DNA of 64,000 nucleotides. It comes from Nibricoccus aquaticus (GTDB taxonomy: Bacteria; Verrucomicrobiota; Verrucomicrobiia; Opitutales; Opitutaceae). Shown here one piece after another: positions 1 to 64,000 of this stretch (positions are counted from its first letter, which is position 1; the number at the start of each line of letters is the position of its first letter). Location of the stretch: the NCBI RefSeq assembly GCF_002310495.1, contig NZ_CP023344.1, positions 558,001 to 622,000 on the forward strand, read 5' to 3'. The translations under genes were made by a program, and so were the position numbers. The notes below the pieces were generated by a model that was given only the letters and a program-made list of their open reading frames with translations, had not been told where the DNA came from and ran no database searches.

Positions 1-474
1 CGCGCGCAACCCAAGCCCCGTGAGCATCTCCAAAAACACAAAATAGCTCGGGCGATCCACCAGGATGATGTCCCCCGGCTCCCCGAGCACCTGCATCGCG
101 AGATAGAGCGCCTGCTGCGAACCATTCGTCACGAAAAGCCCTCGCGATAATTCCGCCGCATCAAGCTTAGCTTCGATCTTCGCCAGTCGCTCAGCCAGCA
201 GCTGCCGCAAACGCGGACGCCCCTGATTCGTTCCGTACTGGATAAACTCACGGTCGCCCGGATTGCCCAGCATCGCCTCCGTCGCTGCGCGCACAAAATC
301 CACCGGCAGCGTCGCGTTATCCGTGAAGCCCGCCGCAAGCGAAAGGAGGTTTGGCGTCTCCAGCGCCATCGTCATCAACCGCGCGATCGTCGGCGGCTGA
401 GCGCGCTCGCCGAGTGCGGAAAACGTGACAGGATTTTCTGACGCAAGAGCTGATTCGTCGGCGGATTTTTTCAT
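1..474 (-). CDS. PLP-dependent aminotransferase, class I/II (N-terminal part)
   Basis: The first 158 residues of a fold-type I PLP aminotransferase are visible; the gene runs off the left edge. The N-terminus (MKKSADES) is followed by LLSLAAGFTDNATLPVDF, then QYGTNQGRPRLRQLLAERL and FVTNGSQQALYLAMQVLGEPGD. This is the arrangement of the 2-aminoadipate/LysN-like and MocR-like aminotransferase group (substrate-arm motif, then the glycine/serine stretch near the cofactor phosphate). The catalytic lysine lies outside the window. The ATG at 474 is the first in-frame start. Substrate cannot be assigned; an amino-acid transaminase role is inferred from family only. Confidence 0.85.
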   Translation of the reverse strand, partial: MKKSADESALASENPVTFSALGERAQPPTIARLMTMALETPNLLSLAAGFTDNATLPVDFVRAATEAMLGNPGDREFIQYGTNQGRPRLRQLLAERLAKIEAKLDAAELSRGLFVTNGSQQALYLAMQVLGEPGDIILVDRPSYFVFLEMLTGLGLRA

Positions 475-649
475 GCGGCGAAGCAGGTTTTTGGGGGGCA
501 CGCGGCGCCGACGCGATGCCGGAAAAACTGTGCGGCCGAAAACGTGGCCCGGTGCCGAGGCTCGAGGTAGGGCCCGCTCGCCGAGCGCGGCCGGTTCGAC
601 TGAGCGGCCCGGCTAGACCTCGTCAAACATGCGCAGCAAATTCGGACGC

Positions 650-680
650 AAAAAAGGCGCCCGATCACTCGGGCGCCTTT
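650..680 (-). terminator. Rho-independent terminator of rpsA
   Basis: A perfect 12-bp stem (653-664 with 669-680, loop 665-668) built on GGCGCCCGA is followed on the minus strand by six T residues. It lies about 50 bases past the rpsA stop codon. Confidence 0.9.
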
Positions 681-733
681 GAAAACTGACTCAGCTTTTC
701 AGCGAGCTCAGCGGATGATGATCGTCAGACGAC

Positions 734-2413
734 TCACTCCTTGCGGGAGGCCTCGTCGAGGATGTCGCCAAGGTTCATCATGTCGCCCGAGCTGTCACGG
801 TTGAGCGCCTCGTAGGTCGCCGTCTCGGCAGCGAGCTGCTCGCTGGAGTAGTTGGCGGCCTTGATCGAGAGACCCAGACGACGCTCTTCGCGGTCGATCT
901 TGATGACGCGGGCCTGGACTTCCTGGCCGGGCTTGAGGACATCTTTGACCTTGTCGATGCGCTCTTCGCTGATCTGCGAGATGTGTACGAGACCGTCGAT
1001 ACCGTCCTTGAGCTCCACGAAGGCGCCGAAGGAGGTGATCTTGGTGACGGTGCCTTTGACGACATCGCCGATCTTGAAGTGAGCGTCGATGTCGCTCCAT
1101 GGATCGGTGGCGAGCTGCTTCATGCCGAGGCTGATGCGCTGCTGCGACGGATCGACATCGAGGACGGTGGCGTCCACTTCGTCGCCCTTCTTGAGCACTT
1201 CGGACGGATGGTTGACCTTGCGGGTCCAGCTCATGTCGGAGACGTGCACCATACCATCGATGCCCTCTTCGAGTTCGATGAAGGCGCCGTAGGTGGTCAT
1301 GTTGCGGACCTTGCCGCGCACGCGCGCACCGATCGGGTAATTGTGGCGGACCATATCCCACGGGTTCGGCTCCAGCTGACGGAGACCGAGCGAGATCTTT
1401 TGATCTTCCTTCTGGATACCGAGGACAACCGCATCGAGCTCCTGACCGACCTTGAGAAGTTCGGAGGGCTTCGAAATGCGCTTCGTCCAAGACATCTCAG
1501 TGATGTGCACGAGACCTTCGACACCGGGCTCGATCTCAACGAACGCGCCGTAAGGCACGAGGTTGACGACTTTGCCGCGGACCTTGGTGCCGACGGGGAA
1601 CTTGTTCTCGATCTCGTCCCACGGATTTTTCGTGGTCTGCTTGAGACCGAGGGAAACGCGTTCCTTCTCGCGGTTCACTTCGATGATCATGACCTGGATC
1701 TCTTCACCCTGCTTGAGCATTTCGGAGGGGTGCGTGATGCGGCCCCAGCTCATGTCGGTGATGTGGAGGAGACCGTCCATGCCGTCGAGGTCGATGAACG
1801 CACCGAAGTCGGTGATGTTCTTCACGACGCCCTTGCGAACCTGGCCGGGCTGGATCGTATCGAGGAGATTGCGACGCTTGCTGGTGCGCTGCTCTTCGAT
1901 GAGCTCGCGGCGGGAGAGAACGATGTTCTTCCGGTCGAGATTGATTTTGAGAACCTTGAAGTCGTAGGTCTGGCCCACGTACTGATCGAGGTTCTTGGGT
2001 GGCTGCACATCGATGTGCGAAGCCGGGAGGAAGGAATCGACGCCGATCGAAACGATCAGGCCGCCCTTGACCTTGGCCTTCACGCGACCCGCGGCGATGG
2101 AGCCTTCAGGGAACTTCGTGAGGATGTTATCCCAGTTCTTCTTCTGCTCGGCCTTGTCGAAGGAGAGAATGGGCGCGCCATTCTTGTCTTCGAGTTTTTC
2201 GACGAAAACGTCGATCGAGGAGCCGATTTGGAGTTCACCGATATCGATGAATTCGTTGGCGGGGATGACGCCTTCCGATTTACCGCCGATGTCGACAACG
2301 ACTTCGTTCTGACGGATTTCGGTGATGGTGCCGGGGACGATTTCTCCTTCTTTAAGTTTATCGAAGGAGGACTGCGCGAGCAGTTCTTGCATTATGGAAC
2401 TCATAGCGGACAT
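734..2413 (-). CDS. rpsA: 30S ribosomal protein S1
   Basis: The product is 559 residues from the ATG at 2413 and binds mRNA on the 30S subunit for translation initiation. Six S1 OB-fold repeats run from about residue 20 to 525. The later ones carry the typical core (ITDFGAFIDLDGMDGLLHI, VPYGAFVEIEPGVEGLVHI, MTTYGAFIELEEGIDGMVHV, ITSFGAFVELKDGIDGLVHI), and the length matches the six-domain proteobacterial form. The frame is open to a GTG at 2428, but the conserved N-terminus (MQELLAQSSFDKLKEG) starts further in, so 2413, 2404 or 2392 are all possible starts. A strong terminator follows. The leader of almost 300 bases holds a hairpin just before the start, a possible site for S1 autoregulation (inference). 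Confidence 0.97.
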   Translation of the reverse strand: MSAMSSIMQELLAQSSFDKLKEGEIVPGTITEIRQNEVVVDIGGKSEGVIPANEFIDIGELQIGSSIDVFVEKLEDKNGAPILSFDKAEQKKNWDNILTKFPEGSIAAGRVKAKVKGGLIVSIGVDSFLPASHIDVQPPKNLDQYVGQTYDFKVLKINLDRKNIVLSRRELIEEQRTSKRRNLLDTIQPGQVRKGVVKNITDFGAFIDLDGMDGLLHITDMSWGRITHPSEMLKQGEEIQVMIIEVNREKERVSLGLKQTTKNPWDEIENKFPVGTKVRGKVVNLVPYGAFVEIEPGVEGLVHITEMSWTKRISKPSELLKVGQELDAVVLGIQKEDQKISLGLRQLEPNPWDMVRHNYPIGARVRGKVRNMTTYGAFIELEEGIDGMVHVSDMSWTRKVNHPSEVLKKGDEVDATVLDVDPSQQRISLGMKQLATDPWSDIDAHFKIGDVVKGTVTKITSFGAFVELKDGIDGLVHISQISEERIDKVKDVLKPGQEVQARVIKIDREERRLGLSIKAANYSSEQLAAETATYEALNRDSSGDMMNLGDILDEASRKE

Positions 2414-2435
2414 GCGAATCACCGCCACCTTCGCT

Positions 2436-2457
2436 CCGCGATGCCGGTCCTTCGCGG
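2436..2457 (-). promoter_or_regulatory. Hairpin in the rpsA leader
   Basis: CCGCGA (2436-2441) and TCGCGG (2452-2457) can pair across a 10-base loop about 22 bases upstream of the ATG at 2413. S1 is autoregulated through its leader in other bacteria. A regulatory role here is only suggested by position. Confidence 0.3.
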
Positions 2458-2652
2458 ATGACCCTTGCGGGCCGTTGGTTGAAGGTTAGCTAACGTGAGA
2501 TCAGCGGGAGCGATGCGGCGCGCTGATCGGACCAAAAGGAAGTGCCGCAAGGGGCAGAAGTTCGCAAAGCCCCTCCACTCCCGCAAGCATCAAAATGCCA
2601 GATTTCCAACCCGGCCAAAGTCGCCCGGTTTACCGATCTATTCCGGCTAAAC

Positions 2653-2681
2653 AAAAGGCCGCCCCGGAATCGGGACGGCCT
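2653..2681 (-). terminator. Terminator after the TonB receptor gene
   Basis: The stem AGGCCG...CGGCCT is extended by CCCG/CGGG with a GAAT loop and followed on the minus strand by TTTTG. A second hairpin (CGGCCCG-AAGC-CGGGCCG, 2693-2710) sits between it and the receptor stop codon. Confidence 0.75.
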
Positions 2682-2720
2682 GTGAAAACTACCGGCCCGA
2701 AGCCGGGCCGCGTAACGCAC

Positions 2721-5186
2721 TCAGAAGCGGTACGTGAGCGTCAGTTCTCCGTTGATCGGCAGCTCCGCATTGATCGAACCATTGCCGTAGCCGGGATTCG
2801 GAGCTGACCAGTTTTCCTGATCGGTCAGATTTCGGATGGCGAGACGGGCTTCCCACTGCTGCCACTTATAGCCGAACGAAAGATCGACTGTGTGCTGCCA
2901 GGGAATCTCGTTCGCGGTAAAGAGCACGGACGATCCGCCCGCCGTTCCCAGCCCTTCCTGACTCGTCACCATCGGGCCTGTCACGACCGTGCCCAGTGTG
3001 ACGCTCAGTCCCATGTCGAATTTATAGCCGAGGAGGAAGTTGAACAAATGCTCGGGCATGCCGGGCTGTTGAAACTCAACGCTGATCGACGGGAAATCCG
3101 GCGTCGCCGGGATCGCCGTTCCGCCAAGGCGTTGGTCGTACGTCGCCGAGTCAGCCAGAAATCCCGTATAACGCTGCTTCGCGTCGTAGTAGCTGTATGA
3201 CGCCGTTCCATAGAAATTTTTGTTTGGCTGGTAGTTCACCTCGAACTCGAAGCCACGGGCCTTCGTGTAACGCTCTTTGCTGTCGTCCGTGACCCAGCGC
3301 TTCTGCTGATCGTACACGGCCGTTCCAACGAATAACTTCCCACCGAAGAGCGATGCCTTCACGCCCGCTTCATGGAGAAAGTTCTTCTGATCGAAAAACG
3401 CCTCGGTGAAGCTTCGGCCATCGCCGCCAAAGGTCGTTCCGGTGAACACATAACCGCCGCCCAGTCCCGGCGCATTGGTCGTGGTGTAACCAAAGGTATA
3501 GTACGCCGTGATATTTTCGGTGATCTTGTACACCGGGCTCACGTTGAAGCTCGGCATCTGCACGGTCTCTTCATCGGAGACCGCCGTGAAGCCCGGAGGC
3601 GGCAGCGGATCGGTATTCTTGACGTGCAGGAAATCCACGCGCCCACCGATCAGCAGGCTGAGCTTTTCGTTAAAGGTGACGTCGTGCTGGTAGAACGGTG
3701 AAAACTGATCGGCCGTCGAATCGTTCGAACTGAGGTCGTCATACCCATAAAAATTTCCGGTCACCGGATCGAATCCATAGGTCGCTCCCGAGGACGCATA
3801 ACGGCCTGGCAGCGCGCCGCGCGGTCCATATCCCGGAATCAAGATTCCCGGATTGAAATTATTGAATGGAAACGCCGCCGAATACTGAAACGCCGTGGCC
3901 GGTACGCGGTTCAAATCCGAATTCCGCGTAAGATCGAACGAGTTCACCGGCTCGTGCCAGAAATCATCCACCGCCCAGACTTCCTGATGCCGCAGCGTAA
4001 CGCCGACAGAGAATGCGTTCTTCACCGAGCCGAGATCGAACTTGCCGTCGAACTGCAGCCGGTTTTCCAGCCCCCAGTTATCTTTGTGAACCGAGTTATA
4101 GTAGTAGGAAGAAAACGTGTCGCGATCCACGTAGTTGAAGAACGTGTTGTTCACGATCTTCGCATCCGGTGACATCGTGACTGTCTGGATCACCTGCGCC
4201 GTGTAATTGATGCCGTAAGAATCATCGCCGGGCGCTAGGAGTCGGCGACGGCGATCAAGTTTCACCGGCGTGCCGTACGGCCGCACCGGATTAAAGCCGC
4301 CACCGATGTTTTGAATGGCGGCGGCATAAGCAGCGTCCGAACCCGCGTCGGGAATGTAGAGACCGTCATCGATCAACTGTTGCGTGACTCGATTGATGCC
4401 CCAGTTTTCCGTCACATCAGCGACGAAGAACTCCGAGTTCACCTCGATCTTGTAGCGCTCCGATGGCCGCCATTCGAGCGCACCGTAGACGGCCTGTGTC
4501 TTTTTCTTTCCGTCATAATAATAGCCCGTGCTGTCCTCGCCCGAATAGCTGAGCCGGTACGCGAGTGCGGGAGAAATCGGCCCGCCCAAATCCGCCGTCC
4601 AGCGATAGACATCCCACGAGCCCACCGTCGCCGAAACCGACCCGCTGAATTTATCGAAGTACGGTTTCTTCGTGATGAAGTCCGCGTAGCCACCGGCGTA
4701 AGACGACGCGCCGTAGATCACGTTCGCCGCGCCTTTGACGATGTTGACCGACTCCACCGAGTTAAAGTTCAGCGGCAGTCCATTGCCGTTGATCGTCAGT
4801 CCGCGGCGCATGCCGTTGACCAGGACATCTGCCGTCTGACCGCGAATAGCCGGATTCGACGGCAGACCGAAATTAGTCTGCGTGTAGCTCGATGCCGTGA
4901 GCTTGGAAAAATCCCGCGTCTCCAAAATCCCGATAGCGTTCATCTGCTCACGCGAAATGATCGTTACGTTTCTCGGCGTATCTAGAATGCCGCGTTCAGT
5001 GCCATACACCGAGTTGAATGGCCGCGAAGTCGGCAGGATCTGCTGCTCGATCGGCACGTCGGTAACTTCGATTTTTTCGAGCGTCACAGTCTCGTCGGCC
5101 GAGGCCGGACTCTGCGCTGCGAGCGGTGAAGCGGCTGCGGCCAGTGATGCGGCCGTTAATGCGGTTGCCAGTTTTCGGTAGGTCAT
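2721..5186 (-). CDS. TonB-dependent siderophore-type receptor
   Basis: The 821-residue outer-membrane receptor imports a ligand, probably a metal chelate, using TonB energy. A signal peptide with cleavage near SPLAAQ is followed by a TonB-box-like stretch (LEKIEVTDVPI). The plug domain follows (residues about 60-180: TPRNVTIISREQM, NPAIRGQTADVLVNGMRRG, VESVNIVKGAANVIYG). The large remaining beta-barrel ends in LTLTYRF, with the terminal aromatic residue used for barrel insertion. The plug resembles FhuA/FecA-type receptors more than SusC. It lies 75 bases downstream of the adenine deaminase gene and may be the last gene of the metal operon, although a separate promoter cannot be excluded. Its ligand is unknown. 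Confidence 0.93.
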   Translation of the reverse strand: MTYRKLATALTAASLAAAASPLAAQSPASADETVTLEKIEVTDVPIEQQILPTSRPFNSVYGTERGILDTPRNVTIISREQMNAIGILETRDFSKLTASSYTQTNFGLPSNPAIRGQTADVLVNGMRRGLTINGNGLPLNFNSVESVNIVKGAANVIYGASSYAGGYADFITKKPYFDKFSGSVSATVGSWDVYRWTADLGGPISPALAYRLSYSGEDSTGYYYDGKKKTQAVYGALEWRPSERYKIEVNSEFFVADVTENWGINRVTQQLIDDGLYIPDAGSDAAYAAAIQNIGGGFNPVRPYGTPVKLDRRRRLLAPGDDSYGINYTAQVIQTVTMSPDAKIVNNTFFNYVDRDTFSSYYYNSVHKDNWGLENRLQFDGKFDLGSVKNAFSVGVTLRHQEVWAVDDFWHEPVNSFDLTRNSDLNRVPATAFQYSAAFPFNNFNPGILIPGYGPRGALPGRYASSGATYGFDPVTGNFYGYDDLSSNDSTADQFSPFYQHDVTFNEKLSLLIGGRVDFLHVKNTDPLPPPGFTAVSDEETVQMPSFNVSPVYKITENITAYYTFGYTTTNAPGLGGGYVFTGTTFGGDGRSFTEAFFDQKNFLHEAGVKASLFGGKLFVGTAVYDQQKRWVTDDSKERYTKARGFEFEVNYQPNKNFYGTASYSYYDAKQRYTGFLADSATYDQRLGGTAIPATPDFPSISVEFQQPGMPEHLFNFLLGYKFDMGLSVTLGTVVTGPMVTSQEGLGTAGGSSVLFTANEIPWQHTVDLSFGYKWQQWEARLAIRNLTDQENWSAPNPGYGNGSINAELPINGELTLTYRF

Positions 5187-5261
5187 AGGTGCGTGGAAAA
5201 AGTGTTGGGGCCATTTAGCACGGCATGTGCCACCAACACCGATACACCGCGCACCGGCGCG

Positions 5262-7061
5262 CTACTCGAACAGCGGCACGTGCTTCATCTGCGGCACCAG
5301 CACGAGCCCTTTATCCGTGATGCGGATCTCCGGAATCACCGACAGTGGGATCAAATTAAAGCCCATGTACGGCAGCGTGCAGCCGAGTTCGCTCCAGGCT
5401 TTTTTCAGCGCCGTCGTCTCTTTTGCCACCGCCGTCGCGCGTTTATCGGAGAGCAATCCCGCGATTGGCAACGCGACGCTCGCGAGCACTTTTCCACCGC
5501 GTACCACGCACACGCCGCCGTGCAGTTTTTTCAATGTCTCCAGCGCCAGTCGCATGTCTTCCTCGTTCGAACCCGCGATGATAATATTGTGCGCGTCATG
5601 CCCCACACTGCTCGCGACCGCGCCATCCTTGAGTCCGAAATCCTTTAACAACCCGTGCGCAACTTCTCCCGACTTTCCGTGCCGCTCGACGACCGTTACG
5701 AAACAGAGATCCTGCTGCGCAAAAATCTCCGCCCACGATTTCACCGCCGGCACTGAAATTTTTTCATGGAAAAGAATGATCCCCGGTAACGCCGTCCGGA
5801 TCACATTTGCGCTCACCGCCCGCGTCGGCACCGGCGGCGTGAGCGCCACAGCCTTCTTCGCCAGCTTCACCGTGTTGTACGCAGCACGCGGGTAACGATA
5901 CCGCTTAGACAACGCCCTATCGAGCAGCGGCGTCACCTTACGTCCCTTCACGACAAGCTCGCCGCCGAACCAGGTGTTCTGAACCTCCAGCGCATCGTTC
6001 AGCAGCACGATATCCGCGCGCCGCCCGTGCCCCAGTCCGCCGATCTCACCATCCTTCGCATAACGCGTCGCCGGATGCAGCGAGCCCATGCTCCACGCCG
6101 TCACTGGTTTCATCCCCGCCTTCACCGCTTCGCGCGTCACCCAATCCATTCCGAAGAGAAACAGATCGTCTGCATCGCGATCATCCGTGCACACGCACAC
6201 GCGCTTCGGATTCGCACCGAGTTCCGTCACCGCCTTGATCGCCAGCGGCAGCGAATGCCACGGCGTCGTCGGCGGACCTCCGCGCAAAAAGATCCACACG
6301 CCCGCCTCCAGGAAATCCTCCGCGATATCCCGGTCGATCGCTTCATGCGTATCCGTGATCCCACTCGCCGCCCCCGCCGCGACAAACTCGCGCCCGTAGA
6401 TATGCCCGCACACCGGACGCCCGCGCTTCAGCGCCTCCGCCAGGATCGCGTGACTCCGTTTGTCCCCCATCGCCACCTGTACGAAGTCCATCTTCTCCCC
6501 GAGCGCGACCGCCTCCGGCCACTTGTCGAAAAGCTTCCCGATCTTCGCCGCCGTCAGATCGCCGCCCGCCGTCTCGAACTCCGGACTCGTTGCCGGCACT
6601 GTGCTCGGCACCGTCAAAAAAATCGAGAGCGGCGCCTGCCGCGCGTCTTCCAGCATCCATTCGATGCCCTTAGCGTCGCACACATTGCCGATCTCGTGGC
6701 TGTCGCAAAAAATCGTCGTCGTCCCGTTCAGCAACGCCCCTTCCGCATACGCGCACGCCGACATCATGCTGCTCTCGATGTGCACATGTGGATCGACCAG
6801 CCCCGGCGCGACAATCCCTCCCGCCACATCGACCACCCGCTTCTTCGGCAGCTTGAAACTCGCATGAGCCCCTGCCGCCTTCACCGCCGCGATTCTCCCG
6901 CTTTTCAGCCAGATCTCTTTTCCTTCGTGAATGCGCTCCGTGTACGTCGAGAGCAACCGCGCCCCCGTGATCACTAAATCGGGCGCCTCACGCCCCATGG
7001 CCACTGCGGCTAGCGACCGCGTCATCGAGTGAAGAGGCTTAACCGAAAAACGAGTGAGCAT
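5262..7061 (-). CDS. ade: Adenine deaminase
   Basis: The product is a metal-dependent amidohydrolase that converts adenine to hypoxanthine and ammonia in purine salvage. The start at ATG 7061 gives 599 residues. A GTG at 7097 would begin 15 bases after the permease stop, and an ATG at 7025 is also possible. Family motifs are [15 protein letters not shown] (metal-binding histidines), [29 protein letters not shown], and a C-terminal domain with [15 protein letters not shown] and [12 protein letters not shown]. Known adenine deaminases use Fe or Mn, which fits the place directly behind a Mn/Fe/Zn importer. The hpt gene at 23616 could use its product hypoxanthine. Confidence 0.93.
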
Positions 7062-7112
7062 GCGTCTGCTATTAGCACCGTCGATGCCAGCGAACACTCG
7101 ATTTCTACCCGC

Positions 7113-8054
7113 TTAAACCACCGGCTCGCCAACCGCCACCGGACGCCTGAACCACCGGCGCAGCAATCCCTGCGTCGGACTAAAAACCCACGCGATCCCA
7201 AACAATCCCGCCCCTGCCACCACCATCGCCGGCCCGATCTGGCTTCCCAGCACCAGAGACAAATGAAACCCCAGCACCGCGCTCAGCGCCGCGTGCACGA
7301 CCGACAGCCCATGCACAACTGCCAATCGCGTCGAGAGCATCCCCGCCGTCGCTCCTGGCAAAATCAACATCGCCACGACCAGGATCGATCCCACCGCCTC
7401 GAACGCACTCACCACCACCACCGACAGCATGATCATCATCCCATAGTGAACCGCCGTCGTGTTGATTCCCAGCGACCGAGCCAGCCCGGCATCAAACGAA
7501 CTTACGAGCAGCTCCTTGTAGAACACGCCGATCAGTCCCGTCACCACCACCAGCACACCGCCCATACGCAGGATCGCCTCCGGAATTTCGCCCCATCCCG
7601 TGATCGCCGGGATGTACCCGATCTCCCCGTAGAGAACGCACTCCGCGTCCAGATCCACCTGACTCGAATAAACGGATACCAGCACCACGCCGATCGCGAA
7701 CAACGTCGTGAACGTCACCCCGATCGACGCGTCCTGCTTCACCCGCGTCTTCCGATGAATCGTTTCAATGATCACCGTTGTCGCCACACCCGCCAGCAAC
7801 GCCCCGAGAAACATCGCCCCCGTTCCGCGACTGCCCGTGAACAAAAACGCGATCACCAACCCCGGCAGCACACTGTGGCTCACCGCATCGCCCATCAGCG
7901 CCATGCGCCTCAGCATCAGATAATTTCCCACAAGCCCGCACGCCGCCGTTACGAGAAACCCCATCAGCATCCACGACCCCGTGAAGGGCAGATCATGCGT
8001 CCACGGCAGGACAAACATGCGCTGAAAATCGAAAACCGGGATAAGTGAGTTCAT
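7113..8054 (-). CDS. Metal ABC transporter permease (YtgD/TroD-like)
   Basis: The 313-residue ABC-3 family integral membrane protein has about eight hydrophobic segments. It shares the family signature with the upstream permease: GNYLMLRRMALMGDAVSHSVLPG near residues 40-60 and FYKELLVSSFDAGLARSLG about 170-190. It should pair with the permease-repressor fusion to form a heterodimeric channel for Mn2+, Fe2+ or Zn2+. Its ATG overlaps the stop of the upstream gene by four bases (ATGA), so the two are translationally coupled. The C-terminus RRWFRRPVAVGEPVV carries no extra domain, unlike its partner. Confidence 0.93.
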   Translation of the reverse strand: MNSLIPVFDFQRMFVLPWTHDLPFTGSWMLMGFLVTAACGLVGNYLMLRRMALMGDAVSHSVLPGLVIAFLFTGSRGTGAMFLGALLAGVATTVIIETIHRKTRVKQDASIGVTFTTLFAIGVVLVSVYSSQVDLDAECVLYGEIGYIPAITGWGEIPEAILRMGGVLVVVTGLIGVFYKELLVSSFDAGLARSLGINTTAVHYGMMIMLSVVVVSAFEAVGSILVVAMLILPGATAGMLSTRLAVVHGLSVVHAALSAVLGFHLSLVLGSQIGPAMVVAGAGLFGIAWVFSPTQGLLRRWFRRPVAVGEPVV

Positions 8055-9511
8055 GGCCGCGCCTTTCCTCCGGCTTCGCCGCTGAGTCCCCCACCCTGAT
8101 GAATCTCCTGCGCGCTCGGGATCGCTTTCCCGTGCGGGTCGCGCGTCGCATGACCGAGCCGCCGCTCCAGTTCACGCACCACATCCTCGCCGAGCACGTG
8201 CTCGATATTCTCCGCGTCGTCGTGCACGTGATCCGCCGCGATGTTCGCCGAGTTCGTCAGATAAAGCTCCCACAGCCGGTGATTGCGCACGATCTCCGCA
8301 CCGCGTTTGCGTCCAGCCGGCGTGAAATAAACCATCGGCCCGGCCACCGTCGCCAGTCCGTGCCGCTGCAACGCATCAAGCTCGCCCTGCAACTCCTGCA
8401 ACGTCGCCCGCCGCTTCTCCGCCAGCGCCGTCAACGCCACACCCTCGGCCCCCGTGCCCGTGTTCTCCCAGACATGATAAATCGCCTTCAACGTATTCTC
8501 CCGCCGCGTCCGCCCTGTATGCGACTGCCGCGCCCACCACTTCGCGATCACCCCGTGTCTCGGTCCGAATAGAAACGCCCCGAGAAACACGGCACTCGTC
8601 CCCAACACCATGAGCGGCCCCGTCGGCAGACTCTTCCCGACAAACGAGAAAAACGCCCCCGCTACCGCAGCGATCACTCCGAATAAAACCGCCAGCGTCA
8701 ACAGCCGGTGCAGCCGGTCCGTCAGCAGATACGCCGCCGCCGCCGGCGTGATCAACATAGCGGATACAAGCACTACGCCCACCGCCTGCAGTGCGATGAC
8801 CACGCTCATCGCCAGCAACAACATCAGCCCATGATGAATCCACGCCACCGGCAGACCCGACGCCCGCGCAAACCCTTCGTCAAAACTCGTCACCAAAAGC
8901 TCCTTGTAGAAAAGCCCGACGAGACTGACCGCCATCACCGTCACCACACTCATCAGCGCGATATCGCGCCCGCCGAGCGCCGCCGCCTGGCCAAACATAA
9001 AGTGATTCAACCCGCTCTGATTTCCCGTCGGGAGATTCTGAATCATCGACTGCACGCAAAGCCCCGCCGCAAAAAACGACGCCAGCACCAGCCCCAGCGC
9101 CGCGTCCTCTTTGATCCGCGTCGTCCGTGTCAACGCGCTCACCATCGCCGACCCGAGCAGCCCCGCGATCGTCGCCCCGATCAAAATAGCAACCGGATCT
9201 TTCTCCATATTCCACAAAAACCCCGCCGCCACGCCCGGCAGCACCGCATGAGAAAGCGCATCGCCCATCAGCGCCATTTTCCGCACCACAATAAATCCGC
9301 CCAGCAACCCGCAGCTGATTCCCAGCAACACCGCGCCGATCAGAGCGAACCTCAGCGACGGATCGCGAAACGTGAGAAACCGGAAAAATTGCTCCGCCAT
9401 CGTCGTCTCCGTGACATCCCCCACCCGCGCACCAAACACCGGGCCGACAGCAACGACGGCCAGTCCCAGCAACAATCCGCTCCAGCGCAAAAATGTCCGC
9501 GTCGTCGTCAT
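8051..9511 (-). CDS. Metal ABC permease fused to a DtxR/MntR-type repressor (YtgC-YtgR-like)
   Basis: The 486-residue two-part protein begins with an ABC-3 permease (residues about 1-325; GGFIVVRKMALMGDALSHAVLPG at 71-93, FYKELLVTSFDEGFARASG at 201-219). A DtxR-family module follows at about 335-465. It holds a helix-turn-helix (RRENTLKAIYHVW to FTPAGRKRGAEIV) and a metal-binding/dimerisation part with H411, E415, H430, E434, E437 and H438. Glu replaces the DtxR Cys at 434, as in Mn-sensing MntR, but the MntR N-terminal ligand pair (Asp8/Glu11) aligns with Asn339 and Lys342. The tail lacks the third SH3-like domain. In Chlamydia, YtgC is fused to YtgR in the same way and cleaved to release the repressor. 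The same is inferred here, not shown. Confidence 0.93.
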   Translation of the reverse strand: MTTTRTFLRWSGLLLGLAVVAVGPVFGARVGDVTETTMAEQFFRFLTFRDPSLRFALIGAVLLGISCGLLGGFIVVRKMALMGDALSHAVLPGVAAGFLWNMEKDPVAILIGATIAGLLGSAMVSALTRTTRIKEDAALGLVLASFFAAGLCVQSMIQNLPTGNQSGLNHFMFGQAAALGGRDIALMSVVTVMAVSLVGLFYKELLVTSFDEGFARASGLPVAWIHHGLMLLLAMSVVIALQAVGVVLVSAMLITPAAAAYLLTDRLHRLLTLAVLFGVIAAVAGAFFSFVGKSLPTGPLMVLGTSAVFLGAFLFGPRHGVIAKWWARQSHTGRTRRENTLKAIYHVWENTGTGAEGVALTALAEKRRATLQELQGELDALQRHGLATVAGPMVYFTPAGRKRGAEIVRNHRLWELYLTNSANIAADHVHDDAENIEHVLGEDVVRELERRLGHATRDPHGKAIPSAQEIHQGGGLSGEAGGKARP

Positions 9512-9515
9512 TCGA

Positions 9516-10295
9516 TCACCGCGAAGTTCCGAGTGCCGACGCCACTTCAGCCAGAATCGTCAGCCGCCCGCCATACGTCTTCTGCAACAACTCCGACGTG
9601 AAGACCTCCTCCGTTTTCCCATACGCCACCAACCGCATATTCAACAAAATCAACTGGTCGAAATACTGCCGCGCCGTCGGCAGATCGTGATGCACCACGA
9701 GAATCGTTTTCCCTTGGTCGCGCAGCTCGCGCAGCACCGTGATGATCGCCGCCTCCGTTGCTGCATCCACGCCCGCAAACGGTTCGTCCATGAAGTACAG
9801 CTCCGCCTCCTGCGCCAGCGCTCGCGCGAGAAAGACCCGCTGCTGCTGCCCGCCCGAGAGATTCGAAATCTGCCGGTCCGCGTACGGCAGCATCTGCACT
9901 TTTTCCAGACACGACCGCGCGATTTCGCGATCCGCTTTCCCCGGACGCTTCAACAATCCCAGCCTCCCGTAACGCCCCATGAGCACCACATCCATCACGT
10001 TGACCGGAAAATCCCAGTCCACCGATTCGCGCTGCGGCACATAGCCGATCCGCTTCGCCGCCTTGTCGAACGGCTCGCCAAAAAACTTCACCCACCCGCT
10101 CGCCAGCGGCAGCAGCCCCATGCACGCCTTGATGAGCGTCGATTTGCCCGCGCCGTTTGGCCCCACTATGCCCACGAGCTGCCCCGCCGGCACCACCGCA
10201 TCGATGCCCCACAGCACCGGCTTCTGATGATACGCGACAGTGAGATCGTGAATTTCCAGCGGCGGCGGAGCAGAGACTTTCTCGGTCGGACTCAT
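9516..10295 (-). CDS. Metal ABC transporter ATP-binding protein (YtgB/TroB-like)
   Basis: The 259-residue ABC ATPase shows Walker A GPNGAGKS at 45-52, a Q-loop around [13 protein letters not shown] (86-98), signature LSGGQ at 146-150, Walker B LYFMDEP at 166-172 and a switch histidine in VVHHDL. The Q-loop sequence is characteristic of manganese/zinc importers of the TroB/ZnuC group. It lies four bases before the permease-repressor fusion and 15 bases after the outer-membrane protein gene, so all are probably on one transcript. Confidence 0.95.
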
Positions 10296-10310
10296 AAAAT
10301 AAAACAGCCT

Positions 10311-11129
10311 TCAGAAGCGTTTCACCAAACCGGTGAACAGCACCAGATCGTCGGTGGACCGACTCAATCCCACATTCACGCCCGCGTCGAGTTGCAGGTC
10401 CGCATTCACCGCATACGTGACTCCGAAATTAAATCCAAACACTGGCTTCCCCTCGCCCACTTCTGACGTCAGCTCCAAAAATCCGCCGAGCGTCTCCGTG
10501 ATGTCATGACTCACCGTCGCCGTGTTCACCCACGCGAGCGCATAGCCATCGTCATCCGCGTTCCTCACCACATCCACTTCCGTCATCGCGCCAAAGCCCC
10601 AGCCACCCGGCAACTCCGCCGCAAACGGCAAAATCACACCGCCCTCCACCTTGTCATTACCGAGTCCATCGCGCGCCGTCGGCAGCTTCACAAACGGCAT
10701 CACTCCAAACGCTGTCTCGCCGCCATCGTTGCCCCAAAAATTCCACTTCGCCCGCAACGTCACATCGCCAAACCCACGCACCCGCTCCGTAAAGCCCGCG
10801 TCGCGGTCTTCGATCTTCGCATCGAGAAAACTGTCCACGACCACTTGCAACTCTGCGCGCGGCGTCAGCCCCACGCGCACATTGATCGGAGCAACCGCCC
10901 ACGCCTCCACCCGCACATTCGCGCGCTCCGCATTGTGACGGTCCCGCGTGTATCCGACGAAACTCGACTCGATCTGCACCCGCCCCGGCTCGACCGTGAA
11001 CGGACTCTCCGTCGCATCCGGCCGGTCCGACGTCAGCTCACGCTCCGCACGAACCGGCAGCACAGCGACACTCAGCACTCCGCCCACAACCGCCGCCAGC
11101 GCCCCCATTCGTCCGATATTCAGCTTCAT
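10311..11129 (-). CDS. Predicted outer-membrane beta-barrel protein, MetA/phenol-degradation transporter type
   Basis: The 272-residue protein has a signal peptide (cleavage near LPVRAERE) and then alternating beta-strand segments (RVQIESSFVGYTRD, PRAELQVVVDSF, FGDVTLRAKWNFWG). It ends in LVLFTGLVKRF with a C-terminal phenylalanine. The opening RELTSDRPDATESPFTVEPG is typical of small outer-membrane proteins annotated as transporters of the phenol-degradation MetA group. Its start overlaps the stop of the binding-protein gene by four bases, embedding it in the metal operon. It could be a metal-permeable porin supplying the ABC importer. That role is inferred from position only. Confidence 0.8.
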   Translation of the reverse strand: MKLNIGRMGALAAVVGGVLSVAVLPVRAERELTSDRPDATESPFTVEPGRVQIESSFVGYTRDRHNAERANVRVEAWAVAPINVRVGLTPRAELQVVVDSFLDAKIEDRDAGFTERVRGFGDVTLRAKWNFWGNDGGETAFGVMPFVKLPTARDGLGNDKVEGGVILPFAAELPGGWGFGAMTEVDVVRNADDDGYALAWVNTATVSHDITETLGGFLELTSEVGEGKPVFGFNFGVTYAVNADLQLDAGVNVGLSRSTDDLVLFTGLVKRF

Positions 11130-12055
11130 TTCAACGCCTCCACAATCGTGTTCAGGTTATGTTTAATCATGCCTTCATAGGTGCCGACGTCGTAACCATT
11201 CTCGATTTTTCCCGCCGCGCCCATCGCATCAGAAAACAATTCCCCGCCGATCGTCACGCCCGAGTCCTTCGCAATGCGTTCGATCGTCGTGTGCGACACG
11301 CTCGACTCCACAAACACCGCCTTTAGCCCGCGCTGCTTGATGAAGTCCGTCAGCTTCGCCACATCCGCCAGCGCCGCCTCGCTCACTGTGGAAATTCCCT
11401 GGAGCCCCACCACCTGAAATCCATACGCACGCCCGAAGTAGTTGTACGCATCGTGGCTCGTCACCAGCACGCGCTTCTCCACCTGCAACTCCGCCGCCTT
11501 AGCCTTGGCCCACGCATGGAGCTCCGCGAGTTCCCCGCGCGCCTTCTCCGCATTCGCCGCAAAAACCGCCTTCCGCTCCGGCGACGCCTCAACCAGCCGC
11601 GCCTCCACCACATCCACGCACATCGCCCACAGCTCCACATCGAACCACACATGCGGATCGGGATGCCCTTCAAAATCCGCCGGCTTCAACAGCTTCGCCT
11701 CAGGCAGCCCCGCCGTGATCGCGTTAACCCGCTTCCCCGACTTCGCCATCCGCGTGAACACATCCGTCATCTTCCCCTCCAGCATCAGCCCGCTATAAAA
11801 AACCACCTCCGCACGGTTGAGTCTCAACATATCCGCCGCTGTCGCCTTGTACAAATGCGGATCGACGCCCGGCCCCATCAGCACCTCCGCGCTCACCTCG
11901 GCCCCGCCCACGCGCTTCACCAAATCGTTCACCATCGCCGTCGTGCTCACAACACGCAGCGGGGCCGCATTCAAAACGCCCGCCGCTCCCGCAAGCGTCA
12001 CGACTCCCAGCGTCACACCGAGCAGCCACCGATTCCAACGCATCGAAAATTTCAT
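11126..12055 (-). CDS. Metal ABC transporter substrate-binding protein (TroA/YtgA-like)
   Basis: The 309-residue periplasmic cluster A-I binding protein captures Mn2+, Zn2+ or Fe2+. A signal peptide covers residues 1 to about 31. Metal ligands fall at H67 (GVDPHLY), H135 (DPHVWFD), H201 (TSHDAYNYF) and D276 (FSDAMG). This is the His3-Asp set of Treponema TroA, unlike the His2-Glu-Asp set of PsaA. No histidine-rich loop of ZnuA type is present. The ATG at 12055 is preferred over the GTG at 12064 because GGAGG lies just before it. First gene of the operon, with a DtxR-like operator upstream. Confidence 0.94.
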   Translation of the reverse strand: MKFSMRWNRWLLGVTLGVVTLAGAAGVLNAAPLRVVSTTAMVNDLVKRVGGAEVSAEVLMGPGVDPHLYKATAADMLRLNRAEVVFYSGLMLEGKMTDVFTRMAKSGKRVNAITAGLPEAKLLKPADFEGHPDPHVWFDVELWAMCVDVVEARLVEASPERKAVFAANAEKARGELAELHAWAKAKAAELQVEKRVLVTSHDAYNYFGRAYGFQVVGLQGISTVSEAALADVAKLTDFIKQRGLKAVFVESSVSHTTIERIAKDSGVTIGGELFSDAMGAAGKIENGYDVGTYEGMIKHNLNTIVEALK

Positions 12056-12096
12056 GCCCTCCACGCAATGACTCCTCAGCGTAGAGTCAAAAATTA

Positions 12097-12126
12097 AATT
12101 TAGGTAAGGCTAATTTTAACAGCCAA
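12097..12126 (-). promoter_or_regulatory. DtxR-like operator over a candidate promoter of the metal operon
   Basis: TTAGGTAAGGCTAATTTTA at 12100-12118 agrees at 15 of 19 positions with the DtxR/IdeR consensus TTAGGTTAGSCTAACCTAA. It lies about 45 bases upstream of the binding-protein start. On the minus strand a candidate -35 (TTGGCT, 12126-12121) and -10 (TAAATT, 12102-12097) are 18 bases apart, so a bound repressor would cover the spacer. The surrounding AT-rich stretch stands out in this GC-rich genome. The site match is seen; the function is inferred. Confidence 0.65.
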
Positions 12127-12201
12127 AGAAAACTAATCTACCACAAGCAACTTTCCAAAACTCGCTCTCTCCTACGCCTTCCCGCCACTTCGCGTACGCC
12201 C

Positions 12202-13551
12202 TCAAAGCACCTCCAAATCCGCCCGCACCATCGCCTCCAGTTTCGACAGCCCCACGCGCACCACTTCGGCAGTCGGCCCTTCCACGAGCAGCCGGATCTT
12301 AGCCTCCGTCCCCGAGTAGCGCACGAGCACACGCCCTTCCTGGCCCAGCTCCTTTTCCAACATCTCGATCGCAAATGGCAGATGTGGCAGCTTCGCCAGC
12401 TCACGCTTCTCACGAACTTTCAAATTCAACGTCCCCTGCGGAAACTTCGCCATCGCCCCACGCAACTCCGACAACGGCTTTCCCGTCACCAGCATCACCT
12501 CGATGACCTTGAGCGCCGCCACCAGCCCATCGCCTGTCGGCGAAATCTCCGAACAGATCACGTGCCCCGACGATTCCCCTCCGAGCGTCGCCCGCTCCAG
12601 CAACATCCCTTCGAGCACATACCGATCGCCCACCGCCGTGCGCACCACGCGCCCACCCGCCGCGCGAATCGCTGCATCGACGCCGAGATTACTCTGCACC
12701 GTCACCACGAGGGTCTTTGCCGCGAGCGCACCTTTCGCCAGCGCATGCGTCGCCAGGATCGCCAGAATCTCATCGCCATCCAGCACCTCGCCGCGCTCGT
12801 CGCATAAGATGCAACGGTCCCCATCGCCGTCATGCGCGATCCCGAGTTTCGCCCCCGTCTCGCGCACCCGCGCCGCCAGTTTCTCCGGATGCTCGCTGCC
12901 CACGCCGTCGTTGATATTCTCTCCATCCGGTGAACCGCCGATCAACTCCACCTGTGCACCAAGTTCGCGCAACACCACCGGACTCGTCGTGCACGTCGCG
13001 CCATTCGCCGTATCCAAAACCACCTTCCACCCGCTCAACGCCCGCGCCGGCAGCAGCCGCCGCACCTTCTCCAGATAAGTCGCCAGCCCCTCCGCCCCGA
13101 GCAACGACCGCCGCTGCAACGCCACCGGCTTCGTCTCCGGCAGCAGCGACTCGATCTCCGCCTCCTGCGCGTCCGTCAGTTTCATCCCGCTCGCCGCGAA
13201 AAATTTGATGCCGTTATCCGCCGCCGGATTGTGCGACGCCGTGATCATCACGCCGAGCACCGCCCGCTCGCGCACCACCGCCGCCGCCACCGCAGGCGTG
13301 GGCAACACGCCGAGCGAAACCGCATCCACTCCGACCGACGCCAGACCTGCCGCCACCGCGTCCATCAAACTCTCGCCCGACGACCGCGTGTCCCGCCCGA
13401 TCAGCACGCGATGCACGCCATCGCCACCATGGGAAATGCGCGAAGCAAAACGCCCCGCTGCCGCGCCCAGACGCTCGGCAAACGCTTCGTTGATCACCGG
13501 GCCGCCATACGGACCGCGCACGCCGTCCGTTCCGAAGTAGATGCGTTTCAT
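12202..13551 (-). CDS. glmM: Phosphoglucosamine mutase
   Basis: The 449-residue cytoplasmic enzyme interconverts glucosamine-6- and glucosamine-1-phosphate on the way to UDP-GlcNAc for peptidoglycan and LPS. The N-terminus MKRIYFGTDGVRG is diagnostic. The phosphoserine is S106 in TASHNP, the Mg-binding loop is DGDGDR (D241, D243, D245), the sugar-binding loop is GGESSGH, and the C-terminal phosphate-binding loop is RYSGTEAKIR. The frame continues upstream to 13665, but the conserved start at 13551 overlaps the trpD stop by four bases, implying translational coupling. Confidence 0.97.
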   Translation of the reverse strand: MKRIYFGTDGVRGPYGGPVINEAFAERLGAAAGRFASRISHGGDGVHRVLIGRDTRSSGESLMDAVAAGLASVGVDAVSLGVLPTPAVAAAVVRERAVLGVMITASHNPAADNGIKFFAASGMKLTDAQEAEIESLLPETKPVALQRRSLLGAEGLATYLEKVRRLLPARALSGWKVVLDTANGATCTTSPVVLRELGAQVELIGGSPDGENINDGVGSEHPEKLAARVRETGAKLGIAHDGDGDRCILCDERGEVLDGDEILAILATHALAKGALAAKTLVVTVQSNLGVDAAIRAAGGRVVRTAVGDRYVLEGMLLERATLGGESSGHVICSEISPTGDGLVAALKVIEVMLVTGKPLSELRGAMAKFPQGTLNLKVREKRELAKLPHLPFAIEMLEKELGQEGRVLVRYSGTEAKIRLLVEGPTAEVVRVGLSKLEAMVRADLEVL

Positions 13552-14594
13552 GAACGATAAAATTCCTTCGTCGCCGCGATCTTCACCTTCACCGCGCCGC
13601 CCAGCAGCAACTCCCGCGCACGCCCGGCTCCCTCGGCGATGCTCGCGGTTTTTCCCACAACCCACATCGCAGTCGCCGCATTAAACACGATCGTGTCCAC
13701 CAATCCCGCCGGACCGCGTCCAGCAAGGATCGCCTCGGTGATCGCGAGATTCTGCGCGAGATCGCCTCCCTTGAGATCGTCGAAATTCGCCGGAGCAAAC
13801 CCATGCTCGCTCCCATTCCAGATGCCATCGACACCGCGTAACCGCCCCGCGCCCTTCACGCGATTCGGCGTCGCCGTCGTCAGTTCGTCGATACCCCGCC
13901 CCTCGCCCAAAATCCCATGCGCCGCCAGCCCCGCCGTCGCGCCCAGAGCATCGAGCGCTTCCGCCAGCTTCGGCACCCACGCTTCGGAAAACACCCCGAG
14001 AATCACGTGCGCCGGCCGCCCCGGATTGATCAGCGGCCCGAGAATATTGAACACCGTCCGCTGCCCTTTCGCCGCCAGCGCTTTCCGCACCGGTCCGATA
14101 AACTTGAACGTGGGATGATAAGCCGGCGCGAAAAAGAAAACATACCCCAGCTCCCGCAGTGCCTGCCGCATCTTCTCGTGCGACGCCTCCAGATTCACCC
14201 CAAGTCCCGCCAGCAAATCCGCGCTGCCGCACTTGGAGGTGATACCACGATTACCGTGCTTCATCACCGTCACGCCCGCCGACGCCAGCGTCAGCGTGAT
14301 CAAACTCGAGATATTGAATCCCCCCGCATGATCCCCGCCCGTCCCCACAATATCGATCGCCTGCGGAGCCCACTCCTGGACGCCCGGATCGATCGCCACC
14401 GCACGAAATTCCCGAGCAAACGCCGCCACCTCCGCCGCCGTCTCGCCCTTCGCCGCCAGCGCCGTCAAAAACGCGCCCTTCGTCTCGTCTCCGACTTCTG
14501 GCGACGCCAGCGCCCGAGCCGCCACCGCGACTTCCGCCGCTGACAATTCCTGACGGGCATCCAGACGGCGCGTGAGATCAACGAGTTCGGACAT
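13548..14594 (-). CDS. trpD: Anthranilate phosphoribosyltransferase
   Basis: The 348-residue enzyme transfers the phosphoribosyl group of PRPP to anthranilate, the second step of tryptophan synthesis. Motifs are DIVGTGGD (PRPP binding), NISSLITLTLA, KHGNRGITSKCGSADLL and FNILGPLINP. The start at 14594 (MSELVDLTRRL) fits the family; the frame is open to 14636. No other trp genes are nearby, and the partner gene is glmM, so the pair is not a pathway operon. Confidence 0.96.
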   Translation of the reverse strand: MSELVDLTRRLDARQELSAAEVAVAARALASPEVGDETKGAFLTALAAKGETAAEVAAFAREFRAVAIDPGVQEWAPQAIDIVGTGGDHAGGFNISSLITLTLASAGVTVMKHGNRGITSKCGSADLLAGLGVNLEASHEKMRQALRELGYVFFFAPAYHPTFKFIGPVRKALAAKGQRTVFNILGPLINPGRPAHVILGVFSEAWVPKLAEALDALGATAGLAAHGILGEGRGIDELTTATPNRVKGAGRLRGVDGIWNGSEHGFAPANFDDLKGGDLAQNLAITEAILAGRGPAGLVDTIVFNAATAMWVVGKTASIAEGAGRARELLLGGAVKVKIAATKEFYRS

Positions 14595-14675
14595 GGGCGC
14601 GCATGGAAGCGCAAAACCCTTCCGCGAGAAAAGCATAAACTCGACAGCCCTCCTCTCATCTATGAGCTACGCCGC

Positions 14676-15749
14676 GTGTTCCGCCTGCCCATTCTCCTCC
14701 TCGCGCTCACCGCCGCGCTCCTCACGCCACCCAGCTTCGCGCAGCCAGCATCCACACCCGCCGACGAACAACCCGCCCTTCCCGCCACCATAGCCACACC
14801 CTCATCCACCTCGGTCATTAACGCCGGCGAAGCCCTCAGTCTCTCCGATTCCATCGTCCTTGGCCTCGTCGAAGGCATCACCGAGTTCCTCCCCGTCTCC
14901 TCCACCGGCCACCTCATCATCGCTAGCCACGCCCTCGGCCTCGAAAGCGAAGCGCCCCTCCAGGATCAAAACGGCCAGCCCCTTTGGTACAAAAAACCTT
15001 CCGAGAAAAACCCCGCCGGCATCCCGCTCACCATCAAGCTCGCCGCCGACACCTACACCGTCGTCATCCAGGCCGGCGCCATCGCCGCCGTCGTATTGAT
15101 CTACTGGGCACAACTCATCGGCATCCTCAATGGCCTCCGCGGCCAGAACGCCGCCGGCCTCCGCCTCCTACGCAACATCGTCCTCGGCTGCGTCCCCGCC
15201 GGCATTCTCGGACTAAGCTTCAACGACTGGATCGACGAAAACCTCTTCTCCATCCAGGCCGTCATCGTCGCCTTGATCAGCGGCGCAGTCCTCATGTTCG
15301 CCGCCGAGCGCTGGCGTCATCAGCAACCCGGCACCACTCAGTCGCGCCGCGAACCCGCCGACCTCACCGCGAAACAAGCCCTCGGCATCGGCCTCATGCA
15401 ATGCCTCGCCCTCTGGCCCGGCACCAGCCGCTCGATGGTCACGATGGTCGGCGGCTACTTCTCCGGTCTCAGCCCCGCCAAAGCCGCCGAGTTCAGCTTC
15501 TTGGTCGGCCTCCCCACCCTCACCGGTGCCGCTCTCTATAAAGGCTACAAATCCGGCCCCGCCATGATCGAGGTCTTCGGTTGGCCCCACGTCCTTGTCG
15601 GCACCTTCGTCGCCGCCATTTCCGCCGCTATCGCCGTCAAATTCCTCGTCAGCTACCTCACCCGCCACGGCCTTGGCGTCTTCGCCATCTACCGCCTCCT
15701 CCTCGCCGCCACCCTCGGTACTCTCTTATATACTGGCGTCCTCTCCTGA
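14676..15749 (+). CDS. uppP: Undecaprenyl-diphosphatase
   Basis: The integral membrane phosphatase recycles undecaprenyl diphosphate to the monophosphate lipid carrier for cell-wall and O-antigen synthesis. Diagnostic motifs are VEGITEFLPVSSTGH (about residues 64-78) and PGTSRSMVTMVGGYFSG. At 357 residues it is longer than the usual 265-290. About 55 residues of signal-peptide-like and Pro/Ala/Thr-rich sequence precede the normal N-terminus, and an insertion (LESEAPLQDQNGQPLWYKKP) follows the first motif. The start is a GTG at 14676; no in-frame ATG lies upstream. It is divergent from trpD. Confidence 0.93.
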   Translation: MFRLPILLLALTAALLTPPSFAQPASTPADEQPALPATIATPSSTSVINAGEALSLSDSIVLGLVEGITEFLPVSSTGHLIIASHALGLESEAPLQDQNGQPLWYKKPSEKNPAGIPLTIKLAADTYTVVIQAGAIAAVVLIYWAQLIGILNGLRGQNAAGLRLLRNIVLGCVPAGILGLSFNDWIDENLFSIQAVIVALISGAVLMFAAERWRHQQPGTTQSRREPADLTAKQALGIGLMQCLALWPGTSRSMVTMVGGYFSGLSPAKAAEFSFLVGLPTLTGAALYKGYKSGPAMIEVFGWPHVLVGTFVAAISAAIAVKFLVSYLTRHGLGVFAIYRLLLAATLGTLLYTGVLS

Positions 15750-15891
15750 AAAACTTTCCTCACAACATCCCCCATTTCCCACCCAATCGCCGCTTGACGC
15801 ACTTCGTCGCCGCCTTTTACTCCGCACCTTTCAACTCGTCACAAAGGCGTCACCAAGACGTCCGACACACTCACTTTTAACCGCTCCCACC

Positions 15892-16071
15892 ATGGCAAAT
15901 CCGAAACGCAAACAGTCCAAACGCCGCAGCGCCAACCGCCGCGCAGCCAACGCTTTCAAAGCTCCTCAGATCGCTAAAGACCCGACCGACGGCTCCGCCT
16001 TCATCCCGCATCGCGTGAACCCGAAGAACGGCATGTACCGCGGTCGCCAGGTCCTCAACATCGAGGCCTGA
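15892..16071 (+). CDS. rpmF: 50S ribosomal protein L32
   Basis: The 59-residue basic protein MANPKRKQSKRR... ends in YRGRQVLNIEA, matching L32. It has no cysteines, so it is the zinc-free form, as in E. coli. The frame is open far upstream, but the ATG at 15892 gives the normal length. It starts the rpmF-plsX-fabH order that is conserved across many bacteria. Confidence 0.96.
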   Translation: MANPKRKQSKRRSANRRAANAFKAPQIAKDPTDGSAFIPHRVNPKNGMYRGRQVLNIEA

Positions 16072-16101
16072 GTCTAGCACCGCCTCCCAACCATCCTCGT
16101 G

Positions 16102-17157
16102 ATGGGTACCAGTAACGGCGCCAAAAGTCGTATCGCAGTCGATGCCATGGGCAGCGACCTCGGTCCGGCCGAAATCGTAGCCGCAGCGAAACTCGCCCTA
16201 GGCGAGTTTCGTGATTTAAGCCCGATCACACTCGTCGGTAACGAGGCGGTTCTCAAACCGCTCGTTGCCGAAGCCGGCCTCTCCGGAAACGAAAACGTTT
16301 CCATCTTCCACGCCTCCGAAGTCATCACGATGGATGACAAACCGTTGATGGCGATTAAACGGAAGAAAGACGCCTCGATGATCCGTGCCATCGAGCTCGT
16401 TAAAGCAGGCGAAGCCGGAGCCGCCGTCAGCTGCGGCAACACCGGCTGCCTTGTCGGTGCAGGCATCCTGAAGCTTCGCACGCTCGATGGCATCGACCGC
16501 GCTGCCCTCGCCCCAGTCATCCCGCGCGCCAACGGCCATTTCATCCTGATCGACGCGGGCGCCAACCCCGAGGCCAAGCCCGATCATCTCGTCCACAACG
16601 CCATCCTCGGCACTCACTTTTGCCGCATGGAACTCGGCGTGGAAAAACCCCGTGTCGGCCTGCTCACCATTGGCACCGAAGAAGGCAAAGGAAACGCCCT
16701 CATCGCCGAGACCCACGAATCGCTCAAACGCATCGGCGACCTCATCAACTACGTCGGCCCCGTCGAAGGCTTCCAGGTTTTTTGCGACGAAGTGGATGTC
16801 GTCGTCTGCGACGGTTTCGTCGGCAATATCTGCCTCAAGAGCTGGGAATCCCTCGCGAAATTTTTCAGCAACGAGCTAAAATCCCAGCTCAAAGCCAACC
16901 CCGTCCGCATGGCCGGCGCCGTTCTCGCCAAAGGTGCCTTCAACGCCCTCCGCAACCGCATCAAGCCCGAGCGCTACGGCGGCGCCCCGCTCCTTGGTCT
17001 CCGCGGCAATCTCATCAAAGCCCACGGCTCGGCCAATCGTCAGGCCCTCAAGAACGCTTTCCACGACGCCAGCGAGATGATCAAAATCGACCTCAATCAC
17101 CGCATCGAAGCCGATATCGCCCGCGCCAACGAGGCCATCCAACGCGTCGTCGTCTGA
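16102..17157 (+). CDS. plsX: Phosphate acyltransferase
   Basis: The 351-residue peripheral membrane enzyme makes acyl-phosphate from acyl-ACP for phosphatidic acid synthesis. The family motifs are [12 protein letters not shown] at the N-terminus, [58 protein letters not shown] and [11 protein letters not shown]. The ATG at 16102 is chosen over the GTG immediately before it. It lies between rpmF and fabH, the classical arrangement. Confidence 0.97.
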
Positions 17158-17194
17158 GCGGCACCGTCCCGCTTTCCGTCTCTTCAGCAGCGTC

Positions 17195-18187
17195 ATGGCC
17201 ACACCCACAATCGCGATTCTCGGCACCGGTTCCTACGCACCGGCCCGGGTGATGACCAACGACGATCTCTCCAAGATCGTGGACACTTCCGACGAATGGA
17301 TCTTCACCCGCACCGGCATCCGCCAGCGCCGCATCGCTGCTGACGACGAAGCCACGTCCGATCTCGCAACCCACGCCGCCAAAGCCGCGTTGACCGATGC
17401 TGGCCTGACCGCCGCCGACATCGACCTCATCATCGTCGCGACGATAACGCCCGACATGCCCATGCCCGCCTGCGCCACGCTCGTGCAGGCCAAGCTCGGC
17501 GCGAAGACCCACGCCGCCTGCTTCGACCTCAACGCCGCCTGCTCCGGCTTCCTCTACGCCCTCGACACTGCCTGGGCCATGCTCGCCTCCGGCCGTTACA
17601 AGCACGCCCTCGTCATCGGCGCCGAAAAACTCTCCAACGCTCTCGACTGGAAAGACCGCACCACCTGCGTCCTCTTCGGCGACGCGGCCGGTGCCATCGT
17701 CCTCGGCCCATCCCGCGGTGACGGCGCCCGCATCATCGGCGCCAAACTCTACTGCGAAGGAGGCATGGACGAACTCCTCTGTATCCCCGGCGGCGGCAGC
17801 GCCCGTCCGACAACGCCCGAATCCGTCAACAACGGCGACCGCTTCATCAAAATGAAGGGCCGCGAGGTCTTCAAAGTCGCCGTCCGCGAGATGGAAGACG
17901 CCGTCGAGGAAATCTTGGAACAACACGCCCTCGACGCCGATCAGATCGCGTGCGTGATCCCCCATCAGGCCAATCTCCGCATCATCGAGGCCATCGCCAA
18001 GAGCCTCAAGCTGCCGCTCGAGCGCTTCTTCGTGAACGTCGATCGTTACGGCAACACCTCCGCTGCCTCCATCCCACTCGCCCTCGACGAAGCCCGCAAA
18101 GCTGGTCGCGTCAAACGCGGCGACACCACCCTCCTCGTCGCCTTTGGGGCGGGCTTGACCTACGGTTCCGCACTGGTTCGCTGGTAA
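17195..18187 (+). CDS. fabH: Beta-ketoacyl-ACP synthase III
   Basis: The 330-residue condensing enzyme starts fatty-acid synthesis by joining acetyl-CoA and malonyl-ACP. The catalytic triad is C116 ([11 protein letters not shown]), H257 (IPHQANLRI) and N287 (YGNTSAAS), and the N-terminal [17 protein letters not shown]-type motif is present. It lies 37 bases after plsX and 13 bases before the BamD-like gene. Confidence 0.97.
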
Positions 18188-18200
18188 TTTCTTTCTAAAA

Positions 18201-19247
18201 ATGTCCCTCCTCGCGCTCCGCCGCCAGCCCCTCGGCTTCGTCCTCCTCGCTCTCGTATTCGCCTTTTCCGGACGCCTCTCCGCCGAGCTTGTCTGGGCCT
18301 CCGACACCGGATGGAAAGTCGAGGGCGGCGTCCTCTCCGGCCTTGGGCCGACCGACAGCAAAAACGCGCTCGAGCTCATGAACAAAGCCCGCGCCGCCGA
18401 GGAACGCGAAAGCACCGGCTCCGCCATCCGCGCCTACAACAAGGTCGGCAAAAAATTCAGCAACTCCGTTTACGCCCCCGAGGCTCTCTACCGCTCCGCC
18501 AAGCTCCGCCTCACTCAGAAAAAATACAGCAAGGCGTTCGACACGTTCCAGAACGTCATCTCCCGCTACCCGAACACCCCGCGCTTCAACGAAATCATCG
18601 GCGAACAATACCGTATCGCCAGCGCCCTCCTCGACGGCGCCCGCGGCAAGTTTCTCTGGATCTTCCCCGGCTTCACCAACCGCGAAAAGTCTGTCGAGTA
18701 CTTCGAAGTCATCCTCTTCAACGCTCCCTACAGCGACTACGCTCCCCTCGCGTTGATGAATATCGCCCGCGCCCACCAGAAGTTCGACAACACCGATTAC
18801 GCGATCGATGCCCTCGACCGCCTCATCAACAACTACCCGCAAAGCGTCCTCACGCCCGACGCCTACCTCAAGCTCGCCCAGGCCCACGCCGGTCTCGTCG
18901 ATGGTCCCTACTACGACCAGGAATCCTCCCGTCAGGCCATCACCTACTTCGAGGATTTCATGATCCTCTACCCAAGCGACAACAACGTCGCCGATGCCGA
19001 AAAAGGCCTCTCCACGATGAAAAATGAACTCGCCGAGAGCAAAATGAAGATCGGCGACTTCTACTTCTACAAACGCGACAACTTCAAAGCTGCCCGCGTT
19101 CTCTACAACGAAGCCATCACCGCCTACCCCGACTCCGCCATCGCCGCCCGCGCCAAAGTCCGCCTCACCGAGGTCGTCGCCGCAGAGGAAAAAGCCGCCG
19201 CCAAAAACGCCGACCCCAAGAAGAAAAAACGCTTCTTCTTTTTCTGA
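18201..19247 (+). CDS. BamD-like TPR outer-membrane assembly protein
   Basis: The 348-residue exported protein carries tandem TPR-like repeats (AIRAYNKVGKKFSNSVYAPEALYRSA, AFDTFQNVISRYPNTPRFNE, AIDALDRLINNYPQSVLTPDA, FKAARVLYNEAITAYPDSAIAA). These match the BamD/YfiO family that partners BamA in beta-barrel insertion. BamD is normally a lipoprotein, but this signal peptide (residues 1-28, ending RLSA) has no lipobox cysteine. The C-terminus is a Lys run followed by RFFFF. It is translated just after fabH and ends at a strong terminator. It could instead be a generic periplasmic TPR scaffold. Confidence 0.8.
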   Translation: MSLLALRRQPLGFVLLALVFAFSGRLSAELVWASDTGWKVEGGVLSGLGPTDSKNALELMNKARAAEERESTGSAIRAYNKVGKKFSNSVYAPEALYRSAKLRLTQKKYSKAFDTFQNVISRYPNTPRFNEIIGEQYRIASALLDGARGKFLWIFPGFTNREKSVEYFEVILFNAPYSDYAPLALMNIARAHQKFDNTDYAIDALDRLINNYPQSVLTPDAYLKLAQAHAGLVDGPYYDQESSRQAITYFEDFMILYPSDNNVADAEKGLSTMKNELAESKMKIGDFYFYKRDNFKAARVLYNEAITAYPDSAIAARAKVRLTEVVAAEEKAAAKNADPKKKKRFFFF

Positions 19248-19280
19248 GCCGGCTCCCCTTCGTTCACGGACCCTCTCAAA

Positions 19281-19308
19281 ACGCGCCCCAGCCGGGGCGC
19301 GTTTTTTA
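19281..19308 (+). terminator. Rho-independent terminator of the rpmF-to-bamD unit
   Basis: The 9-bp stem ACGCGCCCC/GGGGCGCGT with loop AGCC is followed by TTTTTTATT. It separates the BamD-like gene from the LptE-like gene. Confidence 0.93.
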
Positions 19309-19416
19309 TTGGCCACTCCAGTCCTCCTCTTCCCCGCCATCATCCACCGCATTCTCCAATCGCCCGAAAAAAATCCGTGCTCATCCGCGTCATCCGTGGT
19401 CAATCTCCCCCCGCTC

Positions 19417-19944
19417 ATGCGCCCCTTCCTCGCCGCACTCCTCCTGCCCGTCCTCTTCTTCACCGGCTGCTCGCACTACCAGCTCGGCACTGAAGGCAAA
19501 CTCACCTTCACCCGCCTCTATATCGCTCCGGTCGAAAACACCGCCGCCCTCCCCCAGGCCGCCGCCGTATTCTCCACTCAACTTCGCGACGCTTTCCTCC
19601 GCGATAGCCGCGTCGTCCTCGTCAACTCCTCTGACCAGGCCGATGCCACCCTCACCGTCTCCCTCGCCCAACTCACCCGTGGCGTCGCCACCGCCCGCCC
19701 AGACGACACCGGTCTCACCCGCAAATTTGAGATCACCGTCCACGCCCTCTGCACCCTCCGCGACAACCGCACCCACGCCGCCCTCTTCGAAAAACGCCCC
19801 GTCAACGCCACGCGCCAGCTTTTCACTACACCGTCTCCCTACGTGAACGAAAGCGACCAGCTCCAGGCCGAGTACAACCTCATGCCCCAGCTCGCCACCG
19901 CCCTCGCCGACCGCATCGCCCACACCGTCCTCGACGTCTGGTAA
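19417..19944 (+). CDS. LptE-like LPS-assembly lipoprotein
   Basis: The 175-residue lipoprotein has a signal peptide with lipobox LFFTGC and Cys18 as the predicted lipidated residue, then HYQLGTEGKLTFTRLYIAPVEN. It resembles the LptE/RlpB family that plugs the LptD barrel and delivers LPS to the surface. The ATG at 19417 is used because earlier starts would bury the signal peptide. Sequence between the terminator and this start contains a motif common in verrucomicrobial intergenic DNA (CATCCGCGTCATCCGTGGT at 19386-19404). LptD is not in the window. Confidence 0.75.
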   Translation: MRPFLAALLLPVLFFTGCSHYQLGTEGKLTFTRLYIAPVENTAALPQAAAVFSTQLRDAFLRDSRVVLVNSSDQADATLTVSLAQLTRGVATARPDDTGLTRKFEITVHALCTLRDNRTHAALFEKRPVNATRQLFTTPSPYVNESDQLQAEYNLMPQLATALADRIAHTVLDVW

Positions 19945-19958
19945 TCCGCCATCCCGCT

Positions 19959-19979
19959 CTCAACTCTCAGCTCTCAACT
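19959..19979 (+). repeat. Dispersed CTCAAC/CTCAGC repeat, copy 1
   Basis: A 21-base run of CTCAACTCTCAG-type sequence between the lptE-like gene and rpe recurs exactly at 42128-42148 inside the SNF2 helicase gene. Confidence 0.7.
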
Positions 19980-20009
19980 TTCCTCCTCCGCCCCCCGCCC
20001 GCCGCCTCC

Positions 20010-20669
20010 ATGTACGCTCACGCTCCCATCCTGACGCCCTCCATTCTCGCCGGCGACCACGCCAACCTCGCCGCGAGCGCCGCCATCGTCGCGCAGCTCG
20101 GCCTCAAATGGATCCACCTCGACATCATGGACGGCCATTTCGTCCCCAATCTTTCCTTCGGTCCGCAAACCGTCGCCGCCCTCCGCAAAAACTCCAAACT
20201 CTTCTTCGACGTTCACCTGATGCTCAGCGAACCCCACCGCTACATCGAGGCCTTCGCCAAAGCTGGCGCCAACCTCATCAGCGTCCACATCGAGCCCGCC
20301 TACGACCACGTCGCCACCCTCGCCCGCATCCGCGAACTCGGCTGCCAGCGCGGCATCGTCCTCAACCCAGGCACCCCCGCCTCCGCCATCGAGCACCTCC
20401 TCGACCAGGTCGAACTCGTCCTCGTCATGACCGTGCAGCCCGGCTTCGGCGGACAATCCTTCCGCCGCGATCAACTCGAGAAAATCGCCCGCCTCTCCGC
20501 TCTCCGCAAAGAACGCGGCCTCAACTTCCGCCTCGAAGTCGACGGCGGCATCGACCTCGCCACCGGCGCCGAATGCCGTGCCGCAGGAGCGGATACCTTC
20601 GTCGCCGGCACCTCCTTCTTCAACGCCCCCGACCGCGCCGCCTACGCCGCCACGATCGCCGCTTGGTAG
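20010..20669 (+). CDS. rpe: Ribulose-phosphate 3-epimerase
   Basis: The 219-residue TIM-barrel enzyme interconverts ribulose-5-phosphate and xylulose-5-phosphate in the pentose phosphate pathway. Active-site and metal residues are visible: H36 and D38 (HLDIMDGHFVPN), H69 (FDVHLM) and D178 (EVDGGI). The phosphate loop MTVQPGFGGQSF is also present. It stands alone on the plus strand and converges with the ABC genes to its right. Confidence 0.97.
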   Translation: MYAHAPILTPSILAGDHANLAASAAIVAQLGLKWIHLDIMDGHFVPNLSFGPQTVAALRKNSKLFFDVHLMLSEPHRYIEAFAKAGANLISVHIEPAYDHVATLARIRELGCQRGIVLNPGTPASAIEHLLDQVELVLVMTVQPGFGGQSFRRDQLEKIARLSALRKERGLNFRLEVDGGIDLATGAECRAAGADTFVAGTSFFNAPDRAAYAATIAAW

Positions 20670-20705
20670 GGCCTGCGCTCGCGCAGCGCCGCTGCTCCGT
20701 CGGAC

Positions 20706-20724
20706 CGGCACTTAGCAAGTGCCG
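20706..20724. repeat. Short palindrome between rpe and the ABC genes
   Basis: CGGCACTT-AGC-AAGTGCCG forms a perfect 8-bp hairpin with a 3-base loop. No T-run follows on either strand, so it is more like a REP-type element than an intrinsic terminator. It could still act at the 3' ends of the two convergent units. Confidence 0.6.
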
Positions 20725-20750
20725 TCCTTAGCCTTCACACCGCTCGCTCT

Positions 20751-22376
20751 TCACCGCCCACCGCGCTTCGCCATCGCCTCCGCCCGCAGATACTGCGCGC
20801 GGAAATGCTCCCCCAGCTCCTTCGCCAGCCGGATCTCGTCCGCTTTGTTCTTCGCATTGATAGCCGCCTTAATCCTCCCACCCGTCTCTTCATAGTTCAC
20901 CGCCGACAGCTCCTGCATCACCGTCAGCGCATCCTCAGGCATCCCCGCCGCGATGATCGCCCGCCACGCCGACGACAGCTCCTGGTGCGTATCCAGACAC
21001 ATGACGCGGATCACAAACGACATCTCGCGAAACAGATTCCCCGTCCACGCCGTCCGATAAACCAGCTGCTCCGCCGTCGCGAACGGCTGATCCGCTGGAT
21101 CGCTCCGCAACGCCTTCAAGCTCTCGTCCGCATAAAAATCCCGCCGCACCGGCAGCCGCCTCAGCGCAAACCGCTCCGGCCCGCCCGCCACACCCGGCTT
21201 TAGATTCCACAGCTTCTGCCCCTCCATCGACAGCACGTACTCGATGAACGCCTCCGCCGCCGCCCGGTTCTTCGCCCCGCGCATCAACGCGATCGGGTCC
21301 ACCGAACTCACCGTCCCGCCCACCGGCGAAAAATACGCCACCCGCCCCGGTCCGTCGCGCCGCACCACCGCTTCCTCCTGCTGGCGCCCGTAGAAATCGA
21401 TGCACATCCCCGCCGCCGAGTTTCCCTGCGCCACATCGATCGGCGGCTTCTGCGACGTGTCCGTGAAATACCGTGCGTTCGCCCCGATCACCTGCATGAG
21501 CCGCATTCCCGCGGTCCAACCTTCGCTCACCGCCCGCGCCTCGATCTTCTTCAACTCCCCCGCATCGCTCGTCGGACTTTCCGCCATCAGCGCGACCAGC
21601 CGCTTCTGCATCTGCTGCTGGATCACATTTTCAAACGCCTTCGCGATCGACCCGCTCTTCGTCGGATCGGCCAGAGCCACTTCACCCACCAGCTTCGGAT
21701 TCTTCAAATCGTCCCACTGCTTCGGCGGCTCCACCCCCAGCCGCTTCAACGCATCCAGATTCGTCAACACGCCGTAGCTGCTCAGAACCGCCCCGATCCA
21801 CCGCCCCTGCCGGTCCCAATACTGCTCGCCCGCAAACTCGTACGGGATCACGTCGTCCCGAAACCACTCCGGATACTTCTTCATGATCGTGCTCTCCACA
21901 ATCCGCCCCGCCTGCGCCTGTTTAATAAAATCGTACGTCCCACCCCCGAAAAACACATCGATCCCGCAACTCACTTCCGAATTCATGAACGCCTCCCGCG
22001 CCTCCTTCAGTTCTGCGCGCGCATCCGCCGGCAACCGGTGATTCTGAAACGCCGCCTGCACATCGCTGCTCCACTTCCGCCCGAGCTTCTTCGTCCAGTG
22101 CAACTCGAACGCCGCCGTGTATTCACCTTCCAAGAACCGCGCGATCTCACTCGTCCCGCCGATCACGCGCCAGTCCAGCGCCACGACTTTGCCTGTCTTC
22201 TTTTTGTACCACTCGCGAAACCCCACGCCGAACTCATGCCGCAACGCCTCGTTGTGCGGCGTGATCAAGACCAGCGTCTCATCCGCCCGCTCGCGCTCCG
22301 CCTTCTTCGGCCGTAGCACAAACGGCAGCGCCACCACCGCGATCAAGGTGAAGATGATGATAAATCGTTTGGCCAT
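20751..22376 (-). CDS. ABC transporter extracellular solute-binding protein (iron(III)-type)
   Basis: The 541-residue protein begins with an uncleaved-looking hydrophobic anchor (MAKRFIIIFTLIAVVALPFVL). A class-1/6 binding fold follows: ETLVLITPHNEALRHEFGVGFREWYKKKTG, CGIDVFFGGGTYDFIKQAQAGRI, QYWDRQGRWIGAVLSSYGVLTN, WDDLKNPKLVGEVALADPTKSGS. These are features of FbpA/FutA-like ferric or related binding proteins, but about 200 residues longer, with a C-terminal alpha-helical extension. It follows the ATPase gene by 36 bases. No permease gene accompanies the pair. Substrate is not determined. Confidence 0.85.
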   Translation of the reverse strand: MAKRFIIIFTLIAVVALPFVLRPKKAERERADETLVLITPHNEALRHEFGVGFREWYKKKTGKVVALDWRVIGGTSEIARFLEGEYTAAFELHWTKKLGRKWSSDVQAAFQNHRLPADARAELKEAREAFMNSEVSCGIDVFFGGGTYDFIKQAQAGRIVESTIMKKYPEWFRDDVIPYEFAGEQYWDRQGRWIGAVLSSYGVLTNLDALKRLGVEPPKQWDDLKNPKLVGEVALADPTKSGSIAKAFENVIQQQMQKRLVALMAESPTSDAGELKKIEARAVSEGWTAGMRLMQVIGANARYFTDTSQKPPIDVAQGNSAAGMCIDFYGRQQEEAVVRRDGPGRVAYFSPVGGTVSSVDPIALMRGAKNRAAAEAFIEYVLSMEGQKLWNLKPGVAGGPERFALRRLPVRRDFYADESLKALRSDPADQPFATAEQLVYRTAWTGNLFREMSFVIRVMCLDTHQELSSAWRAIIAAGMPEDALTVMQELSAVNYEETGGRIKAAINAKNKADEIRLAKELGEHFRAQYLRAEAMAKRGGR

Positions 22377-22412
22377 CGCGACTGCGCCGGACTCCGCCCG
22401 GCGTGATTGGGT

Positions 22413-23489
22413 TTAGTCCAGCAACACCACCACGTCATCGACCTCCGCGCTCGCGTACAACGCCTTCTCCGTCGAGCGCCCCACGAAGCGCGGATTCAGT
22501 TCGTAGATCTTGAGCGCCTCGCCGCCCCTCGCAGGCACGAACGCGTACTGCGCCACTTCGCCGAGGTAAACCGCCTCGCCGATTTTTCCCGCCACGCAGT
22601 TCACATCGCGCGTCTCGCCGCCCAGCCGCCAGCACTCCGGCCGGATAGACACCGTCACTTCGGCACCGACCGCCGGCATCCGCGCCGGATCACCCAGCAG
22701 CCCTTCAAACCGCCCGATCGCCGTCTCCACAAAAATATGCCCCCCTTCGACGCCCTTCACCGTGCCCGGAATAAAATCCGTCTCCCCGATAAAATGCGCC
22801 ACCGTCTTCCGCGTCGGCCGCCGGTAAACTTCCCGCGGCGTTCCCACCTGCAAGATGTGTCCGCTCTCCAGAATCGCCATGCGATCCGAGATCGACAGCG
22901 CCTCCTTCTGATCGTGCGTCACATAAACCGTCGTCAGGTTGAACTCCTTGCACACCCGCCGGATTTCCGTGCGCATCTCCAATCGCAGCTTCGCATCGAG
23001 ATTCGACAACGGTTCATCGAGCAACAAACACCGCGGCCTGATCACCAGCGCCCGCGCCAGCGCCACACGCTGCTGCTGCCCGCCCGAAAGTTGATTCGGC
23101 TTCCGCTCCGCATACTGCCCCATCCGCACCGACTCCAGCGCCTCGCCCACCCGTGTCTTGATCTCCGCCTTGGGCACCTTCCGCTCCTCCAACCCAAAAG
23201 CCACATTCTGCGCCACGCTCATATGCGGCCAGAGCGCATAGCTCTGAAACATCATCCCCGTATTCCGCTTGTGCGGCTCCAGTCGCGTCACCTCGTCCTC
23301 GCCAAATAAAATACTGCCCTCTTCCGGGATATAAAACCCCGCGATGCTCCGCAGCAGCGTCGTCTTCCCGCAACCGCTCGGCCCTAGCAGGAAAAACAGC
23401 TCTCCCGGCCGGATGGTCAGATCGAGTCCGTGCAAAGCGACAGTGCTGCCGAAACGCTTGGTGAGATTCTGGATGCGGATCGAAATCAT
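22413..23489 (-). CDS. ABC transporter ATP-binding protein with TOBE domain (FbpC/PotA-type)
   Basis: The 358-residue ATPase has Walker A GPSGCGKTT (about 36-44), signature LSGGQQQR, Walker B CLLLDEPLSNLD, the switch motif VYVTHDQKEAL and a C-terminal TOBE region (about 240-350). It is of the iron(III)/spermidine/sulfate importer class. It is the first gene of a two-gene unit, divergent from hpt. The missing membrane subunit must be encoded elsewhere or lost. Confidence 0.94.
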   Translation of the reverse strand: MISIRIQNLTKRFGSTVALHGLDLTIRPGELFFLLGPSGCGKTTLLRSIAGFYIPEEGSILFGEDEVTRLEPHKRNTGMMFQSYALWPHMSVAQNVAFGLEERKVPKAEIKTRVGEALESVRMGQYAERKPNQLSGGQQQRVALARALVIRPRCLLLDEPLSNLDAKLRLEMRTEIRRVCKEFNLTTVYVTHDQKEALSISDRMAILESGHILQVGTPREVYRRPTRKTVAHFIGETDFIPGTVKGVEGGHIFVETAIGRFEGLLGDPARMPAVGAEVTVSIRPECWRLGGETRDVNCVAGKIGEAVYLGEVAQYAFVPARGGEALKIYELNPRFVGRSTEKALYASAEVDDVVVLLD

Positions 23490-23615
23490 GCCTCGGACGA
23501 AGAGCGCGGAAGCAAGATTTCAGCCACCGATGAGTCAAAGGAATAAACCCTGCTAAGCAGGCGTAAGCTGTTGCGAAACCAACACCCGCTTTCATAAACT
23601 CTTTCATTCTTTTCC

Positions 23616-24194
23616 ATGCCTAAAGCCACTCTCACACGTCCCGCTCACGCCGACCTTGAAACCGTCCTCGTGTCGGAGACCGCCATCAAAAACCGCCTCA
23701 AAAAACTCGGCGCCGAGATCTCCGCCGTCTACGGCAAGGAAGAGATCACCGTCGTCGCCATCATCAACGGCGCCATCCTCTTCACCGCCGACCTTCTCCG
23801 CCAGATCTCCAACCCCGTCCGCCTCGATTGCATCCGCGTCTCCAGCTACCGCAACGAAACCAAATCCCACGGCAAACCGAAGCTCCTTCACAGCCTCTCG
23901 CTCGATCTCACCAACCGTCACGTCCTCCTCATCGACGACATCCTCGACACCGGCAAAACGCTCTCCGTTGTCGTCGACATCATCAAGAAACTGAAGCCCG
24001 CCAGCGTCCGCACCTGCGTGCTCCTGGATAAAAAAGGCCGCCGCGAAGTCGACTTCACCGCCGACCTCGTCGGCTTCGAAATCCCCGACAAATTCGTCGT
24101 CGGCTACGGCCTCGATTTCGCCGAACGCTACCGCAACCTTCCCTGCATCGGCGTCCTCAAGCCCACCCTCCAAAATCCCCCCGAGTGGGCCTGA
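23616..24194 (+). CDS. hpt: Hypoxanthine phosphoribosyltransferase
   Basis: The 192-residue type I PRTase converts hypoxanthine or guanine plus PRPP to IMP or GMP. The PRPP loop is [14 protein letters not shown] (residues 103-116); [17 protein letters not shown] and [19 protein letters not shown] complete the family signature. With the adenine deaminase at 5262 it gives a route from adenine to IMP. Confidence 0.95.
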
Positions 24195-24197
24195 CAC

Positions 24198-24222
24198 CTG
24201 GGAGCGCCGACGTCCCCGTCGG
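24198..24222 (+). repeat. 25-bp palindromic repeat, copy 1
   Basis: Starts CTGGGAGCG and contains the hairpin CCGACG-TCCC-CGTCGG. Identical 25-base copies lie at 40286-40310 and 44207-44231. This one starts three bases after the hpt stop codon. Confidence 0.85.
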
Positions 24223-24289
24223 CCTTTCCGAGTGAAGCCCCATCCGCCAACGGCAATCTCTTCGTTCCCTTCTGTAGAAATTCCGAGGC

Positions 24290-25120
24290 TCACTCCCGCC
24301 GCATAAACGCCTCCACCGCCTGCTCCAGAGGCAGCGTTTTCCCCGCCTTCACCAGCGCCGCGTTAAACTGCTGAAACGGCAGTATGTGAAACGCCGCCGT
24401 CTCCACCTCGCGCATGAACAACCGAGCAATCGGCCCGGCTTTCTCCACATACTCGCTCTCCCTCGCTCGCCTCAACGTCGCCGCCACATCGTACGCCACC
24501 GCATGATGCTCCAATCTCCACTCCGAGCCTGAACCGCCCCGCCGCTCCACCACCGCAAACTGCGCCTTCACGGTCCCGTCCAGCGCCAGCCCCACCGATC
24601 CCGTCGTCACAATCCGCCGCTCTCCCCAAAGCCGAACGCCCGCATAGTGATTGTGCCCGCGCACGATCCACTTCTCCGCAAAGCCCGTAAACATCGGCGC
24701 AATCTCCGCATCGCTCGTGTAGGGAAAAATCAAATCCGTGTCGTTCCGCGCCGAGCCATGCACGAATAACACATCGTCCGCCCCCGCGATTTTCAACGTG
24801 CCCGGCAACGCCGCCAGCTCCCGCCGGTTCGCCTCGCCCAGCTGCGCAGCCGCCCACTGCACCGGCCCGAACTGCCGCGAACTCCACTCCGGCTTTGCCC
24901 GCTCCGTCCCCAGATCGAAAACGTAACGCTCGTGATTCCCCCGCAGCACCGGACACCCCAGCGCCTTCACCCGTTCCCAACACGCCAGCGAATCCGGCGC
25001 ACCCACCACGATGTCGCCCGCCACCACCAACTGATCCACTTCCAATAACGCCATCCGCTCCAACGCCGCTTCGAGCGCCGCCAGGTTTCCATGAATATCC
25101 GCCAGAATTGCGATGCGCAT
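24290..25120 (-). CDS. Metallophosphoesterase (calcineurin-like)
   Basis: The 276-residue cytoplasmic phosphoesterase has dimetal motifs ILADIHGNLAALEAAL (residues 4-19), VVAGDIV, LRGNHERYV, FVHGSARND and RGHNHYAG. These follow the order of the calcineurin-like family; the closest group is the YfcE/ApaH-like single-domain type. The start at 25120 places the first motif at the N-terminus; the frame is open to 25156. The substrate is unknown. Confidence 0.9.
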   Translation of the reverse strand: MRIAILADIHGNLAALEAALERMALLEVDQLVVAGDIVVGAPDSLACWERVKALGCPVLRGNHERYVFDLGTERAKPEWSSRQFGPVQWAAAQLGEANRRELAALPGTLKIAGADDVLFVHGSARNDTDLIFPYTSDAEIAPMFTGFAEKWIVRGHNHYAGVRLWGERRIVTTGSVGLALDGTVKAQFAVVERRGGSGSEWRLEHHAVAYDVAATLRRARESEYVEKAGPIARLFMREVETAAFHILPFQQFNAALVKAGKTLPLEQAVEAFMRRE

Positions 25121-25161
25121 CCCGCGACTGCTGCCCGCCAACCCCCGGCGCATCAACCCGC

Positions 25162-25195
25162 AAAAAAACCGGCGCGGGCCGCAGCCCGCACCGGT
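25162..25195 (-). terminator. Terminator of the glycine-zipper gene
   Basis: A 12-bp stem with one mismatch (25168-25179 with 25184-25195, loop 25180-25183) is followed by seven T on the minus strand. Confidence 0.85.
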
Positions 25196-25241
25196 CCGAC
25201 GTTTTTCTCTTACGGGCGGCCGTTAAAAGACCGCCAGGCAT

Positions 25242-25748
25242 TTACCGGCGACCGCCACCGTACCCGGGGCCCACATACACGACCCGGTCGTTGTTATAGT
25301 GATGCCGCGTGGAATGACGGACCACCGTGCGACGATCGTGATGATGTCCGTGCGAGTGGACCACCACACGACGCGGAGGACACGGATCAACCACAACTAC
25401 CCGCCGCGGCGGATCGCAACGCGGCGGCGCCACCACCACCACACGCGTCGGAGCCGGCCGGCAGACCGGCTCATAACGCTGCGACGTCTCATAATAAATC
25501 GGCGCCTGCGGCACCGGCGGCGCATACGAGCGATCATAGTTCGAAGGCACCGTCGCCGCGCTCCAGAGCGCGCCTGCGGCCGCACCGATCAACGCGCCCT
25601 CCAGGGGTTTGTCGTTGTTTTCCCCGATGACCGCACCGGCGATGCTGCCGACCAAAATATTCCGAGCAGTTTGAGGCTGAAAAACTTGCGCTCCGGCCGA
25701 AGCAACCAGGCCGGTCACGCAGGTGAGCGAAAGCAATAGTGTTTTCAT
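25242..25748 (-). CDS. Exported glycine-zipper protein with Val/Arg/His-rich tail
   Basis: The 168-residue protein has a signal peptide (to about residue 20, SAGAQ). A glycine-zipper segment follows (ILVGSIAGAVIG...ALIGAAAGALW, about 31-62), which can insert in or pack against membranes. The tail is Pro/Tyr-rich, with repeated VVVV blocks alternating with PPR and a cluster HSHGHHHDRR. Histidine clusters can bind metal, but no function is known. It is a single gene with its own terminator. Confidence 0.8.
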   Translation of the reverse strand: MKTLLLSLTCVTGLVASAGAQVFQPQTARNILVGSIAGAVIGENNDKPLEGALIGAAAGALWSAATVPSNYDRSYAPPVPQAPIYYETSQRYEPVCRPAPTRVVVVAPPRCDPPRRVVVVDPCPPRRVVVHSHGHHHDRRTVVRHSTRHHYNNDRVVYVGPGYGGGRR

Positions 25749-25860
25749 ACGGGAGCTAAGACGCCCATCCGGATAAAAAAGTTATCGCTGCGCATCTTTT
25801 TCCGAAAATCAGGGAACCTGATACACCGCCTCCGGCGGATTTACCGCCGTCGCCGACGAT

Positions 25861-27894
25861 TTAGCGCCACTTCCGCGCCCCGCCAGCTCCCTTTTTTACA
25901 CCCGGCTTCTTAGTCGATTTCGAGAGCTTCTTAAAATCCCCCGTCTTCAACGCCGTGATCTGGTCGCGCAGCAAAGCCGCGCGCTCGAACTCCAACCGTC
26001 CCGCCGCTTCCGCCATCTCGTCTTCGAGCTCCGCGATCACCGCTTTCACTTCATCGGCGCCGCCTTCCGCGACTCCCATCGGCTCCTCTTCACGCCCGCT
26101 GCCATCATAAACATGCAGACTCGCCTGCGCGGTGCGCTTCACGCTGCGCGGCGTGATTCCATGCTCCTTATTATAAGCGATCTGCTTTTCGCGCCGGTAC
26201 GCGGTAATCTCCTGCGTCCGCCGGATCGAGTCCGTGATCTTGTCCGCATAAAAAATCACCCGCCCATTCTCGTGCCGCGCCGCGCGCCCCGCCGTCTGCA
26301 CGAGCGACGTCTCACTGCGCAAAAAACCTTCCTTGTCCGCATCGAGAATCGCGACGAGGGCCACCTCCGGAAGATCGAGCCCTTCGCGCAGCAGATTGAT
26401 CCCGATCAACACATCGAAATTCCCCAGCCGCAGATTCCGCAAAATCTCCACGCGCTCGATCGCATCGATGTCCGAGTGCAGATACTCCACGCGAATCTTC
26501 GCCTCACGCATGAACGTCGTCAGATCTTCCGACAACCGCTTCGTCAGCGTCGTCACCAGCACACGTTCACCCTTCTCCGTCGCCCGCCGCACTTCCGCGA
26601 TCAGATCCTCGACCTGCCCCTTCGTCGGCCGGATCGTGATCTCCGGATCGACCAGCCCCGTCGGCCGGATCAACTGCTCCGCGATCACCGCCGACTTCTC
26701 CAACTCGTACTTCGCCGGCGTCGCCGACACATAAAGCGTCTGCCCCGTCACAGAGAGAAATTCCTCAAACGACTGCGGCCGGTTCTCCATCGCCGACGGC
26801 AGCCGGAAACCAAAGTCGACCAGCGTCTGCTTCCGCGACTTGTCGCCATTATACATCGCACCGACCTGCGGCACCGTCGCATGACTCTCGTCGATGAAGA
26901 GCAGAAAATCCTTCGGAAAGAAATCGATCAGGCAAAACGGCCGCTCGCCCGGCCGACGCTGCGAGAGATGCATCGAGTAGTTCTCGATGCCGTTGCAGAA
27001 CCCCATCTCCTGAAGCATCTCCAGGTCATAGTTCGTCCGCATCCGGATGCGCTGCGCCTCGAGATATTGTCCCTTCGCCTCGAAATACGCCACCCGCTCG
27101 TCCAGCTCCCGCTTGATCCCCGCGATCGCCCCTTCGAGCTTGTCCTTGGAAGTCACATACTGATTCGCCGGATAGAGATCGAACTGGTCCAGTGTCCGCA
27201 GCGTGTTCCCCGTCAGCGGATCGAACTCCGTCAGCGCATCGATCTCGTCGCCAAAAAACTCCACGCGCAGTCCCTGCTCCAGATACGCCGGCATGATATC
27301 CACCACATCGCCCCGCACGCGGAACCGCCCCCGCACCAGATCGTAATCGTTCCGCTCGTAGAGATTCTCAACGAGGCGTTCCAGCAGCCGCGACCGCTCC
27401 ATCGGCAGCCCCTTTCGCAGCGGAATCTTCATCGACGAAAACTCCTCGGGGGAACCAAGTCCGTAAATGCACGACACGCTCGCCACCACGATCACATCGC
27501 GCCGCGACACCAGCGCGCTCGACGCCGAAATGCGCATCCGCTCGATCTCCTCGTTGATCGACGAATCCTTCTCGATGTACGTGTCGCTCGACGCCACGTA
27601 CGCCTCCGGCTGGTAATAGTCGTAGTAAGAAACGAAATACTCGACCGCGTTCTCCGGGAAAAAGTTTTTGAACTCCGAGTATAACTGCGCCGCCAGCGTT
27701 TTGTTGTGCGAGATGATCAACGTCGGCCGGTCGCAATTCGCGATGAGGTTGGCCATCGTGTACGTCTTTCCCGAGCCCGTGACGCCCAGCAACGTCTGGT
27801 GCTTGTGCCCCGCGTTGATCGACGCGGTCAATTTCTCGATCGCCGCTGGCTGATCCCCGGTCGGCTGGTACTCGGCGTTAAGTTTGAAAAGCAT
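25861..27894 (-). CDS. uvrB: UvrABC excinuclease subunit B
   Basis: The 677-residue damage-verifying helicase of nucleotide excision repair contains Walker A GVTGSGKT (near residue 39), the beta-hairpin region SYYDYYQPEAYV, the DEAD-like motif FIDESHATVPQ, motif VI QTAGRAARHENGRVI and a C-terminal UVR domain (IAELEDEMAEAAGRLEFERAALLRDQI) that contacts UvrA/UvrC. Full length; ends in a basic tail. Confidence 0.98.
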   Translation of the reverse strand: MLFKLNAEYQPTGDQPAAIEKLTASINAGHKHQTLLGVTGSGKTYTMANLIANCDRPTLIISHNKTLAAQLYSEFKNFFPENAVEYFVSYYDYYQPEAYVASSDTYIEKDSSINEEIERMRISASSALVSRRDVIVVASVSCIYGLGSPEEFSSMKIPLRKGLPMERSRLLERLVENLYERNDYDLVRGRFRVRGDVVDIMPAYLEQGLRVEFFGDEIDALTEFDPLTGNTLRTLDQFDLYPANQYVTSKDKLEGAIAGIKRELDERVAYFEAKGQYLEAQRIRMRTNYDLEMLQEMGFCNGIENYSMHLSQRRPGERPFCLIDFFPKDFLLFIDESHATVPQVGAMYNGDKSRKQTLVDFGFRLPSAMENRPQSFEEFLSVTGQTLYVSATPAKYELEKSAVIAEQLIRPTGLVDPEITIRPTKGQVEDLIAEVRRATEKGERVLVTTLTKRLSEDLTTFMREAKIRVEYLHSDIDAIERVEILRNLRLGNFDVLIGINLLREGLDLPEVALVAILDADKEGFLRSETSLVQTAGRAARHENGRVIFYADKITDSIRRTQEITAYRREKQIAYNKEHGITPRSVKRTAQASLHVYDGSGREEEPMGVAEGGADEVKAVIAELEDEMAEAAGRLEFERAALLRDQITALKTGDFKKLSKSTKKPGVKKGAGGARKWR

Positions 27895-27932
27895 GTCGTG
27901 AAAAACGCGTCACTCGCGAATCGCCACCCTGC

Positions 27933-28613
27933 TCATTTCCACAGCGCGAGCAAATCGCCCACAGAAAGTTCGTCCAACCGGTGCACCACGCGATCAACCT
28001 TCGACTCCAAATCGCCCAATGGATGCGTCGTCGCCACGCCCACGACTTTCATCCCGCCCGCCCGCGCCGCCGCGATGCCGACAAACGCATCTTCAAACAC
28101 CACGCAGTTCTCCGCCCGCCGCCTGATCGTCTCCGCCGCCTTCAAAAAAACATCCGGATGCGGCTTCCCCTGCTTCACATTCTCCGCCGTCACGATTCCG
28201 GAAAATAATCCCGTGAACCCCAGCACGCTCAAAATCGTATCGATATTCTCGCGATGCGTGGACGACCCCACCGAAAACGGCACGCCCGCCTCTTTTAACC
28301 TCTTCAAAAAAACCGCCACGCCCGGCAGCGCCTCGATGCCGCGCTCGCGCACGATCTCGCGGTAAAGCGCTTCCTTCCGCAGCGATAGCCGCCGCACCTC
28401 CGCGATGTCGCCCGCCTCCGCCCATCGCAACAGCTCCGGAATGATCCGCTCATTCTTCATTCCAAAACCCGTCTTGAAATGATCCGGCGGCAATACCCGC
28501 TTCTCCTCCGCCGCCAGCCGCTCCCAGCTTTCCTCATGCTGCGCGGACGAGTCGATGATGACTCCATCCCAATCGAATAAAACTCCGAGATCTCCGAGCG
28601 TGAGCGACGACAT
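27933..28613 (-). CDS. HAD-superfamily phosphatase (beta-phosphoglucomutase-like)
   Basis: The 226-residue subfamily IA HAD hydrolase has the nucleophile motif LFDWDGVIIDS, where Trp stands at the middle position of the usual DxD. Motif II is SVGSSTHRENID, the lysine is in KQGKPHPDVFLKAAE, and motif IV is VVFEDAFVGIAAARAGGMKVVGV. It resembles beta-phosphoglucomutase and phosphoglycolate phosphatase relatives. The start at 28613 is chosen for fit with motif I. It lies 38 bases upstream of uvrB and may be cotranscribed. Substrate is unknown. Confidence 0.88.
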   Translation of the reverse strand: MSSLTLGDLGVLFDWDGVIIDSSAQHEESWERLAAEEKRVLPPDHFKTGFGMKNERIIPELLRWAEAGDIAEVRRLSLRKEALYREIVRERGIEALPGVAVFLKRLKEAGVPFSVGSSTHRENIDTILSVLGFTGLFSGIVTAENVKQGKPHPDVFLKAAETIRRRAENCVVFEDAFVGIAAARAGGMKVVGVATTHPLGDLESKVDRVVHRLDELSVGDLLALWK

Positions 28614-28799
28614 GATCGCCGAAATTCCCGCGCCACTCCCGCCGCCGCAAAACAAAACTCACCAGGGCCCTACAAGACCGGAGATGACAGGCCCATCTGG
28701 ATACAAAATTTCATGAAGAATCGGTTGCAGTCCCCCGCTTTTACGTCGATTCATACTGATTAAGAAACCCCGCATCGCAGACGCCCCCTCGTCTCACTG

Positions 28800-30074
28800 A
28801 TGTCCAAAGTCATCATCTCCCCGCTGTACGACTCGGAAGTTTTTAAGATGGCCTGTCGCCAGTTCGACCAAGCCGCCGATGCCATCAGCCTCCCTGAAGC
28901 CATCCGCGACCGCACCAAATGGCCCCGCCGCTGCCTCGCCGTCTCCCTCCCGGTCAAAATGGACAACGGCACCGTCACCATCTTCGAAGGCTACCGCGTC
29001 CAGCACAGCATCTCCACCGGCCCGTCCAAAGGCGGCATCCGCTTCCACGAAAACGTCACCATTGGCGAAGTAGCCGCCCTCGCTATGTGGATGAGCTGGA
29101 AATGCTCCCTCCTCGGCCTCCCCTACGGAGGCGCCAAAGGCGGCGTCATCGTCAACCCCCGCGACCTCTCCCCCAACGAACTCGAACACCTCTCCCGCCG
29201 CTACATGCAGGAGATGATTAACTTCGTCGGTCCACAGCTCGACATCCCCGCCCCCGATCTCGGCACCAACGAACAGATCATGGGCTGGATGATGGACACC
29301 TACTCCAACCACGTCGGCTACATCGCCCCCGCCGTCGTCACCGGCAAACCCCTCTCCCTCGGCGGCTCCCAAGGCCGCCGCGAAGCCACCGGCGCCGGCG
29401 TCGCGTATCTGGTCAAAGCCTACCTCCAGGATCTCAATATCCCCATCAACACCGCCACCGTCGCTATCCAGGGCTTCGGCAACGTCGGTAGCGAAACCGC
29501 CGCCGCCCTCGCCGCCTACGGAGCCAAAATCATCGCCATCTCCGACTACACCGGCGCCATCCACAACCCCGCCGGCATCGACATCGCCAACGCCCAGGAA
29601 TACCTCCGCTACGCCCGCGTCCTGAAAGATTTTCACGGCGGCGAGCCCATCACCAACGAGCAACTGCTCGAACTCGACTGCACCGTCCTCATCCCCGCCG
29701 CCCTCGAACGCGTCATCACCGCCGACAACGCCCCGCGCCTCCGCTGCCGCCTCCTCGCCGAAGCGGCCAACGGCCCCACCACACCGGAAGCCGACCGCAT
29801 CATCGATCAACGCGGCGACATCGAGCTCATCCCCGACGTCCTCTGTAATTCCGGCGGCGTCGTAGTGTCCTACTTCGAGTGGCTCCAAAACCTCCAGAAC
29901 TTCTACTGGTCGCGCGACGAAGTTCTCACGAAACTCTTCGCCATGCTCGACCGCGCCAAAGCCAGCGTCGAAACCCAGCGCAAAAAATTCCAATTCAACC
30001 GCCGCCTCGCCGCCCTCACCCTCGGCATCGCCCGCGTCGCCGACGCCAAACAAAGCCGTGGCCTCTTCCCCTGA
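28800..30074 (+). CDS. Glutamate dehydrogenase (Glu/Leu/Phe/Val family)
   Basis: The 424-residue enzyme oxidatively deaminates glutamate to 2-oxoglutarate (or the reverse). The catalytic lysine motif is PYGGAKGGVIVNPRDLS, GPSKGGIRFHENVT precedes it, the Rossmann motif is IQGFGNVGSETAAALAAYGAK, and ELDCTVLIPAALERVI and VVSYFEWLQNLQNFYW complete the family signature. The length and sequence fit the small hexameric form. It stands alone. Confidence 0.95.
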   Translation: MSKVIISPLYDSEVFKMACRQFDQAADAISLPEAIRDRTKWPRRCLAVSLPVKMDNGTVTIFEGYRVQHSISTGPSKGGIRFHENVTIGEVAALAMWMSWKCSLLGLPYGGAKGGVIVNPRDLSPNELEHLSRRYMQEMINFVGPQLDIPAPDLGTNEQIMGWMMDTYSNHVGYIAPAVVTGKPLSLGGSQGRREATGAGVAYLVKAYLQDLNIPINTATVAIQGFGNVGSETAAALAAYGAKIIAISDYTGAIHNPAGIDIANAQEYLRYARVLKDFHGGEPITNEQLLELDCTVLIPAALERVITADNAPRLRCRLLAEAANGPTTPEADRIIDQRGDIELIPDVLCNSGGVVVSYFEWLQNLQNFYWSRDEVLTKLFAMLDRAKASVETQRKKFQFNRRLAALTLGIARVADAKQSRGLFP

Positions 30075-30427
30075 TCATCCCACCCCACCGCTCGCTCCCA
30101 TTTTCCAGCCTGTTCATCCGCCCTCCACATCCTTAAAACAAAGCCCACCTTATCCACCCCGTTAAAAAAATAGATAAGAACTCTTGCACAGGTGTCCTCG
30201 ACTACTTTTTCTCCCACGTCCCAAACCCAGCTGAACCGGTTAAACACCACTAACCGGGAAACCCCTTCAAGTTCCCCACTTAGTTTTTAGGTTACCCATC
30301 CTAATCATCCCCCAAGGGATCATCCCTCTGCGATTCTCACGCACTCCGCTCACCTCGCGTGATGTCCGGTCTCCCGCAAGCCCCCCTTTCCGTTCACCTG
30401 AACCCTTTCCCTAACCCCCAACCAACC
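30075..30427 (+). other. Gene-free stretch upstream of the large TonB receptor
   Basis: The 353 bases between glutamate dehydrogenase and the receptor hold no convincing gene. AT-richer sequence around 30160-30190 (TTAAAAAAATAGATAAG, TTGCAC) is a likely promoter area, but no clear -10 is at proper distance. An inverted repeat CCGGTTA-N8-TAACCGG lies at 30236-30257 and could be an operator or leader hairpin. Confidence 0.4.
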
Positions 30428-33400
30428 ATGCCTAAATACCGCACCCAACCCAGTAACGTCAGTGCTGTGTCCGCCTCCAACCGGCTGACCCGCACTCTCC
30501 GCCTGAGTCTGGCGACGTGTCTCGCGACCGCTACAGTCGCGATTCCGGCCAGCACTTATGCCCAGGAAGCCGCAGCCACCTCCGGCACCATCACCGGTCG
30601 CGTTCAGAACGCAGCCAGTGGTAAATACCTCGGCAACGCCCGCGTCGATGTCGTCGGCACCCAGATCCAGGGCTTCACCGACGAGTACGGTGAGTTCCAG
30701 CTGAACGATGTCCCCGTCGGCTCCTACAAACTGAAGGTCTTCTACACCGGCCTCGACTCTAAGGAAGTCTCCGTCGAAGTCCGCGCCGGCGAAATCCTCG
30801 CCAAAGAAATCACGCTCACCAGCGCCGACGCCTATGGCACCGGTGACGACACCGTGAAACTCGAAGCCTTCGTCGTTTCGAGCGCCCGCGAACGTGAAGC
30901 CGCCGCCCTCGCCATTAACGAGCAGCGCTTCGCCGGTAACATTAAGAGCGTCGTCTCCACCGAAGCATTCGGCGAAATCGCCGAAGGTAATGTCGGTGAA
31001 TTCATGAAATACATCCCCGGCATCACGATCGACTACGTCGCCGCTGACGCCCGCTCCGCCGGCCTCAACGGTCTCGATGCCTCTTTCACCACGGTCTCCT
31101 TCAACGGCAACCGTCTCGCCAGCGCCGCCTCCGGTGGCGTAGGCCGCACCTTCGAGTTCGAGTCCGCTACGATCAGCAGCGCTTCCCGTATCGAAGTCAC
31201 CAAACTCCCCACACCCGAGACTTCCGCTGAAGGTCTCGCCGGCTCTATCAACTTGGTGCCGAAAAACGCCTTCGAACACGCCAAGGAAAAGCTCTCGATC
31301 AATGCTTACCTCGGTATGCACAACGAAGAGCTCTCTTTCCGCAAAGAAGGTGGCATCGGCGGCGAGAAGCAGTTCTTCTCCCTTCCCAACTTGAGTTTCT
31401 CATATGTGAACCCGCTCTCGAAGACCCTTGGCTTCACCATCAGCGGCCAGTCCTCGAACCAGTTCACTGATCAACACCGCACCGCTCCCACATGGAATTG
31501 GGGCCAGGGTGGCGGCAGCGTCACCAATCCGATCATGACGGGTTACACCCTTCAAGACGGCCCTAAGATCTCCTACCGTGAAGGCCTCAGCGGCCGTATC
31601 GACTGGAAGTTCCTCCCCGGCCACGTGATCTCGTTCTCGGCAGGCACCAACTATTACGCCACCGAGTTCAACAACCGTAACATCAACTTCACCCCCGGCA
31701 CCACGACTGCCACCTTCGTCCAGGGCGGTACCGGTAACTCCTTCGGTCCCAGCTTTACCCAAAGCGCCAGTGGGCAGGGTGCTGTTACTCACGGCCAGAG
31801 CTTTCGCGATAAGGCGACTGTCACGAATAACTTCGATATCACTTACCGCTTCAAAGGCCGCCTCTGGGAAGTGGACTCCAGCCTCTATGCCTCAAACTCC
31901 CGCGGCTGGTACCCACTCAAAACCTTCGAGAGCTTGAACGTCTCGATGGTCAATCCGGACACCGCCACAAGCGTGCTCGTCACCAACAACACGACCAACG
32001 TCACCGCGCTCCAAACCCGCGTGAACGTTCGCTACGAAAGCGACGGCAGCCCCTTCCCAGCTCCCGACCGCTTCTTCGTCACCGGCACCAACGGTACAGT
32101 CATCGATCCTTTCAAGCTGAGCAGCTACCGCGTTAACTCCGCGCGTATCCGTCCTCAGAAGGGCGAAGACACCTTCTCGGGCGTTAACTTCAAGGTGAAG
32201 CGTCACCTCGATTTCCTCCCGTTCTACTCCTCGATCAAGGTCGGTGGCGAAATCCGCGAACAGATCCGTAACGTCCGAGCCTGGCAGGAAGATCTCAACT
32301 TCACCGCCACCGACAAAAACGCTGCACAGTTCCTGGATAGAAACTACAACAATGCCGACAACGGCTTTGGCTTTAGCAATATCGAGTGGCCTGACCCCTA
32401 CGCCGCATGGGCGGCCTATCAAGCGAACCCAGCGCTCTTCGTCGCCAACACCGGTCAGCAAGAAGCCGCGCGCCGTTTCTACCTCCAGAACTCACAGTAC
32501 ATCACAGAGACCGTCACCAGTGGTTTCATCCAGCAAGACGTTAAGCTGATCGATAACCGCCTCAGCCTCGTGTACGGCGTTCGTTACGAAAAGACGGAAG
32601 ATGAAGGCAAAGGTCTGAAAATTAACGGCCAGGGCAACAATCTCGCCAACATCGCCGCCAACTGGCGGGAACGCGGCCAGAATGTCACCAAGGACTACGA
32701 CGGATATTACCCGAGCATTAATTCCAGCTTCACGCTCACGGAAAACACCATCATCCGCGCCGGTTACGCAAAATCCTTCGGCCGCCCGAACTTCGTGAAC
32801 ATCATTCCGCTAACTCGCGTCAATGACACGAACGCTGTAGAAAACGACAGCATCGGTAACATCAATGCTTACACCGCTCTGGTCCGTAACACCGGCCTCA
32901 AGCCCTACGAGGCGGACAACTACGATGTCACCGTTGAGCACTACCTGCCCAAAGCTGGTCTCGCGTCCGTTCGTGGCTTCGTGAAAGACGTCACGGGCTT
33001 TTTCGTAGACTCTAAACGATCCATCACCTCTGCGGATATTGCCGCGTTTAACATCGAAGCAGCTGAAGGTGCCACGCTCCTTGCGAATAGCGGTCAGATC
33101 GAAACAACCGAAAACGCCAGCAAACCTGCGCGTCTGGCCGGATTCGAGCTCACCTACCGCATCGCAGAGCTGCCTTACATTCCAGCCAGCATCGGCAAGC
33201 TCGGCTTCTACGCCTCGTACACCAGACAGCGTACCACCGGTGCCGGTCAGGATGAGTTCACCCAGTTTGCCCGCGAATTGGGAAATGCTCGACTCAACTA
33301 CTCCAAGGGTAACTTCCAGTCGGCCATTGGTGTGAACTACACCACTCGCCGCAAGGTGACCAAAGGATACTTGGGATCGACTACCTCCAATGACCGTTAC

Positions 33401-33634
33401 GGCACCGCAAACAACCTCTTCGTTGAATTCATCCCGCGTCGTATCGTGATCGATGTCAGCGCTGACTACCGTCTCGACAAACGTTGGAGCCTCTTCGCGA
33501 ACGTTCGTAACATCACGAACGAAGCCAACTCCATCCAGGAAGTATACAACGACTTCTCGCCTGACTACAGCCACGTTAACCGCTTCGAGCAGTACGGAGT
33601 GCTGATCAACGTCGGCGTCAAAGCCGAGTTCTAA
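30428..33634 (+). CDS. TonB-dependent receptor with carboxypeptidase-regulatory-like N-terminal domain
   Basis: The 1068-residue outer-membrane receptor has a long signal peptide (cleavage near ASTYAQE, residue 43). A carboxypeptidase-D regulatory-like beta-sandwich follows (SGTITGRVQNAASGKYLGNARVDV to VPVGSYKLKVFYTGL, about 50-115), then a TonB-box region (VKLEAFVVSS), a plug with EFMKYIPGITIDYVA and SRIEVTKLPTPETSAEGLAGSINL, and a barrel ending VKAEF. This architecture is typical of Opitutaceae polysaccharide/oligosaccharide receptors. The ATG at 30428 fits the signal peptide; the frame is open to 30359. It is less GC-rich at third positions than its neighbours. Convergent glycosidase next door hints at sugar uptake. 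Confidence 0.93.
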   Translation: MPKYRTQPSNVSAVSASNRLTRTLRLSLATCLATATVAIPASTYAQEAAATSGTITGRVQNAASGKYLGNARVDVVGTQIQGFTDEYGEFQLNDVPVGSYKLKVFYTGLDSKEVSVEVRAGEILAKEITLTSADAYGTGDDTVKLEAFVVSSAREREAAALAINEQRFAGNIKSVVSTEAFGEIAEGNVGEFMKYIPGITIDYVAADARSAGLNGLDASFTTVSFNGNRLASAASGGVGRTFEFESATISSASRIEVTKLPTPETSAEGLAGSINLVPKNAFEHAKEKLSINAYLGMHNEELSFRKEGGIGGEKQFFSLPNLSFSYVNPLSKTLGFTISGQSSNQFTDQHRTAPTWNWGQGGGSVTNPIMTGYTLQDGPKISYREGLSGRIDWKFLPGHVISFSAGTNYYATEFNNRNINFTPGTTTATFVQGGTGNSFGPSFTQSASGQGAVTHGQSFRDKATVTNNFDITYRFKGRLWEVDSSLYASNSRGWYPLKTFESLNVSMVNPDTATSVLVTNNTTNVTALQTRVNVRYESDGSPFPAPDRFFVTGTNGTVIDPFKLSSYRVNSARIRPQKGEDTFSGVNFKVKRHLDFLPFYSSIKVGGEIREQIRNVRAWQEDLNFTATDKNAAQFLDRNYNNADNGFGFSNIEWPDPYAAWAAYQANPALFVANTGQQEAARRFYLQNSQYITETVTSGFIQQDVKLIDNRLSLVYGVRYEKTEDEGKGLKINGQGNNLANIAANWRERGQNVTKDYDGYYPSINSSFTLTENTIIRAGYAKSFGRPNFVNIIPLTRVNDTNAVENDSIGNINAYTALVRNTGLKPYEADNYDVTVEHYLPKAGLASVRGFVKDVTGFFVDSKRSITSADIAAFNIEAAEGATLLANSGQIETTENASKPARLAGFELTYRIAELPYIPASIGKLGFYASYTRQRTTGAGQDEFTQFARELGNARLNYSKGNFQSAIGVNYTTRRKVTKGYLGSTTSNDRYGTANNLFVEFIPRRIVIDVSADYRLDKRWSLFANVRNITNEANSIQEVYNDFSPDYSHVNRFEQYGVLINVGVKAEF

Positions 33635-33666
33635 GATCACTCCTCAGCTGAGTCTAAAAGGCCTTC

Positions 33667-33703
33667 AAGCCCGCAGCCCTCACCGGCTGCGGGCTTTTTA
33701 TTT
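33667..33703 (+). terminator. Terminator of the TonB receptor gene
   Basis: A perfect 12-bp stem AAGCCCGCAGCC/GGCTGCGGGCTT (33667-33678, 33685-33696) with a 6-base loop is followed by TTTATTT. Confidence 0.95.
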
Positions 33704-33752
33704 CCTCATCCGTCACCTCCTCCTTTCACCCTTCACTTTTCACTCCTCCCCC

Positions 33753-36506
33753 TCATCCGCCGCTCTCAATCAACCGCGTCACCAGCGCCGTCCATCCCGT
33801 CTGATGACTCGCCCCGAGCCCTTGCCCGCTATCGCCGTGGAAGAACTCGTGAAACAGCACCAGATCCTGCCAATGCGGATCGCTCACGTAGCGCGATTCC
33901 AGCCCATTGCACGGCCGACGCCCGCTAGCGTTCGGCATGAACAACCCCACCAGCCGCTGCGACAGCTCCCGCGCCGCCTGCTTCAATGTCACGCGATGCC
34001 CGCTCCCCGTCGGGAACTCCACCGTGAACGTGTCCCCATAAAAATGGTGATACCGCTCCAGCGCCTCGATCAGCAGATAATTCACCGGCATCCACACCGG
34101 CCCGCGCCAGTTCGAGTTTCCGCCAAACAGCCAGCTGTTCGAATCGCCCGGCACATAATCCACGCAGTACTCCTGTCCGCCCGCCTTCAGCACGTACGGA
34201 TGATCCTTATACACGCGCGACAACGACCGTACGCCGTGCGGCGATAAAAATTCTTTCTCGTCGAAAACGTACTTCAACACCCGCTCCAGCCGCTCCCGAG
34301 TCGGGATCGCCAGCAGGTGCCGCCCCTTCGAGCAGCCGTCGTGCGAGAAATACGAGATCTGCCCCGCCAAATCTTTCCGGTGCTCAAGAAACCACCGCGT
34401 CCGCTTCGCAAAACCCGGCAGACAATCCAGCCGCTCCTCCTCGATAAACTCCACCGCGAACAGCGGGATGATTCCCACCATCGAGCGCAGCCGCACCGGT
34501 GAGGTCTGCCCATCGACCATCAGCTGGTCATAATAAAATCCGTCTTCCTCGTGCCAAAGCCCGTTTCCGCCGAGTCGGTTCATCGCATCCGCGATCGCCA
34601 CGAAATGTTCGAAGAACTTCGACGCGATGTCCTCATATTCTGGCTGCGTCTCGGCTAGCTCTAACGCCATCGCCAGCATCGTCCCGCAGTAAAACGCCAT
34701 CCACGCCGTCCCGTCCGCCTGCGCCAGCGCCCCACCCGTCGGCAACGGCTTCGAGCGGTCAAACACGCCGATGTTGTCCAATCCGAGAAACCCGCCCGCA
34801 AAAATATTTTTCCCCGTCGGATCTTTCCGGTTCACCCACCACGTGAAATTCAACAACAGCTTCTGAAATACCCGCGCCAGAAACTGCCGGTCACGTCCAC
34901 CGCGCGGCCCCGTCATCTTGTACACACGCCAGCATGCCCACGCGTGCACCGGGGGATTCACATCCGAGAAATTCCACTCGTACGCCGGGATCTGTCCGTT
35001 CGGGTGCATGTACCATTCGCGCAGCAACAGGTTCAGCTGGTCCTTCGCGAAATGCGCGTCCACCCGCGCAAACGGAATCATGTGAAACGCCAGATCCCAC
35101 GCCGCGAACCACGGGTACTCCCACTTGTCCGGCATCGAGAGGATGTCCCGGTTGAACACATGCTCCCACTCCGCGTTGCGCCCCGTCAGCCGCGCCGCCG
35201 GCGGCTTCGGCTGCTCCGGATCGCCGACCATCCAGTCCTTCACCACGTAGTGATAAAACTGTTTCGACCACAGCAGCCCCGCGTACGCCTGCCGCGCCAC
35301 GTTCGTCTGCTCGCTCCCCGGCAACGGCGGCATCGTAAACTCTCCCGTCTTCACCGCCGCCGGCAGCGGCCGCTCCTTGAGCAGCTCCGCATAAAACGCA
35401 TCCGCCTCGTGCCGTCTTGACGCCAGCACCGCCGCAAAATTCCCGCCAAAAACCTCCGCCGGCTGCTCCTTGTCCGAAAATAACCGCAGCCGCATCACTC
35501 GCGACTCCCCCGCCGCCAGCACCAGCGTCCGGTGCGCCGCCACCTTCGTCCCCTGCTGCCGCGAATTCACTTTCTCCGTACGCCCCTGCACCACCGCCTC
35601 GTGAAACGCGTCCTTCACGTACGGCGACGCATTCGTCCCGCCGAAAAGTTTTTCCGCGTTTGTCTCATTCTCCGTAAACAACCACTCCGTCTTCCCGCGT
35701 CCGTCCGCAGTGCCCGCACCTGCGCTTCGCTCCCCTTCCACCTCCAGGAAAAACCGCTCCAGCGTCGCGTGATCGCACTGCACGCGATTCTCCGCCACCT
35801 GCTTCAACTTCGGCTTTACCTCGCAGCCTTCGTGCGTGCAGCCCCACGACCACGTGTTGCGATACCACAACGTCGGCAGCAACCGCAGCCGCGCCTCCTC
35901 CGGGCCGCGATTCGCCACCGTGATCTGAATCAACAAATCGTTCGGCCCGCCCTTCGCGTACTCCACGAACACATCGAAGTACCGCCCGTCGTCGAACACC
36001 CCCGTGTCCAGCAACTCGTACTCTGGCTCATCGCGCCCCCGCTTCCGATTCTCCGCGCGTAACTTCTCATACGGAAACTCCGCCTGCGGATATTTATAGA
36101 GCGCCTTCAGGTACGAATGCGTCGGCGTCGCATCGAGGTAGTAATAACACTCCTTCACGTCCTCGCCGTGATTCCCCTCAGGCCCGCTCAGACCAAACAT
36201 CCGCTCCTTCAAAAACGGATCGCGCTCGTTCCACAGCGCCAGCCCGAAACACAACCGGCACTCCCGGTCCGTGATTCCCAGCATTCCGTCTTCGCCCCAC
36301 CGATACGCCCGGCTGCGCGCCTGCTCATGCGTGAAATAATTCCAGCTCTCACCATCCTCCGAGTAATCCTCGCGCACCGTCCCCCACTGCCGCTCCGCCA
36401 GATACGGCCCCCAGCGCTTCCAGTTCTTCGCCCGCCTCGCGTCCTCCTCCAGCCGGATGCGCTCGGCATTCAGTGAACTCGCGGGCTGTCTGTTTTTCGT
36501 GGCCAT
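33753..36506 (-). CDS. MGH1/GH63-like glycoside hydrolase (glucosidase-type)
   Basis: The 917-residue protein has no signal peptide and is probably cytoplasmic. The N-terminal half is beta-rich (SYSEDGESWNYFTHEQARSRAYRWGEDG, GITDRECRLCFGLALWN). The C-terminal half is an (alpha/alpha)6 toroid with EWEHVFNRDILSMPDKWEYPWFAAWDLAFH, ADGTAWMAFYCGTMLAMALELA and NSNWRGPVWMPVNYLLIEAL, the pattern of mannosylglycerate-hydrolase-like and GH63 enzymes. These act on alpha-linked glucosides such as mannosyl/glucosyl-glycerate or trimming glucans. The true substrate cannot be read. It converges with the TonB receptor. Confidence 0.87.
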   Translation of the reverse strand: MATKNRQPASSLNAERIRLEEDARRAKNWKRWGPYLAERQWGTVREDYSEDGESWNYFTHEQARSRAYRWGEDGMLGITDRECRLCFGLALWNERDPFLKERMFGLSGPEGNHGEDVKECYYYLDATPTHSYLKALYKYPQAEFPYEKLRAENRKRGRDEPEYELLDTGVFDDGRYFDVFVEYAKGGPNDLLIQITVANRGPEEARLRLLPTLWYRNTWSWGCTHEGCEVKPKLKQVAENRVQCDHATLERFFLEVEGERSAGAGTADGRGKTEWLFTENETNAEKLFGGTNASPYVKDAFHEAVVQGRTEKVNSRQQGTKVAAHRTLVLAAGESRVMRLRLFSDKEQPAEVFGGNFAAVLASRRHEADAFYAELLKERPLPAAVKTGEFTMPPLPGSEQTNVARQAYAGLLWSKQFYHYVVKDWMVGDPEQPKPPAARLTGRNAEWEHVFNRDILSMPDKWEYPWFAAWDLAFHMIPFARVDAHFAKDQLNLLLREWYMHPNGQIPAYEWNFSDVNPPVHAWACWRVYKMTGPRGGRDRQFLARVFQKLLLNFTWWVNRKDPTGKNIFAGGFLGLDNIGVFDRSKPLPTGGALAQADGTAWMAFYCGTMLAMALELAETQPEYEDIASKFFEHFVAIADAMNRLGGNGLWHEEDGFYYDQLMVDGQTSPVRLRSMVGIIPLFAVEFIEEERLDCLPGFAKRTRWFLEHRKDLAGQISYFSHDGCSKGRHLLAIPTRERLERVLKYVFDEKEFLSPHGVRSLSRVYKDHPYVLKAGGQEYCVDYVPGDSNSWLFGGNSNWRGPVWMPVNYLLIEALERYHHFYGDTFTVEFPTGSGHRVTLKQAARELSQRLVGLFMPNASGRRPCNGLESRYVSDPHWQDLVLFHEFFHGDSGQGLGASHQTGWTALVTRLIESGG

Positions 36507-36585
36507 GCGGTAAGTGCGTGGTTTCTGGAACGGGCTGGTTTTCCGGTGGAGGGCGGCGCTTCGTCGCCGCCGTTCGGCTAAATCG

Positions 36586-37227
36586 TCAGCGCCACGCGAT
36601 TTTATCGAGAATAAACTCCGCCACCGCCCGCTTCGGAGCCGGCCCGAACACCGCCCGCTCCCCGCTTCGCCCGATCACGATCACCGCGTTGTCCACCGCC
36701 TCCATCCCGATGCCCGCGCGCCCCACATCGTTCGCCACGATCCAATCCAGATTTTTTTCCGTCAACTTCCGCCGCGCGTACAACTCCACATCCCGAGTCT
36801 CCGCCGCGAATCCCACCACCCGTTGCGCCGCCGTCTTCCGCGCCGCGAGCGTCTTCAAAATATCCACCGTCGGCTCCAGCTCCAGCACCAGCGCCGCCTC
36901 GGCCTTCTTCGTCTTGTGCACCTCCATCGCCTTCGGGCGGAAATCCGCCACCGCCGCCACCGCGATGAATAAATCGCACCGCGCGAACAACGGCTCGCAT
37001 GCCGCGAACATCTCCTGCGCCGACACCACGCGGTGCACCGTCACCCCCACCGCCGCCTTGATCGCCACCGGCCCGCTCACCAGATCGACCTCCCATCCAC
37101 GAGCCACCGCCGCTTCCGCCAGCGCATAGCCCATCCGCCCGCTCGATCCGTTGCTCAAAAAACGCACCGGATCGAGATGCTCGCGCGTCGGTCCGGCAGT
37201 GAGCAGACAACGAAGAGGCTTGGTCAT
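36586..37227 (-). CDS. Phosphopantothenate-cysteine ligase, stand-alone CoaB domain
   Basis: The 213-residue protein matches only the CoaB half of the bifunctional CoaBC (Dfp): LLTAGPTREHLDPVRFLSNGSSGRMGYALAEAAVARG at the N-terminus, then VAAVADFRP, TVDILKTLAARK, VGFAAET and DWIVANDVGRAGIGM. It joins cysteine to 4'-phosphopantothenate in CoA synthesis. No CoaC decarboxylase domain is present in the gene or its neighbours, so it must be separate here. The start at 37227 precedes the conserved motif; the frame is open to 37347. Confidence 0.93.
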   Translation of the reverse strand: MTKPLRCLLTAGPTREHLDPVRFLSNGSSGRMGYALAEAAVARGWEVDLVSGPVAIKAAVGVTVHRVVSAQEMFAACEPLFARCDLFIAVAAVADFRPKAMEVHKTKKAEAALVLELEPTVDILKTLAARKTAAQRVVGFAAETRDVELYARRKLTEKNLDWIVANDVGRAGIGMEAVDNAVIVIGRSGERAVFGPAPKRAVAEFILDKIAWR

Positions 37228-37279
37228 GGGTTTTCGATGACACCACGAACCATGCCTGTCCACCGCCCGCGCAGAGATT

Positions 37280-38041
37280 TCACAACACTGCCCGCAACGC
37301 CCCCACGCCCTCCGCCCCGGCGAGCGCATACACATGCCGCTCGTCACTCCACACCGCCGACATCACGCCGTCACGCCCCGCATCGACGATCTGCACCGCC
37401 TCCGCCCCCACCCGCATCCACGCGTTCTCTGGCCGCTTCATCACGTACAGATGAAATTCTTTCCCCCCGCGCTCGAAGCACACTTCCAGCACATCGCGCC
37501 CGTCGTACCGCACCGTCCGGCACCCATTCGCCTTCAATGCGTCGAACTCGATCGGCAACGCCCCGCCCAACCGCCGCTTCGCATCGCTCACGATCGCCGC
37601 CAGCTGCCCCATGCCCGGCCCGTGCGCATCGTGATTCGCCGCCTCGATCAGATCGTTCATCGCAAACGCTCCGAAACGCTTCGCCTCGTCCGCCGCCGCG
37701 AACCGCGGCCAGCTCACGCCCGCCACGCCGAGCATCAACACGACCGACGCCGCCAGCGCCATCCAGCGCGGCTGACTCCACCAACTCCGCTCCCGCTGCT
37801 GCTCCGCACGCGCACTCATCTTGCCGCCTGCCAGGATCGCCTCGCGCAATCCCGCCGGCGGCATCACCGCCCGCATCTTCGTCGCGACCGCCTTGTCCAG
37901 CGCCTGCTCGCGCTCCAGCCAGCGCCCCAGCTCCGGATCGCGCTTCGCCTGTTCGAGCGCCTCCGCGAAACGCGCGTCGCCCGCATCGGCACCACTCGCC
38001 CGATACGCCTTCAGAATGAACTTTGCCTCTTCGTTATCCAT
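37280..38041 (-). CDS. Putative membrane anti-sigma factor
   Basis: The 253-residue protein is cytoplasmic at its N-terminus (residues 1-90, helical and charged), has one transmembrane segment (about 93-110, WMALAASVVLMLGVAGVSW) and a C-terminal periplasmic domain. That domain has two cysteines, C174 (ANGCRTVRYDG) and C188 (LEVCFERGGKEF). It overlaps the ECF sigma gene by eight bases, the usual sigma/anti-sigma layout. The zinc-binding HxxxCxxC motif is absent. The paired periplasmic cysteines could sense metal or redox state (inference). It is unlike the multi-spanning NrsF that controls SigF and bufferin operons in Caulobacter. Confidence 0.7.
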   Translation of the reverse strand: MDNEEAKFILKAYRASGADAGDARFAEALEQAKRDPELGRWLEREQALDKAVATKMRAVMPPAGLREAILAGGKMSARAEQQRERSWWSQPRWMALAASVVLMLGVAGVSWPRFAAADEAKRFGAFAMNDLIEAANHDAHGPGMGQLAAIVSDAKRRLGGALPIEFDALKANGCRTVRYDGRDVLEVCFERGGKEFHLYVMKRPENAWMRVGAEAVQIVDAGRDGVMSAVWSDERHVYALAGAEGVGALRAVL

Positions 38042-38594
38042 GACCGGCCTTTCCTTTTGAACTGGGGAACTTCACCACCGAACCGCCACCCGCCGCGTTT
38101 TCCTTCGCCGCCGTGAGTCTCGCCCGCAGCTGCGCCTTCCCGCGCGACAGCCGCGACATCACCGTGCCGATCGGAATCTCCAGCACGTCCGCGATTTCCT
38201 GATACGAAAGCTCCTCGATATAAAACAACGTCAGCGGTGCACGGAACGCCTCATCCACCTCCTGCAACGCCGCCATCACGACCTCGGCATCCATCGACGA
38301 CACCGTCTCTGGCGCGAGCGTCACCTGCTCCACCTCCGCCTCGTTGACCGTGTCCAATGCCGTCATCCGCTCCCCGCGCCGCCTCCCCTTCAAAAACTCC
38401 CGGTACAGCGTCGTGAACAGCCACGACTTCGCCTTCTCCGCCTCCCTCAGCGCGTGCCCTTTCGTCGCCCACACATAAAACGTCTGCTGCGTCAGGTCGC
38501 ACGCATCCGCCTCACTCCGCGCCAGACTCAGCGCGAAACGGTACAGCGCCGGATAAAACCGGTCCACCAGCTGGATGAAGTCTGCGTCGGCCAT
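38034..38594 (-). CDS. ECF RNA polymerase sigma factor
   Basis: The 186-residue protein has sigma region 2 (residues about 5-75: FIQLVDRFYPALYRFALSLARSEADACDLTQQTFYVWATKG, then AKSWLFTTLYREFLKGRRR) and region 4 (about 105-160: VVMAALQEVDEAFRAPLTLFYIEELSYQEIADVLEIPIGTVMSRLSRGKAQL). No region 3 is present, as expected for ECF. It lies 42 bases downstream of the DoxX gene of the bufferin locus and just upstream of its putative anti-sigma gene. It is the natural candidate for activating that locus. Confidence 0.95.
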   Translation of the reverse strand: MADADFIQLVDRFYPALYRFALSLARSEADACDLTQQTFYVWATKGHALREAEKAKSWLFTTLYREFLKGRRRGERMTALDTVNEAEVEQVTLAPETVSSMDAEVVMAALQEVDEAFRAPLTLFYIEELSYQEIADVLEIPIGTVMSRLSRGKAQLRARLTAAKENAAGGGSVVKFPSSKGKAGHG

Positions 38595-38636
38595 GGAAAA
38601 AAGAAGTCCTTCGTCAGCGTTGCGCGGCGCGCTCCA

Positions 38637-39101
38637 TCACTTCGTTTCCGTTTTATTGATCAACACGCGATCAAGCGAAAACGCCCCCGGCCCAAACGCC
38701 AGCACCATCACCGCCACCAGCAAAAACATAAACGGCGCCGCACTCGTGAACTTTTCCGGCTCATTAAAAATCGCCCGCAACGCCTCGTTATCCGCCGTCA
38801 CGTACGCCACCACCATCGTCCCCGCCAGCGGCACGCTCACCAGCCGCGACGCCAGTCCGATCACCAGCAACGCCCCGCCCACGCACTCCACACCGCCCGC
38901 CATAAACGCATTCACCTTCGGAAGCGGAATCCCCAGCCCGCCAAAAAACTCCGCCGTCCGCTCCAGATTCATGAGTTTACCCCAACCCGTCTGAGCAAAC
39001 TGCCACCCCCAATAAACCCGCAGCACCAGCAGCAGCGGCGACCGCAGATAATCCGCCACCGCCTCAAAGCGCCCGTACCATTTTGAAATTTCCATGCTCA
39101 T
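38637..39101 (-). CDS. DoxX family membrane protein (BufD-like)
   Basis: The 154-residue protein has four membrane segments. The family hallmarks are RVYWGWQFAQTGWGKLMNLERTAEFFGGLGIP and VECVGGALLVIGLASRLVSVPLAGTMVVAY. DoxX proteins accompany bufferin precursors and their DUF692/DUF2063 enzymes (the bufABCD arrangement), probably as a membrane or redox component. The ATG at 39101 is preferred to the GTG at 39119. It is separated from bufC by about 235 bases of repeat-like sequence. Confidence 0.85.
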   Translation of the reverse strand: MSMEISKWYGRFEAVADYLRSPLLLVLRVYWGWQFAQTGWGKLMNLERTAEFFGGLGIPLPKVNAFMAGGVECVGGALLVIGLASRLVSVPLAGTMVVAYVTADNEALRAIFNEPEKFTSAAPFMFLLVAVMVLAFGPGAFSLDRVLINKTETK

Positions 39102-39221
39102 GAGAGCTCCCACCCGCACCTTTATTCCCCAGGTCGACGCGCTCTTTCCGAAACGTCGCCCCCACTTCGCCTCACCTCATGCCGAAATTCCCCGCCAATC
39201 GTGAACCCCTGCCGACTCCCC

Positions 39222-39336
39222 TCCCATCCGTTCCCATCTGAGAAATCCGTGGTTAAAACTTCCATCTTCTCTCCGTCCCCACCACGCCCCTCCTCCTTCG
39301 CGCCTTTGCGTGCCCCACTCCGTCTTCTCCGCGTCT
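39222..39336 (+). repeat. Composite dispersed-repeat block between bufD and bufC
   Basis: The gap contains fragments that recur in other gaps of the window: CCTTCGCGCCTTTGCGTG (39297-39314, again near 44317-44334), CTCCGCGTCTTC (also near 44403) and AATCCGTGGTTAAAA (related to CATCCGTGGTCAATC near 19390). No gene is seen in it. Confidence 0.55.
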
Positions 39337-40344
39337 TCACTCCCGCACGCACAACCACCCCAGCCGCATCCACAGCGCAAACCACGCCTGCACCTTCTCC
39401 GCCTGCTCCTCTGGCAAAAAATTCGTCCGCACAAACGCCGTCCCACACGCCTCCGGCAAAGTCCGCCCCGCCGCCAGCGCCCGCAACAACCGCGCCGCCT
39501 CCGGCTCCAGCCGCTTGTAATAAAGCTGATTGTCCACCCGATGCACCGCCACGTGCACTCGCTCTCGCAACCGCACCAGCGCCACCTTCCCGTCGCTCGC
39601 GCCATCAATATCTCCCTCGTTCACCGACCGCTCCGTCACCGCGTTGCTCGCCTCCGCCCGCAGCGCGCTGTCGTTCTTCACCGCCAGCACGTAATCGTCC
39701 ACCGCATAACCGCACGTCAGCAACGTCAGGTAAGGCTGCACGCGCAGCCGCAACGTCTCCGCCGTCAACCCCGCGAGCATCTTCTTCGTCAGCGGCCTCA
39801 GCCGCGCCTCGTCGAACGCCACGATCTGCGCCCACTCAAACCGCGCCAGATCCCCCGCCGCCTCCGTAAACGGCTTCGTCCATTTCGCCTCCGTCTTCAC
39901 GAAAAGCGGCAGCTTCGCTCCTAGGTTTCTCAACGTAAACGACCGCGATAAATTCTTCGCCAGATACGCCTCCGCCAATTTCCAGAATCGCTCATCGCCG
40001 AGCAGCGCACGCACGCCAGGGAAATCCGTCGCAATGCACTCCAGCAGACGAAACCAGTACATCCGGTTGTAGATCTCCACGCGCTCCAGCGGCCGCAGCG
40101 TCTTGCTCGGCTTGATCAACTTCGCCACCGCCCGCGCCGACGACGTCCCATCGAACCATTTCGCCTGCGCACGATCCCCCGCCGCCAGCGGCCGCGTCAC
40201 CGCTGCGAACATCGTCCGCTGCCACGCCAACAAATCACGCGGCTCCAACTCCGGCCCGCGCGCCTTCCGCCTGCGAATGCCTTCCCTGGGAGCGCCGACG
40301 TCCCCGTCGGTCTTCCGCTTCCCCCGTCGCACCACCCCACTCAT
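39337..40344 (-). CDS. bufC: DUF2063 peptide-modification partner (BufC/HvfC-like)
   Basis: The 335-residue protein has an N-terminal DUF2063 helical region (LLAWQRTMFAAVTRPLAAGD, ERVEIYNRMYWFRLLECIATDFPGVRALLGDERFWKLAEAYL, about 37-135). A second domain (about 150-335) contains WAQIVAFDEARLRPL and QLYYKRLEPEAARLLRALAAG. In bufferin and related RiPP systems this protein pairs with the DUF692 enzyme to present the precursor for oxidation of its cysteines. Its ATG overlaps the bufB stop (ATGA). Residues 12-20 are encoded by a copy of the 25-bp dispersed repeat, so the first 30 or so residues look like an inserted extension. Confidence 0.87.
   Translation of the reverse strand: MSGVVRRGKRKTDGDVGAPREGIRRRKARGPELEPRDLLAWQRTMFAAVTRPLAAGDRAQAKWFDGTSSARAVAKLIKPSKTLRPLERVEIYNRMYWFRLLECIATDFPGVRALLGDERFWKLAEAYLAKNLSRSFTLRNLGAKLPLFVKTEAKWTKPFTEAAGDLARFEWAQIVAFDEARLRPLTKKMLAGLTAETLRLRVQPYLTLLTCGYAVDDYVLAVKNDSALRAEASNAVTERSVNEGDIDGASDGKVALVRLRERVHVAVHRVDNQLYYKRLEPEAARLLRALAAGRTLPEACGTAFVRTNFLPEEQAEKVQAWFALWMRLGWLCVRE
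40286..40310 (+). repeat. 25-bp palindromic repeat, copy 2, inside bufC
   Basis: Identical to the copies at 24198 and 44207. It lies within the 5' end of bufC on the opposite strand and is read as TDGDVGAPR. Confidence 0.85.
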
Positions 40345-41192
40345 GTCGCCAGCGCCTTCCTTGCCTCACCAATAAACGCATTCGCCTTCAAAGCCTCGGC
40401 ATGAACCTCATCGAACGACGGTATCTTGTCGTCCCACTCCAGCAGCGTCGCCGTCACTCCGCACCGCTTCGTCGCGTGCGCGTACAGCTTCCACACCGGG
40501 TCGAGCACCGGATGATCGTGCGTATCCAGGATGTACTTCTCGAACTTGGTGTGCCCCGCGATGTGCATCTGCCCCACCCGCTCCGCCGGAATCGCGTTCA
40601 CATAGTCGTACGGATTGAACCCGTGGTTCTTCGACGACACGTAGATATTGTTCACATCGAGCAAAATTCCGCAGTCCGCTCGCTCGACTACTTCGTTGAG
40701 AAACTCCCACTCCGTCATCTCCGACGCGTGAAACTCCATGTACGAACTCACGTTCTCCACGCAGATCGGCACCTCTAAAAAATCGCGCACATACCGGATC
40801 TTCTCCGCCGTCCGCTTCGCCGCCTCATGCGTGTACGGCATCGGCAACAAATCGTGCGTGTAGCGCCCATCCACGCTCCCCCAGCACAGATGATCCGACA
40901 ACCACGGCGTCTTCGTCCGCTTCACCAGCGCCTTTAACTTCTTCAGATGAGTCCGGTCCGGCTTCTCCGCCGAACCGAAGTACATTGAGACGCCATGCTG
41001 CACCACTTGGTACTGCTCCAAAATCGAATCCAGCACCTCCAGCGGACGCCCCCCATCCACCATGAAATTCTCAGAGATGATCTCGAACCACGCGCACGTC
41101 GGCTTCTCCGTCAAAATATGCCGGTAGTGCGGCACGCGCAGCCCCAGCCCTATCCCGTAGTCCGTGTGTCCGTTAAAAGCATTCGCAGGCAT
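40341..41192 (-). CDS. bufB: DUF692 multinuclear iron enzyme (BufB-like)
   Basis: The 283-residue TIM-barrel protein is of the MbnB/TglH/BufB group. These iron enzymes oxidise cysteines of a peptide substrate to heterocycles. Conserved stretches with metal-ligand His/Asp/Glu residues are GIGLGLRVPHYRHI, WFEIISENFM, VQHGVSMYFGS, WLSDHLCWGS, VENVSSYMEF, LLDVNNIYVSS, QMHIAGHTKF and LLEWDDKIPSF. The ATG at 41192 is used; an upstream TTG at 41225 lies inside the terminator hairpin. Neighbours are the Cys-rich precursor on one side and overlapping bufC on the other, so the substrate is almost surely that precursor. Confidence 0.92.
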   Translation of the reverse strand: MPANAFNGHTDYGIGLGLRVPHYRHILTEKPTCAWFEIISENFMVDGGRPLEVLDSILEQYQVVQHGVSMYFGSAEKPDRTHLKKLKALVKRTKTPWLSDHLCWGSVDGRYTHDLLPMPYTHEAAKRTAEKIRYVRDFLEVPICVENVSSYMEFHASEMTEWEFLNEVVERADCGILLDVNNIYVSSKNHGFNPYDYVNAIPAERVGQMHIAGHTKFEKYILDTHDHPVLDPVWKLYAHATKRCGVTATLLEWDDKIPSFDEVHAEALKANAFIGEARKALAT

Positions 41193-41196
41193 GGTG

Positions 41197-41222
41197 AAAA
41201 AAGCGCCGCCTCTCGACGGCGC
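41197..41222 (-). terminator. Intrinsic terminator/attenuator between bufA and bufB
   Basis: On the minus strand GCGCCGTC-GAGA-GGCGGCGC (8-bp stem with one G-T pair, stable tetraloop) is followed by six T. It lies wholly between the bufA stop (41241) and the bufB ATG (41192). Partial read-through would give much more precursor than enzyme mRNA. Confidence 0.85.
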
Positions 41223-41240
41223 CAAAATTTCTCTGTCGCC

Positions 41241-41576
41241 TCAGCTCGCCTTCGCGCCTTCCGGTTTCTTCGCCGTCGAGCAACCGCCCTTGCCCTTGCA
41301 GGAGTTCTTTCCCTTGCAGCCGTTGTCGCCCGACTTGCAACCGCCATGGCCCTTGCAGTCGTTCTTCCCTTTGCAGTCATGCGTGCCCTTGCACGACTCC
41401 TTCGCCTTGCACCCGTCCTTGCTGTTACAGCCTGACTTCTCTTTCGCGTCGGCGGTTTTTTGAATCTTCGTGCCCGCCGCGGAATCGTTCGCCGGAGAGG
41501 CCTTGACCGTGATCGCACCCGCGTAGAGACCGGCAATGGCCGCGCAGGCGAGGAATGTTTTCGTGGAGTTGTTCAT
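41241..41576 (-). CDS. bufA: Bufferin-type Cys-rich precursor peptide (BufA2-like)
   Basis: The 111-residue exported peptide has a signal peptide of about 26 residues (STKTFLACAAIAGLYAGAITVKA). A Thr/Lys/Asp linker follows, and then a core with nine cysteines at 50, 56, 62, 68, 74, 80, 87, 93 and 99. All spacings are six residues except one of seven. The repeated unit is C-K-G-K/H-N/G-x. Bufferins are periplasmic copper-binding RiPPs whose Cys are partly converted to thiooxazoles by BufB/BufC. The CKGKN-CKGKG style fits the BufA2 branch rather than the DUF2282 BufA1 type or the EGKCG repeats of HvfA. A simple metallothionein-like scavenger is the alternative, but the neighbours argue strongly for modification. 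Confidence 0.88.
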   Translation of the reverse strand: MNNSTKTFLACAAIAGLYAGAITVKASPANDSAAGTKIQKTADAKEKSGCNSKDGCKAKESCKGTHDCKGKNDCKGHGGCKSGDNGCKGKNSCKGKGGCSTAKKPEGAKAS

Positions 41577-41735
41577 GGGATGACGTGTTCGAATAATGTC
41601 TCGTTGCGCGCCGCGTCCGACCGGACCCGGAATAATCGCCAACGTACATGAGAGCACCCCGCGCCCGCTTTATTCCCGGACTCCTTTTCCCCACAAAAAA
41701 CTCGCCTCATCCGCGCCGCCCCAAACGTTGTTCCG

Positions 41736-44204
41736 ATGCTCCGTCTGCTCCTGCCGCCCAATCTCGCCGAAGCCGCTCCGCGCAACGCCATCGCGCTGAA
41801 GGTGGAGCTCGACCTGAACGCGCCTCCGAAGCCCGCCCTCTTCCCCGCCCTCGCCGTCCTCCAGCGCCTCTGCGGCAGCGAAAAGCCGCCCGCGTTCATC
41901 CAGCTCACCCGCGTCCAGCTCCGCGAACTCGTCACCGCCGCCACCGGCCAGCCCGTCTTCGCTTTCGTCAACACGCCCCACACCAATCTCCTCTGGCTCG
42001 GCCAGCGCCTCCGCGGCGTCAGCGAACACCTCACCGACCCCGCCGACCCCCGCCCCACCTCCACCATCTCCGTCCCCCGCTCCGGCTCCATCCGCACCGC
42101 CAGCCCTGAACCTCGCGGCCTCCGTCCCTCAACTCTCAGCTCTCAACTCCCAACACCATCAGCGACCACGTCGCTGATGGTCGACGGCTCCGAACACTTC
42201 CTCTCCATCAGCCTCCCCTCCCGCGAAAGCCTCAGCTACGCGCCCGCCCTCGACGTCGTCAAAACCGCCGGCTTCGTTCTCGAGCCGTCCTCGCGCAAAT
42301 GGTGGCTCCGCGACCGCCACAAGGTCCTCAACTTCCTTGCCACCCACGGCCAGCGCCTCCGCGACGAACTCTTCGCCGAGTTCACCGACAACTTCGAAAA
42401 AAACACCGCCCGCTTCCGTCACGCCGAGATCGCCTGCGACGCCATCGACAACGGCAATGGCTACAACGTCACCCTCGCCCTCCGCGCCGGTCGCGTATCC
42501 GAAGACCAGATTCTCGCCGCCGCCTCCGGCAGCCGCGGCTACGTCGAGGACAACGGCCAGGTTTACCTGATCGCCCCCGAACAACTCCAGAAACTTGCCG
42601 AAGCCCAGCGCGCCCTCTCCAGCGAGGGCGGCGTCGGCAGCGCCACCCGCCGCACGCACCGCGTCAGCACCGCCCGCCTCATCGAGGCCGAGGGCATCCT
42701 CGAAAAAATCGCCCCGCACTTCCAGCCACCCGAAGCCTGGAAAGCCCGCAGCAACGCCCTCCGCAATCTCTCCGCCCTCAACCCCGCGCCGATCCCGCCC
42801 GCGCTCGATGCCCTGCTCCGCCCGTATCAGAAAATCGGCGTCGCCTGGCTCTGGCATCTCCACCGCCACAACCTCGGCGGCATCCTCGCCGACGAAATGG
42901 GCCTCGGCAAAACCCTTCAGGCTCTTTCGCTTCTTTCCGCGCTCAACTCGCAGCCCACCGCGCGCAACGCATCTCGCGTCTCCCTCGTCGCCTGCCCCGC
43001 CTCGCTCGTGGAAAACTGGCGCCGCGAAGCCGCCCGCTTCGCACCCGAGCTCCGCGTCTTCGTTCACCACGGCTCCAACCGCCTCACCGACGCCAAAGCC
43101 TTCGCCGCGCACGATCTCATCATCACCTCCTACGGCACGCTCGCCCGCGACCGCGATCTCTTCTCCGAAACCGACTTCTCCTGCCTCATCGCCGACGAAG
43201 CCCAGCACCTCAAAAACCGCCGCTCCCAAAACGCCCAGGCCCTCCGCATCCTCCAGGCCCAGGGCCGGTTCCTCCTCACCGGCACGCCGCTCGAAAACAG
43301 CATCGACGACCTCCGCTCCCTCTTCGAAGTCCTCATGCCCGGTTACATCGACCAAGTCCCCAGCGGCACCAAGGCCGAGGAGCGCAACTGGTTCGACGAA
43401 CGCCTCCGCGCCAAGACCGCGCCCTACATTCTGCGCCGCACCAAAAAAACCGTCGCCCCCGAGCTCCCCTCCAAGATCGAGCAAATCCTCTACTGCGAAC
43501 TCTCCCCCGCCCAGTCCGCGCTCTACCGGAAGATGCAGGAGGAAACCGAGCGCGCCCTCCTCGACCTCGAAGCCAGCGGCGCCAACGACAACTCCGTCCG
43601 CATGGCCACGCTCACGCAGCTCCTCCGACTCCGCCAGGTCTGCTGCGACCCGCGACTCCTCCCGCAGTCCACAAACAAAGCCACCGACTCCGCCAAGCTC
43701 GAAGCCTTCCGCGAACTCCTCGCCGAGTCGATCGACGACGGCCACCGCCTCCTCGTGTTCTCCCAGTTCACCGCGCTCCTCGGCCTCCTCCGCGAAGAAC
43801 TCGAGTCTCAAGAAATCCCCTACGCCTACCTCGACGGCTCGATGACGCCCAAAGCCCGCCAGGCCGAGGTCGATAAATTCAACACCTCCACCACGCTCCC
43901 CGTCTTCCTCATCTCGCTCAAGGCTGGCGGCACCGGCCTCAACCTCACCTCCGCCGATACCGTCGTCCACTTCGACCCTTGGTGGAATCCCGCCGTCGAA
44001 GCCCAGGCCACCGACCGCGCCCACCGCATCGGCCAGACCAAGGTCGTCACCAGCTACAAACTCATCTGCTCGGGAACGGTGGAAGAAAAAGTCCTTCAAC
44101 TTCAGGAATCGAAACGCGCCCTCCTCGCCGACGTCTTCGAAGCCAGCGACGCCGTCTCCGCCAAACTCACCCTCGCCGACCTCCGCTCCCTGCTCACCTC
44201 GTAA
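41736..44204 (+). CDS. SNF2-family DEAD/DEAH-box helicase
   Basis: The 822-residue ATP-dependent DNA translocase has an N-terminal region of about 340 residues, then the SNF2 core: LRPYQKIGVAWLWHLHRHNLGGILADEMGLGKT (motif I), LVACPASLVENWRREA, LIADEAQHLKN (DEAQ in motif II), FLLTGTPLEN (III), LVFSQFTALLGLLREEL, FLISLKAGGTGLNLT and QATDRAHRIGQTK (VI). It resembles the RapA/HepA-like and stand-alone bacterial SNF2 proteins, with no SWIM zinc finger seen. Residues about 125-150 are encoded by a repeat insertion. The start at 41736 is not certain. Confidence 0.93.
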   Translation: MLRLLLPPNLAEAAPRNAIALKVELDLNAPPKPALFPALAVLQRLCGSEKPPAFIQLTRVQLRELVTAATGQPVFAFVNTPHTNLLWLGQRLRGVSEHLTDPADPRPTSTISVPRSGSIRTASPEPRGLRPSTLSSQLPTPSATTSLMVDGSEHFLSISLPSRESLSYAPALDVVKTAGFVLEPSSRKWWLRDRHKVLNFLATHGQRLRDELFAEFTDNFEKNTARFRHAEIACDAIDNGNGYNVTLALRAGRVSEDQILAAASGSRGYVEDNGQVYLIAPEQLQKLAEAQRALSSEGGVGSATRRTHRVSTARLIEAEGILEKIAPHFQPPEAWKARSNALRNLSALNPAPIPPALDALLRPYQKIGVAWLWHLHRHNLGGILADEMGLGKTLQALSLLSALNSQPTARNASRVSLVACPASLVENWRREAARFAPELRVFVHHGSNRLTDAKAFAAHDLIITSYGTLARDRDLFSETDFSCLIADEAQHLKNRRSQNAQALRILQAQGRFLLTGTPLENSIDDLRSLFEVLMPGYIDQVPSGTKAEERNWFDERLRAKTAPYILRRTKKTVAPELPSKIEQILYCELSPAQSALYRKMQEETERALLDLEASGANDNSVRMATLTQLLRLRQVCCDPRLLPQSTNKATDSAKLEAFRELLAESIDDGHRLLVFSQFTALLGLLREELESQEIPYAYLDGSMTPKARQAEVDKFNTSTTLPVFLISLKAGGTGLNLTSADTVVHFDPWWNPAVEAQATDRAHRIGQTKVVTSYKLICSGTVEEKVLQLQESKRALLADVFEASDAVSAKLTLADLRSLLTS
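42128..42180 (+). repeat. Repeat insertion inside the SNF2 gene: CTCAAC repeat copy 2 plus a perfect hairpin
   Basis: 42128-42148 repeats the 21 bases at 19959-19979. Next comes CCATCAGCGAC-CAC-GTCGCTGATGG (42156-42180), a perfect 11-bp inverted repeat. The whole is read in frame (STLSSQLPTPSATTSLMVDG) and lies in a poorly conserved N-terminal part. Confidence 0.75.
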
Positions 44205-44206
44205 CC

Positions 44207-44231
44207 CTGGGAGCGCCGACGTCCCCGTCGG
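44207..44231 (+). repeat. 25-bp palindromic repeat, copy 3
   Basis: Identical to the copies at 24198 and 40286; it starts two bases after the SNF2 stop codon. The following 230 bases up to the next gene contain further CCTTCGCGCC-type repeat fragments and no gene. Confidence 0.85.
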
Positions 44232-44461
44232 CTTCCGAAAATCGTACTCGTTCTCGCGGCTTTTCCGGAGTCGAGAACGAGCCCGATTCAATCCCGGCCC
44301 GTGCCTTTCTTTGCGCCTTCGCGCCTTTGCGTGAGCACCTTCCGACAATCCACAATTCCGACCTCCGTCCTTCGATCAGCCCTTTGCTGCCCACCTTCGT
44401 CTCTCCGCGTCTTCGCTCTTCCCCTCCTCCCTTCCTTCCCTCCGTTTCGCGCCTCCGCCCT

Positions 44462-44713
44462 TCAGCGTTTCCGCGATAAACTCCCCGCCGTCGCCTCCGC
44501 GATCTTCCCCTCCAACTCCAAAACCATCTCCGCACCCCACCCCTCACGCCTCGCCTGCGCCAGCCGTTCCTCCAACCACACCACCTGCTGTTCCGACCGC
44601 ACACGTTCCAACTCCGGCTCATACAACGCCGGATCGCGCGACCGCACCCATGCCCCGACATAGATGGCGACGCTGACGGCAAAAACCAAAAGGACTGCAA
44701 GGACTTCAGGCAT
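44462..44713 (-). CDS. Small membrane protein with C-terminal coiled-coil-like helix
   Basis: From the ATG at 44713 the product is 83 residues: one N-terminal membrane segment (VLAVLLVFAVSVAIYVGAWV), then a charged helical tail (ELERVRSEQQVVWLEERLAQARREGWGAEMVLELEGKI). The frame is open to 44773. Family is not recognised. Position just before tRNA-Phe, on the other strand, gives no clue. Coding status is moderately supported by composition. Confidence 0.55.
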   Translation of the reverse strand: MPEVLAVLLVFAVSVAIYVGAWVRSRDPALYEPELERVRSEQQVVWLEERLAQARREGWGAEMVLELEGKIAEATAGSLSRKR

Positions 44714-44829
44714 GGCAAAATAAGTCGCCGATCCCACTCCAGCCACCGCTCCGGCACCACTCCGAACTTCCACGAAAATCCCATTGACGCACGAAAAGCC
44801 CGCCCCTTTATCCTGACCCCTCTTTCGTC

Positions 44830-44905
<76 letters not shown>

Positions 44906-44982
44906 CTTTCAAGCCGCGTGAACGCGGTGATCTGGCGGGGATCACAATGGACTGACCCGCGAAAGCTGTCTTGTTTGCTGCG

Positions 44983-46173
44983 ATGTTCGAGGCTGTCACG
45001 ATCCGCCCCCAGTATCGGTACTCTCAAGATCCCATCGATATAGGCTTCCTTTTCGAGTGCCTGCTCTTTTACAGGCGCGTCTACGTTCAAGGAAACCACA
45101 TCGTTCTGGAGCAATTAGTGAAGTATTTCGGCCCAGAACTCCTCATGGAACTGATGAGTTCCGGCACTATGGAGATTCTTTACGAAGAGGACCACTTAGC
45201 CATCCATTCATCGACCGACCAATCCGGATTTGCCATCCACAACCCTGTAACGTTCAGCGCACCTCATCGAGCGCTGCCTGAACAGCTAAGATCTACGTTG
45301 ATCAACTATTATGATCGCGCCGGAAAGGGACGAAGAGCGGCAATCAGAATGCAGCCCTTCATTAAGACGGTGCGCTACGACGCCACTCTTTTAGACGGAG
45401 TGAAAGCTAGTTTCAGAGACAAGGATTTCGTCGAGCAGGCAGTTAGAAGTCTACTTTTCAGATGGGTTCCTGAAGTCCCGCCAACACACAGATTTCGATT
45501 CTCGTGCGAAGAAACAGAAAAGGGATTTGTCGTTTCGACCGACCTGGATTTCGCAGTGCTGAACGAATTCTTCCATAGAAGAATCTCAAAGGACCGCACG
45601 GTTCTCACCCCCGCCCACTTGCTCTCTACTCTTTCAGATGCCGAGTCCCACGCATTTGTTTCAGCGCGTCAACTGAGCGAGATTGCAACGGACGAAGTAG
45701 GAAGCGATCTCCTCAAGCTGAGGCTGTACCATCTATTCAACCGGACTCAAAAAAGTGAGAGAGCTAGAAACGATTTCAGTGAAGTCATCTTTGGTGAGGC
45801 TCGATCACTACGTGAAGCAATCAACGCCGGGACTATTCCAATGCCCGATCTCATCCGACTAATTAAAAAGGCGGATAAGTTCAAAAGCTGGCTCGAGAAG
45901 CAGAGTATGGACCGTGATTTGATGCGAGAGTACTACAAGGAAGTCGCACGTGAGACCTTCTTGGATCGGCTTCCGCCTAAATCCATGCGCTTCGGCATTT
46001 TTACTGGAGCTGGTTTTGCGGTGGACGCTCTTTTCCCAACAGGTCTGGCAACTACAGCTGCGCTAGGACTCGGACTTTTCGATTCATTCCTATTGGATAA
46101 GTTCACGCGAGGCTGGCGACCGAACCAGTTCATCGAGGGAGAGCTTCAACCAGTTTTCAAAAAAAACCCGTAA
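44983..46173 (+). CDS. Low-GC orphan protein next to tRNA-Phe
   Basis: The 396-residue protein (ATG at 44983; a TTG at 44971 is also open) has no signal peptide. Two hand-counted 60-base lines (45301 and 45901) are 50-52 percent GC, against 72 percent in a line of the neighbouring SNF2 gene. Codon use is also different. The N-terminus (TIRPQYRYSQDPIDIGFLFECLLFYRRVYVQGNHIVLEQLVKYFG) is reminiscent of phage or island proteins with no named domain. A mostly helical middle follows, then a Gly/Ala-rich hydrophobic patch (FGIFTGAGFAVDALFPTGLATTAALGLGLF, about 345-375) that may contact membrane. I do not recognise the family. Position and composition point to horizontal gain. Confidence 0.85.
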   Translation: MFEAVTIRPQYRYSQDPIDIGFLFECLLFYRRVYVQGNHIVLEQLVKYFGPELLMELMSSGTMEILYEEDHLAIHSSTDQSGFAIHNPVTFSAPHRALPEQLRSTLINYYDRAGKGRRAAIRMQPFIKTVRYDATLLDGVKASFRDKDFVEQAVRSLLFRWVPEVPPTHRFRFSCEETEKGFVVSTDLDFAVLNEFFHRRISKDRTVLTPAHLLSTLSDAESHAFVSARQLSEIATDEVGSDLLKLRLYHLFNRTQKSERARNDFSEVIFGEARSLREAINAGTIPMPDLIRLIKKADKFKSWLEKQSMDRDLMREYYKEVARETFLDRLPPKSMRFGIFTGAGFAVDALFPTGLATTAALGLGLFDSFLLDKFTRGWRPNQFIEGELQPVFKKNP

Positions 46174-46186
46174 GCCATCTGCGGGT
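46161..46186 (-). terminator. Candidate terminator of the nuclease-like gene
   Basis: On the minus strand ACCCG (46186-46182) pairs with CGGGT (46070-type repeat CGGGT at 46070 is not involved; the partner is 46170-46166) across an 11-base loop, followed by a T-run that reaches into the 3' end of the opposite gene. The stem is short. Confidence 0.5.
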
Positions 46187-46869
46187 CATAGATTGAGCTT
46201 TGGTAAAACTCGTTGCGCGATCCTCGTCCCCGCCAGCGCCACCGCCTCCAGCCACCGCCCGCGCAACTCCGCCGTCGTCCGATATCTCACCGGCGGCTGC
46301 CGCAAGACCAACGCATCATCCTCGCGCACCAGCCAGCCCCAGCCCACCGGCACTTCATGCGCCTCCACGATCCCCGGCTCCGTCACGAGATACAGATGAT
46401 CCGCCGCGTGATACCGGCTGAGCCGCGCGAACTTCACGCAATTCGCCAGTTTGCTCTGCAACACGCCCAGCTCCCGTTCGAGCGCGTGCAATGTCTCATG
46501 CCGCAACCCAGCCAGATCGTACTCGTCGAACTCCGCGAACAACGCCACCCCCCGCCGCAAATCCGGCCGGTGCACCGCGATCATCGCGCGTAGCTCACCC
46601 ACCCGCGCCGCCAGCTCCACACTTCGGCTGCGCACCACCGGCTCATCCGCATGATCGCGGATCAAATCTGCCCGGCACTGCTTGCACTCAAACAACGCCA
46701 CCACGCCTGCCTCGCTTAACGACTCGCGCGACATCGCCGCCACATCCGCCCGATACCCGCTCTTCGGCACCCGCACCTCGCAGCCCGCGATCGGCAGCCC
46801 GTGCTCCAGCGCCCACTGAAAAGCCAGCCGCTTAAGCTCTCGATGTGCCTGGGTTTCGCCGCTGCTCAT
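46186..46869 (-). CDS. Predicted PD-(D/E)XK-like nuclease-fold protein
   Basis: The 227-residue cytoplasmic protein starts at the ATG at 46869 (MSSGETQAHRELKRLAFQWALEHGLP). The segment CEVRVPKSGYRADVAAM...VVALFECKQCRADLIRDHAD has the order Glu, Asp, Glu-x-Lys of the PD-(D/E)XK nuclease core: E about 32, D about 42, ECK about 60-62. A helical region and a beta-rich C-terminus (LYLVTEPGIVEAHEVPVGWGWLVREDDALVLRQPP) follow, as in DNA-repair MmcB-like proteins. No restriction or repair partner is adjacent. Function remains a guess. Confidence 0.7.
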   Translation of the reverse strand: MSSGETQAHRELKRLAFQWALEHGLPIAGCEVRVPKSGYRADVAAMSRESLSEAGVVALFECKQCRADLIRDHADEPVVRSRSVELAARVGELRAMIAVHRPDLRRGVALFAEFDEYDLAGLRHETLHALERELGVLQSKLANCVKFARLSRYHAADHLYLVTEPGIVEAHEVPVGWGWLVREDDALVLRQPPVRYRTTAELRGRWLEAVALAGTRIAQRVLPKLNL

Positions 46870-47015
46870 GATTCGATTCGGAACTCGCCGAGTCCAAAAA
46901 CAACCCGCCGCCACGTCACTGAAAAAGAAAGTGCTTTCTGACGCACCGCGTCGAAGACCTCGCGAACTCCGCGAGAACTTCGACCATCGTTCTGTCCGTC
47001 ACCGTCACCAACCCC

Positions 47016-48785
47016 ATGCGCCACCCCGCCCTCCTCCGCCACCGTCCGCTTTTCATCCGCACCTGCGCGCTCCTGATTTTTCTCTCACCCCTCTCCGCCC
47101 TCGCCAAAACACTCACCGTCAACCGCCAGGCTTCCCCTGACGCCCAGTACTCGACCATCCAATCAGCCATCGACGCCGCTTCACCCGGCGACGTCATCAA
47201 AATCCAGCCCGGCCTCTACCGCGAACGCCTCCGCCTCACCCACTGCGGCGAGTCATCATCTCCGCTCGTTCTCGAAGGCGCACCCGGCGCCATTCTCGAC
47301 GGCAGCGCCGACGTGCCCTTGAACTGGATACCCGCGCCTGAGATAGCTCCCGGCGTCTATCGGACCTCCATCGACTTCGTCCCCTTCACCGTCGTCGCCG
47401 ACGAAGGCGTCATTACCACCCTCGACGAAAAACGCACCGACCCCGCGCTCCCCCATCCCGAGCGCGACAACCTCCGCTGGCCCGAAATCTTCAAAAACGG
47501 CGTCGGCCCCTCCGGCTGGAAAGGCGTGCGCGCCGTCGCCATGTACCGCCGTAAAGAGCGCGACCTCCTCATCCGCTTCGAGCACGAGCGCGACCCGCGC
47601 ACCATGCCCATCGTCGTCGCGCCACGCGAAGCGATCATCCACGTCGCCGATTCCGCCCACTGCGTCATTCGCGGCCTCCAGCTGCAAAACAGCGCCTTCG
47701 GCATCCTCGCGGAAAACACGCACGACCTCACCATCGAACACTGCGTCATCAAGCGCATCGACTTCGGCATCCACATCGGACGCGGCTCTGCGCGCGCGCT
47801 CATCCGCTATAACGAAATCAGCTACGATCCCTACGCCGGTTCCGACTTCCGCCGCCCCGGACAATGGGACGCCTGGGTCGCCTGCAAAAACGCCGGCTTC
47901 TACGACCGCTACGCTGTCCGCATCGCCGAGAGCGCGGGCGACCACGAGGTCCACGACAACTTCGTCCACGATCACTGGGACGGCATCCAATCCGGCTATC
48001 CCGGCACGCCCGAGCAAAACGCCTCCGTCCGCGTTCACCACAATCGCCTCCTCAACATCTTCGACGACGCCCTCGAAACTTCCGGTGGCCAGACCAACTC
48101 CCAATGGCACGACAACCTCATCGAGCACGCCCGCTGCGCCTGCCGTATCAAAGACGCCCAGTCCGGCCCGCTCTACATCTACCGGAATCTCTTCCTCGAT
48201 AACGGCGAAGACCTCCGCAACTGGGCCAGCGCCAAAGGCCCCGCGCCCGTCACCGTCTGGGTCTATCACAACACCACGACCTCCGACGCCGCCGTCACCA
48301 TGAACTACCCCGCCGGCGCGCCCATCTCGACGCCACACTATCACTTCGTGAACAACCTCCACTGGTGCCGCACCTGGGTCGCCCAGGCCACCGGCACCGG
48401 CGCCAAATACCCGCTCCCCGACTGGCAGGGCGACTACAACGTCTTCGTCCAACAGCCCGTCGAAAAATCCTCCGACAAAAAAGACCGCTGGGCCGACGGC
48501 ATCGCCATGGCCGAAAAAGCCGGCCTCGACCGCCAAAGCATCTGGATCTCGGATCGCGATCCCGGATTCATCGATGCCGCCACCGGCAATCTCGCCCTCC
48601 GCTCTGACAGCCCCGCCCGCCATCGCGGCCAGGATCTCAGCCCCTTCAATCTCCCCGGCTTAACCATCCCCACTTCCGACTCTACCCGACCCGACGCCGG
48701 AGCCCTACAATTCGGCGAGCCCATGCCCAAACTCCCACGCACACCGGCCACGCCAAACCGCGACTCCTCGTCCGCTCGCAAATAA
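47016..48785 (+). CDS. Secreted right-handed parallel beta-helix protein
   Basis: The 589-residue protein has a signal peptide (to about residue 30, LSALAK). The next part is YSTIQSAIDAASPGDVIKIQPGLYRERLRL, the classic first turn of pectin-lyase-like beta-helices. Later come repeated coils (HCVIRGLQLQNSAFGILAENTHDLTIEHCVIKRIDFGIHIG, ALIRYNEISYDPY, VRVHHNRLLNIFDDALETSG) and a C-terminal block ending SDSTRPDAGALQFG. Such proteins are polysaccharide lyases, epimerases or surface proteins. No catalytic residues can be assigned confidently. It is a single gene with unknown substrate. Confidence 0.87.
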   Translation: MRHPALLRHRPLFIRTCALLIFLSPLSALAKTLTVNRQASPDAQYSTIQSAIDAASPGDVIKIQPGLYRERLRLTHCGESSSPLVLEGAPGAILDGSADVPLNWIPAPEIAPGVYRTSIDFVPFTVVADEGVITTLDEKRTDPALPHPERDNLRWPEIFKNGVGPSGWKGVRAVAMYRRKERDLLIRFEHERDPRTMPIVVAPREAIIHVADSAHCVIRGLQLQNSAFGILAENTHDLTIEHCVIKRIDFGIHIGRGSARALIRYNEISYDPYAGSDFRRPGQWDAWVACKNAGFYDRYAVRIAESAGDHEVHDNFVHDHWDGIQSGYPGTPEQNASVRVHHNRLLNIFDDALETSGGQTNSQWHDNLIEHARCACRIKDAQSGPLYIYRNLFLDNGEDLRNWASAKGPAPVTVWVYHNTTTSDAAVTMNYPAGAPISTPHYHFVNNLHWCRTWVAQATGTGAKYPLPDWQGDYNVFVQQPVEKSSDKKDRWADGIAMAEKAGLDRQSIWISDRDPGFIDAATGNLALRSDSPARHRGQDLSPFNLPGLTIPTSDSTRPDAGALQFGEPMPKLPRTPATPNRDSSSARK

Positions 48786-48811
48786 AAAAGCGCACACCTT
48801 TCAGCGTGCGC
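48785..48811 (-). terminator. Terminator of the Lys-rich small gene
   Basis: The stem GCGCAC/GTGCGC (48790-48795, 48806-48811) is followed by TTTTTTATT on the minus strand. It may also serve the convergent beta-helix gene, which ends just before it. Confidence 0.75.
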
Positions 48812-48834
48812 CTGTGAACAAAGAAAAAGTCCGC

Positions 48835-48936
48835 TTAGCGGCTGGCCTTCTTCTCGCGCTTGGCGGCCTTTTTTTCGGCCGGAGTTTTCAACGGCGCCTT
48901 CTTGGTCTGTTTCTTCGAGTCCTGTGATTTACCCAT
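48835..48936 (-). CDS. Lysine-rich 33-residue protein
   Basis: The small frame reads MGKSQDSKKQTKKAPLKTPA followed by EKKAAKREKKASR. It is almost entirely charged and has a terminator 24 bases past its stop. Very small Lys-rich proteins of this style recur in many bacteria without assigned function. The clean start, stop and terminator make it a likely real gene; a nucleic-acid-binding role would be a guess. Confidence 0.7.
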   Translation of the reverse strand: MGKSQDSKKQTKKAPLKTPAEKKAAKREKKASR

Positions 48937-49155
48937 GATGGTATGTGTATTGGAGGTTTCGGTTCGGAGTGAAAGTGAACGAAGAAAAGGCATCCGCCCA
49001 TTTCTTCACTGAAGCGTTTATTCACGCCGCCCGTTCATCTGGCAAGTTCGCTCACGACCTCGGCACCACCTGCACCGGCTCCAGATCTCGCTCCCGCTTT
49101 TTCGACTTCCCGGCTCGCGCTTCCGCCTGCCCGCGCTTTCTTCCCTGCCTCTCTG

Positions 49156-50199
49156 ATGCCCGGGCAAAAAAAGAATCCCTCTTCCTCGCCACGCCTGCGC
49201 CGCCCCGCCGCGTCCGCATCCGTCGCAAAATCTGCCGCCACTCGCGACGCGAAATCCTCACGCTCGCGCGCCCTACTCCTCATCGACAACCGCCCGCTCC
49301 AGCGCGCCGCCTGGGCCGAATTCCACACCGCCCGCAAGCGCCACGAAAAAGCCGCCCGCGATCTCCACCGCCACGAAGAGATCGACCGCCCCGCCTACGA
49401 CGCCTGGCTCCACCGTACTTTCCCCGTCTGGGTCACCACCCTCCGCGACCTCTACGCTGAGGTCTCCACCAAAAGCCACCAGGTCCGCACCGTGATCTTC
49501 CTGGCCGAGACCACCGGCCGCTCCCTCAAAAAACTCTGGCACGAACAAAAAGAACGCGCCGCCAACCCCGACGCCTTCAACGACGAAGACGACTCCGATT
49601 CCAACGACCCCGACTCCCAAAAATCCTCCGCCGACCACGACCCGCACGACTCCTCCCGCGACTCCGACGAAGACCCCTTCGACGATTTCTTCCACGACGA
49701 CCCGCGTAGCTCCCGCCAGTCACACCGCTCCGCTTCCTCCGCTCCCGCGCCCGGCCCCTCCGCCAAAGACATCTACCGCCGCCTCGTCCAACACCTCCAC
49801 CCCGACCGCGGCGGCGTCTGGACACCCGCCCGTCAACGCCTCTGGCACGAAGTCCAGCAAGCCTGGGCCGCCGCCGATGCCGACTGGCTCGCCCGCCTCG
49901 AAGTCGAATGGGAAACCGCCAACGAAGTCCTCGGCCCCGACTCGCCCGTCAGCCGTCTCCGCCGCGCCATTACCGAACTCATCGCCGCCCGCCGCGACAC
50001 CGAGCGCAAACTTCGCAAGTACCGCCACTCCCCGCACTGGCGCTTCACCCTCTCCGAAAAAACCCGCCACCTCCTCCACGCGCGCACTTACGCCAACTTC
50101 CGCCACGACGTCGAAATCCTCCAGCAACAGCTCAACCACCTCAACCGCACCATCGCTGCCTGGGAAAAAGACGCCCCCCGCAAATCCCGCTCACGTTGA
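49156..50199 (+). CDS. J-domain-like protein with acidic linker
   Basis: The 347-residue protein has a basic N-terminus, a helical region (about 45-135), a highly acidic Ser/Asp-rich linker (FNDEDDSDSNDPDSQKSS, about 138-200) and then KDIYRRLVQHLHPDRGG. This is a J-domain-like segment with the HPD motif at 215-217, preceding WTPARQRLWHEVQQAWAAADADWL. A long helical C-terminus is rich in Arg. HPD motifs recruit DnaK. Similar mid-protein J domains occur in uncharacterised bacterial proteins. The partner and role are not known. Confidence 0.8.
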   Translation: MPGQKKNPSSSPRLRRPAASASVAKSAATRDAKSSRSRALLLIDNRPLQRAAWAEFHTARKRHEKAARDLHRHEEIDRPAYDAWLHRTFPVWVTTLRDLYAEVSTKSHQVRTVIFLAETTGRSLKKLWHEQKERAANPDAFNDEDDSDSNDPDSQKSSADHDPHDSSRDSDEDPFDDFFHDDPRSSRQSHRSASSAPAPGPSAKDIYRRLVQHLHPDRGGVWTPARQRLWHEVQQAWAAADADWLARLEVEWETANEVLGPDSPVSRLRRAITELIAARRDTERKLRKYRHSPHWRFTLSEKTRHLLHARTYANFRHDVEILQQQLNHLNRTIAAWEKDAPRKSRSR

Positions 50200-50309
50200 C
50201 CTCGTTCCCGCTCTCCTTTTTGCGCCTCTTGCGGCCACAACTCCGGCCTGCTCCCGCCACTCCCCACGTCTTGAACCTGCGTCGTCCCGTCTCCATCAAC
50301 AATCACCCC

Positions 50310-50753
50310 ATGCCGCCCGAACTCCCCCCGCTTCTTCGCGATCAACGCAAAATCGACGCCGATCATCTGCGCCTCATCGCGTTGTTTCATTTCATCTTTG
50401 CCGGCCTTGCACTCGTCGGCCTCGGCTTCCTCGCGCTCCACTGGCTCTTCATGAGTACCTTCCTCGGCGATCCCTCACTCTGGAAAGACCAGAAAAGTGG
50501 CCCGCCCCCCGAACAATTTTTTGCGATCTTCCGATGGTTCTACGCCATCTTCGGCGTGCTCATCGTCAGCGGAGGCATCGCCAACCTCATCTCCGGTCTC
50601 TTCATCCGCGCCCGCAAAAACCGCACATTCTCGATCGTCGTCGCCGCCTTGAACTGCATTCAAATGCCTTTCGGCACCGCCCTCGGCGTCTTCACCCTGA
50701 TCGTTCTCACCCGCGAATCCGTGCGCGAAGGCTACAGCACCGATCCTCGTTAA
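50310..50753 (+). CDS. Small three-span membrane protein
   Basis: The 147-residue protein starts at the ATG at 50310 (MPPELPPLLRDQRKIDADHLRL). Three hydrophobic segments are HFIFAGLALVGLGFLALHWLF, FYAIFGVLIVSGGIANLISGLFI and FSIVVAALNCIQMPFGTALGVFTLIVL; the C-terminus is TRESVREGYSTDPR. The layout is common in Verrucomicrobia as an uncharacterised family. No function is recognised. Confidence 0.8.
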   Translation: MPPELPPLLRDQRKIDADHLRLIALFHFIFAGLALVGLGFLALHWLFMSTFLGDPSLWKDQKSGPPPEQFFAIFRWFYAIFGVLIVSGGIANLISGLFIRARKNRTFSIVVAALNCIQMPFGTALGVFTLIVLTRESVREGYSTDPR

Positions 50754-50756
50754 CCC

Positions 50757-50785
50757 TGCGATGGAGGTGCGACGCCCCCGTCGCG
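50757..50785 (+). repeat. Diverged copy of the 25-bp palindromic repeat family
   Basis: GGAGGTGCGACGCCCCCGTC resembles the copies at 24198, 40286 and 44207 apart from a one-base indel and scattered changes. It lies four bases after the membrane-protein stop codon. Confidence 0.55.
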
Positions 50786-50875
50786 CATTCGCATCGCATC
50801 CGTTCCCCTCCTTTTTTGCGCAGCTGCGCCTTTTTGTGGCCATAACTCCGTTCCCTTCGCTCTAACTCCCCTCGC

Positions 50876-51865
50876 CTGAAACCCACCGGCCCAAAAAACA
50901 AAAACCACACCACCGGCGAACTCCACCCGCGCAACCTCCACCGCGCGCCCTACGACTTCCCCCGCCTCATCGCCGCGCTCCCGGAACTCGCCCCGTTCGT
51001 CCAGCCGCATCCACTTGCCGGTGACACCATCGACTTCGCCAACCCCGCCGCCGTCCTCACCCTCAACCGCGCCCTCCTCAAACTCCACTACGGTATCGCC
51101 CACTGGGATCTCCCGTCCGGCTTCCTCTGCCCGCCGGTCCCCAGCCGCGCCGATTACCTCCACCACGCCGCCGATCTCCTCGCCGCCGACACTGCGGACA
51201 AAACCATCCCCTGCGGCCCCGCCATCCGCGCCCTCGACCTCGGCACCGGCGCCAACGCCATCTACCCGCTCCTCGCCGCATCCCTCTTCGGCTGGCGCGT
51301 CACCGGCACCGACATCGACCCCGCATCCATAAACTGGGCACGTCAGCTCGCCGCCGCCAATCCCCCGCTCGCCCCGCTCCTAGACTTCCGCCTCCAGCCC
51401 TCCGCCTCCGCGCTCTTCGCTAACATCACCGCGCCGACCGACTCCTTCGCCCTCTCCCTCTGCAACCCGCCCTTCCACGCCTCACCCGACGAAGCCGCCG
51501 CCGGCACGCTCCGCAAAATCCGCAACCTCGGTTCTCCCACCGCACGCAGCTCCGCCAAACTAGCCCTCAACTTCGGCGGACGCCCCAACGAGCTCTGGTG
51601 CCCCGGCGGCGAGGTCGCCTTCATCCGCCGCATGATCGCCGAGAGCGCCGCCCGCCCCGCGCTCTGCGTCTGGTTCACCACCCTAGTCTCCAAACGCGCC
51701 AGCCTCCCCCTCCTCGAACGCGCTCTCCACTCCGCCCATCCTCACGACGTCCGCATCATCACGATGTTCGCCGGCCAAAAACAAAGTCGCCTCCTCGCCT
51801 GGACCTTCCTCTCTCCCGCCGAACGCCGCACGCGTCTCACCTCCGTCACTTCCACCCCGGCCTGA
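50876..51865 (+). CDS. rlmF: 23S rRNA (adenine(1618)-N6)-methyltransferase
   Basis: The frame encodes a full RlmF: ELHPRNLHRAPYDFPRLI, TIDFANPAAVLTLNRALLKLHYGIAHWDLPSGFLCPPVPSRADYLHHAADLL, the SAM motif LDLGTGANAIYPLLAA, the catalytic motif LCNPPFH, LNFGGRPNELWCPGGEVAFIRRMI and GQKQSRLLAWTFLS. It methylates A1618 of 23S rRNA. No ATG, GTG or TTG occurs in frame before residue 252, and the frame is closed by TAA at 50843. The only plausible start before the conserved region is CTG at 50876 (329 residues; E. coli RlmF has 308). A sequencing error upstream is the alternative. Confidence 0.9.
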   Translation: MKPTGPKNKNHTTGELHPRNLHRAPYDFPRLIAALPELAPFVQPHPLAGDTIDFANPAAVLTLNRALLKLHYGIAHWDLPSGFLCPPVPSRADYLHHAADLLAADTADKTIPCGPAIRALDLGTGANAIYPLLAASLFGWRVTGTDIDPASINWARQLAAANPPLAPLLDFRLQPSASALFANITAPTDSFALSLCNPPFHASPDEAAAGTLRKIRNLGSPTARSSAKLALNFGGRPNELWCPGGEVAFIRRMIAESAARPALCVWFTTLVSKRASLPLLERALHSAHPHDVRIITMFAGQKQSRLLAWTFLSPAERRTRLTSVTSTPA

Positions 51866-51906
51866 TTTCCCCGCACCGTCCGCCTCCCGCGTTCGATCAT
51901 CGCGCC

Positions 51907-52884
51907 ATGCCCCTCAGCCACAAAAAACTCTCCGCATGGTACCACCTGCTCGCGCAAAACCTCGACGCCGGTCTTCCCTTCTCCGCCGCCCTGCGCGCCT
52001 CGATCGGTAACGGCGCCCCCGCCTCCGCTCTCCTCCGCATGGCCGAGATCACCGAGCTCGGCGGCTCGATCGACGACGCCCTCCGCTCCACCGGCTCATG
52101 GCTGCCCGCCTCCGACCGCCTCTTTATTTCCGCAGGTGCCGAGACCGGCCGCCTTCCCCGCGTCCTCCGCAACCTCTCCACTCGCCACGCCCAATTCAGC
52201 GCCGTCAAAACCCGCCTGCTCCTCGCCTGCGCCTACCCGCTCGCAGTCCTCCACCTCGGCCTCCTCCTCTTCCCGCTCCTGCGCATGATCGACTGGGAAA
52301 AAGGCTTTCTCTGGAACGCCTCCGCTTACGTCACGACTCTCGCCTGCACACTCCTCCCGCTCTGGCTCGCGATCACCACGCTCCTGGTTCTCTCCCGCCG
52401 CCAAAGCCCGCTCCTCTTCCAACTCGCCCGCCTGCTGCCCGCCTTTCGTGGATACGCGACTTCCCAAGCGCTCGCCGACTTAGCCTTCGCCCTCGGCAAC
52501 TTCCTCGAAGCCGGTCTCCGCATCGATCACGCCTGGCAGGCCGCCGGCACGATTACCCCATCGCCCGCCCTCCGCACCGCCGCCCGCGCCATCGACGCCG
52601 TCATCGCGCGCGGCGAACAACCCGGCCCGCACCTCCCGCAACACCCCTGCTTCCCCGCCGACTTCACCGCCCTCTACCGCACCGGCGAACTCACCGGCCA
52701 GCTCGAACAAAACCTCCTCCGCCTCGCCGAACAAAACCAGGAGCGCGCCGACACCTCCCTTAAAGTCGCCAGCCTCCTCTACCCCGCGCTTCTCTTCATC
52801 GCCGTCGTCATCCTAGTCGGCTACCACGCCGTCTCCTTCTACTCCGGCTACATCAAAATGCTCGAATCCCTCGCCACGACATAG
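51907..52884 (+). CDS. Type II secretion/type IV pilus inner-membrane protein (GspF/PilC-like)
   Basis: The 325-residue protein has two T2SF domains (residues about 5-125 and 190-315), each with the FxxLxxLLxxGLPF-like pattern (WYHLLAQNLDAGLPFSAALR; LADLAFALGNFLEAGLRIDHAWQAAG). Membrane segments are near 115-135, 150-170 and 295-315. The matching GspE ATPase, secretin and pseudopilins are not nearby, so it is either an orphan or part of a dispersed pilus/secretion system. It lies 41 bases after rlmF. Confidence 0.87.
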   Translation: MPLSHKKLSAWYHLLAQNLDAGLPFSAALRASIGNGAPASALLRMAEITELGGSIDDALRSTGSWLPASDRLFISAGAETGRLPRVLRNLSTRHAQFSAVKTRLLLACAYPLAVLHLGLLLFPLLRMIDWEKGFLWNASAYVTTLACTLLPLWLAITTLLVLSRRQSPLLFQLARLLPAFRGYATSQALADLAFALGNFLEAGLRIDHAWQAAGTITPSPALRTAARAIDAVIARGEQPGPHLPQHPCFPADFTALYRTGELTGQLEQNLLRLAEQNQERADTSLKVASLLYPALLFIAVVILVGYHAVSFYSGYIKMLESLATT

Positions 52885-52983
52885 GCCCCGCGTACTCGCA
52901 CGCGCCCTCGTGCATCTTTTGCGTCCACACCTTTCCCCGAAATGCGCTAGCAACCTCTCCACGTTTCGCGAATCTCACCCCGC

Positions 52984-54204
52984 GTGCGTTTTCTCTTCGC
53001 AGTGCTCGCCCTCAGTCTGCCCTCCGCCACCGGTGAGGCCGCGCTGCCGCGCCTCGCCTACTTCGGCACGCTGCACGGCGAGATCTCCGTCCCGACTCTG
53101 CCCGCTCTGAAATGGCAGCTGGCAGCCACCAACCCCGCCAACGCTCCCCAGTCCGCCACGTTCACTCTCACCGGTGACGGACTTACTCTCCGCGCCAGCA
53201 TCTCCGCCAACGAATCCACCGGCGTAGTCTCCTGGCATATCGAAGAAGGTAACCTGGAACTGGGTCCGTGGCTCTCCGCATCCGTCGCCCGCTACGCGCC
53301 CTCGCTCGGCACCATGACCGCCACCGGTCATCTCACTCTCACCGGCTCCGGCACGCTCGATGGACTCAAACCCTCCGGCCGCATCACCCTCACTTGCACC
53401 GACGCCACCGTCCACAACGAGAGCGGCGGCTGGAAACTCGAAGGCATTCAACTCGCCGGAGACTTCGCCCTCACGCCCGAACGCGCGCTCGAAAGCGCTC
53501 AGCCCTTCGAACTTCGCGTTCAAACCATCAGCACTTCCCGCCTCGGCGCGCGCGCCTTTCTCATGCGCGGACGTCTCATCGAAAAAACAAACGTCGCCGT
53601 CGAAACCGCCGAGGTCGAAATCGCCGGTGGCAAGATCGACGCCGCCGCCCCGTTCACGGCTTCACTCACTCCGTTCGAGATTTTTGCCCGCGTCCGCGTT
53701 GCCCGCATCGGTCTTCAAGATTTTGCGCAGCTCATTCCCTCCGGCCTCGCCGACGCCCGCGGCCGCCTCGACGGCGAACTCCGCGTCGGCTGGAAAGAAT
53801 CGACCGGCCTGCAACTCGGCATCGGCCATCTCTCCCTCGACGAAGTGGAGCCCACCATCCTGCGCCTCGCACCTTCACCGGGATTATTAACGTCCTCTAT
53901 TCCCGCGCGGTTCACGTTTCTACCCGGCAAAATCGGCCAGTGGCTCTCCCTGCGCAACGACGGCTACTACGACCTCCGCGAGATCGAGCTCGGCAACACC
54001 CAGCTGCGGGTCGACACCTTGCGCATGAGCATCACGCCCGACGGCGATAGCCAGGGCCGCTCCGCCCACGTCGAAATCGAAGCCACCCCGCTGCCACCCG
54101 ATGGCGCAGTCCCCAAAGTGAACTTCACCGTCAACGTCGCCGGCCCCCTCGCCGCCCTCCTCCAACTCGGCATGACCCAGGAGTTCTCCACCGAACTCCA
54201 CTGA
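52984..54204 (+). CDS. Compact YdbH-like envelope lipid-transport protein
   Basis: The 406-residue protein starts at GTG 52984 (an in-frame stop lies at 52948) with a short signal or anchor (FLFAVLALSLPSATGEA). Long beta-rich segments follow, and the C-terminus matches the YdbH domain: SLDEVEPTILRLAPSPGLLTSSIPARFTFLPG, WLSLRNDGYYDLREIELGNTQLRVDTLRM. E. coli YdbH is an 879-residue AsmA-like bridge carrying phospholipid to the outer membrane; this one is less than half as long. The identity is strongly supported by the next two genes, which match its partners YnbE and YdbL. Confidence 0.82.
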   Translation: MRFLFAVLALSLPSATGEAALPRLAYFGTLHGEISVPTLPALKWQLAATNPANAPQSATFTLTGDGLTLRASISANESTGVVSWHIEEGNLELGPWLSASVARYAPSLGTMTATGHLTLTGSGTLDGLKPSGRITLTCTDATVHNESGGWKLEGIQLAGDFALTPERALESAQPFELRVQTISTSRLGARAFLMRGRLIEKTNVAVETAEVEIAGGKIDAAAPFTASLTPFEIFARVRVARIGLQDFAQLIPSGLADARGRLDGELRVGWKESTGLQLGIGHLSLDEVEPTILRLAPSPGLLTSSIPARFTFLPGKIGQWLSLRNDGYYDLREIELGNTQLRVDTLRMSITPDGDSQGRSAHVEIEATPLPPDGAVPKVNFTVNVAGPLAALLQLGMTQEFSTELH

Positions 54205-54257
54205 TCACTGAGGAAACTTTCGTTGCCACCCGCACTCTCATAAAAGACCTTCTCATC

Positions 54258-54437
54258 ATGCTCCGCTGCCTCCTCCTGCTCGCCTGCACCGCGACCTTCA
54301 CCGGCTGCATCCACGTCAAAGTGGACCCCATCCACGTCACCCTCGACGTGAACGTCAAAGTCGACCGCGCCCTCGACGACTTCTTCGGCGACCTCGACAA
54401 AAAATCCACCACCATCACCACCCCTGCCGCCAAATGA
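54258..54437 (+). CDS. YnbE-like outer-membrane lipoprotein
   Basis: The 59-residue lipoprotein MLRCLLLLACTATFTGC has a lipobox FTGC with Cys17. HVKVDPIHVTLDVNVKVDRALDDFFGDLD follows, close to the pattern of E. coli YnbE (PITINMNVKIEH...). YnbE pairs by beta-strand augmentation with the C-terminus of YdbH at the outer membrane. It overlaps ydbL by four bases. Confidence 0.85.
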   Translation: MLRCLLLLACTATFTGCIHVKVDPIHVTLDVNVKVDRALDDFFGDLDKKSTTITTPAAK

Positions 54438-54817
54438 ACACCGCCCTTTTCCGCCTCCTCGCCCTCACGCTCGCGCTATTTCTAGCCGCCGCAGCAGCCC
54501 CGTCGCTCCACGCCCAAGACCTCGGCGCCATCCGCGCCCGCATGGAAAAACGCATCCCGCAAATCGACGCGCTGAAAACCCAGGGCGCCCTCGGCGAAAA
54601 CAACCGCGGCCTCCTCGAAGTCCGCGCCGCCGCCCCCGACGCCGACTCCGTGTCAGCCGCCGAAAACGCCGACCGCACCGCCGTGTACGCAGCCCTCGCC
54701 GCCAAAACCGGCGCCACCGCCGACGCCGTCGCCAAATCCCGCGCGAAACAAATCGCCAACAACTCCGCGCCCGGCGTCTGGCTCCAGCGCGACTCCGGCG
54801 ACTGGTACAAAAAATAA
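54434..54817 (+). CDS. YdbL-like periplasmic protein (DUF1318)
   Basis: The 127-residue exported protein has a signal peptide to about residue 27 (LHAQD). The DUF1318 pattern follows: MEKRIPQIDALKTQGALGENNRGLLEVR, NADRTAVYAALAAKTGATADAVAKSRAKQIANNSAPGVWLQRDSGDWYKK. YdbL helps prevent excess YdbH-YnbE multimerisation in E. coli. Last gene of the three-gene set, ended by a terminator. Confidence 0.9.
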   Translation: MNTALFRLLALTLALFLAAAAAPSLHAQDLGAIRARMEKRIPQIDALKTQGALGENNRGLLEVRAAAPDADSVSAAENADRTAVYAALAAKTGATADAVAKSRAKQIANNSAPGVWLQRDSGDWYKK

Positions 54818-54830
54818 TCCCCTCTCCCCA

Positions 54831-54860
54831 AAACGCCGGCCGTCACGCCGGCGTTTTTTT
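54831..54860 (+). terminator. Terminator of the ydbH-ynbE-ydbL unit
   Basis: The stem ACGCCGGC/GCCGGCGT, extended by AA/TT, with a 6-base loop is followed by seven T. Confidence 0.93.
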
Positions 54861-54909
54861 GTGCCCGCGCCTTGTTTCTTCGCCCCGGCGTTCCCACCTT
54901 CACCCGCCC

Positions 54910-55626
54910 ATGAAGCCCAACATCACGCTCGCCGAGACCAAGACGCCCAACGGCGCCCGCATGACCCTCGTCGAGCACGACGGCCACTTCTGCATCCGCG
55001 TCAACGGCCAGCAGCTCATGCACTCCGCCGTCACCACCTCCGAAGTCGAACTCGGCACGCTCGGCTGCGAACACTTCGCTAGGAAGAAAAACGCTCCCCG
55101 CGTCCTCATCGGCGGCCTCGGCCTCGGTTTCACGTTGAAAGCCGTTCTCGAGGCCGTCGGCCCCGCCGCCACCGTCCACGTCGCCGAACTCTTCTCCGAA
55201 ATCGTCGCATGGAACCGCACGCACTTGCTCCCGCTCAACGGCAAACTCCTCGCCGATCCCCGTGTCACCGTTTTCGAAGAAGATGTCCGCGCCGTCCTCA
55301 GCCGCGCCGCGCGCGCACCCTACGACGTCATCATGCTCGATATCGACAACGGCACCACCGCCATGGTCAGCGACGGCAATAACGAACTCTACAGCCCCGG
55401 CGGTATCCGCCAGATCGCGACCGCCCTCAAACCCGGCGGCCGCGCCGCCGTCTGGTCCGCCTCGCCCGACGCCCCGCTCGCCGACCGCCTCAAACGCGCC
55501 GGCCTCACCGTGAAACCCGTCGCCTCCCGCGTGTACGCCACCGCCCGCCGCAGCGCCTATATGATCTACCTCGCCGACAAACTTCCCTCCGCCGCCCGTA
55601 CATCCACAAAACCCCCGTCCCGCTGA
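54910..55626 (+). CDS. Spermidine-synthase-like methyltransferase-fold protein
   Basis: The 238-residue protein has a Rossmann SAM-binding core: VLIGGLGLGFTLKAVLE, VHVAELFSEIVAWNRTHL, DPRVTVFEEDVRAVL, YDVIMLDIDNG and YSPGGIRQIATALKPGGRAAVWSAS. The N-terminal LAETKTPNGARMTLVEHDGHFCIRVNGQQLMHS is the small beta domain of spermidine synthase. Polyamine-binding residues cannot be verified, so a generic aminopropyltransferase/methyltransferase label is safer. The start is the ATG at 54910, just after a terminator. Confidence 0.8.
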   Translation: MKPNITLAETKTPNGARMTLVEHDGHFCIRVNGQQLMHSAVTTSEVELGTLGCEHFARKKNAPRVLIGGLGLGFTLKAVLEAVGPAATVHVAELFSEIVAWNRTHLLPLNGKLLADPRVTVFEEDVRAVLSRAARAPYDVIMLDIDNGTTAMVSDGNNELYSPGGIRQIATALKPGGRAAVWSASPDAPLADRLKRAGLTVKPVASRVYATARRSAYMIYLADKLPSAARTSTKPPSR

Positions 55627-55654
55627 ATCCCTGATCACCACGCCAACCCCAGCC

Positions 55655-56437
55655 ATGAAAACCCCCGTCCACTTCCTGGCCCTTCTCCTCGCGCTCTGCT
55701 CCGTCACCTTCGCAACCGACCCTTACACCGAAGCCGGCTTTCCCGCCGCTGATCGCGAATGGACGGCTGCTGACTACACAAAAGCCAGCGAACTCATTCA
55801 GCAAAAAAAGCTCCCGCTCCCCACGCTTAGAAAAGACGACTCCTCCGCACTCTTCTGGCGCATGGCCAACTCCCTCAATTTTGATCGCCTGGGAAACAAA
55901 GAGCTTCCTTACGAGACCCGCCTTGAAACCTACCGCACCTATGCGAAGGCACTCCAATCCATCTATGACGCATACCTGACCGAACTGAAAAGCGGCGCGT
56001 CCGTCGGCACGGAAATCGACCACTTAGTCGCCGCAATGCTCTACCTCACGCGACACCTGGTCTTAATCACCGAAGATCAACTCTCTAAAATCCCACGTGC
56101 CAGACTCACCCCAGAGACCTTGGATTCCCTCAAGAAAACAAAAGCCGCTATCGCTGAACAATTCTTCGTCGTCGATAGATTGCTCGACGAAAAGTACGCA
56201 TCGAAAGACCGCAGCTACACCGTACTTCTCAACGCCACCGAGGATTGTCTCCGCACAGCCAGCAACGCGCTCAGCGACGAAGCCCGCGCCGACCTCCATC
56301 GCCGTTTTGAAATACGCCACGGCGAATTCCAGAATCTCAAAAACAAAATCATCCTCGGCTCGATCGTGACGAGCTTGCTGCCCACCCAAAAGCTCTGGCG
56401 CGAAATGGGTATGGCCGGCCCATCGCTCTGGCCCTGA
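55655..56437 (+). CDS. Exported protein of unknown function
   Basis: The 260-residue protein has a signal peptide (MKTPVHFLALLLALCSVTFA). A mostly helical mature part follows with WTAADYTKASELIQQKKLPLPTLRKDD, RLETYRTYAKALQSIYDAYLTELKSGASVGTEIDHLVAAMLYLTRHLVLI and a Trp/Pro C-terminus. Its base composition is more AT-rich in places than its neighbours (about 48 percent GC in the line at 56161). No family recognised; it lies between the spermidine-synthase-like gene and the esterase. Confidence 0.8.
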   Translation: MKTPVHFLALLLALCSVTFATDPYTEAGFPAADREWTAADYTKASELIQQKKLPLPTLRKDDSSALFWRMANSLNFDRLGNKELPYETRLETYRTYAKALQSIYDAYLTELKSGASVGTEIDHLVAAMLYLTRHLVLITEDQLSKIPRARLTPETLDSLKKTKAAIAEQFFVVDRLLDEKYASKDRSYTVLLNATEDCLRTASNALSDEARADLHRRFEIRHGEFQNLKNKIILGSIVTSLLPTQKLWREMGMAGPSLWP

Positions 56438-56467
56438 AGCACGCGTCGAAACACTACCCGCGCTCCG

Positions 56468-57220
56468 ATGAAACCCGCCTTCGTCCTTCACTCTCCCGAC
56501 ACCCTGACGGACTACTCCATTTTCATCGAAGAACCTTCCGCCACTGAGCCCGGCCCCTGGCCCGCAATCGCATTCCTCGATGGCGACGACCAATTCACCG
56601 CCGCCGTCTCCGCCTACCACTCCGCGCGCAAAGCCGGCGAACTCCCAGCTCCACTGCTCCTCGTCGGCGTCGGCTACGGCGCGAGCTACTCAAAGCCCGC
56701 CAACAAACGCGGCCGCGACTACACGCAGTCCACCCACAGCGACGAACCCACCAGCGGCGGAGCCGAAGCCTTCACCCGTTTTCTGACTAACACCCTCTGG
56801 CCCGAACTCGCCCGCCGCTATCCGCTGCGCGACGATCAACGCGGTATCGCCGGCCACTCGCTCGGCTCGTTGCTTGTTCTCTACACACTCTGGCGCGATC
56901 CACCCTTCTTCACGCACTACCTCGCGAGCGCCCCGTCGATCTGGTGGGATGACCGCCACATCCTCACTTTCGCCGCTCAACGCCACGTTCAAAACGCAAC
57001 ACTCCCCGCGCGCCTCTACCTCAGCGTCGGCGAAGAAGACTCCGCCTCCATGACCGGCGATCTCACGTTGCTCGAACAACAGCTCAAAGCCCGCCCCTTC
57101 TCGCAACTTGATCTGACCACACGCCGCTTCCCCCGCCGTAATCACTTCAACGTCCTGCCCGATGCCTTCCACTCAGGCCTCGTCACCCTCTTCGGCTCCC
57201 GCCCTCGCGTCCACGCATGA
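56468..57220 (+). CDS. Alpha/beta-hydrolase esterase (enterochelin-esterase-like fold)
   Basis: The 250-residue protein of the esterase D/IroE group has nucleophile S131 in GIAGHSLGSLLVLYTL, the putative acid in GEEDSASMTGD, and H226 in RRNHFNVLP. IAFLDGDDQFTAAVSAYHSAR precedes, as in Fes-like enzymes. There is no signal peptide. It overlaps the exosortase start by four bases, so the two are coupled. Substrate is unknown. Confidence 0.87.
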   Translation: MKPAFVLHSPDTLTDYSIFIEEPSATEPGPWPAIAFLDGDDQFTAAVSAYHSARKAGELPAPLLLVGVGYGASYSKPANKRGRDYTQSTHSDEPTSGGAEAFTRFLTNTLWPELARRYPLRDDQRGIAGHSLGSLLVLYTLWRDPPFFTHYLASAPSIWWDDRHILTFAAQRHVQNATLPARLYLSVGEEDSASMTGDLTLLEQQLKARPFSQLDLTTRRFPRRNHFNVLPDAFHSGLVTLFGSRPRVHA

Positions 57221-58095
57221 GCGCGCCCGCTTCACCTGCCGCCCCGGACGCCCGCTCGCGCCTTCAGGATCTCCTGCTGGCCCTCGCCGTCCTCGGCTTC
57301 ACCGCCATCGTCTTCTGGCCGCCCGTCCACTGGCTCGCCTCGCAGACTTTCGCCCACGAACAACTCAAACAATCCGCCATCCTCGTCGTCCTCGCCGGCC
57401 TCTGGATAGCTTTCGAAAAACGCCGCACCCTCAGCCTCCGACTCGAATTTTCCAACGCCGTCATCGCCTGGTTCCTCGCCGCCTACGCGCTCGCCGGCGG
57501 CGCGCTTCTCCTCAAGACCCCGCTCCTCATCCTCGCCGGCCTCATCGCCGCGGCGGGCGGTGCCGTCAACTACCTCTTCGGCGCCCAGGCCTTCCGCCGC
57601 ACGCTCCCGCTGCTCAGCGTATTCGCCGTTCTGATTCTCTGCGTCCTGCTCTTTCCCGTCCTCGACTGGCCGCTCCGCCAGATGGCCGGCGTCGAATCCG
57701 CCCGCTTCCTCAAATCCATCGGCCTCGCCTCCCAGCTCGCCATCCAGCAGACGCCCGACATTCGCCTCCTGCTCATCACGCCCCAGCAGACCTTCCTAGT
57801 CGCCACCGAGTGCAACGGCTTCGGCCTCATCACCTCCAGCCTGCTCCTCGGCCTCATCCGCCTCCTCTACCGCCAGGCCGCCTGGGCTTGGTTCGTGTTA
57901 CTCTTGCCCCTCTGTGTGCTCGTAGCCTTCGTCTTCAACTTTCTGCGCATCGCCGCCATCGTCCTCCTCGCCCCCCGCTTCCCCGCGCACTACGACGTGC
58001 TCCACGAGATCGCCGGCCTCATCGCCCTCTACTCCGGCCTCGGTGTCGTCTGGCTCCTCACCGGCTGGCATCGTCTCTCCCGCCCCGCCGCCTGA
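57217..58095 (+). CDS. Exosortase/archaeosortase family transpeptidase
   Basis: The 292-residue polytopic membrane protein has the exosortase catalytic set C199 (ATECNGFGLITSSLLLGL), R244 (FNFLRIAAIVLLAPRF) and H263 (VLHEIAGLIALYSGLGVVWLL). Exosortases cleave PEP-CTERM-type tails and hand secreted proteins to the envelope or extracellular polysaccharide. No protein in the window ends with a clear PEP-CTERM (PEP, TM, basic) tail, and no EpsI gene is adjacent. It is therefore an orphan-type exosortase, coupled to an esterase. Confidence 0.9.
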   Translation: MSAPASPAAPDARSRLQDLLLALAVLGFTAIVFWPPVHWLASQTFAHEQLKQSAILVVLAGLWIAFEKRRTLSLRLEFSNAVIAWFLAAYALAGGALLLKTPLLILAGLIAAAGGAVNYLFGAQAFRRTLPLLSVFAVLILCVLLFPVLDWPLRQMAGVESARFLKSIGLASQLAIQQTPDIRLLLITPQQTFLVATECNGFGLITSSLLLGLIRLLYRQAAWAWFVLLLPLCVLVAFVFNFLRIAAIVLLAPRFPAHYDVLHEIAGLIALYSGLGVVWLLTGWHRLSRPAA

Positions 58096-58103
58096 TCGTT
58101 CCT

Positions 58104-58478
58104 TCAACCCCGCCCCGTCTCCGGCACCAGCGCCTCCACTTCGTGCAACAGCTGATCCGCACGAAACGGCTTCTCCAGATGATGCACGTTTTCCATCCCG
58201 CGATTCGTGCAATTCTCCGCCGCCCACCCCCCATAGCCCGAAATCAACAGCGCCGGCAGCCCCGGCGTCTTTTCCCGCATATAGTCGATCACATCGCAGC
58301 CATTCGATCCCGGCAGCTGGAAATCTGAGATCACCGCCGAGAACCCGAACGGATCGAGCGTCTTCACATCATCCAGCCGGGCGGCGATCGCCACCTCGTA
58401 ACCTGCATTCGAAAGCACCGTCCTCACCAACGGACCGATGAACTCGTCGTCTTCCACCAAGAGAATACGTGGTTTCAT
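58104..58478 (-). CDS. Stand-alone response-regulator receiver domain
   Basis: The 124-residue CheY-like protein has acidic residues E9, D10 and D11 (VEDDEF), phosphoacceptor D52 (VISDFQLPGSNG), Ser80 (LLISGYGG) and K103 (LEKPFRADQL). There is no output domain. It is divergent from the hybrid kinase at 58904, a likely phospho-partner, though this is inferred only from position. Confidence 0.92.
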   Translation of the reverse strand: MKPRILLVEDDEFIGPLVRTVLSNAGYEVAIAARLDDVKTLDPFGFSAVISDFQLPGSNGCDVIDYMREKTPGLPALLISGYGGWAAENCTNRGMENVHHLEKPFRADQLLHEVEALVPETGRG

Positions 58479-58903
58479 AAAAGAATAGTAACGGCAGAAC
58501 CTCCCCGAAAATTTAGCCGTCTTTTACGACTAAGCACAGCCGCCCCTTTGTCGAACGATCCGGTCACTTCCCTCCTTCACCCAACCTTCCCGCCTGCCCC
58601 GCCCGCTTGTTAAGCAAATGCCCGCTCGCTCGTGACCGTTTTCTCCCCTAGTTCCTCTCCGTCCCCGCCCCGGACCGCCTCCGCCCTCCCCCCTTCCTCC
58701 GGCTCGCAGCGTATCCGGAAATTGGTTCCTCTCATGCCCATCCCCCTCGTAAACCGCCCCGCCAGTCCGCGATCTCCGCAAAAGTCCCCGCCCTCCCCGC
58801 CCGCGCACCTCTCCCGCCCCGCGTGAGCGCACTCCCCGCCCCCGTCACTCTGCGGCGCATCGCGCTGAATCGCCCACACTCTTGTGACGATCTACCACCC
58901 AGC
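58479..58903 (+). other. Gene-free stretch between the divergent regulator and kinase genes
   Basis: The 425 bases should carry the two divergent promoters. AT-rich sequence next to the regulator (58478-58530, GAAAATTTAGCCGTCTTTTACGAC type) is the most promoter-like part. The rest is Pro/Ser-like pyrimidine-rich GC sequence without a recognisable gene or operator. Confidence 0.4.
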
Positions 58904-61747
<2,844 letters not shown>

Positions 61748-61751
61748 ATCG

Positions 61752-62819
61752 CTACGCCAGCGCCCGCCCCACCTGCGCCACATCCGCCTCGATGTCGCAC
61801 TTGTTCGCGCTCAGATCCTGCGCGAGCGCGGTTTCGCCCGCCGTCACCACCGGTCGGTAATCCAGCCGCTTCAACGCCGCCACCCGCCAGAAACACGGGT
61901 TCACATACGCCCGGTTGAACAGCTCCACCACGCGCGTCCCCTCCTCGCAAAAAACCAGATTCGCCAGCCCCGCCCCATGCGGCGCCACGATCTCCCGCGC
62001 CCCGCGAAACACCGCGATCTGCTCCGCCCACGTCAGCTCTTCGAGAAACACTTTCTGAAACCCACGCGCCTCGACCTGCGCCCACAACGCCTCTTCATTT
62101 TCCACCCGCCGCCGTTTCGCCCGCTCTCGCGAGACATATATGCGCTCAGCCCCACCCGCCCCGGATTTCTCTTTCGGTAACGTCTCCGCAAACGCCGTCA
62201 CCCGTCTCACCACCTCCGGCGTCGGCCAACCCGCCGGCCCCGGCAGGCTCGGCACGATCAGCCGCTCGCATTGAAGATGATGATCACGCCTCACCGGCAG
62301 CACCTTTCCGCCAAACCTAAAATGCCGCAGCGCTTCCACCGCGAAGTTCTCCCGCACATTCGCGAGCAACGCATCGCATCCGCTCAAATCAGCCGCCAGC
62401 AACCGCGGCAGCTCCTCCAACAACCAGTGCCCATAACCCACGCCTTGCGTTGTCGCCACCACCGCCGTCGTCCCCGCCACCGCCTCCGGTTGCCGGATAC
62501 GCGGATAAGTCAGCAGCCAGTGTTCGTCGAAGGCCTTCCCGAAGTCTTCCGACACATCCCGCGCGATACTCCGCCCGTCGGGCGCCAAGACATTCCCCGA
62601 CCCAAACACGCGGCCACCGGGCAGCACCGCCTGAAACGTCGCCTCGATTTTCACTCCGGCTCTCGCGCTTAAAAACTCCCGCACCTCCGCCACCGCTTGC
62701 GCGGGCAGCGCGTACGCGACGCGCTCCGCCGCATCGCGAAACGCCAGCGATCCGCCCGCCCGGCCGACGATCGTCTCCAGTCGTTCACACAAAATCGGCG
62801 GCGGCAGAAAGGTGGCCAT
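61752..62819 (-). CDS. Glycosyltransferase family 61 protein (DUF563)
   Basis: The 355-residue protein has the GT61 pattern: TTQGVGYGHWLLEELPRLL (about 125-143), RIYVSREKA-like RIYVSRERAKRRRVENEEALWAQVEARGF, and the C-terminal motif EIVAPHGAGLANLVFCEEGTRVVELF. Such enzymes add sugars to capsular or glycan acceptors in bacteria. The acceptor is unknown. Its ATG at 62819 shares a base with the stop of the upstream gene (TGATG). Confidence 0.88.
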   Translation of the reverse strand: MATFLPPPILCERLETIVGRAGGSLAFRDAAERVAYALPAQAVAEVREFLSARAGVKIEATFQAVLPGGRVFGSGNVLAPDGRSIARDVSEDFGKAFDEHWLLTYPRIRQPEAVAGTTAVVATTQGVGYGHWLLEELPRLLAADLSGCDALLANVRENFAVEALRHFRFGGKVLPVRRDHHLQCERLIVPSLPGPAGWPTPEVVRRVTAFAETLPKEKSGAGGAERIYVSRERAKRRRVENEEALWAQVEARGFQKVFLEELTWAEQIAVFRGAREIVAPHGAGLANLVFCEEGTRVVELFNRAYVNPCFWRVAALKRLDYRPVVTAGETALAQDLSANKCDIEADVAQVGRALA

Positions 62820-63478
62820 CAACCGCTATGGAAGCCCAGCTCATCGAGCTCGCTCAGGTGAAACGGCGCGCTCGCCAGCACGTCCTGCAACTTCTCAAAC
62901 GCCTCCGCAAACGAGGACGCCGCAAAAATCTCCACGCCGTCCTGGTGATCGTGCAGTTGGATTTCCCACCCGCCTGCCCCCGCCTTCGGCGGCACCTCGG
63001 CAACGAAGCCGAAAAGATAATTTCCCGGCAGCCCTGGATGCGGTCCGCCGCCCGGAACGAGGAAAAGCGTGTGGATCGGATCATGGATCGCCGGCGCCAC
63101 CGCTCCCGCGTGCTTCCGATGATGTATCGCCTTTCCGGGCACTGTCGCCCGGTACGGCTCCGCCTTCGCGCGCTGCGCCGGGTTGAGCGACTGGAGATAC
63201 CGCTCGAAGATCGCCGCGTTCCCCTCCAGCGCCGTGTCCGCGATTTTCCCCGTGGCGACCGCCTCCAGATTATCCGCGTGGAAATACGCCCGGCTCGCCA
63301 GCGAACGCGCCGTCACATGGCCGTCCTTGTGATCTGCGTCGGCGTACACCTGGTGCGAAGCGTACAGGCGCTTCATCGCGTCCTGATACGCGGGCGTATG
63401 CGGCACCGCCCCGATGGGGCTTAGCTCGATTTTATCTAGGACCGTGGAGTCAAACTGGGCATGGGGATCTTGGGGCAT
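62819..63478 (-). CDS. Uncharacterised protein coupled to the GT61 gene
   Basis: The 219-residue cytoplasmic protein (ATG at 63478) shows IELSPIGAVPHTPAYQDAMKRLYASHQVYADADHKDGHVTARSLA near the N-terminus and GGGPHPGLPGNYLFGFVAEVPP and WEIQLHDHQDGVEIFAASSFAEAFEKLQDVL near the C-terminus. It is His/Asp-rich but has no motif I recognise. Overlap with the glycosyltransferase gene suggests joint expression. Confidence 0.78.
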   Translation of the reverse strand: MPQDPHAQFDSTVLDKIELSPIGAVPHTPAYQDAMKRLYASHQVYADADHKDGHVTARSLASRAYFHADNLEAVATGKIADTALEGNAAIFERYLQSLNPAQRAKAEPYRATVPGKAIHHRKHAGAVAPAIHDPIHTLFLVPGGGPHPGLPGNYLFGFVAEVPPKAGAGGWEIQLHDHQDGVEIFAASSFAEAFEKLQDVLASAPFHLSELDELGFHSG

Positions 63479-63586
63479 GGCCCCACTGGATAGTTGCCCG
63501 CCGCTCGCTCGACGAGACCCATCTCTCGGCAAAAAACTGCGCACTTCTTGACCCTGCGCCCGCGAACCGGCACTTGAAGCCCCACC

Positions 63587-63856
63587 ATGGAACTGCCCGA
63601 AGACGAACTGACCTTCCTCCGCGATCTCGTGAAAACTTCACGCCAGAAAATCGTCCGCGTTCAATGGATTGATCGCGACGGCACCACCCGCGTCACCCCG
63701 CTGAGCCAGACCGAAAACACCCGCCTCAAGCAAATCGCTGCCCGCCTCGGCACCAATCCGGGCGAAATCCTCCGTCAGGCCGCTCACATCCCGGTACCGA
63801 AATACACCGGCAAAAAATCGCCGTCATCCGAAGACAACGGCGATCCCGCAAACTAA
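63587..63856 (+). CDS. Small soluble protein of unknown function
   Basis: The 89-residue protein starts at the ATG at 63587. MELPEDELTFLRDLVKTSRQKIVRVQWIDRDGTTRVTPLSQ has an alternating strand-like centre, followed by a helix (TRLKQIAARLGTNPGEILRQAAHI) and a polar tail. Its family is not recognised. Coding status is supported by composition. Confidence 0.7.
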   Translation: MELPEDELTFLRDLVKTSRQKIVRVQWIDRDGTTRVTPLSQTENTRLKQIAARLGTNPGEILRQAAHIPVPKYTGKKSPSSEDNGDPAN

Positions 63857-63875
63857 ACCTGCTCGCGACGCCGCT

Positions 63876-64000
63876 TTACCAGCGGTCATAGCGCGGCCGC
63901 CCGTAATGATCGTGCAGCCGCCCCGAGTAGCCCGAGTCTACCGGCTGCTGCGGATCGTACGCCGGACTTCCCTTGATCGCATCGCGGCTGAGATCGATAT
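63876..64000 (-). CDS. C-terminus of a PRC-barrel-type protein (partial)
   Basis: The reverse frame reads IDLSRDAIKGSPAYDPQQP, VDSGYSGRLHDHYGRPRYDRW, then a stop at 63876. This matches the typical tail of PRC-barrel domain proteins (YDP.....Y...LY.HYGRP.YW). Most of the gene lies outside the window. Confidence 0.7.
   Translation of the reverse strand, partial: IDLSRDAIKGSPAYDPQQPVDSGYSGRLHDHYGRPRYDRW

Follow-up and report, generated by a model that had tools for sequence, protein, structure and literature searches.

The closest described relative of the protein analyzed here is YtgC(R) of Chlamydia trachomatis (CT069/CTL0325), in which an ABC-3 permease encoded in an ABC-importer operon continues into a DtxR-type metal domain. 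The YtgR part binds DNA (PMC6504234, PMC7755916), and the C-terminal 139 residues of YtgC repress the ytg and trpBA promoters (PMC6504234). YtgR is cleaved off the permease, and no other iron-dependent regulator is known in its cell. In 2012, Thompson et al. reported permease-repressor fusions from 11 phyla (cited in PMC5599777), and permease-DtxR fusions have so far been read as permease-repressors on the Chlamydia model. Among unfused relatives, the permease fold is that of PsaBC, the manganese importer of Streptococcus pneumoniae (7kyp), whose solved PsaC chains have 258-290 residues and no C-terminal DtxR module; the regulator fold is that of standalone proteins such as DR2539 MntR, IdeR, and the MntR of B. 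subtilis. A different kind of control is found in MetNI and ModABC, which are precedents for trans-inhibition (PMC10710835). In MetNI and ModBC, an accessory cytosolic domain with another fold, carried by the ATPase, reads the internal substrate and slows the importer.

The window, i.e., the whole stretch of 64,000 nucleotides from Nibricoccus aquaticus, contains on its minus strand an operon in the order substrate-binding protein, beta-barrel-like protein, ATPase, fusion protein, and module-free second permease (Table 1). A sequence-only reading of this DNA had proposed a permease-repressor fusion parallel to YtgC-YtgR. The fusion is real, as Pfam identifies ABC-3 and Fe_dep_repr_C within a single ORF. 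The parallel holds for the architecture and for the conserved metal ligands, but not for the PF01325 domain, whose absence that reading had not mentioned, nor for the status of sole regulator. The Phenol_MetA_deg gene, which here follows the substrate-binding protein and precedes the ATPase, occupies the same slot in L037, L038, L042, L046, L055, and L070, as well as in L077, L084, L088, L104, and L105, and its product may be an outer-membrane metal pore. The genome encodes a third, unfused ABC-3 permease with 38% identity to the fused one (L003; G000:C1:3591865-3592671, minus strand) and three Fur-family regulators, so that other metal importers are likely.

Table 1. Features of the fusion operon, in positions of the window
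Feature	Position	Strand	Remarks
Permease + DtxR-like module fusion	8051..9511	-	486 aa; AF2 pLDDT 91, pTM 0.86
ABC-3 (PsaC/MntB-type) permease domain, residues 53-315	8567..9355	-	Pfam E 4e-67; Foldseek to PsaBC 7kyp
Continuous helix 321-351, membrane domain to module (alpha1; N339, K342)	8459..8551	-	AF2, conservation
Winged-helix core, residues 352-396	8324..8458	-	Sequence degenerate, fold kept; no PF01325 match
Former DNA-recognition helix, residues 371-383, LQELQGELDALQR	8363..8401	-	Not conserved across fusions
Metal-binding/dimerisation domain, residues 397-465	8117..8323	-	Fe_dep_repr_C PF02742, E 2e-23
Second ABC-3 permease, without module	7113..8054	-	Pfam
ABC ATPase	9516..10295	-	Pfam; only ATPase-type domains found
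Beta-barrel-like protein, Phenol_MetA_deg family, operon member	10311..11129	-	Pfam; position shared with several related operons
ZnuA-family substrate-binding protein	11126..12064	-	Pfam
Operator AAAATTAGCCTTACCTAAATTT (on - strand), MntR-type	12096..12117	.	32 nt before the start of the substrate-binding protein

The module was compared with fused modules of 84 first permeases from Verrucomicrobiota, Planctomycetota, Omnitrophota, Bacteroidota, Myxococcota, and a Sumerlaeota-labelled MAG (Chlamydiota being absent), and with 24 standalone regulators, of which 23 come from fusion-bearing loci and one is the MntR of N. aquaticus. The metal-binding domain PF02742 is ubiquitous in this set, as it is found in all first-permease modules (84/84), all second-permease modules (14/14), and all standalone regulators (24/24). 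The six ligands proposed earlier (H411, E415, H430, E434, E437, and H438) are all at the named positions of the window protein. Among the 84 modules, E415, E437, and H438 are invariant, H411 is present in 83, and H430 and E434 are each present in 63, with D in 20 and 21 of the modules, respectively. The metal domain has a mean pairwise identity of 52.5% among fusions (45% for the permease) and a mean dN of 0.090 over 19 close pairs (0.107 for the permease). By these measures, purifying selection on the metal half is strong, which argues that the module is no dead remnant. N339 and K342 are also where they had been placed, at the positions of the D8/E11 pair of MntR, and they are found in 62 (H in 18, D in 4) and 64 (R in 20) of the 84 modules. 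They had been taken as a hint of changed metal choice; as a peculiarity of the fusion this is rejected, because the standalone long DtxR proteins of neighbouring loci read ENYLK at these positions and thus carry N/K too.

The DNA-reading half shows the opposite trend, having decayed in fusions from at least six phyla. PF01325 is found in 24/24 standalone regulators but in 0/84 first-permease and 0/14 second-permease modules, a comparison in which chlamydial YtgR was not among the modules scored and in which a profile non-match is no proof of lost DNA binding. Within the N. aquaticus genome, only the standalone MntR passes the PF01325 cut-off, and the fused module is not matched even at E <= 1. 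The helix-turn-helix (HTH) core, residues 351-396, is the best-kept part of short standalone MntR proteins, with a mean pairwise identity of 71%, versus 18.5% in the fusions. It is also the fastest-changing part of the fusion (mean dN 0.315 in the 19 close pairs, roughly 3.5-fold the metal-domain value), and it can be as short as 26 or as long as 58 residues, versus exactly 42 in all 24 standalone regulators. In the extreme case, the fusion of L105 has lost the greater part of the HTH, and its PF02742 domain is intact. Among 22 genomes that share the operator type of the window, recognition-helix identity is 75% for the standalone MntR, with QASVT almost invariant, versus 28% for the fusion, which hence lacks the conserved helix matching a cognate operator that characterizes DtxR/MntR repressors. 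Fused and standalone proteins cannot be told apart by the net charge of this helix. Taken from these several independent directions, it is very likely that the fused module has lost DNA recognition.

Degeneration of the sequence has not been accompanied by loss of the fold. An AlphaFold2 model of the fusion, built with 61 relatives, shows a PsaC-like permease (Foldseek against 7kyp: TM 0.92 by target, 37% identity), an unbroken helix, and a complete winged helix plus metal and dimerisation domain, i.e., the overall DtxR/MntR fold. In a structure search, the modelled module alone reaches a Z of about 20 against metal-bound DR2539 MntR and DtxR. The fused module thus has the metal ligands and whole-module fold of standalone DR2539 MntR, IdeR, and B. 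subtilis MntR, but it differs from them in having no conserved recognition helix, a variable HTH length, and a tether to the membrane domain, the permease-module junction being in the model a single continuous helix without flexible linker. Because the fold is kept in the model, 86% of fused modules conserve R367, a residue of the former HTH's turn, and HTH dN is below dS wherever dS could be computed, the fused HTH still seems constrained, and some binding of DNA or of something else may persist. The conservation of R367 suggests that the winged-helix surface probably now contacts another partner, which may be the ATPase.

Unlike Chlamydia, N. aquaticus has one intact DtxR-family repressor elsewhere in its genome, an MntR of 145 aa that retains D8/E11 and is encoded at about 1673.2 kb (L034), so that the fusion is not the sole DtxR-type regulator of its cell. 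The same is found in 72 of the 79 fusion-bearing draft genomes, which also encode a standalone PF01325 regulator; the other 7 are mostly metagenome or single-cell drafts, which may be incomplete. In many fusion operons the standalone regulator adjoins the substrate-binding gene, usually in divergent orientation.

The site near 12100, earlier offered as the module's operator, is a genuine 22-mer with a motif score of 27.6, where the 99.9% level of shuffled sequences is 13.8, and no other site in the 4.73 Mb genome matches the 18-position pattern perfectly. A scan of the sequence near it found no sigma-70-type promoter. In 26 loci, the window included, the palindrome AAAnTTAGCCnnGGCTAAnTTT, a motif built from about 30 sites in all, is found upstream of the gene for the substrate-binding protein; these sites read TTAG..CTAA or close variants, and no shuffled sequence scores as high. 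Operator type goes with the type of standalone regulator. The motif is TTAGCCnnGGCTAA where a short MntR is adjacent (7/7) and TTTGAnTAATCAAA in Verrucomicrobiota and Planctomycetota loci with an adjacent long DtxR (12/12), although the compared loci were used in part to train both motifs, and lineage, motif, and regulator type vary together. Neither motif was found in three further long-DtxR loci from Bacteroidota and Omnitrophota (L097, L100, and L107). Since operator type tracks the standalone regulator, the operator upstream of the fusion operon most likely belongs to MntR, and its earlier assignment to the fused module is not retained. A third MntR type is encoded inside the operon of L083 (4682-5161, minus strand), where the upstream palindrome is TGTAGCnnnnGCTACA; a similar site is found in L047.

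These data allow several readings of the module. Were it to act like YtgR, it would be cleaved off, or work from the membrane, and repress its own operon through the upstream operator. The domain order of chlamydial YtgC, the presence of that operator, and the winged-helix fold retained in the AlphaFold2 model are all consistent with this, yet we consider it unlikely given that PF01325 is absent from 84/84 relatives, that the recognition helix is unconserved among genomes sharing an operator type, that the genome has an intact MntR, that operator type tracks the standalone regulator, and that the model has a continuous helix in place of a linker. The degenerate winged helix in every fused relative scanned and the intact MntR likewise tell against the original proposal that the module is a repressor. 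Because the DNA-binding-domain and sole-regulator features of YtgR were looked for and not found, the Nibricoccus fusion, which shares the architecture of YtgC, is not filed as a YtgR-type repressor. The module might instead retain its dimerisation surface, bind the standalone MntR at the membrane, and so couple the state of the transporter to gene control, as when MalK titrates MalT. This would make sense of the dimerisation/metal domain being the best-conserved part of the fusion and of the standalone DtxR/MntR present in most fusion genomes, but fused metal domains separate from all standalone ones with 99% support and have little in common with the MntR helix (HRLWELYL versus HELLTNFL), which renders such pairing improbable.

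Two further readings dispense with regulation. A metal acceptor or chaperone, or a domain for transporter assembly, could also be expected to have conserved ligands where the permease opens to the cytosol and to occur on both permeases in some lineages; many relatives of the fused permease nevertheless lack the module entirely, showing that transport as such does not need it, and we give this reading a small probability. That the module is a functionless, decaying vestige would agree with the erosion of the HTH and with a permease tail in Azospirillum that resembles a further decayed module (see following), but it is very improbable given that the metal domain changes no faster than the permease and that its key ligands vary little or not at all.

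We favor, with a probability of roughly 0.6, the reading that the module is a domain of the DtxR/MntR family that has ceased to act as a DNA-binding repressor and now serves as a cytosolic metal sensor on a predicted manganese-type ABC importer. Its control of transport is suggested by the conserved ligands, by its position, and by the paired modules of some lineages. From family knowledge and the operator, one would expect MntR to repress the operon when Mn2+ is sufficient. As cytosolic Mn2+ (or Fe2+) rises, the metal would also fill the fused module, which, being rigidly joined to the last permease helix at the cytosolic face, must sit near the ATPases in such an arrangement. A conformational or dimerisation change of the metal-loaded module could then slow transport. 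The net logic would be the substrate feedback of MetNI or ModBC, exerted by a borrowed repressor domain; the sensor differs from theirs in being a DtxR domain and in its place on the permease, and its regulatory role is putative. In the open-licence literature searched, there is no description of a fused permease-DtxR protein that has lost its DNA-binding half, nor of such feedback control of Mn, Fe, or Zn ABC importers. At about even odds, this is a widespread, multi-phylum class of importers that use a former DtxR repressor as a built-in metal gauge, and YtgR would be the exception, having kept DNA binding or regained it after the loss of a standalone repressor. Most sampled permease-DtxR fusions, then, cannot safely be assumed to be repressors, and they look like importers with a repressor-derived metal sensor. 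If so, a transcription factor domain has been recruited for allosteric control of a transporter, and the evolution of YtgR becomes a testable question.

The fused first permeases form one supported clade of 86 fused rows and two contig-edge fragments, in which several phyla are mixed: besides Verrucomicrobiota and Planctomycetota, it includes Bacteroidota, Myxococcota, Omnitrophota, and the Sumerlaeota-labelled MAG. L022 and L089 at first seem to be unfused members of this clade, but both rows end at contig edges. An AU test rejects holding the fusions of Bacteroidota and Myxococcota apart from the rest (p 0.016). The sequence-only reading had suggested that the fusion is ancestral to the PVC superphylum and had called for a phylogeny of the permease and repressor parts; in these trees, which do not contain Chlamydiota, the fused clade is not restricted to PVC. 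PVC ancestry is therefore not supported, given this mixing of phyla and the 11 phyla already reported. Within the family of the window, only N. aquaticus among 14 sampled genomes has the fusion, so the distribution is patchy. The plasmid search returned no full-length fusion.

Both adjacent permeases carry a module in 14 loci, among them L006, L011, L013, L014, L015, L016, L017, L085, L100, L102, L110, L112, and L114; a heterodimeric importer of this kind would hold two modules side by side. In the tree of metal domains, the modules of first and second permeases fall together, away from every standalone regulator, with 99% support, which fits a single capture followed by duplication and losses. 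The fusion of L020 (Verrucomicrobiota) is placed outside the main clade and is probably independent in origin. This protein (385-1929, minus strand) has a long extra C-terminal extension, possibly an SH3-like domain.

Among plasmids, Azospirillum ramasamyi encodes a permease (L167:3896-5119, plus strand), adjoining a divergent mntR, whose tail is like a decayed DtxR module; this tail has neither a Pfam match nor the ligand pattern and is possibly a later stage of decay. A match on a Halopiger plasmid proved not to be a fusion, its permease and regulator being separate. The record titles of L042 (Klebsiella), L077 (Akkermansia muciniphila), and L106 (Chryseobacterium gleum) disagree with the grouping of their fused permeases, as those of L042 and L077 group with Verrucomicrobiota and that of L106 with Bacteroidota. 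At the least, L042 seems to be a metagenome bin with a wrong label.
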